Positions 1 through 49,268 of a stretch of DNA of 49,268 bases are shown here, piece by piece; position 1 is the stretch's first letter, and every line of letters begins with the position of its first letter. A program made the position numbers and the translations under genes. The stretch lies in the NCBI GenBank assembly GCA_947505255.1, contig CANNKP010000003.1, forward strand, positions 1 to 49,268. The letters run 5' to 3'. This stretch comes from Flavobacteriales bacterium. Lineage in GTDB: Bacteria > Bacteroidota > Bacteroidia > Flavobacteriales_D > Crocinitomicaceae. Under the pieces are notes generated by a model. The model saw only the letters and a list, made by a program, of their open reading frames with translations, was not told where the DNA came from and ran no database searches.

Positions 1-2
1 AT

Positions 3-182
3 ACAGATACTCCTTTTGGACAGTCTTTGGAAGAAATCATCCTACATCACTTTACCTATAGAAAAATTCCTATTGCGTTTAATTTTCCTGCTGGGCACAT
101 TGATGATAATCGAGCCTTAAGACTTGGAAGTGAATGTTTATTAATGGTCAATGAATTAGAAACAGAATTAAATTTTATTTAA
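3..182 (+). CDS. C-terminal fragment of LD-carboxypeptidase (S66/LdcA-like), truncated by window start
   Basis: Open frame from the window edge: TDTPFGQSLEEIILHHFTYRKIPIAFNFPAGHIDDNRALRLGSECLLMVNELETELNFI*; the FPAGHIDDNRALRLG segment resembles the S66 catalytic-His region. Confidence 0.7.
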   Translation, partial: TDTPFGQSLEEIILHHFTYRKIPIAFNFPAGHIDDNRALRLGSECLLMVNELETELNFI

Positions 183-278
183 ATGAGCACCACTTTCGTT
201 GTTGTCGTTTCTGTTGTTCTCCTTCACTTTATAGTGGGAATAGGTTTTTTGATTTATAAACTTGGAAAAAAGAAATAA
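183..278 (+). CDS. Small single-TM protein (31 aa), ATG directly after the preceding stop codon
   Basis: Translation MSTTFVVVVSVVLLHFIVGIGFLIYKLGKKK*: hydrophobic core with a Lys-rich C-terminus; not in the supplied ORF track because of size. Confidence 0.45.
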   Translation: MSTTFVVVVSVVLLHFIVGIGFLIYKLGKKK

Positions 279-346
279 ATCTCTTAAAAATCAAGTCAAT
301 AATTTCGTTAAAAGTATTGAACGTCCTGAAAAATGTTGTTCTATAA

Positions 347-494
347 CTATAGCCACAGATGCACAGATTATATTCTAATTTTTACAAAAAATCTGCTCTA
401 AACAATTACAAAATCATCTGTTGTAAATTTTAATTTCATCAAGATAACAAATCGATTTATGCTCAAAAATCAATCTGTGCATCCGTGGCTATAG
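347..494. repeat. Inverted-repeat element (23-bp arms, 22/23 match, about 100-bp interior)
   Basis: CTATAGCCACAGATGCACAGATT (347-369) versus AATCTGTGCATCCGTGGCTATAG (472-494). Confidence 0.75.
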
Positions 495-857
495 TCAAAG
501 CACCACGATTTTTTTACTTGTTCTAGTTTCCCCATCTTGAATTGTACAGAAAAACGTTCCTTGAGGTAAATCTGTCACTTCTGTTTTACCATCTAAGCCA
601 ATTAACCATGTTCCAACATATGTTCCTTCAACGCTCGTTATCGTAATAACAGATCCATTTTTACTTTCAACAAAAATCCTTCCTTCCGATGGATTAGGAT
701 AAATTGAAACGGCAACTTCCATCTGTTCTCTTTTTTGAGATGCTGCTTTAATCGGATTGGTTTCTTCTTTAGAAATCGTTCCACTCAAATGATTTTCCTC
801 TTGTGCAAAGCAACTTCCTGTTACAATTAAACACATCAACACCACAGCTTTTCTCAT
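495..857 (-). CDS. Small secreted protein with T9SS type A C-terminal sorting domain
   Basis: Signal peptide (MRKAVVLMCLIVTGSCFAQ) and C-terminal VSIYPNPSEGRIFVES...KKIVVL. Confidence 0.75.
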   Translation of the reverse strand: MRKAVVLMCLIVTGSCFAQEENHLSGTISKEETNPIKAASQKREQMEVAVSIYPNPSEGRIFVESKNGSVITITSVEGTYVGTWLIGLDGKTEVTDLPQGTFFCTIQDGETRTSKKIVVL

Positions 858-1021
858 CGTTTGTTTTCACTAAAACAACAATTCTAATTTTCGTTACAAA
901 AAGCACAACAAAATCATTCTTTGTTTGTTTTTATATATAATCAGTCTAAATAAGGTCTTTTCCCTTGTTGCTTGCATCGTAACACTTAAATTTGGGCTAT
1001 ATTATTTAATAATTATAATTT

Positions 1022-1936
1022 ATGAGTAAGTCAGTTATTTTAAAATCCTCTATTGCCAAAAAATACTGGATGGCGTTTACAGGGTTGTTTTTATGTCTAT
1101 TCCTTGTGGGCCACCTTCTTGGAAATTTACAATTATTCTACGCTGGAGAAGAAGGTAGAAGAGCATTCAATGAGTATGCTTACTTCATGCAGCACAATTT
1201 GTTGATCAAAGTAATGTCATACGTTACTTATCTTTCAATCTTATTTCATGCTATTGATGGATTATTATTGGCTTTTCAAAACAAAAAAGCACGCCCAGTT
1301 CAATATGCAATGAACAAAGCATCTGCTAATTCGTCATCTGCTTCAAGACAAATGGCTTTATTAGGAAGTATTATTTTGATTTTCATTGCAACTCACATGG
1401 TGAACTTTTGGGGTAAAATGCATTTCGGAGAAATTCCATTGCATACTTTAACAAAGGCAGTAAATGTGCCCATTAGTCAAGACCCAAACACAGGCCAAAT
1501 AGTAAAAGCTGATATTGAATTTTCATATTTTCTAACTACAAATGGAGAATATAAGCAATATGCCTATAAAGACCCAAAAACTAAATTGTTTGAAAGTCAA
1601 ATGGAAGTTAGAGAAGAAACTAAATTGTTCGATAAAAATTCTAATCTAGAGGTAGCTGAAGGGTACAAAGATTTGCATTCAGTTGTAATGGGATTCTTTG
1701 GGAAAAGTGCAAATGGTAACGATGTAAACGAGTTAGCTTGGTTAGCAGTTTTATTGTACACAATTTCTATGGCTGTTCTTTCTTTTCACTTAATGCACGG
1801 ATTCGCTTCGGCTTTTCAAACATTAGGATTGCGTCATCCACGTTATACGGCAATCATTAAGAACGTTGGAATGGGATTCGCAATTATTGTCCCTGCAGCC
1901 TTTGCGGCAATTCCGTTGTACATTTTCTTTAAGTAA
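1022..1936 (+). CDS. sdhC: Succinate dehydrogenase cytochrome b subunit (b558 type), with hydrophilic insertion
   Basis: SdhC-like TM segments (KYWMAFTGLFLCLFLVGHLLGNL, HLMHGFASAFQTLGLRHPRY) directly upstream of sdhA and sdhB. Confidence 0.9.
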   Translation: MSKSVILKSSIAKKYWMAFTGLFLCLFLVGHLLGNLQLFYAGEEGRRAFNEYAYFMQHNLLIKVMSYVTYLSILFHAIDGLLLAFQNKKARPVQYAMNKASANSSSASRQMALLGSIILIFIATHMVNFWGKMHFGEIPLHTLTKAVNVPISQDPNTGQIVKADIEFSYFLTTNGEYKQYAYKDPKTKLFESQMEVREETKLFDKNSNLEVAEGYKDLHSVVMGFFGKSANGNDVNELAWLAVLLYTISMAVLSFHLMHGFASAFQTLGLRHPRYTAIIKNVGMGFAIIVPAAFAAIPLYIFFK

Positions 1937-1962
1937 TAATTCGATTTTAAAAATAGATTCAT

Positions 1963-3966
1963 ATGTCAATTTTAGACTCAAAAATACCTTCTGGCGAACT
2001 AAATCAAAAATGGTCTTCTTACAAAGATCACATTCGTTTAGTTAACCCAGCAAACAAAAGAAACATTGATATTATTGTTGTTGGAACAGGATTAGCTGGT
2101 GGTTCAGCTTCTGCTGCCTTGGCAGAGTTAGGATACAATGTTAAATCATTTTGTTTTCAAGATTCTCCACGTCGTGCGCACTCTATTGCAGCACAAGGTG
2201 GTATTAACGCTGCAAAAAATTACCAAGGTGATGGAGATTCTGTTTTCCGATTATTTTACGACACAGTAAAAGGTGGTGACTACAGAGCACGTGAAGCAAA
2301 TGTTTACCGTTTAGCGGAAGTTTCAGCTAGTATCATTGATCAATGTGTAGCTCAAGGTGTTCCTTTTGCCCGTGAATATGGCGGATTATTAGACAACCGT
2401 TCATTTGGTGGTTCTCAAGTTTCTCGTACGTTTTATGCCAAAGGGCAAACTGGACAACAACTTTTATTGGGCGCTTATTCAGCAATGTCTCGCCAAATTG
2501 GAAAAGGTAAAATCCAAATGTATAACCGTCACGAAATGCTAGATTTAGTTCTCGTAGATGGAAAAGCTCGCGGAATTATTGCAAGAAATCTTGTAACTGG
2601 TTCTCTTGAAAGATTTTCAGCTCACGCAGTTGTAATTGCTTCCGGAGGATATGGAAATGTATTCTATCTTTCAACTAATGCAATGGGTTCGAACGTTTCT
2701 GCTGCATGGAAGGTTCACAAAAAAGGAGCTTACTTCGCAAATCCTTGTTATACACAAATTCACCCAACATGTATTCCTGTTTCGGGTGATCATCAGTCTA
2801 AATTGACATTGATGTCTGAATCATTAAGAAACGATGGCCGTATTTGGGTTCCTAAAAATTTAGAGGATTCAAAAGCAATTCGTGAAGGTAGAATGAAGCC
2901 AACTGATATCACAGATGAAAACAAAGACTTTTTCTTAGAGCGTCGTTATCCTGCATTTGGAAACCTGGTTCCACGTGATGTTGCTTCTCGTGCAGCAAAA
3001 GAAAGATGTGACGCTGGTTTTGGGGTCAATACTACAGGTGAAGCAGTTTATTTAGATTTTGCATCAGCAATTGAGCGTTATGGCAGAGAAAAAGCGCGCA
3101 TGAATCACGATGGTGAAGCTTCAATTGAAATAATAATGGACCTTGGGGCTGAAGTTGTGAAAGCAAAATATGGCAATTTGTTCCAAATGTATTATAAGAT
3201 TGTAGATCAAGATCCTTATAAAACGCCGATGATGATTTATCCAGCCGTGCATTACACAATGGGTGGTGTTTGGGTTGATTATAACTTAATGACAACAATC
3301 ACAGGATGTTATGCAACTGGAGAAGCAAACTTCTCAGATCACGGTGCAAATCGTTTAGGTGCTTCTGCATTAATGCAAGGTTTAGCAGATGGTTATTTCG
3401 TTCTGCCGTATACAATTGCTGATTATTTAGCGGACGATATCAGAACGGGAAAAATTTCTACTGATTTACCTGAATTTGTTCAAACAGAAAATGATGTTAA
3501 AGCAAATATTGAGCGTTTGATGAACATCAAAGGGACGAAAACGGTAGATTATTTCCACAAGCGTTTAGGAAAAATAATGTGGGATAAAGTTGGAATGGCT
3601 CGAAATGCTGAAGGTTTAAACTGGGCTATCGCAGAAATTCAAAAATTACGGGAAGAATTTTATTCAAATGTTCGAATCCCAGGAACTGTTGATTCATTCA
3701 ATCCCGAATTAGACAAAGCAAATCGTGTTTGTGACTTCTTAGAATTAGGTGAATTAATGGCAAAAGACGCGCTTGACAGAGAAGAGTCTTGTGGTGGTCA
3801 TTTCCGTGAAGAACATCAAACAGAAGAAGGCGAAGCTCAACGAAATGATGATAAATATGCTTATGTTGCTGCTTGGGAATACACAGGGAAACCTTCAGAA
3901 GCTATTTTACACAAAGAAGCTTTGGTTTTTGACAATATTAAATTGGTTCAACGTAGTTATAAATAA
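1963..3966 (+). CDS. sdhA: Succinate dehydrogenase/fumarate reductase flavoprotein subunit
   Basis: FAD-binding [56 protein letters not shown]. Confidence 0.95.
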
Positions 3967-4037
3967 TAATCAGGTGATGACTGTTGTCGTATAGCAATGC
4001 TAAACACTAACAGCTAATTACTAATTACTTTAAAAAC

Positions 4038-4787
4038 ATGAAATTAACATTAAAAATCTGGAGACAAAGTGGACCAAATGATAAGGGTCAGATTGTAACC
4101 TATCCTATCGATAATATCGAGGGTGATATGTCATTCTTAGACATGATGGATGTTTTGAATGAAGAATTAATTGTAAAAGGAGAAGATCCTGTAGCGTTTG
4201 ATCACGATTGCCGTGAAGGAATCTGTGGAATGTGTTCATTATTTATTAATGGAGAAGCTCACGGACCTGATAGAGCAATTACTACATGTCAATTACACAT
4301 GCGTAAATTCAGCGATGGTGAAACTATTTATATTGAACCATGGAGAGCAAAAGCGTTTCCTGTAATCAAAGATTTAGTTGTTGACCGTGGAGCCTTAGAT
4401 AGAGTAATGGCTTCTGGAGGATTTGTATCTGTCAACACTTCAGGAAATACAGTTGATGCAAATGCAATTCCTATTTCTAAAATTGACGCAGATAAAGCAT
4501 TTGAAGCGGCAACTTGTATTGGTTGTGGCGCTTGTGTTGCTTCGTGTGTAAATGCATCAGCTATGCTTTTTGTATCAGCAAAAGTCTCTCAATTAGCACT
4601 TTTACCTCAAGGAAAAATTGAAGCAACGGAACGTGTTTTGAACATGGTTCGTACAATGGATGAAGAAGGTTTTGGAAATTGCACCAATACTGGAGCATGC
4701 GCTGTTGAATGCCCGAAAGAAATATCTTTGGACAATATTGCTCGCATGAATAGAGAATATTTTAAAGCAATGCTTACTTCAGAATAA
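4038..4787 (+). CDS. sdhB: Succinate dehydrogenase/fumarate reductase iron-sulfur subunit
   Basis: [16 protein letters not shown] and [11 protein letters not shown] Fe-S motifs. Confidence 0.95.
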
Positions 4788-4809
4788 AAGATTTATTCAT
4801 TATAAAATG

Positions 4810-4843
4810 AACCCCATTAGAACATGTTCTAATGGGGTTTTTT
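4810..4843 (+). terminator. Rho-independent terminator downstream of sdhB
   Basis: Perfect AACCCCATTAGAACA/TGTTCTAATGGGGTT palindrome followed by a T-run. Confidence 0.85.
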
Positions 4844-4933
4844 AATTGTCACAAACAAAAGTTAGGGAAATTCTTCTAGTTCATAACGAATTATTAATAA
4901 AATATTAACTTTAGTGCAAACAAAACTAAAATT

Positions 4934-6703
4934 ATGAAAAAACTATTACTAAGTCTAACACTTATTGGATCAGCTTTTATAGCCCAGTCTCAAGTAATTT
5001 GTGCTGGAATATCTCCTGCAGCGATTATTGGGAATTATAATTTCACATGGGCTACTGGTGGCGGTTGGGGAACACCTAATTTTTTAATAGCTGGAACGTT
5101 CGTTCAAGGAGATCTTATGGTTGCAGACGATGGAACTACAGGTTTAAGTGCGCAAGGAATTTCTTTAGGAAACTATGGTTGTTCTCCAGTGACAAACAAT
5201 TTAGCCGGGAAAATTGCGGTGGTTTATCGCTTTGACGGTGTAACGGCTTCAACAAATTGTGAATTTGGTGCTAAAGCATTGGCTTGTCAAACGGCTGGAG
5301 CTATTGGTGTTATTGTTGTTAACAGAGAAAACGCTGTGGCAAGCATGGGTGCAGGAGCTGTTGGTTCAACAGTTACTATTCCGGTTGTTATGATCAGTGA
5401 TGTTGATGGTGCTACTTTAAGAGCTGAAATGCTTAACGGACCTGTAAACATGTTCCTTGGAAACAAAATTGGTTTGTTCGCTGACGATGCTGGAGGTTTG
5501 CCTGGTACAACGTTAATCTCAAAATCATCAGGGGTGCTTTCTCAATTAGCTACTAATGCAAGTGAATTCAATTTCGAATTAGGAACACGTGTATATAACT
5601 ATGGTTTTAACGATCAAGCAAACGTAACGGTTACTGCAAACATTGATGGTCCTTCTGGCGCTACTGTTTATAATCAGCAAGTTGGACCGTTTCCAATCGT
5701 TTCTTTAGATAGTATCGATGTCTATCCTGGAGAAACATATTCTTTCCCTCAATTTTCTCTAGCAACTTATCCTGCTGGAAGGTATACATTAACGTATACG
5801 ATTGATTTAGGAACTGCTGATCAATATACTTCAGATAATATTATTACTTCAGAATTTATTGTCAATGATTCTATCTATACCTTTGCTCCGTTGGATTCTA
5901 TCACAAATCTTCCTGTTGCGAATAGCTATGGTCGTCCTGCATCAAACCATGTCACATATTCATCTTGTATGGTAATTGACAACCCAAACGCAAGCAGAAT
6001 TGGTATTGAAGGAATGTATTTCCAAGCCTTTACTAATGCGTCTGATTCTATAGATTTGTCTGGTGAGGAAATGCTTATGAACGTATACCGTTGGGAAGAT
6101 GTTTTTACAAACTTAAATGATGTAAACTTAGCTTTCACAGCATTATATTCAATCGCAGTTGGATATTATTACTACCCAAGTGATTTACAAAACCAAACAG
6201 TATATGGATCTTTTAGTGTGCCAGTTTCATTAGAAGATAACCAACGTTATCTTGTTTGCGTGCAAACAGTTAACCCAAAAGTATTCTTAGGATACGATTC
6301 TAAAAACGATTATTCTTGGAATGAAGGTTACTACTTGCAACCATTAACACCAATACAAGTTGATACTGCTTATTATGCTTCAGGATTCGGAATGGATACA
6401 CCATCTGCAATGGGTTTAAAAGTTTTCAATGCAGCTGAATTAGGAATAAAAGAAGTTGGTACTTTAGAAGGTGTGGCTTATCCTAATCCTGCAACTGACG
6501 TTATTACAGTTTCGTTGAAAGCAGAAGGAAATGCATCATTAATGATTACTGATGTTTCTGGTAAAGTAGCAATGAATTCAAAAATTAATCTTTTAAATGG
6601 AAAAGCTGAAATAGCTATTTCTTCTTTAGAAGCTGGAATGTATATTTTCAATATTACAACTGAAGGAGGTCAAACTTCTCAATTCAATGTTGTGAAGAAA
6701 TAA
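4934..6703 (+). CDS. Secreted PA-domain (protease-associated) protein with T9SS type A sorting domain
   Basis: Signal peptide MKKLLLSLTLIGSAFIAQSQ; PA-like NLAGKIAVVYRFDGV...CQTAGAIGVIVVN...IPVVMIS; C-term VAYPNPATDVITVSL...FNVVKK. Confidence 0.75.
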   Translation: MKKLLLSLTLIGSAFIAQSQVICAGISPAAIIGNYNFTWATGGGWGTPNFLIAGTFVQGDLMVADDGTTGLSAQGISLGNYGCSPVTNNLAGKIAVVYRFDGVTASTNCEFGAKALACQTAGAIGVIVVNRENAVASMGAGAVGSTVTIPVVMISDVDGATLRAEMLNGPVNMFLGNKIGLFADDAGGLPGTTLISKSSGVLSQLATNASEFNFELGTRVYNYGFNDQANVTVTANIDGPSGATVYNQQVGPFPIVSLDSIDVYPGETYSFPQFSLATYPAGRYTLTYTIDLGTADQYTSDNIITSEFIVNDSIYTFAPLDSITNLPVANSYGRPASNHVTYSSCMVIDNPNASRIGIEGMYFQAFTNASDSIDLSGEEMLMNVYRWEDVFTNLNDVNLAFTALYSIAVGYYYYPSDLQNQTVYGSFSVPVSLEDNQRYLVCVQTVNPKVFLGYDSKNDYSWNEGYYLQPLTPIQVDTAYYASGFGMDTPSAMGLKVFNAAELGIKEVGTLEGVAYPNPATDVITVSLKAEGNASLMITDVSGKVAMNSKINLLNGKAEIAISSLEAGMYIFNITTEGGQTSQFNVVKK

Positions 6704-6721
6704 TCTTATTCTTTAACAAAA

Positions 6722-6757
6722 CAAAAGAGTCGCTCGTATACGGGCGACTCTTTTGTT
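6722..6757. terminator. Intrinsic terminator between convergent genes
   Basis: CAAAAGAGTCGC-TCGTATACGG-GCGACTCTTTTG hairpin with flanking A and T runs. Confidence 0.8.
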
Positions 6758-6783
6758 TACATGAAACTTTTATTGCTCTTAAC

Positions 6784-7593
6784 CTAAAAGTTTAGTGATA
6801 ATCCAAATGTCAACGGATACACTTCTACTGTCTTTGTAACGTCAAACAAGGGTAGCAAACTGTAAGATGCAAAAGCTCCCCAAGATCCATAACCTAAACG
6901 AACGGTTCCATCCAATTTGAAAGAATTCAAACCATAAACTCCTTTGTTTTTTTGTTGAAATTCTTTTCCATCAACTTCACCTTCTCTTTTGATTTTAGAA
7001 GCTAATCTTACACCACCTATAACTCCTGCTGCCAAATAAAAACTTTTATCTGAGTCTTCATTTGTACAAAATTCCAACAACAACGGAACGGTTAAATACG
7101 CTGCTTTTAACTTGTTTTTTGAATAATCAATTACAGTGTCAATAGCTGCAAACAAGGTGTCTGGAGTGCTATTCAACACATAGTTATCTCTAAAAGCAAC
7201 TTGTGTAAAACTAAACCCTAACCCTGTTGTAATGCCAAAATATTCATGTGCTATTCCAAATTTATGCTCCAATACATTCAAATTCCATGTCATTGAACGT
7301 GCTGGATCATTTTTCCAATAAGGATTATTATCAAAACTTGTTTTAAATTGACCGTTTGTCATCATACTGAAACCCATATCTATTCCCGCCCAATGAGCCT
7401 CATATTTGTTCTTTTCAATTTCGTCTGGCGCAGCATCAATTGTATCTATTTCTTCTGAGATGTCATCAGAATGATCTATTAAAATAATTTCAATGTTTTT
7501 TATGTTGACACGTGTTGTATCTTTTTTTTCTTCTTCTTGCGCAAGAACTCCTGAACTAGCAAATAACAATGCTAAATAAATTATCTTTCTCAT
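6784..7593 (-). CDS. Outer-membrane beta-barrel family protein
   Basis: Signal peptide, barrel-like alternating strands (FGITTGLGFSFTQVAF, AYLTVPLLLEF), C-terminal PLTFGLSLNF. Confidence 0.6.
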   Translation of the reverse strand: MRKIIYLALLFASSGVLAQEEEKKDTTRVNIKNIEIILIDHSDDISEEIDTIDAAPDEIEKNKYEAHWAGIDMGFSMMTNGQFKTSFDNNPYWKNDPARSMTWNLNVLEHKFGIAHEYFGITTGLGFSFTQVAFRDNYVLNSTPDTLFAAIDTVIDYSKNKLKAAYLTVPLLLEFCTNEDSDKSFYLAAGVIGGVRLASKIKREGEVDGKEFQQKNKGVYGLNSFKLDGTVRLGYGSWGAFASYSLLPLFDVTKTVEVYPLTFGLSLNF

Positions 7594-7697
7594 GATTATG
7601 TTTTTAAACTGTTTAACGTGTTTTAACTTTCTTTTTGAGTTAGACTTTGTGAAGAGTAAAAAGTTACAGCAAAACGGGGAAAAAGATGAAATAACGC

Positions 7698-8075
7698 TTA
7701 TTCCCAGTCTGATTGATAATCCTCAATATCTCTGCGATCCTTTTTAGAAGGTTTTCCTGTTCCGTTTACACGATAACTTTGTTGCGCTATTTGATATGTT
7801 TTCAATTTATCAATTTCTTCTACCGGTGTTGTATCAATGATATAATCTGCAACCAATTTTGCACCAATTCTTCTGTCTAGCAATTGAATAACTTTGTAAC
7901 TAAAGATGGCACTGTTGTGTGAAATTTGAATTGTATCACCGACTTTAGGTTCCTTCGAAGGTTTAGAATTGGATTGATTAATTTTTATTTTTCCTTTCGA
8001 CAGCGCTTCTGAAGCTTGAGATCTTGTTTTTGCAAGTCTGACTGACCAAATATATTTATCCCAGCGTAAGCTCAT
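7698..8075 (-). CDS. S4-domain RNA-binding protein (HslR/Hsp15-like)
   Basis: MSLRWDKYIWSVRLAKTRSQASEALSKGKIKIN...PSKEPKVGDTIQI, S4 fold signature. Confidence 0.8.
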   Translation of the reverse strand: MSLRWDKYIWSVRLAKTRSQASEALSKGKIKINQSNSKPSKEPKVGDTIQISHNSAIFSYKVIQLLDRRIGAKLVADYIIDTTPVEEIDKLKTYQIAQQSYRVNGTGKPSKKDRRDIEDYQSDWE

Positions 8076-8409
8076 CTCTTCGTTTTTTAGAAAGTGATAA
8101 ATATACTAGAGAATATGATTCATCAATCAGTTGAAAAAATAAATCTTCCGGCAAATCATCATTAACCAAGATTGTGTTCCAATGCTTCTTATTCATATGA
8201 TAACCTGGTTGAACGGCGTTATATCGTTCCCGCATTTCAATAGAACGTTCTGGGTCTGCTTTAAGATTTATGGAATTAAAACTATCAACATCAGCGAGCG
8301 CAAACATCTTACCATCGACTTTAAAAACGAGGGTATCCTTATCAAAAGGAAAGCCTTCTGAAACAAAAGGCTTTCTTAAACAATATTCTCTAAAATCCTC
8401 GAAATTCAT
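8056..8409 (-). CDS. MmcQ/YjbR family DNA-binding protein
   Basis: MNFEDFREYCLRKPFVSEGFPFDKDTLVFKVDGKMFAL...PGYHMNKKHWNTI. Confidence 0.85.
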   Translation of the reverse strand: MNFEDFREYCLRKPFVSEGFPFDKDTLVFKVDGKMFALADVDSFNSINLKADPERSIEMRERYNAVQPGYHMNKKHWNTILVNDDLPEDLFFQLIDESYSLVYLSLSKKRRDELTLG

Positions 8410-8427
8410 ATCGAAGTGAATTTATTT

Positions 8428-9549
8428 TTAATGATGCATTGCTGGGACATCATCATAATGACCTAGCTTGTATAACATTTTATTATGTTCCGAAAGAGCC
8501 AAATAAAATGTTTTATATGAATGATAAGGAAGTTTATATTCTGCAGCAGTTTCCTTAACAATTTTTGATATTTTGCTGTAATGAATGTGACAAATATTTG
8601 GGAATAAATGATGTTCAACTTGATAATTCAAACCACCACAATACCATGAAAGTAATTTTGCGCCAGGAGCGAAGTTTGCTGTATTATACAATTGATTTAC
8701 CGCCCAATCTGCCTGAATATTTCCAGACTCATCTGGCACTGGATAATCTGACGTTGGTACAACGTGTGCTGGTTGAAAAATCGCACCTAATGTAACACCA
8801 GCAATGAATTCCATAATAAAAAATCCAATTAACGTAAACCACCAAGGGGCAGGAGAAAAAATAAGTGGAAGCCCCAAAATCATTGCGCCATAAAGTACTT
8901 TAGAAATCAATACAATAGTTACGTGTTTTTTATAACTAAGATTTTGTGTTTCCGTTAATCCCATCTTCTCATATCTCTTTGCTTGTTTATAATCTTTCGA
9001 TAAAAACCACATAAGTGTCATTAATCCATATAAAAACCAAGCATAAATATGTTGAAACCTGTGCATTGGTTTTCTCTTTTCATGAGGCGAAAAACGCATT
9101 ACTGGACCAGGATTAATATCCTCATCTACACCTGTTACATTGGTATATGTGTGATGTAAAATGTTGTGTTGAATTCTCCAGTTTACATCATCACCTCCAA
9201 TAAAAAATATGATATACCCAATAAATTTATTGACTTTATCATTTTTCGAATAGGCTCCATGATTTGCGTCATGCATCACAGACAAACCTAAACCGGCCAT
9301 TCCTACTCCCATTAAGATCCAAGTTCCCATTATAAACCAATAATTTTCGGCTACAGTTAGCAACAAAACAAATGGAACGAAATATAAAAGAAACATGCAA
9401 ATAGTTTTTATAACCATTTTCGCATTGGCATGTCGGGTAATATTATTTATTTTGAAGTAGTCACTTACACGCTGTCTTAATACTTTGTAAAACTCTTCAT
9501 TGTGATCTTTTGCAAATTTTATTGTTCTAAAATCCATAATAGGTAACAT
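8428..9549 (-). CDS. Membrane fatty acid (acyl-CoA) desaturase, front-end type
   Basis: Histidine boxes HDANHGAYS, HNILHHTYTN and QVEHHLFP. Confidence 0.9.
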   Translation of the reverse strand: MLPIMDFRTIKFAKDHNEEFYKVLRQRVSDYFKINNITRHANAKMVIKTICMFLLYFVPFVLLLTVAENYWFIMGTWILMGVGMAGLGLSVMHDANHGAYSKNDKVNKFIGYIIFFIGGDDVNWRIQHNILHHTYTNVTGVDEDINPGPVMRFSPHEKRKPMHRFQHIYAWFLYGLMTLMWFLSKDYKQAKRYEKMGLTETQNLSYKKHVTIVLISKVLYGAMILGLPLIFSPAPWWFTLIGFFIMEFIAGVTLGAIFQPAHVVPTSDYPVPDESGNIQADWAVNQLYNTANFAPGAKLLSWYCGGLNYQVEHHLFPNICHIHYSKISKIVKETAAEYKLPYHSYKTFYLALSEHNKMLYKLGHYDDVPAMHH

Positions 9550-9709
9550 ATTTTAAGGTACAAATTTAAATCATTATACCTATAACATCCAAACTTTAAC
9601 AATTGTTCTCTTTTTAATCGTTGTTTTTTCTTGAAATAAAAGATCGTAAACATTATATCTCTATTTTTGTTTTTTGATCAATACGTCAGTCCAAATTGAG
9701 TAACTAGTT

Positions 9710-11641
9710 ATGATAGAAGCAAATAAAAATTTAAATTACTGTGTTAATCTTTTTAAACGAATAAGACTTCAAACAGTTGAGGTGAACATTGGAAATTTAA
9801 AAATGGGTGGAGCAAATCCTATTCGTCTTCAATCGATGACAACAACCGACACAATGAACACTGAACTATCTGTTGAACAGTCAATTAGGATGATTGATTC
9901 CGGTTGTGAAATCGTGCGATTAACAGCGCCGAGCAAAAATGAAGCAGAAAATCTTGCGAATATAAAATCTTCCTTAGCTGCCAAAGGTTACAATACACCG
10001 CTTGTTGCAGACATTCACTTTACACCAAATGCAGCAGAAATAGCTGCGAAAATAGTTGAAAAAGTAAGGGTCAATCCTGGCAATTATGCCGATAAAAAAA
10101 AGTTTGAAGAAATTGAATATACTGAAGAAAGTTATAATTCTGAGTTAGAAAGAATAGAGCAAAAATTCACTCCCTTGGTATTATTATGCATTAAAAACAA
10201 CACTGCTATGCGTATCGGAACCAATCATGGCTCTCTTTCTGATCGGATATTAAGTCGTTTTGGTGATACACCAGAAGGAATGGTTGAATCTGCGATGGAA
10301 TTTATTCGAATTTGTCAAAAGCACTATTACCACAATTTGGTTATTTCAATGAAGGCAAGTAATACAATTGTGATGGTTCAAGCCTATCGCTTACTTGTTG
10401 CAACGATGATGAAACAAGGGATTTGCTATCCTTTGCATTTAGGTGTTACCGAAGCGGGCGATGGTGAAGACGGGAGAATAAAATCGGCTGTTGGAATTGG
10501 AGCTCTTTTAGAAGATGGAATTGGAGATACAATAAGAGTTTCTTTGACTGAAGAACCTGAATTTGAAATACCGATAGCTAGAAAACTTGCTGAAAAATTC
10601 AACACAACTGAAAATATATTCATAATTAGTAACACAGATAATACGATTCCTTATTCACCTTTTCATTATTCAAGAAGAGAAACGCTCACTATTCTAAACA
10701 TAGGGAATAATCATGTTCCTATAGTAATTGCAGATCTTTCAACTAAAAATAATATAAAGCAGGCTAATTTCTTTGGTTTCGGATACACCTATTCAGTAAC
10801 ATTGGACAAGTGGAATTTAACAGATCAAGCTGCCGACTATGTATATATTGGAGACAATTCAATTGACTTTGAACTTCCTGGAACATTGGGTGTGATTTGC
10901 AATTTTAACAATTGGAACACGAATTTTCGCACAAAAAAAGGATATTATCCTAAACTTGAGATTAATGATTTACCCTCTATTTCTTATGATACTATTGGTT
11001 TTATTGAAATCGAAGCAACCGATAATATTAACTATTCAATACTTCAAAACTATGTTAATTGCATTCTTATATTAAAAACAAACTATTCTAACGCGGCACA
11101 TATTTATCGCAAACTTCAATTTGATTTTGCGAATAATAAAATTGATAATCCCGTTGTTCTAAGTTATTTCTGCGAAAATGAAGACAGTGAAACTTTTCAA
11201 TTAACTGTTTCTAGTGAATCGGGCGTCTCCTTTATTGATGGTTTTGGTGATGGAATCTGGTTAAAAGGAAACCAACCGCTTCAGCTTATAAATTCAACCT
11301 CTTTTGGAATACTTCAAGCAACTCGAACGAGAATATCCAAAACCGAATACATTTCTTGTCCTTCTTGCGGAAGAACTCTCTTCGACCTGCAAGAAACAAC
11401 TGCTAAAATTAGAAAAGAAACAGCTCATCTTAAAGGTTTAAAAATTGGAATAATGGGATGTATAGTGAATGGACCTGGTGAAATGGCAGATGCAGATTAT
11501 GGATATGTTGGAACGGGGCCGGGAAAAATAAACCTTTACAAAGAGAAGACTGTTAAAAAGAAAAATGTACCAGAGGAAGAGGCTGTTCAAGAATTGATTT
11601 TGCTTATAAAAGAAAATGGTGACTGGAAAGATAATGAGTAA
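9710..11641 (+). CDS. ispG: 4-hydroxy-3-methylbut-2-en-1-yl diphosphate synthase, large form with inserted domain
   Basis: VNIGNLKMGGANPIRLQSMTTTDT, C-terminal ISCPSCGRTLFDL...GIMGCIVNGPGEMADADYGYVG. Confidence 0.95.
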   Translation: MIEANKNLNYCVNLFKRIRLQTVEVNIGNLKMGGANPIRLQSMTTTDTMNTELSVEQSIRMIDSGCEIVRLTAPSKNEAENLANIKSSLAAKGYNTPLVADIHFTPNAAEIAAKIVEKVRVNPGNYADKKKFEEIEYTEESYNSELERIEQKFTPLVLLCIKNNTAMRIGTNHGSLSDRILSRFGDTPEGMVESAMEFIRICQKHYYHNLVISMKASNTIVMVQAYRLLVATMMKQGICYPLHLGVTEAGDGEDGRIKSAVGIGALLEDGIGDTIRVSLTEEPEFEIPIARKLAEKFNTTENIFIISNTDNTIPYSPFHYSRRETLTILNIGNNHVPIVIADLSTKNNIKQANFFGFGYTYSVTLDKWNLTDQAADYVYIGDNSIDFELPGTLGVICNFNNWNTNFRTKKGYYPKLEINDLPSISYDTIGFIEIEATDNINYSILQNYVNCILILKTNYSNAAHIYRKLQFDFANNKIDNPVVLSYFCENEDSETFQLTVSSESGVSFIDGFGDGIWLKGNQPLQLINSTSFGILQATRTRISKTEYISCPSCGRTLFDLQETTAKIRKETAHLKGLKIGIMGCIVNGPGEMADADYGYVGTGPGKINLYKEKTVKKKNVPEEEAVQELILLIKENGDWKDNE

Positions 11642-11644
11642 CAA

Positions 11645-11677
11645 AAAAAGGTCCGATAATTAATATCGGACCTTTTA
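11645..11677. terminator. Intrinsic terminator between ispG and mnmG
   Basis: AAAAGGTCCGATA-ATTAA-TATCGGACCTTTT hairpin. Confidence 0.85.
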
Positions 11678-11684
11678 TAATTTA

Positions 11685-11700
11685 CGTTTCACGTGAAACC
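11685..11700. promoter_or_regulatory. parS-like ParB-binding site 1
   Basis: CGTTTCACGTGAAACC: 14-bp core identical to the parS consensus TGTTTCACGTGAAACA, flanking bases differ. Confidence 0.8.
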
Positions 11701-13572
11701 TTATCTTCCTAAATGAATTAAGATAACAGCAACATCGCTGGGAGAAACACCACTAATTCTTGATGCCTGACCCACAGTAACAGGTTTTACTTTATTTAAT
11801 TTTTCTCTCGCCTCATAACTAACACTAACCATACCGCTATAATCTAACGTTGATGGGATTGAAACATCTTCCATTCTATTCATCTTTTTTGCCAATTCTT
11901 CTTCTCTCTCAATATAACCTTCATATTTCATTTGAATTTCCGCCTGATTAATTACATCTGGGTGTAATTCACCTATTAAATTCACCTGTTCTTCTGCCTC
12001 TTTAGATATATTTAAAAGATCTGAAATAGAAATGTGAGGTCTCGTAATTAAACTACTCAACTTGACTTGTTGAATTATTTCAGCACTATCTTTACTTAAT
12101 AAAAGGAGATTTGCTTGTTTAGGCGTAACACCAATATTCTTAAAAGATCTTTTTATACTGTTCGTGCCACTTACTTTTTTATCTACCTTATCCAATGCTT
12201 CTCTATCAGTTAAACCAAGTTCATAACCCAAAGGCGTTAACCTTATGTCAGCATTATCCTGACGCAACAAAATTCTATACTCAGCCCTACTCGTAAACAT
12301 TCTATAAGGTTCTTTTGTGCCTTTAGTTATTAAGTCATCGATTAAAACACCAATATATGCATCACTTCTGTTTAAAATAAATTCAGATTTCTCGTTTATT
12401 TTTCTATGAGCATTTATTCCTGCCATCAAACCTTGACATGCAGCCTCTTCATATCCAGTTGTGCCATTAATCTGTCCAGCAAAATATAAATTCGAAACCA
12501 ATTTCGTTTCGAGGGTATGTTTTAATTGTGTTGGTGGAAAATAATCATATTCAATAGCATATCCTGGTCTAAACATTTTTACATTTTCAAAACCAACAAT
12601 AGATTTCATAGCCGATAATTGTATGTCTTCCGGTAAAGACGTGCTGAACCCATTCACATAAATCTCAACAGTATTCCAACCTTCTGGTTCCACAAATATC
12701 TGGTGACGGTCTTTGTCCGCAAAACGATTTATTTTATCCTCAATACTAGGACAATATCGTGGGCCCAAACTTTTAATAGAACCATTAAACATTGGCGACC
12801 TATCAAAACCAGTCTTTAAAATCTCATGAGTCGTGTCGTTCGTATATGTAATATGACACGCTCGTTGTTTAATTAGTGCGTGTGTGTTTCCGAAGCTAAA
12901 TTTTGATGGATTAAAATCACCGTCTTGAACTTCCATTTTACCAAAGTCCAATGATCTTCCATCAACCCTCGGAGGAGTGCCGGTTTTCATTCTGCCAGCC
13001 TCAAAACCTAAATTAATCAAGTCTTCTGTAATTCCTGTAGATGACCTTTCTGCAGCACGGCCGCCGCCAAAATTCTTCTCACCCAAATGAATCAATCCGT
13101 TTAAAAAAGTACCATTTGTTAGAATCACAGATTTCGCAAAAACATCAATTCCTAATGACGTCTTAACCCCTTTTACGCTTCCACCATTAACAATTAAGCC
13201 AGTAACTGTATCTTGCCAAAAATCAACATTCAAATTTCTCTCTAACAGAAGACGCCACTCTTCCGCAAACAACATTCTATCATTTTGTGTTCTCGGTGAC
13301 CACATTGCAGGACCTTTTGACATGTTCAACATCCTAAACTGAATCGCGCTTCGGTCACTAACAAAGGCCGAACCACCTCCTAACGCATCAATCTCACGAA
13401 CTATCTGACCTTTAGCAACACCACCCATAGCCGGATTACAGCTCATTTGTGCAATCGTATTCATGTTCATCGTAATCAACAACACATTGCTTCCCAGTTT
13501 TGCAGCAGCATTAGCGGCTTCACACCCAGCGTGACCGCCACCAACTACAATAACATCATATTCTTTTAACAT
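11701..13572 (-). CDS. mnmG: tRNA uridine-5-carboxymethylaminomethyl(34) synthesis enzyme MnmG (GidA)
   Basis: [27 protein letters not shown]..., [43 protein letters not shown]. Confidence 0.97.
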
Positions 13573-13578
13573 ATCAAA

Positions 13579-13594
13579 AGTTTCACGTGAAACA
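13579..13594. promoter_or_regulatory. parS-like ParB-binding site 2, in the mnmG/ybeY intergenic region
   Basis: AGTTTCACGTGAAACA: 15/16 match to the parS consensus. Confidence 0.85.
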
Positions 13595-13608
13595 AAATTA
13601 CAACTTAT

Positions 13609-14037
13609 CTATCTTGTTTCACGTGAAACATAACTATTAAGATAAAAACCTTCTTTTACTCGCATTTCTAAGGATTCCTCCTCTGTTTTATCGTTGTATC
13701 CACATAAATGTAAAACCCCGTGAACACAAACACGTTTTAACTCATTATTATACTCTTCATTCAACGTGTTTGCATTGTCAATAACACGATCAATAGAAAT
13801 ATATAATTCACCATTAATAATAGTGTCTATCGAATTATCAAACGTTACAATGTCTGTATAATAGTCATGGCCCAAAAACTGAACGTTCAATTCTAACAAT
13901 TTTTCATCTGAAACAAAAATCAAATTCACATCGCCACAGACAAAATCTTCAGCGACAATTACGCTCTGCAGCCATAAAATAAAAAGTTCCGAATCAAGAC
14001 CCGGAACTTCAACATCATCTAGAAATATTTCTATCAT
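13609..14037 (-). CDS. ybeY: Endoribonuclease YbeY (rRNA maturation factor)
   Basis: HGVLHLCGYNDKTEEESLEMRVKE (HGxLHLxGYDH-type motif) and LNVQFLGHDYYTDIVTFD. Confidence 0.92.
   Translation of the reverse strand: MIEIFLDDVEVPGLDSELFILWLQSVIVAEDFVCGDVNLIFVSDEKLLELNVQFLGHDYYTDIVTFDNSIDTIINGELYISIDRVIDNANTLNEEYNNELKRVCVHGVLHLCGYNDKTEEESLEMRVKEGFYLNSYVSRETR
13615..13630. promoter_or_regulatory. parS site 3, perfect consensus, inside the 3' end of ybeY
   Basis: TGTTTCACGTGAAACA, 16/16 match; read in the ybeY frame it encodes VSRET. Confidence 0.9.
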
Positions 14038-14456
14038 TTATTAAAATATATATTCACACTCCTACCAGCGTCCTCAAACTCTACCTCATCAGCCAAATTT
14101 CGCATCAAATAAATACCCCTTCCGTTTTCCTTTAACAAGTTTTCTGGAGATGTTGGGTCAGGTAGGTTTTCAAAATCAAAACCCCTTCCTTGATCTTTAA
14201 CGCTAAAACAAAACTCAATAGGATTGTCAGACACAAAAACATTAACCTCCATTAAAGCTTCCTTTTTGTTGCCGTGCTCTATAGCATTGTTCACAGCCTC
14301 AGTCACAGCAATCAGTACATTCCCGTAAAAATCTTCATTAACACCAAGATTGTTACAAACCTTATCAACCAAAACCTCAACATGCGTTACAGCTTCAAAA
14401 TCTGATGGAATAACCAATGATTCAATAATCGTAAATCCTTCTTTCATATATAACAA
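14034..14456 (-). CDS. ATP-binding (GHKL/RsbW-like) anti-sigma regulatory factor
   Basis: AVTEAVNNAIEHGNK, VKDQGRGFDFENLPDPT, GRGIYLMRNLADEV. Confidence 0.85.
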   Translation of the reverse strand: MLYMKEGFTIIESLVIPSDFEAVTHVEVLVDKVCNNLGVNEDFYGNVLIAVTEAVNNAIEHGNKKEALMEVNVFVSDNPIEFCFSVKDQGRGFDFENLPDPTSPENLLKENGRGIYLMRNLADEVEFEDAGRSVNIYFNK

Positions 14457-14472
14457 ATATCATCAAGTCCAA

Positions 14473-17400
14473 TTAAAAACTCTGATTGAAATATTCGTTC
14501 GCCTTATCTTTATAATACTTTCTATAAATAGGGTCTACAGAACGTAATAATTCAATTTGCTTGAGTTTTTGTTTATTATACTCATCAAATCTTATTTTGT
14601 TACCATTATTTACATTATTTCCTGAAACAGATTCTCGTTTTTCTTCAAAACCACGTTCCATTATAGCTTTTTCGCTTTCTAATAAACGTGTCATAATGTC
14701 TTTCTGGCGTTTAATCATTTCATTCGAAAACTGTTTATTAATCAACGCTTTTTCCTGTTCTTCTAACTCTTTAATTAATGGGTTCAATTGGTTTCCTTTA
14801 CCATTGCCTTCCTTGTTTAATTCATTTCTCATTTGCTCGAGGCGCTGTCTTATTGCGGTTTGTTCCGCTGCCATCTTCGCTACACCTTTATTGCCTAACC
14901 CTTGCATACCCATACCCTCGCCACCCGGTTTATTTCCTGGCTGATCGCCAGGTTTTTCGCCGCCAGGATTCGGTCCCTTTTGCATTTGTTCTAATTGTTT
15001 CTTTAACATGGATTTCATGTCGCCAGGGTTCATTGAATTGCCCGGTTTTGGCTTACCTTTACCGCCAGGCTTATTACAACTTCCTTTACCCTCCATTTCA
15101 CTCTTCATTTGCGCTTGCATGCTTTGTAAACTTTCGTTCAAAAGCAAAGCCAAATTGTTATAGGATGTCATAACCGATTGTTGGTGTGTTCCTAAATCAC
15201 GTTTGCGATGTTCATCAATATCCTCCAAACTTAATTGATGATTCTCCTTAATAATCGCTAATTCTTTGTCTACAAATGAAGCAATTTTAGGTTGTCTTTT
15301 CGCTAATTCTAAAAGGCTATCACGCACAATTAGGGTTTCGTCAATAATAGTTCTTTGCCTTCTTCCTAAACGTCTATAAGCAGGGTCATTATCATTTATT
15401 TTGCCAAAACGTTTCATTAAATCCTCTTGATCAAAACTTAAATACATTAAACTTTCAAGAATGTTTCTCAAGGAATTAATGTCTTCTTCTTGCTCCTGTT
15501 GATTCGACTCTTGTTGCGCCTGATCCAATTGTTCAGCCATCTTCTTCATTTCGTCAGCTGCTGACTTTTGACTTTCCCCAGCTTTCTTTTCTTTAGAGTT
15601 CTGCAAGCCGTCTTTCGAGTCTTTTAAATCATTAGTAATCTTTTCTTGAGAATCCTCTGTGTCTCCTAACTTCATAGGGTCTGCCAAGTCTTTATTAAGT
15701 TGTTCTAATTGTTTTAAATCTTCTTTTAATTCGTCAAATTTTTTGTTCAGATCATCTTGCTTTTCGATGGAAGATTCCTTTGAAATTTTTTCCTCTTCAA
15801 TTTGTTTCTTAAGCTCTTCTTGATCTTTCGCTAATTCCTTTAACTCCTTCTCAATATCATCTATTTTTTCGTTTACTTGCAATTTTTTTAACATTTCAAG
15901 ACTACGATCCATTTGTTTTTTCATGTCTTCCGAAGAATTTTCTAGGTCTTCAAGTTTTTCATTAATAGACTCTTTATCGTTTTTCTCCATTAACTTTTCC
16001 AACTGATCCAATAAATCTCTAAGTTCATCATCCATCAATTCTTCAAGCAGTTTTTCAATCATATCTTGCTTCTCTAAAATTTCTTTATCCATTTCAGATA
16101 ATTGATTTTTCTCTTGAGTGCTTTGGTCCATCTGTTGCTTCATGTTCTGCAAAGACTCTAAAATACTCTTCTGTTCTTCCTGTAATTGGTTCACTTGATT
16201 CAACTTATTCCAATCACTCTTCTTTGAATTCAAAACATCTTTTTGAAGCTTATCTACATTCTTTTGGAAATCCTTCGTTCTGTTCAATAAGTCTGTCAAA
16301 TTTTCTTTAATTTGTTTTTGATCTTCATCCCGGTTTTCGTTTAATTCTTCCAGAGAAGGTAACATATAGGTGTAAACTTGACTTCTAGAAGATTTGCTGC
16401 CGTTTACACCATCGTTATCAGAAACAATAAAATAATACTCGATTTTATCTTTTAATTTAACTTCTTCTCTTCTAAAATCTACCGCAAAATCAAAGGGTAA
16501 ATCAACACCAAAAACTTTCTTAACTGACATTTTCTTATCAATACGCTTTCCATTTTCAGAAATAATTGAATATACAAAAGTTAAATTCTGTAAGCCATAA
16601 TCATCAGAAATATTTCCTGTAAAGAATCTTAATCCATCAGAAACCGAATCTACAACCTCCTCGACTTGGATGGTAGGATAAGCGTCTTTCACAACACTAA
16701 CAACGAGATTTGAGGAATCAACCTTGTTTTTATATTTATTCGAAAGCAATAACGACACATTAGAAGTGTTTACAATTCTTTTTGACACTTTAAACCCTTC
16801 ATTTTTAAATCTTTGCTTTTTTCCATTAAACAAAAAATCAACAAACACCGTGTTTTTCGTTATTACGCTCCATTCAATATTTGTGCCTTCTGGAACAAGT
16901 AGATCACCAGCGTTTTTAACAATTTCATCTGATTTCCCTAAGTATAAAGGGTACGTTAATTTAGCTTCTAACTTTCCAATTGTGGCTTTTCCAAACACTG
17001 ATAAATCATATTGTTCACTAGTAAAATCATTTGCTACAAAAGAAAATACACCCGATTCTTTCGGTTTTTTAACCAATCCTTTAAACTTGTTTTTAGAAGA
17101 ACGCACCATCAAAAATTTGCCGTTTTCACTAATCAAATAAACATGTTCAGGAAGCTCCTTCCCAACCAAATCCAGCTCAACAAGTAAATCTTCCCCTTCT
17201 TCTATTTCTAAATCCTTGGATTTAAGAATAAATTGAAACGGTGCTTTCTCTTTAAATTCTTTTGAATAATTAAAAACTCTTTCTGTTCCTTGCGTGAATA
17301 AACTTGGTGCTGCAATACCAATTCCTATAAACACAAGAAAAATTGGAATTAAATATTTAGCATATTTCTTGTTCTCTTTAATATCAATAGCACTAATAAA

Positions 17401-17829
17401 AGGAACAATATTAAGAGAGTTGGAGCGCTGTAATACACTTGCGCGAATCAATTCAATGTTCCCCTCATTCGAATTTAAACTGTCATTTAATTGTAACGTA
17501 TTCTTAAGCCTGTCTGAAATTGACGGGAAAAAAGAGCCGATAATTTCTGAAGCCTGATATCTATTAATTCGTTTTCCAAAAGAATACAACTTCATAAGAG
17601 GAACTATAAAATACTTGATAAGTATTCCAGCATTTATAAATAGAAATGTAAAAAATAAAATTGCTCTAGTTGTTGAACTAAAACGACCGAAATATTCTAA
17701 CGTCGCAGTTACTAAGAAAGACAAGAAAAAGACACCAATAAAAAGGATAACACCTCTTATCATTAAATTCTTATAGTACTTTCTTATAAAAGCATCTATT
17801 TGCTCCAATAAACGATCAAATGACCCCAT
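14473..17829 (-). CDS. DUF4175-like large membrane protein with extended coiled coils
   Basis: N-terminal TM helices, long Glu/Lys/Gln coiled coil, Gly/Pro/Lys-rich segment, C-terminal RSVDPIYRKYYKDKANEYF. Confidence 0.75.
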   Translation of the reverse strand: MGSFDRLLEQIDAFIRKYYKNLMIRGVILFIGVFFLSFLVTATLEYFGRFSSTTRAILFFTFLFINAGILIKYFIVPLMKLYSFGKRINRYQASEIIGSFFPSISDRLKNTLQLNDSLNSNEGNIELIRASVLQRSNSLNIVPFISAIDIKENKKYAKYLIPIFLVFIGIGIAAPSLFTQGTERVFNYSKEFKEKAPFQFILKSKDLEIEEGEDLLVELDLVGKELPEHVYLISENGKFLMVRSSKNKFKGLVKKPKESGVFSFVANDFTSEQYDLSVFGKATIGKLEAKLTYPLYLGKSDEIVKNAGDLLVPEGTNIEWSVITKNTVFVDFLFNGKKQRFKNEGFKVSKRIVNTSNVSLLLSNKYKNKVDSSNLVVSVVKDAYPTIQVEEVVDSVSDGLRFFTGNISDDYGLQNLTFVYSIISENGKRIDKKMSVKKVFGVDLPFDFAVDFRREEVKLKDKIEYYFIVSDNDGVNGSKSSRSQVYTYMLPSLEELNENRDEDQKQIKENLTDLLNRTKDFQKNVDKLQKDVLNSKKSDWNKLNQVNQLQEEQKSILESLQNMKQQMDQSTQEKNQLSEMDKEILEKQDMIEKLLEELMDDELRDLLDQLEKLMEKNDKESINEKLEDLENSSEDMKKQMDRSLEMLKKLQVNEKIDDIEKELKELAKDQEELKKQIEEEKISKESSIEKQDDLNKKFDELKEDLKQLEQLNKDLADPMKLGDTEDSQEKITNDLKDSKDGLQNSKEKKAGESQKSAADEMKKMAEQLDQAQQESNQQEQEEDINSLRNILESLMYLSFDQEDLMKRFGKINDNDPAYRRLGRRQRTIIDETLIVRDSLLELAKRQPKIASFVDKELAIIKENHQLSLEDIDEHRKRDLGTHQQSVMTSYNNLALLLNESLQSMQAQMKSEMEGKGSCNKPGGKGKPKPGNSMNPGDMKSMLKKQLEQMQKGPNPGGEKPGDQPGNKPGGEGMGMQGLGNKGVAKMAAEQTAIRQRLEQMRNELNKEGNGKGNQLNPLIKELEEQEKALINKQFSNEMIKRQKDIMTRLLESEKAIMERGFEEKRESVSGNNVNNGNKIRFDEYNKQKLKQIELLRSVDPIYRKYYKDKANEYFNQSF

Positions 17830-17959
17830 GATTAATATTATTAAACAACTTAACCCACTAAATTAAAACTAATTCAGGAAACTATACATTCTTTATATAT
17901 AATTAACGATACAGCTCAACCATTATTTTGTTCAGAACACTTTCTTCCTCTTAACAATA

Positions 17960-17987
17960 TTGAATGCTATAATTCTCATTATCTTTG
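17960..17987 (+). promoter_or_regulatory. Bacteroidota-type promoter for gltX
   Basis: TTG (17960-17962), 17-nt spacer, TATCTTTG (17980-17987) matching TTG-N17-23-TAnnTTTG. Confidence 0.6.
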
Positions 17988-18004
17988 CGTCTAAATTTCA
18001 ACAA

Positions 18005-19531
18005 ATGTCATTAGAATCCGTTCGCGTTCGTTTTGCCCCCTCACCTACAGGTCCATTACATATGGGAGGCGTAAGAACAGCATTATACAATTACCTTTTC
18101 GCAAAAAAAAATAATGGAACCTTTATTATTCGAATAGAAGATACAGACCAAAACAGGTTCGTGCCTGGTGCTCAAGACTATATTCTAGATGCGCTTAAAT
18201 GGTGTGGAATAGAGGCAACCGAAGGTCCCGGAATAGGTGGGGATTATGGTCCATATGTTCAGTCTGAAAGAAAAGAACTGTATAGACCATATGCAGAACA
18301 ACTTGTTAGAGAAGACAAAGCCTATTATGCTTTTGATTCGGGAGAAGAATTGGATGCTATGCGTGAAAATGCAAAAAAGATGGGTATGCCTAATTGGCAA
18401 TATAATGTTATTACACGTGTTTCATTAAGAAATTCATTAACCTTACCACAAGACCAAGTCGACGAGCTTTTGGCAAACAACGCCCCTTATGTAATCCGCA
18501 TGAAAATGCCTAGAAATGTTGATATACGTTTTGAAGATATTATCCGGGGGTGGGTTGTGGTCAACACAAACAACTTAGATGATAAAGTTCTTTTTAAAAG
18601 TGACGGAATGCCGACTTATCATTTAGCAAATATCGTCGATGATCATTTAATGAAAATTAGTCATGTCATTCGTGGTGAAGAATGGTTGCCGTCAGCGCCG
18701 TTGCATGTTATGTTATATGATGCATTTGGATGGGAAAGTCCAAAATTTGCACATTTACCGCTTTTATTAAGACCTGACGGAAATGGTAAATTGTCCAAAA
18801 GAGATGGAGATCGTTTAGGTTTTCCAGTTTTCCCGACAGATTGGACAACTGCAGAAGGTGAACTTTATTCTGGCTATAGAGAAAAAGGATATTTTAAAGG
18901 TGCTTTTATTAATATGTTGGCATTTTTAGGATGGAACCCTGGAACGCAACAAGAAATTTTTTCGTTAGATGAATTAGTCGATGCTTTTTCGTTAGAAAGA
19001 GTTTCCAAATCAGGAGCGAAATTTGATCCAGACAAAACGAAGTGGTTCCAGCAACAATATTTACGTTCAACTCCAGATAACGAATTAGCTGAATTATTAT
19101 CACAACATCTAAATACTGATTTTGATAAAACGAAATTAGTAACCATTTGTCGCTTAATGAAAGAACGTGCAACATTTATTCAAGATATTGCCACAGAAGG
19201 AATTTATCTTTTTGAAAAACCACTATCCTATGATGAACAAACCGTATTAAAAAAGTGGAAAGAAGAAACGCCACAATTAATGAAAGAATGGATTTCTGTT
19301 TTGTCGTCAATTCTCGAATTTCAACATGAAAAAATTGAAATCGCTTTTAAATCATTCTTAGAAGAAAAACAAGTTGGAATTGGGGCTGTTTTACAAAATT
19401 TTAGACTTTTAATAACAGGCACAGCAATGGGCCCAAGTATGTTCGAAATAGCTGAATTTTTAGGGAAAGAAGAATGCTTAGAACGTATGAATCAAGGACT
19501 TATAAACATAGAAAAAATCAAAAATAATTAA
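18005..19531 (+). CDS. gltX: Glutamate--tRNA ligase (start revised from ORF track 17960 to 18005)
   Basis: RFAPSPTGPLHMGGVRTALYNYLFA and GKLSKRDGDR; the longer ORF start overlaps the promoter. Confidence 0.95.
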   Translation: MSLESVRVRFAPSPTGPLHMGGVRTALYNYLFAKKNNGTFIIRIEDTDQNRFVPGAQDYILDALKWCGIEATEGPGIGGDYGPYVQSERKELYRPYAEQLVREDKAYYAFDSGEELDAMRENAKKMGMPNWQYNVITRVSLRNSLTLPQDQVDELLANNAPYVIRMKMPRNVDIRFEDIIRGWVVVNTNNLDDKVLFKSDGMPTYHLANIVDDHLMKISHVIRGEEWLPSAPLHVMLYDAFGWESPKFAHLPLLLRPDGNGKLSKRDGDRLGFPVFPTDWTTAEGELYSGYREKGYFKGAFINMLAFLGWNPGTQQEIFSLDELVDAFSLERVSKSGAKFDPDKTKWFQQQYLRSTPDNELAELLSQHLNTDFDKTKLVTICRLMKERATFIQDIATEGIYLFEKPLSYDEQTVLKKWKEETPQLMKEWISVLSSILEFQHEKIEIAFKSFLEEKQVGIGAVLQNFRLLITGTAMGPSMFEIAEFLGKEECLERMNQGLINIEKIKNN

Positions 19532-19887
19532 TGAAACACACAATTGAGGTAAATGGAATAAAAATTTACGCTTATCACGGTTGCTTGCCTGAAGAAGAGA
19601 AAATTGGAGGGCACTACAGTGTTGATGTTATGTTAAACACAGATTTCTCAGAAGCGGCAAATACAGACGATTTAAATAAAACAATAGATTATTGTGATGT
19701 GAATAAAATAGTCGTTGAAGAAATGGCCATACGATCAAAATTAATAGAACACGTTGGGCAACGAATCGTTAATCGTTTAAAATCAGAAATTAACACTATT
19801 GGACACATTCGCTTAAAACTTACCAAAATTTGTCCTCCAATAAATGGTGATGTTCAAAACGTAGCAATTATTATAGAAGAGCATTAA
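19531..19887 (+). CDS. folB: Dihydroneopterin aldolase
   Basis: IEVNGIKIYAYHGCLPEEEKIGGHYSVDV; TAATG overlap with the gltX stop. Confidence 0.9.
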   Translation: MKHTIEVNGIKIYAYHGCLPEEEKIGGHYSVDVMLNTDFSEAANTDDLNKTIDYCDVNKIVVEEMAIRSKLIEHVGQRIVNRLKSEINTIGHIRLKLTKICPPINGDVQNVAIIIEEH

Positions 19888-19902
19888 TTTCGTTTTTTTT
19901 CT

Positions 19903-19910
19903 TACATTTG
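19903..19910 (+). promoter_or_regulatory. -7 promoter element of tRNA-Cys
   Basis: TACATTTG (TAnnTTTG), 11 nt before the tRNA 5' end. Confidence 0.5.
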
Positions 19911-19921
19911 CATTTCAAAAC

Positions 19922-19992
19922 GGTCTCGTGGCCGAGCGGTTAGGCACCGGTCTGCAAAACCGTCTACTCCGGTTCGAATCCGGACGAGACCT
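19922..19992 (+). tRNA. tRNA-Cys (anticodon GCA)
   Basis: Acceptor GGTCTCG/CGAGACC, anticodon loop CTGCAAA, T-arm CCGGTTCGAATCCGG, discriminator T. Confidence 0.95.
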
Positions 19993-19993
19993 C

Positions 19994-20027
19994 AAAAAAG
20001 CTCTGTGATTATTCACAGAGCTTTTTT
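19994..20027 (+). terminator. Intrinsic terminator after tRNA-Cys
   Basis: AAAAAAGCTCTGTGA-TTAT-TCACAGAGCTTTTTT. Confidence 0.85.
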
Positions 20028-20076
20028 ATTTTCGTTAAAAACACAAGATTTAAGCTTTTAATTAAATAGAACACTG

Positions 20077-20084
20077 TATTTTTG
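20077..20084 (+). promoter_or_regulatory. -7 promoter element of the SDR/CPBP operon
   Basis: TATTTTTG, 15 nt before the ATG at 20100. Confidence 0.45.
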
Positions 20085-20099
20085 CGCAAAACTTAAACA

Positions 20100-21092
20100 A
20101 TGGAAATTCTAGTTACGGGGCCCGATGGTGTGTTGGGAAGCAACTTAGTGAGAGAATTACTAAGTAGAAATTATAAGGTTAGTGTTTTGCTTGAGCCAGG
20201 AAAAGATCCTATCACACTTAAAGGATTGCCTATTACACTGTTTTATGGAAATATTTTAGACCCAAAAGCGCTTGATATTGCGTTTCAAAATAAAGAGGTT
20301 ATATTCCATTGTGCTGCATCTACGAGTATGTTTCCAGCCAGGAATGAAATCGTTAATAAGGTAAATATTGATGGTGTTCAAAATGTTATTAATGCTACTC
20401 TTAAACATTCAATTAAACGTTTAATATATGTTGGTACAGCCAACTCATTTGGGCCTGGCGACTCTGTGAAAACTCCTGGTGATGAAAAAAACCCGTATAC
20501 TTCATTTAAATACGGTATTGATTATTTAGACTCTAAGCACAAAGCACAACAGTTAATGTTAAAAGCCGTCGAAGAAGATGGTTTACCTGCGATAATAGTT
20601 AATCCAACATTTATGATTGGCCCATATGATTCTCGTCCAAGTTCTGGAGCCATGATTATCGCATTACACAAAAACAAGGTGCCCGGATATTCCATTGGGG
20701 GAAAAAACTTTACTGCGGTTAAAGATGTAGCGATAGCGATGGCAAATGCTATTACTATGGGGAAAATTGGGGAGTGCTATATATTAGGTAATTTCAACCT
20801 TACGTATAAAGAATCTTTTGAAAAGATGGGTAAAGCGATAGGCGCAAAGGCTCCAACAATAAAGCTATCAAAGAAAATTGTTGTTGCATATGGAACAATG
20901 AGTTCTTTTTTTGCTCGTCTTTTTAAATACTATCCATCTCTCACGAAAGAACTTGCCGTACTTTCTTCAGAGCACCATTATTACTCTGCAGAAAAAGCTC
21001 ATAAAGAACTATTAATGCCACAAACACCAATCGAAACAGCGGCTCTTGAGTGTTTTGAATGGTTTAAAGAAAATGGATATTTAAAAAAATAA
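20100..21092 (+). CDS. NAD(P)-dependent epimerase/dehydratase (extended SDR)
   Basis: N-terminal VTGPDGVLGSNLVRELL Rossmann motif; YGIDYLDSKHKAQ. Confidence 0.85.
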   Translation: MEILVTGPDGVLGSNLVRELLSRNYKVSVLLEPGKDPITLKGLPITLFYGNILDPKALDIAFQNKEVIFHCAASTSMFPARNEIVNKVNIDGVQNVINATLKHSIKRLIYVGTANSFGPGDSVKTPGDEKNPYTSFKYGIDYLDSKHKAQQLMLKAVEEDGLPAIIVNPTFMIGPYDSRPSSGAMIIALHKNKVPGYSIGGKNFTAVKDVAIAMANAITMGKIGECYILGNFNLTYKESFEKMGKAIGAKAPTIKLSKKIVVAYGTMSSFFARLFKYYPSLTKELAVLSSEHHYYSAEKAHKELLMPQTPIETAALECFEWFKENGYLKK

Positions 21093-21095
21093 ACT

Positions 21096-21848
21096 ATGTA
21101 TCAAACATTATCGACAGATTTATCATGGAAAAATGGAGATTTAAACACCTTTTTACCAACTATATTATCCTTAGTTTTCTTCATTATTTACTGGTTTACT
21201 GCTAATTCAAAAAAAATAAAGGATCGGTTTTATTCGAGCAACTCATTTGACGTAGCGTCTGTTAAGCATATCTTTTTTACAAAATACTTTGGGTTTTTTA
21301 GTATGGGCGTTGCGCCAATAATCATCTGTTTAATTTTCTTACCTGATTATTCTATTACCGATTACGGCTTGACTTTTATTCCACAAACCACATTCTTTTC
21401 TATAGTGTGGATTATTGGACTATGTGCGCTAGTTATTCCGTTGGTTTATTTCAGTGCTAAAAAACCTAGAAACCTCGTAAATTACCCACAAATTCGTGCA
21501 AAGATTTGGACAAAAAAAACAGTTTTCATTAACGCTTTTGGGTGGGCAATATATCTTTTTGGATATGAATTTTTGTTTCGTGGTGTGTTGCTTTTTCCTT
21601 TAGTAGATTCAATCGGTGTTTGGCCTGCGATTGCAGTAAATATCGCCTTATATTCTGCAACTCATATTCCTAAAGGGTTAGACGAGACTGTTGGTGCAAT
21701 ACCTCTTGGGTTAGTGCTTTGTTTGTTAACTTTAGCATCAGGAACAATTTGGATCGCCTTTTTGGTTCATGTTGCAATGGCCTGGACAAACAGTTTTACC
21801 GCATTAAAATTTCATCCAGAAATCAATTATATCAAGATAAAAAAATGA
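21096..21848 (+). CDS. CPBP-family intramembrane protein (Abi/Rce1-like), variant active-site motif
   Basis: GYEFLFRGVLLFPLV, ALYSATHIPKG, FLVHVAMAWTN; multiple TM segments. Confidence 0.7.
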   Translation: MYQTLSTDLSWKNGDLNTFLPTILSLVFFIIYWFTANSKKIKDRFYSSNSFDVASVKHIFFTKYFGFFSMGVAPIIICLIFLPDYSITDYGLTFIPQTTFFSIVWIIGLCALVIPLVYFSAKKPRNLVNYPQIRAKIWTKKTVFINAFGWAIYLFGYEFLFRGVLLFPLVDSIGVWPAIAVNIALYSATHIPKGLDETVGAIPLGLVLCLLTLASGTIWIAFLVHVAMAWTNSFTALKFHPEINYIKIKK

Positions 21849-22663
21849 CTTCTAATAAATTCGAAGGTAAAGTAGCAATAATTACAGGGTCTAGCAGAGG
21901 AATTGGAAAGGCTATAGCCCTTAATCTTGCGTCAAAAGGAGTGAACATTGTTTTAAATGGTCGTGATCAAGAACGGCTTAATAAAACAAAAGAAGAGGTT
22001 GAAAAAATAAATCCAAACGTACACACTGTTTGTTGCGACGTTTCAATTATTGAAGAAAGTCAACGTTTAATCGATGAAACAATTACTGTTTTTGGGAAAA
22101 TAGATATCCTCATTAATAACGTTGGTGTTTCGATGAGGGGAAATGTTGCAGACGTTAATCCTGAAGTGTTTAAAACAATTTTTGATAGTAATTTATTAGG
22201 GGCGGTATATCCTACTATTCCTGCAATAAAATATTTACGAGAAACAAAAGGAAGCATTGTTTTTATATCGAGCTTGGCTGGGATTAGGGGGATTCCTGCT
22301 ATGTCGGCTTATTGTTCATCTAAGATGGCGCTTCGAGCATTCGCTGAATCAATAAGACTAGAAGAGGCAAAAAATAAAATTCATGTCGGGCTTATTTTTG
22401 TTGGAATTACAGATATTGAGCACAACAAAGAGGCAATTGCTGCTGATGGGTCTAAACTGATATTAGCATCAAGAAAAGACAAAAAAGTACAATCAACTGA
22501 ATTTGTTGCACAAGCAATTTTTAAAAATCTTTCAAAAAGAAAATTCATCACAGTACTAACTTCAATTGGTAGGTTAAATGCCTTTTTACAGCCGCGTTTT
22601 CCAATGCTTGTTGAAAAAATCATCCTCAAGAATATTCACAAATTCGAGGAACATCGAAAATAA
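21845..22663 (+). CDS. SDR family oxidoreductase (start revised from 21719 to 21845)
   Basis: GKVAIITGSSRGIGKAIALNL, NNVGVS, SAYCSSKMALRAFAE; ATGA overlap with the upstream stop. Confidence 0.9.
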   Translation: MTSNKFEGKVAIITGSSRGIGKAIALNLASKGVNIVLNGRDQERLNKTKEEVEKINPNVHTVCCDVSIIEESQRLIDETITVFGKIDILINNVGVSMRGNVADVNPEVFKTIFDSNLLGAVYPTIPAIKYLRETKGSIVFISSLAGIRGIPAMSAYCSSKMALRAFAESIRLEEAKNKIHVGLIFVGITDIEHNKEAIAADGSKLILASRKDKKVQSTEFVAQAIFKNLSKRKFITVLTSIGRLNAFLQPRFPMLVEKIILKNIHKFEEHRK

Positions 22664-22665
22664 AT

Positions 22666-23373
22666 ATGCTGATAGGAAAAGACTTCGATAAAATAGAAAC
22701 AACCTTTTATGGTTATAAATTTCTCGAAATAAATGCTTTTTATGGGGACACTTTAATCTTAATTGTGGCTTTATTTTTAGCGTTTAAAGTTTCAAAACTG
22801 GGTAAAAGCGAACCTTTTTTTAATAACTGGAAGTGGTTTTTTATTATTTTCGGTGTTGGGTTCTTTTTGGGTGGGTTAGGGCATTTTATGTTCAACTACT
22901 GGGGGCTTCCGGGAAAATATGCTTCATGGTATCTCGGTATATTTGCTGTTTATTTTTTAGAGCGCGCTGTTATATCAATCTATAAAAACGAGACTTGGAA
23001 ACGTCGTTTTAGTTCTTTTTTCATAATAAAACTAGTTTTTGCTTTACTTGGGGCGACATGTGTGTTTGTTTTTGTTGATATTAGCCAAGACCCGCAAAAA
23101 GGGCTTATTGTTCCAACTATAAATACCATAATTGGTTTAGGGTTGGTTGTTGGGACTGTGGGGTATTATTATCAGAAAACAATATCTCCTTCTTTTAAAT
23201 ACTTATGGATTAGTGCTCTGGTACTTATACCGACGGCCGTTATTCAATCTAAAAAAATAAATATTCATCAATGGTTTGATAGAAATGACGTAAGCCACAT
23301 ACTTTTAATTGTAAGTTTATTTCTATACTATAAAGCGATAAAAGGATATTCAGAACATCTTACAGAACATTGA
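22666..23373 (+). CDS. Polytopic membrane protein, possibly DUF6962-like
   Basis: About seven hydrophobic segments; GLGHFMFNYWGLPGKYASWYLGIFAVYFLERAVISI. Confidence 0.6.
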   Translation: MLIGKDFDKIETTFYGYKFLEINAFYGDTLILIVALFLAFKVSKLGKSEPFFNNWKWFFIIFGVGFFLGGLGHFMFNYWGLPGKYASWYLGIFAVYFLERAVISIYKNETWKRRFSSFFIIKLVFALLGATCVFVFVDISQDPQKGLIVPTINTIIGLGLVVGTVGYYYQKTISPSFKYLWISALVLIPTAVIQSKKINIHQWFDRNDVSHILLIVSLFLYYKAIKGYSEHLTEH

Positions 23374-24222
23374 TTAACGATCTGTTTCAATGCTTAAAAG
23401 ACTGTGTTTACTAACCAATTCTCCATTTGGTTTTCGAGCTGTTATATAATAGATATAACTTCCTTTTGCAATAAGGTCACCGCTTAATGTTGAGCCGTCC
23501 CAAATAAAATTTACATCCGTTGATTGATAAACTATTTTGCTGTTCTTATCAATAACTACAATACTAAAATCGGAAAGATTTTTTGCATCGATAGATAACA
23601 CATCATTAATTCTGTCACCATTTGGGGTAAACACGTTTGGTAAAACTCCTATATAATCAATTTCTTCAGTCGCAACGATTGATTCGGTTAAAACATTTTC
23701 GTACTGAATATTGTCTAACTGTTCTTTTTCTATAACAACCTCTTTCTTAAACTCTTGTTTAATTTCGTTTACGATCTGTGGTTGTGTTAAATTCTGTTCT
23801 GTCTGATTATTTATAACAGCGTTCTCTTCACTCAAAAAGGTGCTATGATTATCCGTAAAATATGGATTCTGAATTTCACTTATAAAATGTTCTTTGTCAG
23901 CACTATTTTCTTTTAAAACTACCGCATTACTTTGCGTTTCTTTTTGAACAGAACCCTTCTCTGGTGCCGAAATAGTTTTGTTCGGAATTAATTCTTTTGT
24001 TTTACTGTCGCTCAGCGCAAAATAACTTACGACGGCAATAGAAGCAGCAACAGAAATTGTAATTATTGTCTTCGTTAAAAAAGTTACACCAGTTGAACCT
24101 GCAACACTAGAAGCACTTCCAATTTGAGAAGATATATTAGTCCATAGTTCGGGACGTATATTCGCCTCAAATTTTCCTAACTTTTCTCCGAAAAGATCCT
24201 TTATATTGTCTTTACCTTCCAC
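23374..24222 (-). CDS. Probable membrane anti-sigma protein with gliding-motility/T9SS type B-like C-terminal domain
   Basis: Short N-terminal region KFEANIRPELWTNISSQIG, TM FLTKTIITISVAASIAVVSYFAL, C-terminal LPNVFTPNGDRINDVLSID...FSIVVIDKNSKIVYQS...WDGSTLSGDLIAKGSYIYYITA. Confidence 0.7.
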   Translation of the reverse strand: MEGKDNIKDLFGEKLGKFEANIRPELWTNISSQIGSASSVAGSTGVTFLTKTIITISVAASIAVVSYFALSDSKTKELIPNKTISAPEKGSVQKETQSNAVVLKENSADKEHFISEIQNPYFTDNHSTFLSEENAVINNQTEQNLTQPQIVNEIKQEFKKEVVIEKEQLDNIQYENVLTESIVATEEIDYIGVLPNVFTPNGDRINDVLSIDAKNLSDFSIVVIDKNSKIVYQSTDVNFIWDGSTLSGDLIAKGSYIYYITARKPNGELVSKHSLLSIETDR

Positions 24223-24748
24223 CGTCTATTAATTCTAGTTTTTCTCTCAAATATGACCTCGCTCTGGAATATTGTGATTTTGATGTATTCTCACTTATCC
24301 CAAGTGTTTCTGCTATTTCAAAATGTGTATACCCTTCTATTGCAAACATATTAAATACAATCTTATATCCTGTAGGCATTGCTTGAACCAATTTCATTAA
24401 ATCCTCTGCAATTAATCCCTCAAAAACATAAGAATTGCTTTCAATTTTATAGCCTACATCATCAATATTTGTGTTGCCCAACAATTTGCCGTTTTTTCTA
24501 ATTTGGTCAAGCGCCGTATTTACCATTATTCTTCTTATCCAACCTTCTAAAGAACCCTCCATTTTGAAGTCCTTTAACTTACCATATACTTTAATAAATC
24601 CATCCTGTAAAACATCTTCAGCTTGTTCAGTATTTTTAGCATACCTTAAACAAACGCCCAACATCTTCCTAGCAAATTTATCAAACAACATTTGCTGAGC
24701 ACGAATATTTCCTTTAACGCATTCTATTACTAAAGTTGTATCATCCAT
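24212..24748 (-). CDS. RNA polymerase sigma factor, ECF/sigma-70 family
   Basis: Region 2 KNTEQAEDVLQDGFIKVYGKL...GSLEGWIRRIMVNTALDQIRK; region 4 EGYTHFEIAETLGISENTSKSQYSRARSYLREKL. Confidence 0.93.
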   Translation of the reverse strand: MDDTTLVIECVKGNIRAQQMLFDKFARKMLGVCLRYAKNTEQAEDVLQDGFIKVYGKLKDFKMEGSLEGWIRRIMVNTALDQIRKNGKLLGNTNIDDVGYKIESNSYVFEGLIAEDLMKLVQAMPTGYKIVFNMFAIEGYTHFEIAETLGISENTSKSQYSRARSYLREKLELIDGGR

Positions 24749-24853
24749 ACTAGCTTCTAATTGCTAAGACTATCGTTTTTAAAAAAAGGTTGCACAAGAG
24801 CTAAAGTTACCGACAAAAAAGCATTATTTTCACAATTCAAAAAGCAAAAATGC

Positions 24854-26077
24854 ATGTTTAATATTTTAAAGTGGTGTTCAATCTTGTTATTAACACTTAA
24901 TGTTACAGGACAAAAAAACATGCCTCACTTAACAAAAGGCTTGTGGGGTGGTAATTTGCAATTAAACAATAATACCATTTTACCTTTCAATTTCAGTATA
25001 GATAAAAAAAACAAAGCTTATACTTTTACAATTTACAACGGTGAAGAGAAAATCACATTAATTCAAGATAAAGGAACCAAAGATTCTCTTTATTTATCTT
25101 TCCCTTTATTTAATTCTTCTCTTGTTCTTAAAATAAATAACGCTAATTCGATCTCAGGATATTGGTTAAACCTTAATAAAGGCGCTAATTATAAAGTTCC
25201 TTGTGAACTTATTCCTTTTTCTAAAATACCTCACAAAACACTAATTGAACCCAAACCTTTTAGCGGAAAATGGGAGGCTACTTTTGAACCAAAAACCACT
25301 GATTCCTATAAAGCAATTGGGGTTTTTGAGCAGGAACATGATAATTTATTTGGTACATTTTTAACTGAAACAGGAGACTACCGCTACTTAAGCGGGAAGG
25401 TTAATGGTGATGATCTATTGCTTTCTTGTTTTGATGGAACTCATGCTTTTCTTTTCACTGGAAAAATGAAAAACGACTCGATATATGGTTCCTTTTATAG
25501 CGGGAAACATTGGGAAACAACTTGGGAAGCTACAAGAAACGAAAATTTTCAACTTACGAATGCTGATTCATTAACATTTCTTATTGATACAACAAAATTC
25601 CATTTCGAATTAAAAGATCTTCAAGGAGACGTTTTTAGTTTTCCAAATGATCAATTCAATGGGAAAATAACAATCATTCAAATAATGGGAACGTGGTGCC
25701 CAAACTGCATGGATGAAACCCGTTATTTCAAAGAATTAAAAAATAAATACCACAATCAAGGTTTGGAAATTATTTCTATAGGATATGAAGTTGGTGATAC
25801 CTTTGAAGAGCATGCTGCTAAGATTTCTTCATTACAAAAAAGATTAGATCTTGATTTTAAATTTTTAGTTGGAGGAGCGGCAAACAAAGACTTAGCTTCA
25901 GCGCAATTCAAAATGCTTAGTCGCATTATTTCTTTCCCAACTGCTATCTTTATTGGTAGAGATGGGAAAATTAAAAAAATACACACAGGTTTCTCTGGCC
26001 CGGGAACGGGAGAATATTACTTAAACTATACGAAAGAGACTGAATTATTAATTGAGTCGTTAATAAAAGAATATTAA
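24854..26077 (+). CDS. Secreted TlpA-like thioredoxin-fold protein (start revised from 24761)
   Basis: Signal peptide MFNILKWCSILLLTLNVTGQ; IQIMGTWCPNCMDETRYFKEL (WCPNC redox motif). Confidence 0.8.
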   Translation: MFNILKWCSILLLTLNVTGQKNMPHLTKGLWGGNLQLNNNTILPFNFSIDKKNKAYTFTIYNGEEKITLIQDKGTKDSLYLSFPLFNSSLVLKINNANSISGYWLNLNKGANYKVPCELIPFSKIPHKTLIEPKPFSGKWEATFEPKTTDSYKAIGVFEQEHDNLFGTFLTETGDYRYLSGKVNGDDLLLSCFDGTHAFLFTGKMKNDSIYGSFYSGKHWETTWEATRNENFQLTNADSLTFLIDTTKFHFELKDLQGDVFSFPNDQFNGKITIIQIMGTWCPNCMDETRYFKELKNKYHNQGLEIISIGYEVGDTFEEHAAKISSLQKRLDLDFKFLVGGAANKDLASAQFKMLSRIISFPTAIFIGRDGKIKKIHTGFSGPGTGEYYLNYTKETELLIESLIKEY

Positions 26078-26511
26078 CACTTTATTTTATCAACTCGTAA
26101 CTGGTGTCTTCCTCCTTCGAATTCAGTTGTAAAAAACACATCTATCATTTCGATTGCCTCTTCTTCAGAAATAAATCTAGCGGGTAGAGCAATTATGTTC
26201 GCATCATTATGTAAACGAGCTAATTCCGCAATTTCTCTTTTCCAACACAAAGCACTTCTAACGCCCTGATGTTTGTTTGCTGTCATGTTAATCCCGTTGC
26301 CAGAACCACAAATTAAAATACCTTTCGTGCCAATATTCTCTTCTACCATGGTTGCAACTGGGTGGCCGAAATCAGGATAATCGATACTTGATTCAGAATA
26401 ACAACCGAAATCCTTTATTTCAAATCCTTTATCTTGAAGGTGCTTAATAATCTTTTCTTTTAAATTAAATCCAGCGTGATCAGCACCAATTGGAATAATA
26501 AAATTGCTCAT
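26074..26511 (-). CDS. rpiB: Ribose 5-phosphate isomerase B
   Basis: IPIGADHAGFNLKEKIIKHL, GILICGSGNGINMTANKHQGVRSALCW. Confidence 0.95.
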   Translation of the reverse strand: MSNFIIPIGADHAGFNLKEKIIKHLQDKGFEIKDFGCYSESSIDYPDFGHPVATMVEENIGTKGILICGSGNGINMTANKHQGVRSALCWKREIAELARLHNDANIIALPARFISEEEAIEMIDVFFTTEFEGGRHQLRVDKIKC

Positions 26512-27198
26512 TTTTTTAATTTATAACAAATGTAATGTATATCAACAATTGAATCAAGTTTTAAACATTACATCTGTTTCGTTTTATGTAACTATCTTTA
26601 TAACAACATTTTAAAAATAAACATTTCAACTCTATTGTTAATAATAATGTGGTTTTACCGTTTATAAGTTCTAATAATAAAAATTAGGATTATTACATTA
26701 TTATTCCAAACCAATTCTTTTCTTATATCTCCTACAAAAGTTAAAATATATTCTACTTTTTTTTCAATACTATAAAACACATAATTTTATAGAATCACAT
26801 GAATTAAATATTAACAAAGAACAATTAATTTGTTTTGTTGATAAAACATAAATTCCCTTAATTAATAACGTTTTATCACTTTACAAGATGTTTACAAATA
26901 GGATTGTAATCATCATAACTTACAAAAACAATCAAATCAACTTTTAATTATACACATATTAACAGCCTTAATAAAGAGTAATAAATTTTCTTATATATAA
27001 ATTATTTTATTCTATTCTATTATAAATAACTTTAATCCTTCTATTTTGATTTTTTGATTTAAAAAACTAGCTTTAAAAATTACGTGGAAGAAATTCATTT
27101 TAATTGCACCAAGATTAATAGAATAAAACAAGTAAAAGTAAAGGTTGTAGCAGTATTTTTACTTCGCTTAACAGACATTAAAAATAAGGAAATAAGAA

Positions 27199-30100
27199 AT
27201 GATTTTTGAGATTATAAAATTAAAAATATTTAAAAAAAACAGTTCTGAGTTTCAACCTTATTATGAGCGAGAAAATGATTTTAAAAGGCAAGCTTTTGTT
27301 CATGGTTTAGCAGCTTTAATAATTAGTCCTATATATTGTTTTCTTATATATAATACTGAGGTTTCTCCTGTTTATTTTTTTATTAGTTTGTCTTATTCAG
27401 TGATGTATCCTTTTTATGTAACACTCTGTTATTTTATAAAAAGGTTAACAAACAAACTACTCTATTTTTTCGTTTTTCATTTGTTTTTTGTGACATTTAT
27501 TGCATTTCAAGATTTGTTAGCAAATAATTTTGAATTATTTAGTTTATTTTGTTTTTACACGCTTTTTTCTGTTGTGTTATTCGTTGTTCAGCGGCTTTAT
27601 CCAGCTATATTATATAATTCTTTTGTATTGTTTTTATTAATATATGGATTTCAAATTAATGATAATACAGATAATTTAGAGGTTTCTAAATCGGCTATTT
27701 TTGGTTTATTTTTTATTATAGCATTGTGTTCTATTATCGTTTTATCATCTCGACAAAAAATGATTAATAGTGTTGAGGATTATTCAAAATATTTAAAAAA
27801 AATAGTAAATAATCCTGGTGTAGGATTTATATTATTTAAATTTAATTTAAGTTTTCAAAAAGTAATTGATCAAAATAGCGAATCATTTAAAATATTAGAT
27901 TGTACTGAAGAGGAATTAGAATTTATTATTTTATCCAACTTAACAGAAATTGAAAAAAACAAAATATTTTATTTAACACTCGGGGAAAGTTTTAGTAAAA
28001 AAATATGTATTACATATAAATCACCTAAAACAATAGAATTTGAGGTAAGTACTCTTTCTTTGAAAAATGGGTTTTATAAATTATTTCGAATTGTAGATAT
28101 TACAAATAGCGTAATTGAAAAAGAAGAATTATCGAAGAGTTTAACGAAAGATATAAATTTATATAACACAAATTTAGCAGGTGTATTTACAACCGATTTA
28201 TATTCAAAAATAATTGATTGTAACCAGTCATTCATTGAAATTTTTGAAAATGAACTATCATTAGGGAATTTTATTTTTACAGAAAACAGTCAATACGAAT
28301 GGATAGAAATTATAGCGCTAATAAAAAGAAAAGAGCGTCTTAAAAATTATCAAACACAGATTACCTTAAAAAATGGTACAACCAAAAGGTTAGTTTTTAA
28401 TTGGTTTTTTAATAAAAAGGAAAATCAAATAGAAGGTACGATTATAGATATATCTGAAATTCAAAAAGCTACAGACGCTTTGAGTCAAAATGAAGAGAAG
28501 TACAGATTGATTTATGAAGAATCAAATGATGCAATATTATTATTAGATGAGGATAAAATAATTGATGTGAACAGAAAAGGAATTCAATTATTTGGAATTC
28601 CTTATATAGAATTATTAGAAAAAGAATTAGTAGACCTTTCTTTAAACATAGAAGATAAAAACAGGCAGGAATATTTTAAAAACAAGGATATTCTTCAATC
28701 CTTGAAAAATGTTAAATTCAATTGGATTTTTAAGGGTAAAAATGACGCTATAGAAGCAGAAGTTGTAATTATTGAGTTAATGTTGGGTAGAAAAAAGTAT
28801 TACCAATGTGTGATTCATGATTTAACTCAAAGAAATATTAACACCAGAGCGATTGAATCAAACAGAAAAAGTTTTAAATCAATTTTAGATAATACACCTG
28901 AAGGAATTATTATAATAAATGATAATAATGTTTTATATAATAATCCCGAGGCAACTGTTTTACTAGGGACAAGTGAAATTATTTTAGAAAAATTATTTAT
29001 TAAAAATGACCAAAAACATTTTAATCAATTACTAAGCGATCAAAAGTTTAAAAAAGAAATTCAACAAAAGCAATTCAAATTACTAAAAGAGAATGCTCAA
29101 GAACTTTTAGTTGATGTAACGATTGTTACAACCGATTTTGAAGAAGTAGAATCGATTTTAGTTATTTTAAAAGATGTTTCACTTAGGAATGAACTATCGA
29201 AAGAAATTATTCGAGCGGAAATAGCTGAGGAAACGAATAAAAAATTAGAGAAAGAAATTAGAGAAAGAATAAAAACAGAAAAGCTTTTAAAAGAACAAAT
29301 TATTAGAAGTAACGCCATTTTTGATAGTTCTTCCAATACACTATTATTAACATTAGATACAGAATTTAACTTCTCTTCATTTAATACACATTGTCAAAAT
29401 TATTTTAATTATATGACGGATCAGAATATGGAGGTGAATATATCTTTTAATCTGTTCTTTAATAAATTGTTTCAAGAAAAAGAATTACGATTATTTAGAA
29501 AAATACTTAAAAACGTTATTAAAGGGTCTTCTAATCAAATAGAAACAGAATTTATTTCAAAGGGATTAAATAGATGGATAGAATTATTTATAAACCCTAT
29601 TTTTGATATAGAAGGAAAGGTTATTGAAATATCTTTGGTTGCTCATGATATTACCGATAAAAAGAACACAGAAAATCAAATAAAAGATTCCCTTAAAGAA
29701 AAAGAAGTACTCCTTAAAGAAATTCACCATCGGGTAAAAAATAATTTGCAAGTTATTTCAAGTATATTAAATTTACAAAGTTCCTTTGTTACAGATGAAA
29801 AGACACTAGAAATATTAGAAGAAAGCAGAAATAGAATTCATTCCATGGCTACAATTCATGAGAATCTTTATTTAACAACGAATTTTTCTTCTATTGATTT
29901 TGCTAGTTATTTACAAAATCTAACCACAAAACTAATTTCATCTTATCACGTTGCGCCAATAACAATTAATTTAAGAACAGAATTGACTTCAATTAATTTA
30001 TTATTGGATCAAGCAATTCCTTGCGGTCTATTAGTTAATGAATTAATTACAAACGCAATTAAATATGCGTTCATAAATAGGAGTGAAGGAGAAATAGTAA

Positions 30101-30306
30101 TAGGATTAAAAGAAAAGCAAGGAATTATAGAATTAAAAATCGAAGATAATGGTGTTGGTTTACCTCCAAATTTTGAAATATTTAATTCAAACTCACTTGG
30201 ATTACAATTAGTTTCGACTTTAGTAGAACAATTAGACGGAGAAATTAATTTTTCCAACGGAAAAGGAACAAAATATTTGATTACATTTGAAAAGGCTAAA
30301 CCATAA
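27199..30306 (+). CDS. Multi-PAS membrane sensor histidine kinase (HisKA_2/HWE-like)
   Basis: N-terminal TM region, multiple PAS-like segments ([21 protein letters not shown]), [43 protein letters not shown]. Confidence 0.9.
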   Translation: [1035 protein letters not shown]

Positions 30307-30311
30307 ATAAC

Positions 30312-31067
30312 ATGTCTAAAATTAATATACTTGTTGTAGAAGACGAGTCAATCGTTTCTAAAGATATTCAATATAGCCTAAATAAATTAGGCTATAATGT
30401 TGTTGGTGCCGCTTCTTCTGGTGATAAAGCGTTAGAAATAGCCAGAACCGAAAGTCCAGACCTTGTTTTAATGGATATTATGCTTAAAGGCACAATGAAC
30501 GGAATAGAAACTGCGGAAATTATTAAAGCAGAGCTTGCCATACCGATTGTTTTCCTTACAGCTTATGCTGATGAGTCAACCCTATCTAAAGCAAAAATAA
30601 CCGAACCTTATGGTTATATTATTAAACCCTTCAAAGAAATAGACCTTCACACTTCTATTGAAATGGCTATTTATAAGCACGGGAAGGAACAGGAGGTTGT
30701 TAGAGAACGAAACCTGTTATATTCTATTGTTGAGAACAAAGAGTCTTCTAGCGGCTTTATTTTCGTTAAATCTAATAGTAGATTGGTGAAACTTAATACA
30801 AGCGACATTTTTTATATTGAAGCTTTAAAAGATTATGTTGTAATTCATACAATTGATACTCGTTTTACAATTCACTCAACGATGAAAGACATTGAGTTGA
30901 AAATGGGCCCAGCTGAATTTGTTCGAGTTCACCGTTCTTTTATCGTGCGTTTAGATAAAATTGCAACAATAGAATTTCCAAATCTTACGCTCGAAAATGA
31001 TAAAAAAACCATTCCTATTGGTGGGTCTTTTCGTGATGATTTGAATAATAGAATTAAAACGGTTTAA
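30312..31067 (+). CDS. LytTR-type response regulator
   Basis: Receiver ILVVEDESIVSKDIQYSL...LVLMDIML...PIVFLTAYAD...GYIIKPF; LytTR IFYIEALKDYVVIHT...FVRVHRSFIVRLDKI. Confidence 0.93.
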   Translation: MSKINILVVEDESIVSKDIQYSLNKLGYNVVGAASSGDKALEIARTESPDLVLMDIMLKGTMNGIETAEIIKAELAIPIVFLTAYADESTLSKAKITEPYGYIIKPFKEIDLHTSIEMAIYKHGKEQEVVRERNLLYSIVENKESSSGFIFVKSNSRLVKLNTSDIFYIEALKDYVVIHTIDTRFTIHSTMKDIELKMGPAEFVRVHRSFIVRLDKIATIEFPNLTLENDKKTIPIGGSFRDDLNNRIKTV

Positions 31068-33199
31068 TCTACGATTAACTCTAAATCTATTTGTCTTTTT
31101 CTTGGGTGAACTTCGTAAATTCGAACTTTAACCTTGTCCCCAAAGTTGTATTCTTTTTTTGTGCGCGCACCCATGATGCAATATTTATCTGCGTTGAAAG
31201 AAAAACGATCACCTGGAATGTCATTCATAGGAACCATTCCTTCACAATAATTTTCGTCCATTTTAACAAAAAGCCCAAATTCTGCAATTCCAGAAACAGT
31301 TCCTATAAACTCTTCTCCTATATGGTCCTGAACAAAGAGTGTTTGAAAGTATTTTGTTGATTCCCTTTCTGCCTCTACAGCTTTCCTTTCCATGCGGGAG
31401 ATTCGTTTACAAACCTCGTCTAATTCTTTACCATAACGGTGTTTTTTTGTTGTTAGTTCTTCGTGCAGAATGCGGTGAACAATTAAATCAGCATACCGCC
31501 TAATGGGAGACGTAAAATGGGAGTAATAATCGAAAGCTAAACCGTAATGCCCAATATTTGTTGTCTCATAGGTTGCTTTAGCCATGGATCTAATTGCCAT
31601 GGTTTGAATCAATGAGTATTCATTTTTTAAACGAATATCATCTAGTAGTTTGTTGATACTTGAAGCTATTTGGTCGGGGTTAGAAAAATCAAGTTTATAG
31701 CCAAATTTATCGATGAAGATGTTGAAAACTGCAATTTTTTCAAGACTAGGTTTGTCGTGCACACGGAAAATAAAAGGCACTTGATCTCTTCCTTTTTTTG
31801 GCTCAGAAATAAACGTTGCAACTTTCCGGTTTGCTAAAAGCATGAACTCTTCTATTAACTTATTAGCATCTTTTGATGTTTTAATTACTACTTCATCGGG
31901 ATGACCTTTTTCATCTAATTTGAAGCGCATTTCTTCCGACTCAATATTTAAAGCACCGTGTTTTAATCTTGATTTTCGCAAAATTTTAGCTATTTTATCG
32001 AGAATTAGAATTTCTTTTCTAAAATCACCGTCTTTTCCTTCAATAATTTCTTGTGCTTCTTCGTAACTGAATCGGCGATCAGAATGAATAACGGTTTTTC
32101 CAAACCACTGGTTATAAACCTTCCCTTCTTCATCCATTTCAAAAACAGCTGAAAAACTAAATTTATCTTCGTTAGGCCGAAGCGAACAAGCCATATTTGA
32201 CAATTGTTCAGGAAGCATTGGAACCACTCGGTCCACCAAGTAAACAGAATTTGATCGTTTTAACGCTTCAACATCCATCGCGCTACCTGGCCTAACATAG
32301 TTGCTAACATCAGCAATGTGTATTCCAATTTCTAAACGGCCGTTTTCTAATTCTTTAAAAGACAAGGCATCATCAAAATCTTTGGCATCAGCGGGGTCAA
32401 TAGTAAAGGTTGTGATAGGTCGAAAGTCTCGTCGTTTTGCTACTTCTTCTTGATCTAATTCTAAACCGATTACTTCTGCTTCTGCTAAAACTTCTTGAGG
32501 AAACTTATAATCGATTCCATGGTTACATAAAATACTAATCATTTCAGTATCGTTCGATCCTGTTTTACCAAGTACTTCAACAACTTCACCATAAGGGTTT
32601 TTTGATGTTTTAGGCCAAACGGTAATTTTTACCAACGCCTTATCTCCCTGTTTTCCACCATTTAATTTTTCCTTTGGAATATAAATGTCTGTTCCTGCTT
32701 TTAAATTGTCAGGAATTAAAAAAGCAAATTTTTCATGTATTTCTAAAGTACCAACAAATTGCGTTCTTTCTCTTGATAATACCGCTGTTACCTCTCCTTC
32801 GTTCCGAGTTTTTCCTCTTTTAAAAACACGTGCTTTTACGCGGTCACCATTTAATGCTTGGCCAATATTTTGTGGTGCAATATATAAATCGTTTTCTTCA
32901 TCATCACTTACAACAAATCCAGCTCCACGAGCTGTTAATTCAATAAACCCTTCAATATAATCATCTTTTGAATTAATGGAGTAGACACCATGTGCGTGTC
33001 TTTGTAAAACACTTTGTTGACTTAATTCTTCTAATATGTCAAAAACTAATTTTCGAAGTGCATTTTCTCGAACGTCAATTAATGCGCAAACTTGCTTGTG
33101 ACTCAGAACGCTATCTGGGTTTTCTTCAAAGACTTTTCTCACAACATGTGTAAGACTGCTTTTCATTTTACTCGGCTTATTTTGCTTATTTCTTGACAT
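31064..33199 (-). CDS. rnr: Ribonuclease R
   Basis: TIDPADAKDFDDALS, YSHFTSPIRRYADLIVHRIL, C-terminal S1 domain. Confidence 0.95.
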   Translation of the reverse strand: MSRNKQNKPSKMKSSLTHVVRKVFEENPDSVLSHKQVCALIDVRENALRKLVFDILEELSQQSVLQRHAHGVYSINSKDDYIEGFIELTARGAGFVVSDDEENDLYIAPQNIGQALNGDRVKARVFKRGKTRNEGEVTAVLSRERTQFVGTLEIHEKFAFLIPDNLKAGTDIYIPKEKLNGGKQGDKALVKITVWPKTSKNPYGEVVEVLGKTGSNDTEMISILCNHGIDYKFPQEVLAEAEVIGLELDQEEVAKRRDFRPITTFTIDPADAKDFDDALSFKELENGRLEIGIHIADVSNYVRPGSAMDVEALKRSNSVYLVDRVVPMLPEQLSNMACSLRPNEDKFSFSAVFEMDEEGKVYNQWFGKTVIHSDRRFSYEEAQEIIEGKDGDFRKEILILDKIAKILRKSRLKHGALNIESEEMRFKLDEKGHPDEVVIKTSKDANKLIEEFMLLANRKVATFISEPKKGRDQVPFIFRVHDKPSLEKIAVFNIFIDKFGYKLDFSNPDQIASSINKLLDDIRLKNEYSLIQTMAIRSMAKATYETTNIGHYGLAFDYYSHFTSPIRRYADLIVHRILHEELTTKKHRYGKELDEVCKRISRMERKAVEAERESTKYFQTLFVQDHIGEEFIGTVSGIAEFGLFVKMDENYCEGMVPMNDIPGDRFSFNADKYCIMGARTKKEYNFGDKVKVRIYEVHPRKRQIDLELIVD

Positions 33200-33306
33200 A
33201 TATGCGAAGTTAAATCAATTTTTGCTAAATAGCAGTTGAAAACGGAACTAAAAGAGCGCTGTTGAAAGAATATGTATGAATGATAAAACCATATACTGAA
33301 GATTGA

Positions 33307-33314
33307 TAACTTTG
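33307..33314 (+). promoter_or_regulatory. -7 promoter element of ferritin gene
   Basis: TAACTTTG (TAnnTTTG), 16 nt upstream of the ATG at 33331. Confidence 0.45.
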
Positions 33315-33330
33315 TAAAAAACAAGATAAT

Positions 33331-33852
33331 ATGAACAAGCGTGTAGAACAAGCATTAAACGATCAAATTGAAAAGGAAGCATCTTCATCTCAATTTTATT
33401 TAGCAATGGCCTCTTGGGCCGAAAACAACGGTTTAAACGGAACGGCAAAGTTCATGTATTCTCATTCAGATGAAGAAAGGTTTCACATGTTGAAACTTGT
33501 AAAGTTTGTAAACGAAAGAGGGGGTAAAGCAATAATTCCTAAAATTGGTCAGCCACAAAAAGAATTTAAAGATTTAGTAAATGTTTTTGAATTATTATTG
33601 GCGCACGAAATAATGGTAACAGATAGCATTAATAATTTGGTAGATATTTGTTTACAAGAAAAAGATTATTCGACTCATAATTTTGTTCAATGGTATGTTT
33701 CTGAACAATTAGAAGAAGAAGCCTTAGCGCGAACAGTTTTAGATAAATTAAAATTGATTGGAGGGGATAAAGGAGGAATGTACATGTTTGATAGAGATTT
33801 AGAAAACTCTGCGATACAATTAGCTCCAACAGCCCCTAGCGCAAATAATTAA
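33331..33852 (+). CDS. ftnA: Ferritin (non-heme)
   Basis: LNDQIEKEASSSQFYLAMASWAENNGLNGTAKFMYSHSDEERFHMLKL. Confidence 0.93.
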   Translation: MNKRVEQALNDQIEKEASSSQFYLAMASWAENNGLNGTAKFMYSHSDEERFHMLKLVKFVNERGGKAIIPKIGQPQKEFKDLVNVFELLLAHEIMVTDSINNLVDICLQEKDYSTHNFVQWYVSEQLEEEALARTVLDKLKLIGGDKGGMYMFDRDLENSAIQLAPTAPSANN

Positions 33853-33881
33853 TTAAACTAATTTGTTGTGATTTTTAGAAA

Positions 33882-36800
33882 ATGAGAATATTTATTCTAA
33901 TAGGACTGCTTGTGTGTTTTTCCCTAAAAGGGACAGGACAAACCGCATACCGATTTAGAAATTACACAATTAATCAAGGCCTTTCTCAAAGCTCTGTTAC
34001 ATGCATTGTTCAAGATAAAAATCACGCCCTTTGGGTTGGAACACAAGATGGATTAAATCGTTTTGATGGTAAGAATTTTGAAGTTTTTACTTCCGATGAT
34101 ACACCAGGAATTGAAAGTGAATATATTAAATGTGCCATCAAAACAAATAACGGAAATTTATGGTTTGGCACAACAAATGGCTTAACTCAATACAATCCGA
34201 ACACAGAGGTATTTGAAACATTTTCATTAGAACAAAAGACCGCTCTACAAATAGAAAGCCTTTGCATTGATCCATCGGGTATTATTTGGGTTGGTACAAA
34301 TGGACGAGGTGTTTTAAGTTTTAACCCCGAAACCCAACAATTCAAACATTACCCGAATCTCATAAACTCTAAAAAAATTCAGGCAGTTTTTTGTGCCGAA
34401 TCAGGAGAGCTTTTTGTTAACACAGAAGATAAAGGTTTGTTTGGCACCAATAAAACCAAAACCAACGCTTTTTTAATACCAATTAAAAACAAGAGCGAAA
34501 ATCCTGTAATAATCCAAAGGATAACTCAAAGTGAATCAGGTAAAATATTATTTGGAAGTAATCAAGGGGTTTTTGAATTTTCGATAGCACAAAATAAAAT
34601 GTATCCGAAGTTTCCTCAATTGGAGTTGGAACATGGTTTTATGGGGGTTGCAGACATTTATTTATCTCAAAACAAAAGTTGGTTTATTGCTACAACAAAT
34701 AAGGGTTTGTTTACAATTGCCCCAGACGGAAGTATTTTTAGCAGCACACAAGATATTTTTCAAAAAAACGCCCTGTTGTTCAATGATATAAATCTTTTGT
34801 TTTGTGATGATTCAGGAACATTTTGGGTTGGCACAGATCGAGGGTTAGCTAGTTTTGACCCAATGAACCAAGGTTTTTTAGGTGTGGGCCCTAGTGGAAA
34901 TTTAGAACAAGGAATTCCAACACCAAACGTTTGGAGCTTTAGTGAAGACAAGAAAGGACTTTTTACATTTATTGGAACAGACATCGGTGTTTCGAGGTTC
35001 AACCGAAAGTCTGGTAAATTCGAACAATTTTATAGAGATAACTCTCAATCTATTACAGGAGAAAGCGCAGAAACGGCAGCCCTTTCTTTATATGTTATTA
35101 ATGAAAACAGAGCGCTTGTTGGCTGTGTAGACGGATTATTTGAATTAAACATTCAATCAAAAACCAATTATTCTTTCAAACGAATTGATTATTTAAAAGA
35201 GGAAGAATCATTAAAACATAATCGAATATATTCAATTGTTCATTGGAAGGATGACCGCTATTTTCTTGGAACGAAGGGCGGGGCTGTGTTGGTTGATTTG
35301 AAAAATAAAAAGGCTCAATCTTTTGAACACTCATTAAAAAACCCAAAAGGAACGATTACATCAGGAGTTTGTCGGCATATTTACAAAGACAATCAGAATA
35401 GAATTTGGTTTGCCTCAAGTTCAGGAGAGCTTAATTTATTATCTGTTAAATCAGAAAAGATAGAAATCGTTCCTTATAAATACAATTCAATTTTATTGAA
35501 AGTGTCAAAAGATTATATTACATCAATCTGTCAGATAAATAAAAATGAATTTTGGCTAGGAACCTTTGGGTCAGGTATAATGCACTGGAACGAAGCAACA
35601 AAAACCGCAAAAATTTATACAAAGAAACAAGGATTACCAAATAACGTTGTGTATGGAATTGTTGAAGACTTTGAAAATAATTTATGGTTAAGCACCAACA
35701 AAGGTATTTGTAGATTTAACCCACGCACAAAAGAGGCAACGAATTATACGGAAGTTGATGGATTAATGAGTAATGAGTTCAATTTAGGGGCTTTTATGAA
35801 ATCAACATCGGGAGAACTTTTTTTTGGGGGTATTTATGGGTATAATTATTTTAATCCAAAGAAACTTTCACTAAACAAACCTAATATTAGCGTCACAATC
35901 ACAAAATTCAAATTAGACAAAAACTGGATAAAACCAGGAGATAAAGATTCACCACTTTTATTACCGATTTCAAGAACGACTCACATTGAATTAAGTTATA
36001 GACAGAGAAGTTTTACCGTTCACTTTCAGCCATCAGATTTGAGTAATCCTGAATTAGTTAATTATAAATATATTTTAGAAGGATCTGATGAAGGAGAGGT
36101 TATTTTAGGATCGTCAAATGAATTAAGGTTTAGTTTATTGTCTCCTGGTGATTATACGTTGAAAATTTATGCTAGAATTGGCGATGGACCTTGGGGTAAT
36201 AGCCCTGCAATTTTAACGTTACATATAAAATCTCCCTTTTGGGCAACATGGTGGTTCTGGGTTATTGTCGCAATTGTTTTAGCAATATCCATACGACTTT
36301 TTGTAAGAAGCCGAATTGATTCCGAGAGGAGAAAGCAAGTTCGTTTAGAAATGAAAATTGCTGATAGAACACGCGAAATAAGAGAACAAAATGTTCAAAT
36401 CGAAAAACAAAGAAAACAACTTGAAGAAGAGAAGAACAAAGTGGTTAATAACCAACTCCTTTTGCAAATAGAGAAGGACAAAACAGAAAAATTAATTCGT
36501 AGAATTATTCCAGAATCTACAGCTGAGGAATTAAAGAACAAAGGAACAGCGAGTGCGCGAGCATACAAAACAGTATCTGTATTATTTACAGATTTTGTTG
36601 GGTTTACTAAAAGTGCAGAGCGCATGAGCCCGACGGATTTAGTGAATAAGTTAGATGTTTATTTCAGTAAATTTGACGAAATAATAGTTAAAAATAATCT
36701 AGAGAAAATAAAGACTATTGGTGACGCATATATGTGCGCTGGGGGTGTGCCTGTGCGAAACAATACAAATCCAATTGACACCTGTATTGCTGCTTTACAG

Positions 36801-37790
36801 ATTCAAGATTACATGCGTATACGTAAAAACAACAGTATTATTAATAACACTGAATATTGGGAATTGCGTTTAGGTATTAATACCGGAGAAGTTGTTGCTG
36901 GTGTTATTGGAAGCGAAAGATTAGCTTATGATGTTTGGGGCGCGACAGTAAACCAGGCGCAACGCATGGAAATGCTCGGTGAACCAGGTAAAGTTACAAT
37001 AACGGGAAATACTTTTGTGCTAGTTGAACCTTATTTTGAGTGTGTTTTCAGGGGAAAAGCACAATCAAAAAGTAGAGGATTGATTGACATGTACACTGTT
37101 GAACGAATCAAGCCAGAGCTTTCTGTGGATGGAGAAGGAGTTGTTCCTAATGAGCGTTTTCAGCAAATTGTAAACCTGCACCTTTATAGTTCTATCAATT
37201 ATTATAAAGCGGAGCGCCACATTGTGAAAGTACTTGAAAAAGGACTTTCTGATAAATTACATTACCACGGAATTGCGCACACCAAAGATGTAGTTAGAGC
37301 GGTTGAGCGTTTAGCTTTGATAGAAGGAGTTACCGATGAGGGCTTGTTTCTTTTAAAATCAGCTGCTACATATCACGATGCTGGATTTGTGGAACAATAT
37401 GATAAGAACGAACCAATTGGCGCACGTTTAGCAGAAGAAATTCTGCCAAAGTATGGTTATACGGAACAACATATCAATACGATTAAAGAACTTATTTATG
37501 TAACCCAGATTCCTCACAAGCCAACCAATAACCTAGAGGAAATTATTTGCGATGCTGATTTGGATTATTTAGGGAGAGATGACTTCCATGAAATTGCTGA
37601 TAGGCTGCGGAGAGAACTTCGTGAACAAGGTAAAATAGACAGTGATCGTAAATGGGACGAGATTCAAGTTCAGTTCCTTACGGCGCATAAATATTTCACC
37701 GCAACGGCTTTGAAAACTAGAGCAGGTAAAAAAGAAAAAAATCTTGAAGAGATAAAGGCAAGATTACTTAAGGATGAATATGTGGATTAG
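33882..37790 (+). CDS. Sensor propeller + Y_Y_Y + TM + class III adenylate cyclase + HD phosphohydrolase fusion
   Basis: Reg_prop repeats (YTINQGLSQSSVTCIVQDKNHALWVGTQDGLNRFDG), TM FWATWWFWVIVAIVLAISIRLFV, cyclase VLFTDFVGFTKSAERM/EKIKTIGDAYMCAGGVP/GEVVAGVIGSERLAYDVWGATVNQAQRMEMLG, HD YHGIAHTKDVVRAVERL...ATYHDAGF...CDADLDYLG. Confidence 0.9.
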   Translation: MRIFILIGLLVCFSLKGTGQTAYRFRNYTINQGLSQSSVTCIVQDKNHALWVGTQDGLNRFDGKNFEVFTSDDTPGIESEYIKCAIKTNNGNLWFGTTNGLTQYNPNTEVFETFSLEQKTALQIESLCIDPSGIIWVGTNGRGVLSFNPETQQFKHYPNLINSKKIQAVFCAESGELFVNTEDKGLFGTNKTKTNAFLIPIKNKSENPVIIQRITQSESGKILFGSNQGVFEFSIAQNKMYPKFPQLELEHGFMGVADIYLSQNKSWFIATTNKGLFTIAPDGSIFSSTQDIFQKNALLFNDINLLFCDDSGTFWVGTDRGLASFDPMNQGFLGVGPSGNLEQGIPTPNVWSFSEDKKGLFTFIGTDIGVSRFNRKSGKFEQFYRDNSQSITGESAETAALSLYVINENRALVGCVDGLFELNIQSKTNYSFKRIDYLKEEESLKHNRIYSIVHWKDDRYFLGTKGGAVLVDLKNKKAQSFEHSLKNPKGTITSGVCRHIYKDNQNRIWFASSSGELNLLSVKSEKIEIVPYKYNSILLKVSKDYITSICQINKNEFWLGTFGSGIMHWNEATKTAKIYTKKQGLPNNVVYGIVEDFENNLWLSTNKGICRFNPRTKEATNYTEVDGLMSNEFNLGAFMKSTSGELFFGGIYGYNYFNPKKLSLNKPNISVTITKFKLDKNWIKPGDKDSPLLLPISRTTHIELSYRQRSFTVHFQPSDLSNPELVNYKYILEGSDEGEVILGSSNELRFSLLSPGDYTLKIYARIGDGPWGNSPAILTLHIKSPFWATWWFWVIVAIVLAISIRLFVRSRIDSERRKQVRLEMKIADRTREIREQNVQIEKQRKQLEEEKNKVVNNQLLLQIEKDKTEKLIRRIIPESTAEELKNKGTASARAYKTVSVLFTDFVGFTKSAERMSPTDLVNKLDVYFSKFDEIIVKNNLEKIKTIGDAYMCAGGVPVRNNTNPIDTCIAALQIQDYMRIRKNNSIINNTEYWELRLGINTGEVVAGVIGSERLAYDVWGATVNQAQRMEMLGEPGKVTITGNTFVLVEPYFECVFRGKAQSKSRGLIDMYTVERIKPELSVDGEGVVPNERFQQIVNLHLYSSINYYKAERHIVKVLEKGLSDKLHYHGIAHTKDVVRAVERLALIEGVTDEGLFLLKSAATYHDAGFVEQYDKNEPIGARLAEEILPKYGYTEQHINTIKELIYVTQIPHKPTNNLEEIICDADLDYLGRDDFHEIADRLRRELREQGKIDSDRKWDEIQVQFLTAHKYFTATALKTRAGKKEKNLEEIKARLLKDEYVD

Positions 37791-37847
37791 CTCCTAGAAA
37801 AGCATTCCTTCCGTTCATATTTAGATCAATAAAAAAAGGTACGACAC

Positions 37848-37882
37848 AAAAAAACCTTAGAGATGGTCTCTAAGGTTTTTTG
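37848..37882. terminator. Bidirectional intrinsic terminator
   Basis: AAAAAACCTTAGAGA-TGG-TCTCTAAGGTTTTTT between convergent genes. Confidence 0.85.
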
Positions 37883-37899
37883 CTTATTTATATTTTTTC

Positions 37900-38724
37900 T
37901 TAGCTAAAAAGTACGCTTTGACCATAAGGAGCAAGATCAACAGGATTCACCACTAACGCTGGAATTTTAGCATCGTTTGTGATGATGTATTGCTCATAAT
38001 TAGCAGTAATAGAACCAAGGAAATTACTTCTATTTAAATTCATGATTGCGATAAGGTCAGCATCAATATTAACAGCATGTTTTACAACTTCTTTGTCAAA
38101 ACCACTGCTTGGAGCTAATGTTGTAGTAACTTCAATACCTCGCTCACTAAAGAATTTATTTGCAAATTGAATATTAGCTTGCACTTGATGACGCAAAAAC
38201 TCATCTGACTCATCAGGTGTTATAACATGAACACGTGATTTGAAATATGTTGCAAGGTTCGCTACAATCGCTAATTTTTGTTTTGTTTCTTTATGAAGGT
38301 CCATTGGCACAACAATGTCATCATAACCAGTAGCTTTAATTCCTTTTTCTTGAACAACAATGAACGGCACGCTCGAATTCGTAATAACTTTTAAAGCATT
38401 ACTTCCTGTGATATGCTGCCAACCATGAGCACCGTGTGTTCCCATAAAAATCAATTCAGCATGATGCTCAGCAGCAAAATCACCAATTTGATCAAAGAAA
38501 TTACCTAAACGCACATAAGATATTAGTTCTACCCCCTCTGTTGCATGAGACTTTAAAACTTCACTTAATTTAGCTTCAGCGTCTTTAATGTCTTTTTCTT
38601 TAGGAACAACATGTAAAACATACACAATTGCGTTTAAAGGTTTTGCAGTTGCAACTGCGTGACTCAAAGCTACATCTGCTACAGGTGTAAAATCGTGAGG
38701 CACAATAAAAGTTTTTTTGTTCAT
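37900..38724 (-). CDS. Tandem universal stress protein (UspA family)
   Basis: IVPHDFTPVADVALSHAVATAK...LIFMGTHGAHGWQHITGSNALKVITNSSVPFIVV; second UspA-like half. Confidence 0.92.
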   Translation of the reverse strand: MNKKTFIVPHDFTPVADVALSHAVATAKPLNAIVYVLHVVPKEKDIKDAEAKLSEVLKSHATEGVELISYVRLGNFFDQIGDFAAEHHAELIFMGTHGAHGWQHITGSNALKVITNSSVPFIVVQEKGIKATGYDDIVVPMDLHKETKQKLAIVANLATYFKSRVHVITPDESDEFLRHQVQANIQFANKFFSERGIEVTTTLAPSSGFDKEVVKHAVNIDADLIAIMNLNRSNFLGSITANYEQYIITNDAKIPALVVNPVDLAPYGQSVLFS

Positions 38725-38919
38725 AGAGTTCAGTTTCTGGTTTCTTTCCTATTGCAAATGTAATAATAAAGATTTTTTATCAATTTAAAATAACATTTCT
38801 TTTATCATATTTTTTGAAATTAACAATTTTGTCAATCTTTCTCGTCAATAAATGAGTCTTTAAAACGGTTAAACCGAAATGTTATAATTTCTTTGTGATT
38901 TTTGTCAAGGCTCTATTTA

Positions 38920-38948
38920 TTGTACGTTAGAGAATTACTTTATCTTTG
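38920..38948 (+). promoter_or_regulatory. Bacteroidota-type promoter for the GH3 gene
   Basis: TTG (38920-38922), 18 nt, TATCTTTG (38941-38948). Confidence 0.55.
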
Positions 38949-38965
38949 TGTTAAAATACTAAACA

Positions 38966-40492
38966 ATGCCAATAATTGGAAAATTACTCAAAAAAACAAC
39001 GGAGATTTCTTATAAAAGGAATTTCAATAAAGGGAAAGAGTACGTTAATCAATTAAAAACATTGGCAAGTTTGATGGAAAAGGCTAAAAGCACAGCCTTC
39101 GGTTTAAAGCATGATTTTCATCAAAGCTTAAATGAGTCAGATGTCGTAGAAGAATATCAAATGCGCGTTCCAATTACGGATTATGAGGAATTTTATACGA
39201 ATTGGTTAAAAGAATCTATTGAAGGAGCAAAAGACCATACTTGGCCTGGAAAAATTAAGCATTATGCACTTTCTTCTGGCACAACAGGCTCACCAAGCAA
39301 AAGAATTCCAGTTACCGAAGAAATGATTCGGTCTTTTCAAAAAACAAGTTTAAGACAAATATCCACCTTACACGAACTAGATCTTCCTGAGACATTTTTC
39401 AGCGCAAGTATTTTACTTGTTGGCGGTTGCACTAAATTGACTAAAAAGAAAACTCATATTGAAGGAGATTTGAGCGGAATCCTTAAAAAATATACATCAT
39501 TTGTCGTAAATCCATTTACAAAACCAGGAAATAGAATTACTGGAATTAGGGATTGGAATAAAAAAATGGACATGATTATCAAAAAGGCTCCAAGCTGGAA
39601 TGTGGGAATGATTGCGGGTGTGCCTAGTTGGTGTATAATGTTGATGGAAAAAATAATTGAATTCTACAAATTAGAAACAATTCATGATATTTGGCCAAAC
39701 TTCCAAGTTTATGTTCACGGTGGTGTTTTTATGGAACCCTATATTCAACGCCTAGAAAAAATTTCTAAAGGGAAGGTTCACTTATTAGACACTTATTTAG
39801 CAAGCGAGGGCTATTTTGCTTACCAGTCTTCTCCAGAAAGTGAGGGAATGCAGCTTCTTTTGAATTCAGGGATTTTTTATGAATTTATCCCCTTTAATAG
39901 TGATTTTTTTGATGAACATGGGAATGTAAAAAATAAGCATGAAGCATTTAATTTAAGTCAAGTAACAGAAGGTGTAGATTATGCAATGGTTATTTCAACG
40001 AATGCTGGACTTTGGCGTTATATGATTGGTGACTTAGTTCGTTTTGTGGATGTAGACGAAAGAGAAATTAAAATTACTGGGCGAATTAAACAATTTTTAA
40101 GCCTTTGTGGTGAACATTTATCTTTGGATAATATAAATTCAGCAATTCAAAACGTGTGTAAGCGAGAAGGAATTGAAATACCAGAGTTTAGTTTATTTGC
40201 AGAAAACATAGACCAAAGACACGCTTGGTTCATAGGCACAGATGATCTAATCGACCCAAAATTAATTATGGATTTAATAGACAAAGAGCTTTGTGTATTG
40301 AACGACGACTACGCTTCTGCGCGGAAGTTTAATCTGAAGAGCCCAACAATCAACGTGTTGCCTGTGAAAACTTTTTATAGGTTTATGGAATCAATTGGTA
40401 AATCAGGAGCTCAAAACAAAGTTCCACGCGTGATGAATGAATATCAAAGTGAGTCTTGGCTAAAGTATTTAGCTAAATCAGGGTTGAATTAA
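38966..40492 (+). CDS. GH3 auxin-responsive promoter family protein (acyl-adenylate-forming/amidosynthetase-like)
   Basis: YALSSGTTGSPSKRIPVTEEMI, YLASEGYFAYQ, YMIGDLVRFV. Confidence 0.88.
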   Translation: MPIIGKLLKKTTEISYKRNFNKGKEYVNQLKTLASLMEKAKSTAFGLKHDFHQSLNESDVVEEYQMRVPITDYEEFYTNWLKESIEGAKDHTWPGKIKHYALSSGTTGSPSKRIPVTEEMIRSFQKTSLRQISTLHELDLPETFFSASILLVGGCTKLTKKKTHIEGDLSGILKKYTSFVVNPFTKPGNRITGIRDWNKKMDMIIKKAPSWNVGMIAGVPSWCIMLMEKIIEFYKLETIHDIWPNFQVYVHGGVFMEPYIQRLEKISKGKVHLLDTYLASEGYFAYQSSPESEGMQLLLNSGIFYEFIPFNSDFFDEHGNVKNKHEAFNLSQVTEGVDYAMVISTNAGLWRYMIGDLVRFVDVDEREIKITGRIKQFLSLCGEHLSLDNINSAIQNVCKREGIEIPEFSLFAENIDQRHAWFIGTDDLIDPKLIMDLIDKELCVLNDDYASARKFNLKSPTINVLPVKTFYRFMESIGKSGAQNKVPRVMNEYQSESWLKYLAKSGLN

Positions 40493-41389
40493 ACTTCTCT
40501 TTTTAGCATTCGCCTTCATGTAATACTTGACTATTGCATTCGAAATAACGACCAACACGATTATTGCTGATCCAATGTAAAATTGACTTCCCAAAACTTC
40601 ATTTTCATTGAGAATAACGATTGCGAGAATTATTGTATAAACAGGCTCAAGATTAATGCTCAACGAAACGGTAAATGCTCCTAATCGTTTAACAACTTCA
40701 ATTGTTGCTAAGAATGCGAATGACGTACAAAGCACCCCAAGAAATAAGAGCCAAAAAAAATCGCTCCACCTCATTTCAAATAAATGCCCGTTAAAATCTC
40801 CTTGAATAATTAAGACAATTGTTAAGAAAATAAGCGCAATGATTAATTCATAAAAAGTGATTTGGTGAGAAGGAGTGTCTTCTGCCAATTTTGCGTTAAA
40901 GACAGAAAACAAAGCTGCAAAAAGCGCGGAAAACAAGCCATATATTAATGCCTCGTAATCGTTTTCATTAAATCCACTTGAAACGAAATATATTCCATAG
41001 ATTACGATTAATCCAAAGAAAAATTCTAATAAAGAAAACTTACGTTTCATAACCAACGGCTCTAACCAAGTAACGTGTATTGTTGTTGTTGATAAACATA
41101 AGATTCCCAAAGATGCCGTTGATAAACTAATAGACTTATAAAAAGTCATCCAGTGTAAGGCAACTAAAACACCCACTCCAAATATTTTGATTAGTTCTTT
41201 TGTAGACCCTATTCTGATAGATTTTTTCATAAAAACCAAACCAATTGCTAATGCAACTAGAGCAATTAAAACACGGTGCCAAACAATATAAAAAGCATCA
41301 AGATCAATTAATACCCCTAGAATTCCAGTAAACCCCCACATGAAAATGATAAGGTGCAAAAGAATATGGTACTTATGTTTTGAAATCAT
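40478..41389 (-). CDS. EamA/DMT-family transporter
   Basis: About ten TM segments; C-terminal LEPVYTIILAIVILNENEVLGSQFYIGSAIIVLVV. Confidence 0.9.
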   Translation of the reverse strand: MISKHKYHILLHLIIFMWGFTGILGVLIDLDAFYIVWHRVLIALVALAIGLVFMKKSIRIGSTKELIKIFGVGVLVALHWMTFYKSISLSTASLGILCLSTTTIHVTWLEPLVMKRKFSLLEFFFGLIVIYGIYFVSSGFNENDYEALIYGLFSALFAALFSVFNAKLAEDTPSHQITFYELIIALIFLTIVLIIQGDFNGHLFEMRWSDFFWLLFLGVLCTSFAFLATIEVVKRLGAFTVSLSINLEPVYTIILAIVILNENEVLGSQFYIGSAIIVLVVISNAIVKYYMKANAKKRSLIQP

Positions 41390-41995
41390 TTAGAACGAAT
41401 CGGAGAGACAGATGAATTTATTTTTTTTCTTTTTGAGTATGTATGCATCTTTTAATGGAATGTCACTTTTAAAATACGCTTCTAATTTTGTTTCATCAAT
41501 AGTTACAGAGTAGCTGGATGTTGACATTCCTACAGAATCATCAGATGCTTCTGAGGTTGAAACTACGGAAGTGAAATATTTAGAAAGCTCCTCTTCTGTA
41601 ACGTTTTCTCGAGCATACATAGGATAAAGTAAAATAGACTTCCTGTTTTTCACAAGTTTGAAAAGACTTATTTCAGGTTCTTCCCCAAAAGAAAGGTAAT
41701 AATTTGTTCCAATCATTGAAAAATAAAGAGAATCACCAAGTGATGTTTCTGTTTCGCCTTCCTTATCTTTTATAATTATGCTGTTAGATTTAAAAGTAAT
41801 ATACATTTTATTTTTGTCTTCGCCTTCCATAATTGCAGCGAAATCTTTAGGAAATTCTACCACATAATTTCCAATTATATCTAAAGGAAAAGAGTCAATT
41901 TTTCTTCCAGGAACATTTTTCGCTGTTACCACGGTGCACGAAATCAAGTTTATTACTATAAATCCTAAAGTCAAAAATTTGAATGCGCTTTTCAT
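41390..41995 (-). CDS. Hypothetical lipoprotein
   Basis: Lipobox-like FIVINLISC. Confidence 0.5.
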   Translation of the reverse strand: MKSAFKFLTLGFIVINLISCTVVTAKNVPGRKIDSFPLDIIGNYVVEFPKDFAAIMEGEDKNKMYITFKSNSIIIKDKEGETETSLGDSLYFSMIGTNYYLSFGEEPEISLFKLVKNRKSILLYPMYARENVTEEELSKYFTSVVSTSEASDDSVGMSTSSYSVTIDETKLEAYFKSDIPLKDAYILKKKKNKFICLSDSF

Positions 41996-42069
41996 AAAAT
42001 TATTTTTTCAAAAGTACAATTAATCTTATTGAGTACTTTCCATGTTATTATACTTTGTGTTTAAACATT

Positions 42070-42103
42070 AAAAAAGCGACTGAAGAAATTCAATCGCTTT
42101 TTT
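42070..42103 (-). terminator. Intrinsic terminator, minus-strand orientation
   Basis: AAAAAAGCGA[C]TGAA-GAAA-TTCA[A]TCGCTTTTTT: the odd pair is a C/A mismatch in plus-strand RNA but a U-G wobble in minus-strand RNA. Confidence 0.75.
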
Positions 42104-42122
42104 AAGTATAATGAAGGATTAA

Positions 42123-43460
42123 TTAGTTTGCTTTTTTCAATGCTTTTTTACGTTTTTCATCTAATTTACCTTGTTTTTCATCTAATTTTTTACCTTTTTC
42201 ATCTAATTTTACTTGCTCTTCTTTTAATTTATCAAGCTTTTTACCTTTTTTGATTTTATCATCAAGTTTGTTTTGTTCTTTTTTATAATCATTTCGGGTA
42301 TTGTCGATTTCTTTTTGTTCCTCGTCATATTTTGCCAGCTTTTCTTTTAGTTCTTCGGCTGCAGCTTTTTCTTTTTCAGCTTCTTTCGCCTCTTTTTCAG
42401 CGTCCTTGATGTCTTTTTGAGCTTCTTTCGCATCCTTTTCAGCTTCTTTCGCATCTTTTTCAGCTGCTTTTTTCTCTTCTGCAATTTTCTCTTCCTTTTT
42501 CTCCTCGGCTTTTAAAGCACTTTTCTCTTTATCAGATTTTTCTTTTGCTAAATCTTCTTTCTTTTCTGCAGCTTTTTTCTCCTCCTTCGCTTTTTCTTCC
42601 GCTTCTTTTGCTTTTTTTTCAGCTTCAGAAATTTCTTTTGATTGACCTTTTTGAGCTTCTTCAGCTTCTTTTTTCGCTTTTTCGTCAGCTACTTTTGCAT
42701 TCTCAAGTTTCGAGTTTTCTAAAACTTTTTGACGCTCTAGCGCTTCAATTTCTCGTTGTTTCGCTTCTGCCTCTCTTTTTTTAGCGTCATCAGCAACTTG
42801 AGTTCCATTTTGCTCTTTCGATTTTTGTGCTTCTTCTAATTTTTTGTCAGCCTCAATTTGTTTCTTTTCCGCTTCGGCTTTCTTTAATTCAGCTAATTTA
42901 TTTTTTTCTTCAGCCAACCGAACAGCCTCTTCTTTTTCTTTTGATAATTGTTCTTGATATTTCGCAGACTCTTCTTTTTCTGTTGAATATTTTTCAGCAT
43001 CTTTTTCATGCTGTGTCGTTTTCTCTTCTGATTTAACTGTTTTGTCTTCTATTTTATTTATTTTTTCTTCGGATTCATTTGTTATTTCATCAACCGTTTC
43101 CGTTTTATTTTTTAATATAAAATCAAAGTTTTTACCATTTACTAAAACAACGTCGCTCATTTTTTGATCCTTATACAATGAGTGTATAATTTGAATTTGA
43201 ACTAATTGATTTCCATAGGTTGGAATCGAAATCGTTGCTTTACCAAAGTCATCAGAAGTAGAAGAGCCAATTGGCATTCCATCAGAAGTTATTCTGATTA
43301 AAGCACCTTTAACAGGGCTCCCATTGCTACTTATATTAATAGTAACAGTAATTGCTTCTTTCCTTGTTTCATTAGTTAAATTATTTGTTACAAGATTGCT
43401 TCCAAAGGCAACCGAACTACAAAAAAGTAAACTGGCGAATATAAAACTCTTCTTCATCAT
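42123..43460 (-). CDS. Secreted/envelope Lys-Glu-Ala-rich coiled-coil protein with N-terminal Ig-like domain
   Basis: Signal peptide MMKKSFIFASLLFCSSVAFGS; ITVTINISSNGSPVKGALIRITSDGMPIGSSTSDDFGKATISIP; repetitive EAEKDAKEAEKDAKEAQKD coiled coil. Confidence 0.7.
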   Translation of the reverse strand: MMKKSFIFASLLFCSSVAFGSNLVTNNLTNETRKEAITVTINISSNGSPVKGALIRITSDGMPIGSSTSDDFGKATISIPTYGNQLVQIQIIHSLYKDQKMSDVVLVNGKNFDFILKNKTETVDEITNESEEKINKIEDKTVKSEEKTTQHEKDAEKYSTEKEESAKYQEQLSKEKEEAVRLAEEKNKLAELKKAEAEKKQIEADKKLEEAQKSKEQNGTQVADDAKKREAEAKQREIEALERQKVLENSKLENAKVADEKAKKEAEEAQKGQSKEISEAEKKAKEAEEKAKEEKKAAEKKEDLAKEKSDKEKSALKAEEKKEEKIAEEKKAAEKDAKEAEKDAKEAQKDIKDAEKEAKEAEKEKAAAEELKEKLAKYDEEQKEIDNTRNDYKKEQNKLDDKIKKGKKLDKLKEEQVKLDEKGKKLDEKQGKLDEKRKKALKKAN

Positions 43461-43560
43461 AAATTTATTTGATTATAAAAATACGTTAATTGTATTTTAG
43501 TTTTTGATTTTTTAAAAACAATTCCAAAAACAATTCCAAAAAATCAATTAATTTTGAGTC

Positions 43561-44679
43561 ATGCAGTTTAAGGATGTAGTTGGTCAACAAGAGTTGAAAA
43601 GGCATTTAATTCAAGAAGTTGATAAGGAGAAGATTAGTCACGCTCAGCTTTTTTTAGGGAATGCTGGTCATGGTGGACTTCCTTTGGCTTTAGCTTTTGT
43701 GCAGTATCTCTTTTGTGAGAACAAAAATGCTTTAGATAGTTGTGGAAAATGTCCTTCTTGTCGAAAAGTAACAGAATTGCAGCATCCTGACCTTCATTTT
43801 TCATTTCCCGTAGTATTAACAGCGTATAAGAAATCTGATGCCGCGCTTAGCCATTGGCGTGACCAAATTAAAAAAGAGCCTTATTTTAGTCAAAATGATT
43901 GGTTAAAAAGAATTGACGAAAAAGAAAGAAAAGCAACGATTGGAACAGATGAGAGCCAAGAAATAATTAAAAAACTTTCACTAAAATCTTATGAAGGCGG
44001 CTTTAAAGTGATGATTATTTGGATGGCGGAAGAAATGAATACTGTTTGCTCAAATAAATTATTAAAAATAATAGAAGAGCCACCAGCTAAAACATTGTTT
44101 ATTTTGTTGAGTGAAAAACAAGATAGTCTGTTACAAACGATATTATCAAGAACACAAATACTTAAAATTCCAAGAATTAATTCGGATGATTTAACGACAT
44201 ACTTACGAAAAGATCAAACAGTTTCATTATCAAACATTGAGAGTATTGTTGCTAGGGTTGAGGGAGACCTTTTAAAGGCGAAAGAATTGATGGGTACGCA
44301 CAAAGAATTAGACGAAAACCGGGAGATGTTTATTCAACTTATGCGCGTTTGTTTTAAGAAAGATGTGATTCAAATGCTAGATTGGTCAGACGCTATTGCG
44401 GGAATAAGCAAAGAAAGACAGAAAATCTTTTTACACTATTCTTTGCACATGTTTAGACAAAGTATTTTGAGAAATTATACAGACCATCAGTTAACGAAAG
44501 TGTCAGATGAAGAAAACGAATTTTTGACCAGATTTGCGAAATTTGTTTCAGGAAATAACCTGAATGATTTTATGGAAACCTTTAACGATGCTCATTATCA
44601 TATTGAAAGAAATGCCAACACAAAGCTTTTGTTTACTGATTTATCTTTTAAAGTGATGCGGTTTATTCACTTTGCATAG
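43561..44679 (+). CDS. holB: DNA polymerase III delta' subunit
   Basis: FKDVVGQQELKRHLIQEVDKEKISHAQLFLGNAGHGG, CGKCPSCRKVTELQHPDLHF, NKLLKIIEEPPAKTLFILLSE. Confidence 0.88.
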   Translation: MQFKDVVGQQELKRHLIQEVDKEKISHAQLFLGNAGHGGLPLALAFVQYLFCENKNALDSCGKCPSCRKVTELQHPDLHFSFPVVLTAYKKSDAALSHWRDQIKKEPYFSQNDWLKRIDEKERKATIGTDESQEIIKKLSLKSYEGGFKVMIIWMAEEMNTVCSNKLLKIIEEPPAKTLFILLSEKQDSLLQTILSRTQILKIPRINSDDLTTYLRKDQTVSLSNIESIVARVEGDLLKAKELMGTHKELDENREMFIQLMRVCFKKDVIQMLDWSDAIAGISKERQKIFLHYSLHMFRQSILRNYTDHQLTKVSDEENEFLTRFAKFVSGNNLNDFMETFNDAHYHIERNANTKLLFTDLSFKVMRFIHFA

Positions 44680-44752
44680 TTCAAAGTCTATTTTGGTATC
44701 ACAAACAATACAATGAATATTTTCTTATTTTTACATAAATAAAAAACGAATT

Positions 44753-46051
44753 ATGGGCTGTTCAAATTGCAGTAGTGAAGGAGGTACTCCTCGCGGATGT
44801 AAAAATAATGGCACTTGTAGTTCTGGAGGATGCAATAAACTTGAGGTGTATGATTGGTTGGCAAATATTGCTTTACCAAGTGGTCAAACAGCCTATGATA
44901 TAGTTGAAGTTCGATTTAAAAACAGTCGAAAAAGTTTCTTTAGAAACGCAAAAGGTTTTAGTCTTCAAGTTGGCGATGTTGTCGCTGTAGAGGCTAGTCC
45001 TGGATATGACATTGGTGTTGTATCAGTTGTTGGAGAACTTGCCAGAATTCAAGTGAAAAAGAAAGCTTCAGGGTTTAAACCGATGGAAGCGAAGAAAATT
45101 TTGAGAATTGCTACTCAAGATGACATTGATAAATGGGTTAAAGCGCGATCTCTTGAAAAAGAGGTGATGTATGTTTCGCGCACATTGGCTGTCAATTTAA
45201 ATTTGGAAATGAAAATTTCTGATGTTGAATATCAAGGAGATTTGTCAAAAGCAACATTTTATTATACTGCAGAAACACGCGTTGATTTCCGCCAGTTGAT
45301 AAAAGATATGTCAGAAAAATTTAAAGGAAGAGTTGAAATGCGCCAAATTGGTTCGCGTCAAGAAGCTTCTAGACTCGGAGGAATTGGATCTTGTGGAAGA
45401 GAATTATGCTGTTCTACTTGGCTAACTGATTTTAGATCTGTTTCTACTTCTGCTGCACGTTATCAACAATTGTCATTGAATCCTCAAAAATTAGCAGGTC
45501 AATGTGGTAAATTGAAGTGCTGTTTAAATTATGAATTAGACATGTATTTGGATGCTTTTAAAGCCTTTCCTAAATCAGATATCAAACTTCAAACTGAAAA
45601 AGCGAATGCCTACCATGTTAAAACGGATGTTTTTAAACGTCAAATGTTTTATGGTTATGAAGGTGGAGTTGGTGGTTTAATTCCTTTAACTCCGGAGCGT
45701 GTTAAGGAAATAATTAAACTGAATTCTGAAGGAAAAAAACCGAAAGAATTGAATGAATATGTCATGGAAGTGGTGATAAAAGAACCAGACTATGATAATG
45801 TTGTAGGTCAAGATAGCTTGAATCGTTTTGAACATGCTTTTAAAACCAAGAAAAAGAAGAAAAAACCAGGAAACAGACCAAACGAAAATCAACCAAGGGT
45901 TAATCCGCAAAATCAAACCAATACACAAGGCCAAATCCCTAAGGTTGATGGCGAAAAACCAGTGAATCCAGCAAATAAAAGAAGAAATAAACGCCCAAAC
46001 AATAGACCAAAAGGTAATCCAGATGCAGGGAATAATGAAAGTAAGGAGTAA
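44753..46051 (+). CDS. ricT: PSP1-domain protein, RicT/YaaT-like
   Basis: KFKGRVEMRQIGSRQEASRLGGIGSCGRELCCSTWL...AGQCGKLKCCLNYELD; adjacent to holB. Confidence 0.9.
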   Translation: MGCSNCSSEGGTPRGCKNNGTCSSGGCNKLEVYDWLANIALPSGQTAYDIVEVRFKNSRKSFFRNAKGFSLQVGDVVAVEASPGYDIGVVSVVGELARIQVKKKASGFKPMEAKKILRIATQDDIDKWVKARSLEKEVMYVSRTLAVNLNLEMKISDVEYQGDLSKATFYYTAETRVDFRQLIKDMSEKFKGRVEMRQIGSRQEASRLGGIGSCGRELCCSTWLTDFRSVSTSAARYQQLSLNPQKLAGQCGKLKCCLNYELDMYLDAFKAFPKSDIKLQTEKANAYHVKTDVFKRQMFYGYEGGVGGLIPLTPERVKEIIKLNSEGKKPKELNEYVMEVVIKEPDYDNVVGQDSLNRFEHAFKTKKKKKKPGNRPNENQPRVNPQNQTNTQGQIPKVDGEKPVNPANKRRNKRPNNRPKGNPDAGNNESKE

Positions 46052-46505
46052 GGTAGGCGTCTTTTTTTGTTTAGCATTTTTAATTTCTTGTGAAAGTGCT
46101 CCAACATTCGAGAAGTCATATGTGTTTGAAAATAAAGAATGGAAACAAAACGTTAAGCCATCCTTTACTGTCGATATTAAAGATGCAACCAAAGAATACG
46201 ACTTTGTGCTTACTTTAAGAACAACTACAGAATATAAATTCAGTAATTTATGGATTTATATGAACACACAAACACCAAATAAGGAAAGCGCAAGAGAATC
46301 ATTTGAAATAAAAATAACGAATCCAGATGGTTCTTGGATAGGAAAGAAAACCGGGACAATTGTTGAAAATTCATTGAATTTTAAAAGAAGAAAACTTCCG
46401 TTAAAAGGGAAATATACTTTTATCTTGGAGCAAGGAATTACAGATTCTAAAATTGATCAAGTATTAGATATTGGATTGGTCGTTACCGAAGCGAAAAAAC
46501 CTTAA
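46023..46505 (+). CDS. gldH: Gliding motility lipoprotein GldH
   Basis: Lipobox FLISC; W-rich core YKFSNLWIYMNTQTP...DGSWIGKKTG; overlaps ricT; start may be 46035. Confidence 0.85.
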   Translation: MQGIMKVRSKVGVFFCLAFLISCESAPTFEKSYVFENKEWKQNVKPSFTVDIKDATKEYDFVLTLRTTTEYKFSNLWIYMNTQTPNKESARESFEIKITNPDGSWIGKKTGTIVENSLNFKRRKLPLKGKYTFILEQGITDSKIDQVLDIGLVVTEAKKP

Positions 46506-47191
46506 TTTTTCTTCTTCTTCTTCTTGAATCCCAAATTATAAGCATAGTTGATAGATAAAATATGCTTTCTAGAAGGGTCTGGTTGGTTTATTTGTTGGTC
46601 GAACATATATCCTACAGAAATCTCGTGTGGGCTATCAAATTCAAAGTCAACACCAATAAATGTCCTGTATTTAGTGAATCGTTGCCCTAAAGGCCCATAA
46701 GTTGGATTGTAAAAGAATTCAATATTAATTAAAGGTGTTATAAAGCTTTTGTTAATATCATAAGATATTTGTGGCTTGAAGCGAATTGCTTGGTCATACT
46801 CTGAGTCATAATTCGATGAAGAGATTAATCGATCAAATGAATACTGATATCTTATTCTAGCCGAAAGAGAAAATCGGTTTAATGTATGCTTAAACTCAGC
46901 ATTAAAATTTAAACGGTTGGTAAAAGAATAATTACCGTATTTGTTTAAAGCAAATATTGCTCTATAATCTACAGATGGGCGAAACCACTTCGTAACTTTA
47001 TATTTGAGTGAAACTTGCGGAAAATAAATTTGATCATTCGAGCCACCAATTCGAGCGGTGAACGATCCTGCCCAATCGATTTTCTTATTTATACTTCCTT
47101 TTAATCCAATAGAAGTCCAACTTTTACCTGAACTTTGTTGGCTAATTGATAAAAAAGGTAAACATATTGAAAACAAAAGTACACGAAACAT
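46502..47191 (-). CDS. DUF2490-like outer-membrane protein (start revised from 47227)
   Basis: Signal peptide MFRVLLFSICLPFLSISQ; RFSLSARIRYQYSF, ISVGYMFDQQINQPDPSRKHILSINYAYNL. Confidence 0.75.
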   Translation of the reverse strand: MFRVLLFSICLPFLSISQQSSGKSWTSIGLKGSINKKIDWAGSFTARIGGSNDQIYFPQVSLKYKVTKWFRPSVDYRAIFALNKYGNYSFTNRLNFNAEFKHTLNRFSLSARIRYQYSFDRLISSSNYDSEYDQAIRFKPQISYDINKSFITPLINIEFFYNPTYGPLGQRFTKYRTFIGVDFEFDSPHEISVGYMFDQQINQPDPSRKHILSINYAYNLGFKKKKKKN

Positions 47192-47192
47192 G

Positions 47193-47600
47193 TTACAATT
47201 TTTTTGTGTCAATTGTTCCCAAATCAACCGTTGTTTTCTTTCCTGAAATCGATGTCGTTACTAACACGGCGCTGCTTCCACCAGGATAATTAATAATATC
47301 ATTATTATCTTCGTATACAAAAACAGTATAGTCACCCTCTTCTAAATAGTTAAACTCAAAACTCCCATCATAGCTCGTTTTAATTCGATCATTGTAAAAA
47401 GTATTCCCTTCACCATATATAATGTAAACATCTACTTCTGCGCCAGGATATTCGGCAACCAACGAACCAACAACACTATATTTTTTTACATTTATGACAC
47501 CTTTAATTGTTGAAGAGCCACCTTGACCCTCAATTTTTTTACAAGAATTAAAAAAGAAAAAAGCAACTAAGATTAATGAAAGAGAGATTATTTTATACAT
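47193..47600 (-). CDS. Hypothetical lipoprotein with carboxypeptidase-regulatory-like beta domain
   Basis: Lipobox FFFFNSC; YDGSFEFNYLEEGDYTVFVYEDNN. Confidence 0.55.
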   Translation of the reverse strand: MYKIISLSLILVAFFFFNSCKKIEGQGGSSTIKGVINVKKYSVVGSLVAEYPGAEVDVYIIYGEGNTFYNDRIKTSYDGSFEFNYLEEGDYTVFVYEDNNDIINYPGGSSAVLVTTSISGKKTTVDLGTIDTKKL

Positions 47601-47754
47601 ACTATTTTAAAATAAAAAATTAACCGAAAAACATAGGAATACAACCATTCAAGTGTTTTATTCGTCACTAAAGTAGGGAATAATTTAATATTATAGTAAT
47701 ATTAGCCTAAATTAGGTCCTAAAAAATGACTTTTGCAAAACTAAATACTAGAAA

Positions 47755-49268
47755 ATGAAATCAATATTTTACGCATTTATCCTTTTAACAATCTCCTTCA
47801 CGGCGAACTCCCAAGTAATTATAAATGAATATTCTTGTTCTAATATGAACGGAATCACTGATGCTTATGGCAACAGAGAGGATTGGGTTGAATTATACAA
47901 CATGGGTGCCGCACCAGTTGATTTAACGGGATACTATCTATCAGACAAATCGACCAATTTGCAAAAATGGATGATTCCCAGTGGATCAATTGCAGCAAAC
48001 GGATACAAAATGGTCTATTGCACAAAAAGAAATACTGTAAATGGGACACAATATCACCCAAACTTCAGTTTAACCCAAACAAGAGGTGATTGGATTATTT
48101 TAGTGAATTCTGCACTGAATGTGTCAGATTCAATAAAAATAGTGCACATGACAAAGGCCGACCATTCTGTTGGAAGGTCTACAAACGCTGCTCCTGATTG
48201 GAAATTGTTTACTACACCAACTCCAAACGCAGCCAATATTGGAGCACAAAACTTTTATACACCAAAACCAGTGATTAGCCTTGCTCCAGGGTTTTATGCA
48301 GGGGCGCAATCAGCAACAATTACTTGCTCTGATCCAACAGCAACGATTCGCTATACTATAAACGGGCAAAATCCAACTGCGACATCTACATTGTATTCCG
48401 GGCCGGTACCTATTAATGCTACGATGGTATTAAGAGCGGCTGCATTTAGCACGAATCAACCATCTTTTATTGAAACCAATTCTTACTTTATAAATGTAAC
48501 ACACACGCTTTCTGTTGTTTCTGTGTGCAGTCAAGGCGTATTTAACCTAGTAGCAAATGGTAATCAAACACCAGTTGTTGGTGCATTTGAATTATTTGAG
48601 GATGATGGGACATTTATTGACGAAGGTCAGGGAGATTTCAATAAACATGGTAATGACTCATGGGCTTATGACCAAAGAGGGTTTGATTATATTACAAGAG
48701 ATGAATTTGGATATGCAGCTGGACTAGAACATCAGATTTTTCCTGATTCACCAAGAGACCAATTTCAACGGGTTATTTTGAAGCCTGCTGCAAGTGATAA
48801 TTACTCTTTTGAAAATGGAGCTCATATCCGTGACGCTTTTATACATACTCTTTCTATAAGAGCAGACATGAATTTAGATGAAAGAACATGGAGACCATGT
48901 GTGGTTTATGTGAATGGCGTTTATTGGGGCGTTTATGAAATCCGTGAAAAAGCGGATGATCACGATTATACCGATTTCTATTTTGATCAAAATAAATATA
49001 ATTTACAATATTTAAAAACGTGGGGAGCAACTTGGGAAGAATATGGTGCGCCGAATGCTCAACCAGCATGGAACTCTTTAAGAAACTTTATTTCTACTAA
49101 CAATATGGGCGTTCCTGCCAATTTTGCAAATGTTGATACATTATTAAGTTGGAGATCTTTATGTGATTATTTTGTGTTTAATTCTTACGTTGTAAATCAA
49201 GACTGGTTAAATTGGAATACGGCTTGGTGGAGAGGAATGAACCCGAATGGGAACCATAGAAGATGGAG
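47755..49268 (+). CDS. Lamin-tail-domain + chitobiase-like + CotH kinase secreted protein, truncated by window end
   Basis: Not in ORF track (no stop in window). MKSIFYAFILLTISFTANSQVIINEYSCSN...DWVELYNMG; TIRYTINGQNPTATSTLYSGP; WRPCVVYVNGVYWGVYEIREKADDHDYTDFYF. Confidence 0.85.
   Translation, partial: MKSIFYAFILLTISFTANSQVIINEYSCSNMNGITDAYGNREDWVELYNMGAAPVDLTGYYLSDKSTNLQKWMIPSGSIAANGYKMVYCTKRNTVNGTQYHPNFSLTQTRGDWIILVNSALNVSDSIKIVHMTKADHSVGRSTNAAPDWKLFTTPTPNAANIGAQNFYTPKPVISLAPGFYAGAQSATITCSDPTATIRYTINGQNPTATSTLYSGPVPINATMVLRAAAFSTNQPSFIETNSYFINVTHTLSVVSVCSQGVFNLVANGNQTPVVGAFELFEDDGTFIDEGQGDFNKHGNDSWAYDQRGFDYITRDEFGYAAGLEHQIFPDSPRDQFQRVILKPAASDNYSFENGAHIRDAFIHTLSIRADMNLDERTWRPCVVYVNGVYWGVYEIREKADDHDYTDFYFDQNKYNLQYLKTWGATWEEYGAPNAQPAWNSLRNFISTNNMGVPANFANVDTLLSWRSLCDYFVFNSYVVNQDWLNWNTAWWRGMNPNGNHRRW

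Follow-up and report, generated by a model that had tools for sequence, protein, structure and literature searches.

A predicted receptor of Crocinitomicaceae combining a periplasmic propeller sensor, a class III cyclase and a putative HD-type phosphohydrolase in one chain

Introduction

Could a single membrane receptor of a Bacteroidota bacterium both make and break down a cyclic nucleotide in response to an external signal? This question is raised by one gene on a 49,268-nucleotide stretch of DNA from a Flavobacteriales bacterium of the family Crocinitomicaceae (contig CANNKP010000003.1; the whole stretch is hereafter called the window), whose predicted product combines a sensor, a class III nucleotidyl cyclase and an HD-type hydrolase domain. 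One messenger is made and broken down in a single chain by GGDEF-EAL and RelA/SpoT proteins, which represent other synthase families and other messengers than the receptor described here. An adenylyl cyclase with phosphodiesterase (CAPE) occurs in Marchantia and other streptophytes (PMC5159850, PMC8115329), and its cyclase and phosphodiesterase domains are each active in vitro (PMC5159850). CAPE thus demonstrates that both activities can coexist when a class III cyclase and a phosphodiesterase are joined in one protein. The receptor resembles CAPE in holding a class III cyclase and an HD-fold phosphodiesterase, the latter putative in the receptor, in one chain, whereas CAPE has an N-terminal class I PDE and the receptor a short C-terminal HD domain together with a periplasmic propeller sensor. 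Cyclic AMP signalling in Bacteroidota is poorly known, and the four genomes of this phylum that were available to a 2005 census yielded no adenylate cyclase (PMC1183210). A receptor that couples a sensor to the making and probable breaking of a cyclic nucleotide would give an entry point into this signalling.

Gene and domain organization

The open reading frame spans positions 33882–37790 of the window on the plus strand and encodes 1302 amino acids from an ATG start. It is not a chance reading frame, because 1302 codons are free of stops and full-length orthologues exist at 42–88% identity. The initial annotation had proposed a domain order from a signal peptide to an HD hydrolase, which was borne out by Pfam, by a match to the solved structure 4a2l and by the HD motif. 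A signal peptide was assigned by eye to residues 1–19 (33882–33938), with Gln20 as the mature N-terminus according to the Q-rule outlined for Bacteroidetes signal peptides (PMC5837995). The following periplasmic region of Reg_prop beta-propeller repeats (approximately residues 20–700, 33939–35981; Pfam E 4.5e-31, structures 4a2l and 3v9f) leads into a Y_Y_Y domain (residues 721–783, 36042–36230; E 1.6e-12). The best solved relative of this entire sensor part is 4a2l, a Bacteroides HTCS sensor (E 8e-86). A single transmembrane helix (approximately residues 788–808, 36243–36305) was recognized by eye from the hydrophobic stretch WATWWFWVIVAIVLAISIRLFV. Also by eye, a coiled coil with a cyclase-transducing element was placed at approximately residues 812–890 (36315–36551), a region that forms a long helix in a low-confidence model; the element is EKLIRRIIPESTAEELKNKG at the end of the charged coiled coil, which we take to resemble the cyclase-transducing element of class III cyclases. 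The cyclase domain (residues 892–1074, 36555–37103; Pfam Guanylate_cyc, E 1.2e-43, and alignments) is followed by the predicted HD-type metal hydrolase domain (approximately residues 1110–1300, 37209–37781), which was assigned from its motif, alignments and a fold search. A 503-residue model was too poor (pLDDT 55.8, pTM 0.34) to place the cyclase and HD domains relative to each other.

From these features we infer a transmembrane topology like that of the Bacteroides HTCS (4a2l), with which the receptor shares the periplasmic Reg_prop propellers, the Y_Y_Y domain and one transmembrane helix. The output differs, as a cyclase and an HD domain take the place of histidine kinase, receiver and AraC domains, and the Pfam scan of the receptor contained no HisKA/HATPase kinase core.

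Cyclase domain

The catalytic domain matched PF00211 with 149.3 bits against a cut-off of 21.9. Alignment with the mammalian cyclase AC9 identified the residues D904, D948, K944, D1017, N1024, R1028 and K1063, among which we take D904/D948 to be the metal-binding aspartates, K944/D1017 the adenine pair and N1024/R1028 the transition-state pair. A set of 21 diverse aligned sequences retains all seven residues throughout, as do nearly all of the 49 rows of a second alignment. The ATP-type residues that had been read from the sequence alone were all confirmed by the AC9 alignment and the orthologues. The cyclase half of the receptor is well supported at the level of sequence, and the domain is predicted to use ATP, to dimerize and to be controlled by the sensor. 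The exceptions to this conservation are four close Fluviicola-type orthologues (L034, L035, L036 and L043), in which Gln replaces the transition-state Arg1028 and the cyclase may be less active.

Distribution in Crocinitomicaceae and other Bacteroidota

The source genome has a size of 2.76 Mb and is 69% complete. Across 58 genomes of Crocinitomicaceae, the receptor was found as a full-length, single-copy gene in 49, was split by contig ends or frame in four, and occurred in four more as a form of about 525–545 amino acids without the propeller; it was absent from one poor genome (59% complete). The gene is a family-wide single-copy core gene of Crocinitomicaceae. No separate propeller gene was located beside the propeller-less orthologues in L084 or L085. 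Four loci whose genome titles name Actinomyces viscosus, Chitinophaga pinensis, Candidatus Kuenenia and Chryseobacterium gleum (L031, L032, L035 and L036, respectively) carry the Crocinitomicaceae receptor gene in its usual surroundings, and these names of metagenome-assembled genomes look wrong.

Versions of 1250–1377 amino acids are present in five other families of the same order (f3, f6, f10, f11 and f13). Outside the order, 297 genomes of the phylum yielded propeller-cyclases without an HD domain, standalone HD proteins and one kinase-GAF-cyclase-HD protein. The propeller-cyclases of other Bacteroidota families (L082, L083 and L087) share the Reg_prop/Y_Y_Y sensor, the transmembrane helix and the class III cyclase with the receptor but lack its HD domain. 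Hence, the replacement of a kinase by a cyclase output, which the initial annotation had regarded as a swap of effector, is by itself ordinary in this phylum. The source genome also encodes a REC-cyclase-HD paralogue (L003) with the same cyclase-HD module (37% identical), which has a receiver as input and no membrane sensor, and a further cyclase at a contig edge (L001).

In the literature searched, we found no characterized protein of the propeller-cyclase-HD architecture, in agreement with the initial annotation, and no description of the cyclase-linked HD clade defined below. Propeller sensors themselves are already known, and proteins that join a propeller to a cyclase are widespread.

Identity and fold of the HD domain

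A Pfam scan of the full-length protein did not pick up the HD domain. When the region was scanned alone, PF01966 matched with E 4.4e-4 and 21.0 bits, just under the gathering score of 22.0, and related HD domains elsewhere exceed the Pfam cut-off (clearly so in L075, L080 and L081). A search of PDB sequences for the identity of the domain returned chance EF-hand matches only. The motif consists of H1129, H1133, H1165-D1166, E1177, T1208, D1224, D1226 and D1228. It is invariant in all relatives covering it, including 21 of 21 diverse rows, and about 50 further HD proteins retain every position except the final Asp. The hydrolase motif is intact and its metal ligands are unchanged across the orthologues, which upholds the assignment as an HD domain despite the sub-threshold score. 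Since the cyclase site and the HD site are kept in the same alignments, neither is decaying.

HD folds can also act as sensors, and the position of the domain beside the cyclase would fit allosteric feedback, with the HD domain serving as a nucleotide-binding but non-catalytic regulator of the cyclase. We consider this improbable, because the metal ligands together with E, T and DAD are invariant in the 21 diverse rows and in the wider HD family.

A model of the HD domain built from 13 sequences was all-helical and of middling confidence (pLDDT 69). In a fold search with this model, YpgQ, a nucleotide hydrolase and HD protein of Bacillus solved with ADP, ranked first, followed by uncharacterized HD hydrolases and, close behind, by many structures of PDE4, a class I cyclic nucleotide phosphodiesterase. 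The YpgQ and PDE4 matches had high probabilities and E values above 0.005. No match reached an E value under 0.001, and the PDB contains a disproportionate number of PDE4 structures; the search therefore tentatively supports the HD fold but names no substrate. PF00233 (PDEase_I) did not match the receptor in either the full-length or the HD-alone Pfam scan, and the HD domains of two standalone relatives gave a weak, sub-threshold PDEase_I score.

The top ranks of YpgQ with its ADP and of uncharacterized HD hydrolases are compatible with a rather unlikely reading. In this reading, the propeller controls an adenylate cyclase of the ordinary kind, and the substrate of the HD domain is not the product of that cyclase but either an NTP, as for YpgQ, or a 5'-nucleotide, pyrophosphate or an alarmone, whose hydrolysis would couple the output of the cyclase to the nucleotide state. 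The genomic surroundings of related HD domains bear on this reading from both sides.

Association of an HD clade with class III cyclases

Cyclase and HD profiles were run against the DNA around some 50 HD loci, and a tree of 60 HD domains resolved two clades, A and B, with a split support of 100/100. A site was counted as cyclase-linked if a cyclase was fused to the HD domain or encoded within about 8 kb, with the propeller proteins and the REC paralogue left out of the count. By this measure, 16 of 26 sites in clade B were linked to a cyclase, compared to at most one of 25 in the sister clade A, where the sole possible link is a weak match at L121. All cyclase fusions and nearly all cyclase neighbours belong to clade B, in which ten sites had no cyclase nearby. 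A Fisher test on a score-based split that is nearly identical to the tree clades gave p = 2e-5, a value that overstates the evidence, since neighbouring genes cannot be counted as independent cases when the genomes are related.

Clade B HD domains occur in three different cyclase fusions, namely the propeller receptor, the REC-cyclase-HD protein (L003) and a kinase-AAA-GAF-cyclase-HD protein (L092). REC-cyclases lie beside clade B HD genes at six further loci (L075, L076, L081, L089, L093 and L099), with the two genes in close proximity in the first three, and at L088 (positions 1313–6810) two cyclase genes, an HD gene and a YitT gene follow each other on one strand. The clearest cases are L088 and L075, L076 and L081, and taken together the genomes link the clade B HD to class III cyclases.

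Members of clade B are also fused to YitT membrane proteins or encoded immediately beside them. The HD-YitT fusion was seen in L089, L093, L097 and L099, and in other cases the genes overlap or abut. Two proteins of about 860–880 amino acids (L080, 4387–6966; L081, 6099–8741) combine a TIR-like N-terminus, recognized by eye, with TPRs and a C-terminal HD domain, and the gene in L081 adjoins a REC-cyclase.

Fusions of related HD domains to YitT, TIR-TPR or PycTM, some with no cyclase near, fit the hydrolysis of a different nucleotide. On the other hand, the repeated fusion or adjacency to cyclases within one HD clade points to the cyclase's own product, and the name PycTM itself refers to an effector of cyclic-nucleotide signalling.

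Clade A HD domains frequently form fusions with PycTM, which is the effector domain of Pycsar. Such HD-PycTM proteins (PF18967, about 405–437 amino acids; L120, 7728–8945, and L098, L103, L104, L108, L109, L111, L112, L117, L122 and L128) are common in other Bacteroidota, where no cyclase is nearby, and may be Pycsar-type effectors that carry their own off-switch. Pycsar systems (PycC/PycTM) and the receptor share the class III cyclase fold, and PADLOC models for PycC match the receptor cyclase with E 5e-12. Together with the PycTM fusions in the sister HD clade, this match might suggest that the cyclase forms a cyclic pyrimidine or cGMP in a Pycsar-like defence. However, PycC matches of this kind are common to class III cyclases in general and extend over the catalytic domain alone, and K944/D1017 represent an intact adenine pair. 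PycTM was detected in only two of the 58 family genomes, PF18967 being absent from the other 56 and from the source genome, and no Pycsar effector was present among the scanned or syntenic neighbours of the receptor, which thus lacks a PycTM partner. Moreover, a family-wide core gene with conserved surroundings is unlike a defence island. We therefore rejected the defence reading as very improbable, based on the rarity of PycTM in the family and the generic PycC matches.

Proposed function

We propose, with a probability of about 0.5, that the protein is a one-component receptor in which the propeller controls cAMP synthesis and the HD domain most likely hydrolyses the same cyclic nucleotide. 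A periplasmic ligand or stress would alter the propeller dimer of the HTCS-type sensor. From there the signal would cross the membrane in the single transmembrane helix, run along a parallel coiled coil and reach the class III adenylate cyclase, a predicted homodimer that would form cAMP from ATP. These early steps are derived from families that are already known. The HD domain at the C-terminus would act as a metal-dependent phosphohydrolase, most likely degrading the product of its own cyclase. By combining synthesis and breakdown in one chain, as GGDEF-EAL, RelA/SpoT and plant CAPE proteins do, the receptor could set the signal and confine it in space, or render it self-limiting. The least secure step is that of the HD domain, for which genomic association and fold suggest cAMP as the substrate at roughly even odds.

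More tentatively, the HD domain may represent an undescribed Bacteroidota family of 3',5'-cNMP phosphodiesterases that occur standalone, with YitT or TIR-TPR partners and in cyclase fusions, and the receptor might be a periplasm-sensing bifunctional cAMP synthase/hydrolase kept across the bacterial family. For the class III cyclases of Bacteroidota, the HD clade would be a candidate for a missing off-switch enzyme.

The initial annotation had suggested a search for a CRP-like cAMP receptor, and none was recognized in the incomplete source genome or in the relatives examined. By eye, the phosphate-binding Arg of CRP is absent from both cNMP_binding proteins of the 69%-complete genome and from 16 CRP-family proteins of relatives, and all of these proteins are of FNR-like or REC-CRP types.

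Gene neighbourhood

A ferritin gene on the same strand (33331–33852) ends 29 bp upstream of the receptor gene and is a possible operon partner. Ferritin is located directly upstream in 17 of 31 related loci (11 related loci and 6 of 20 more distant ones) and one ORF away in L171, whereas the propeller-less forms of the same genus in L084 and L176 have neither ferritin nor propeller. At five loci from four other genera (L160, L161, L166, L167 and L168), ferritin is replaced by a gene for a SpoIIE/SiaA-like phosphatase sensor 2–5 bp upstream. This patchy occurrence indicates that ferritin is a frequent but not an obligate partner of the receptor. Elsewhere in the window (27199–31067), a PAS-rich HisKA_2 histidine kinase is followed by a LytTR response regulator.

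Follow-up and report, generated by a model that had tools for sequence, protein, structure and literature searches.

The 1302-aa protein encoded at 33882..37790 on the forward strand of the window (the whole 49,268-nucleotide stretch of Flavobacteriales DNA analysed) is, on the reading that we favour and hold with reasonable though not high confidence, a membrane-anchored bifunctional cyclic-nucleotide enzyme, predicted to combine an adenylate cyclase with an HD-type 3',5'-cyclic nucleotide phosphodiesterase (PDE). It is a transmembrane sensor in which a signal peptide, a propeller, a Y_Y_Y domain, a membrane helix, a coiled coil, a class III cyclase and an HD domain follow one another. The two-component-regulator propeller (PF07494, six stretches; Reg_prop 4.5e-31) and the Y_Y_Y domain (PF07495, 1.6e-12, residues 721-783 in Pfam) lie at 33978..36230 (+), and this sensor part is predicted to be extracytoplasmic. 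The predicted membrane helix, WATWWFWVIVAIVLAISIRLFV, was read from the sequence by eye and has the approximate limits 36240..36330 (+). The catalytic domain of the cyclase is at 36555..37103 (+; PF00211, residues 892-1074, E 1.2e-43), and immediately C-terminal to it is the HD phosphohydrolase domain, a predicted cyclic-nucleotide PDE at 37185..37787 (+; residues ~1102-1302). The peptides on which the initial annotation based its proposal of a class I PDE-like domain are all encoded by this ORF, within residues 1102-1302. Upstream of the ORF, at 27199-31067, a PAS histidine kinase (HisKA_2) is paired with a LytTR response regulator.

In the case of the cyclase, alignment to adenylate cyclases 9 and 8 shows both metal aspartates, the lysine of EKIKTIG, the aspartate of YDVWG, and the asparagine and arginine, so that the full class III adenylate cyclase set of two metal Asp, purine Lys/Asp and transition-state Asn/Arg is present. 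The roles given to these residues (metal binding, adenine recognition and transition-state contacts) are those established for class III cyclases. The host draft genome encodes two cNMP-binding proteins of CRP size, and with the adenylate-type residues this makes cAMP the likely product. The cyclase-HD gene has a ferritin-like gene 29 bp upstream (33331..33852, +) and a universal stress protein gene downstream on the opposite strand (37900-38724), found respectively at 15/39 and 16/39 related loci (L065-L103), a hint that the cyclase may be connected with iron or stress.

Chance resemblance can be discounted for the HD domain. In the host family it is present in 99/100 genomes and in 82/82 of those that are near-complete, and there is little or no variation at H1129, H1133, H1165, D1166, E1177, T1208, D1224, D1226, E1245, W1258 and T1273 in 153 members, aligned from four architectures with free-standing copies included. 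By its nearest named relatives the source is Crocinitomicaceae-like. The host family usually has two paralogues, mostly a propeller-cyclase-HD protein of ~1300 aa and a cyclase-HD protein of ~565 aa, and the shorter one in the host's own genome is a receiver-cyclase-HD protein. In a draw across the phylum the domain was found in 143 of about 400 genomes. The H...HD...D metal motif of the HD superfamily (PF01966) is kept, and while the window sequence alone scores 21.0 against the Pfam cut-off of 22 bits, several relatives exceed it, and of the 30 family members in the alignment 29 give a PF01966 match at E <= 0.5. We did consider whether the domain might be a catalytically silent nucleotide-binding regulator that tunes the cyclase, as could be suggested by its fusion to the enzyme that would be regulated and by two cyclase-fused members of the alignment that have lost active-site residues, the HD pair among them. 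Apart from these two, however, the metal and acid residues vary little or not at all, in free-standing copies too, which implies catalysis, and we regard a silent domain as most improbable. The two exceptions are probably the second cyclase-HD copies at L131:9841-11904 and L141:9559-11412, possible pseudo-enzymes that are downstream of an intact copy, are long-branched, and have L or M replacing Q1262.

A few sequences in the collection fall outside the phylum by their labels. HD genes from records titled Kuenenia, Planktophila and Anaerolineae (L069, L073 and L127) are placed inside the Bacteroidota tree, and the records are probably mislabelled or contaminated bins. There is little to suggest a phage gene family, since 1/19 of the pattern matches on viral contigs is a relative. 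A 6.1-kb IMG/VR contig filed as viral (L183), which may be bacterial, carries a GAF-PAS-cyclase-HD protein at 136-2277, and its cyclase matches PycC models far better than does that of the window.

By sequence the closest relatives of the HD family are YpgQ, YedJ and 2PQ7. A single-sequence search of the PDB with the window domain gave no useful relative, but with a 30-member profile 2PQ7, YedJ and Lin1889 came first and class I PDEs followed weakly, over the YHNxxH...HD stretch. In hhalign the HD family matches YpgQ/YedJ-type proteins at Prob 99% and HD-GYP at 96%, both above the PDEs. The two groups share the HD core and a D-A-D motif, but both signature segments of YpgQ/YedJ (GHDWxHIxRV and QDADRLDAIG) differ in our family, which has YHN for GHD and DADL for DADR and is unlike in its C-terminal third, so that it is not a member of that group; a YedJ-type gene occurs separately in the host genome. 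The YpgQ that has been characterised is an NTP pyrophosphohydrolase acting on (d)NTPs (PMC8177086), and the main alternative to our interpretation is thus that the HD domain is a nucleotide pyrophosphohydrolase or phosphatase of this type, forming for example NMP from ATP or (d)NTP, or nucleoside from NMP, and limiting the cyclase's substrate or clearing its product without acting on a cyclic nucleotide. We think this unlikely, although it has the nearest sequence family on its side, as the differences at key sites are in the direction of the PDEs and generic YpgQ-like genes in the Bacteroidota sample have no association with cyclases (0/20).

The comparison with class I PDEs has to be put with some care. 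The order of motifs YHNxxHxxDV, HD, ATxxP and (D)ADL is truly conserved in the family, in support of the initial annotation; the consensus YHNxxHTxDV appears in the window as YHGIAHTKDV, with the acid and metal histidines of the PDE feature both present. However the AxxxHDvdH motif cited in the initial annotation does not hold, as the HDxxH histidine is missing: the family has HDxG[FY] in its place (HDAGF in the window, with G1168 invariant in the 153 members), whereas all five human PDEs compared (PDE4D, 5A, 7A, 9A and 2A) have HDxDH. The PDE profile PF00233 exceeded its curated cut-off in 0/198 Bacteroidota genomes, the best HD-family member having 22.1 against 24.8 bits over the N-terminal 70 positions only, and with the absence of the HDxxH histidine this leaves membership of class I unsupported. 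The top sub-threshold matches to PF00233 are this family and dGTPase-like HD proteins, and because the latter have the same resemblance at the same positions, the YHxxxH...HD motif alone was rejected as proof of a class I PDE.

A confident AF2 model of the domain (pLDDT 97.1) was used for a Foldseek search, a check that the initial annotation had proposed. Against the PDB a generic HD hydrolase (2PQ7) is first at 2.3e-4, but ranks 2-50 are essentially all class I PDEs (PDE4 and one PDE5; E 9e-4 to 5e-3, TMq 0.53-0.63). PDE4 is over-represented in the PDB, and for that reason the host's own YedJ-type gene was modelled likewise as a generic HD control: it recovers the YpgQ family at ~1e-11, and PDE4 does not come up until 2e-2, interspersed with cyanamide hydratase, GlyRS and HD-GYP. 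For hhalign we used five human PDE catalytic domains, with sequences compared with PDB chains (the PDE7A query differs from 1ZKL at one residue), and the HD family scores 45 local and 42 global (Prob 86 and 92%, 158 columns in the local alignment), against maxima of 23 and 9 in 100 column shuffles, while YedJ-type, HD-GYP and dGTPase-like HD proteins all have Prob <= 13% to the same PDEs.

Unguided, this alignment places the YHGIAHTKDV segment (37263..37292, +) so that H1129 pairs with H160, the general acid of PDE4D, and H1133 with the metal ligand H164; the H1165-D1166 pair (37374..37379, +) falls on H200-D201 and the near-invariant E1177 (37410..37412, +) on E230. It also pairs T1208 of ATxxP (37503..37505, +) with T271, D1226, the last metal aspartate in D1224-A-D1226 (37551..37559, +), with D318, and Q1262 and F1265 of the QxxF segment (37665..37676, +) with the purine glutamine Q369 and with F372, but the register of these four depends on the N-terminal anchor, since the C-terminal half of the domain aligned alone to the PDEs is not significant. 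The class I likeness originally proposed thus stands as to motif order, Foldseek and the generic control, and falls short as to PF00233, the HDxxH histidine and the higher scores of generic HD profiles. The fold core and the order of YHNxxHxxDV, HD, ATxx, ADL and, on the unguided alignment, QxxF are held in common with PDE4, PDE5 and PDE9, but those enzymes have the HDxxH histidine and ~330 residues, where our family has ~200 and is below the PF00233 cut-off. The domain is thus not a class I PDE by definition, but appears to lie far nearer to that class than an ordinary HD hydrolase does.

The strongest evidence for a role with cyclic nucleotides is genomic context. Among the best 80 loci from named genomes the HD domain is fused to a cyclase in 54/80, with 11 more having a cyclase in a separate ORF within 6 kb, and some also having a YitT-type membrane protein. 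That set is biased towards the query, and we therefore sampled 68 loci from the phylum-wide draw. There the fusions are to PycTM (PF18967) in 21, to YitT in 3 and to a cyclase in 1; 17/68 have a cyclase in the same protein or no more than 5 kb away. With PycTM and cNMP-binding domains counted as well as cyclases the figure is 39/68, and the other 29/68 have no cyclic-nucleotide partner. The same partners were found at 0/20 generic YedJ-type HD loci (Fisher 1e-6 for any partner, 0.01 for cyclase alone), and the chance expectation of a cyclase nearby, from 2.4 cyclase genes per genome, is <1%. On the tree the cyclase-fusion label changes at least 4 times on starred branches, a count of modest weight given the quick tree method. 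These changes and the operons support a coupling of the domain to class III cyclases.

The same partners bear on the suggestion that the HD domain hydrolyses another second messenger, such as c-di-GMP, c-di-AMP or ppGpp, and so joins two signalling systems. HD-GYP is after all the second-best profile match, and the PycTM branch is found near ppk1 and sixA. However what recurs beside the domain is mononucleotide cyclases and cNMP receptors, and the GYP motif is absent from the sequence, as was noted at the outset, so that we give this suggestion very little credence. Family searches of the host genome gave no match to the HD-GYP domain HD_5 (PF13487) reaching E 1e-10.

Several of the neighbourhoods are worth recording. 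HD-PycTM genes (for example in L185, L199 and L207) recur beside a sixA-like histidine phosphatase, ppk1 and a large metallophosphatase protein, and at L222:2229-5600 a TPR-type cyclase, a PycTM effector and an HD gene are consecutive, a possible three-gene Pycsar-like operon. The HD domain is joined to or lies beside a YitT-family 5-TM protein in L041 (as YitT + DUF2179), L048, L053 and L119, and has one as a neighbour in L037, L118, L124, L126, L143 and L144, often downstream of cyclases; this makes the YitT-type protein a candidate for a membrane component linked to cyclic nucleotides. At L121:6614-7891, L138:4263-5951 and L142:6560-7015 free-standing HD genes adjoin cNMP-binding-domain proteins, in which that domain is fused to a SpoIIE phosphatase or a histidine kinase, or is alone.

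With regard to substrate, there is a hint in position 1262, equivalent to the PDE purine glutamine known as the ‘glutamine switch’ (PMC8177086). Cyclase-fused members have Q there in 55/59 cases and YitT-fused members in 4/4, while the 23/23 fused to PycTM carry N, T, S or D. This could mean that Q1262-type members act on cAMP and the PycTM-linked N/T/S type on cUMP, cCMP or another signal, and Pycsar effectors do respond to cyclic pyrimidines (PMC11224242), and the cyclase-PycTM-HD row in L222 also speaks for it. However the split lies along essentially a single deep branch and so counts as about one evolutionary event, and a cyclase is missing from the neighbourhood of many PycTM-fused HD genes; we think such a division of substrates quite improbable. 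A broader proposal is that the family is a previously unnamed, Bacteroidota-wide group of compact, class-I-PDE-like HD phosphodiesterases which, built in or encoded in the operon, switch off class III cyclases and Pycsar-like PycTM effectors, its purine and pyrimidine branches being marked by Q as against N/T/S. This is somewhat less doubtful, but we offer it only tentatively. For the HD domain of the window protein the substrate is probably cAMP.

The architecture, the conserved residues, the fold and the recurring cyclase or receptor partners are observed, and catalysis, substrate and direction of regulation are inferred from them. In the mechanism so proposed the propeller/Y_Y_Y sensor would face the periplasm and, through the membrane helix and coiled coil, drive dimerisation of the class III adenylate cyclase and formation of cAMP. 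The compact (~200 aa), class-I-PDE-like, metal-dependent HD domain would convert cAMP to 5'-AMP, with the metal or metals held by H1133, H1165, D1166 and D1226, H1129 as general acid, and the purine gripped by Q1262 and F1265. With synthesis and hydrolysis in one chain, the local cAMP level would thus be set by that chain, and the sensor (or the receiver in the paralogue) probably tilts the balance of the two activities, as in GGDEF-EAL proteins or plant CAPE. Since the cyclase probably makes cAMP and the HD domain probably destroys it, a single chain may hold both on and off switch; a switch regulated in both directions and a futile cycle are equally compatible with the data.

According to one paper, class I cyclic-nucleotide PDEs are known from eukaryotes, and class III comprises the bacterial ones (PMC8115329). 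If the HD domain does hydrolyse cAMP it would be a bacterial counterpart of class I, fused to its own cyclase, might serve to switch cAMP signalling off in Bacteroidota, and would bear on the relation of class I PDEs to the YpgQ-like HD hydrolases. That the family recurs beside PycTM effectors suggests a connection, open to experiment, between Pycsar-like systems and the turnover of cyclic nucleotides. A literature search of incomplete coverage found neither a bacterial fusion of adenylate cyclase to HD nor a name for the HD family. The adenylate cyclase-PDE fusion is itself known already, and what would be new is a compact, class-I-like bacterial HD domain in such a fusion.

With regard to known systems, there is a likeness to Pycsar (PycC cyclase and PycTM effector) in that PycTM effectors and class III cyclases are the fusion partners or neighbours of HD relatives, but the window protein has no PycTM and carries a propeller-type adenylate cyclase. 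We rejected the window system as a Pycsar system: in a search of a defence library its cyclase is weakly PycC-like, and the HD gene of L222 had no match. Among the papers found, none describes an HD enzyme as a Pycsar component. In the YpgQ direction, the plant YpgQ-like HD protein BDPDE1 is reported to be a PDE that hydrolyses both cAMP and cGMP (PMC8431786).

The known precedent for the architecture is plant CAPE, such as MpCAPE of the liverwort Marchantia, where one chain carries a class-I-type HD PDE together with a class III adenylate cyclase and both activities have been shown (PMC5159850, PMC8115329). This dual activity, together with the YpgQ-like cAMP/cGMP PDE, means that both affiliations of our HD domain allow cAMP hydrolysis. 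The window protein has, from its sequence, the CAPE-type arrangement of class III cyclase and PDE-like domain in a single chain. However CAPE is eukaryotic, with an N-terminal PDE of class I, whereas the window protein is bacterial and has the opposite order; its HD domain is compact and scores below the PF00233 cut-off, and the input comes from a predicted periplasmic propeller or, in the paralogue, a receiver.
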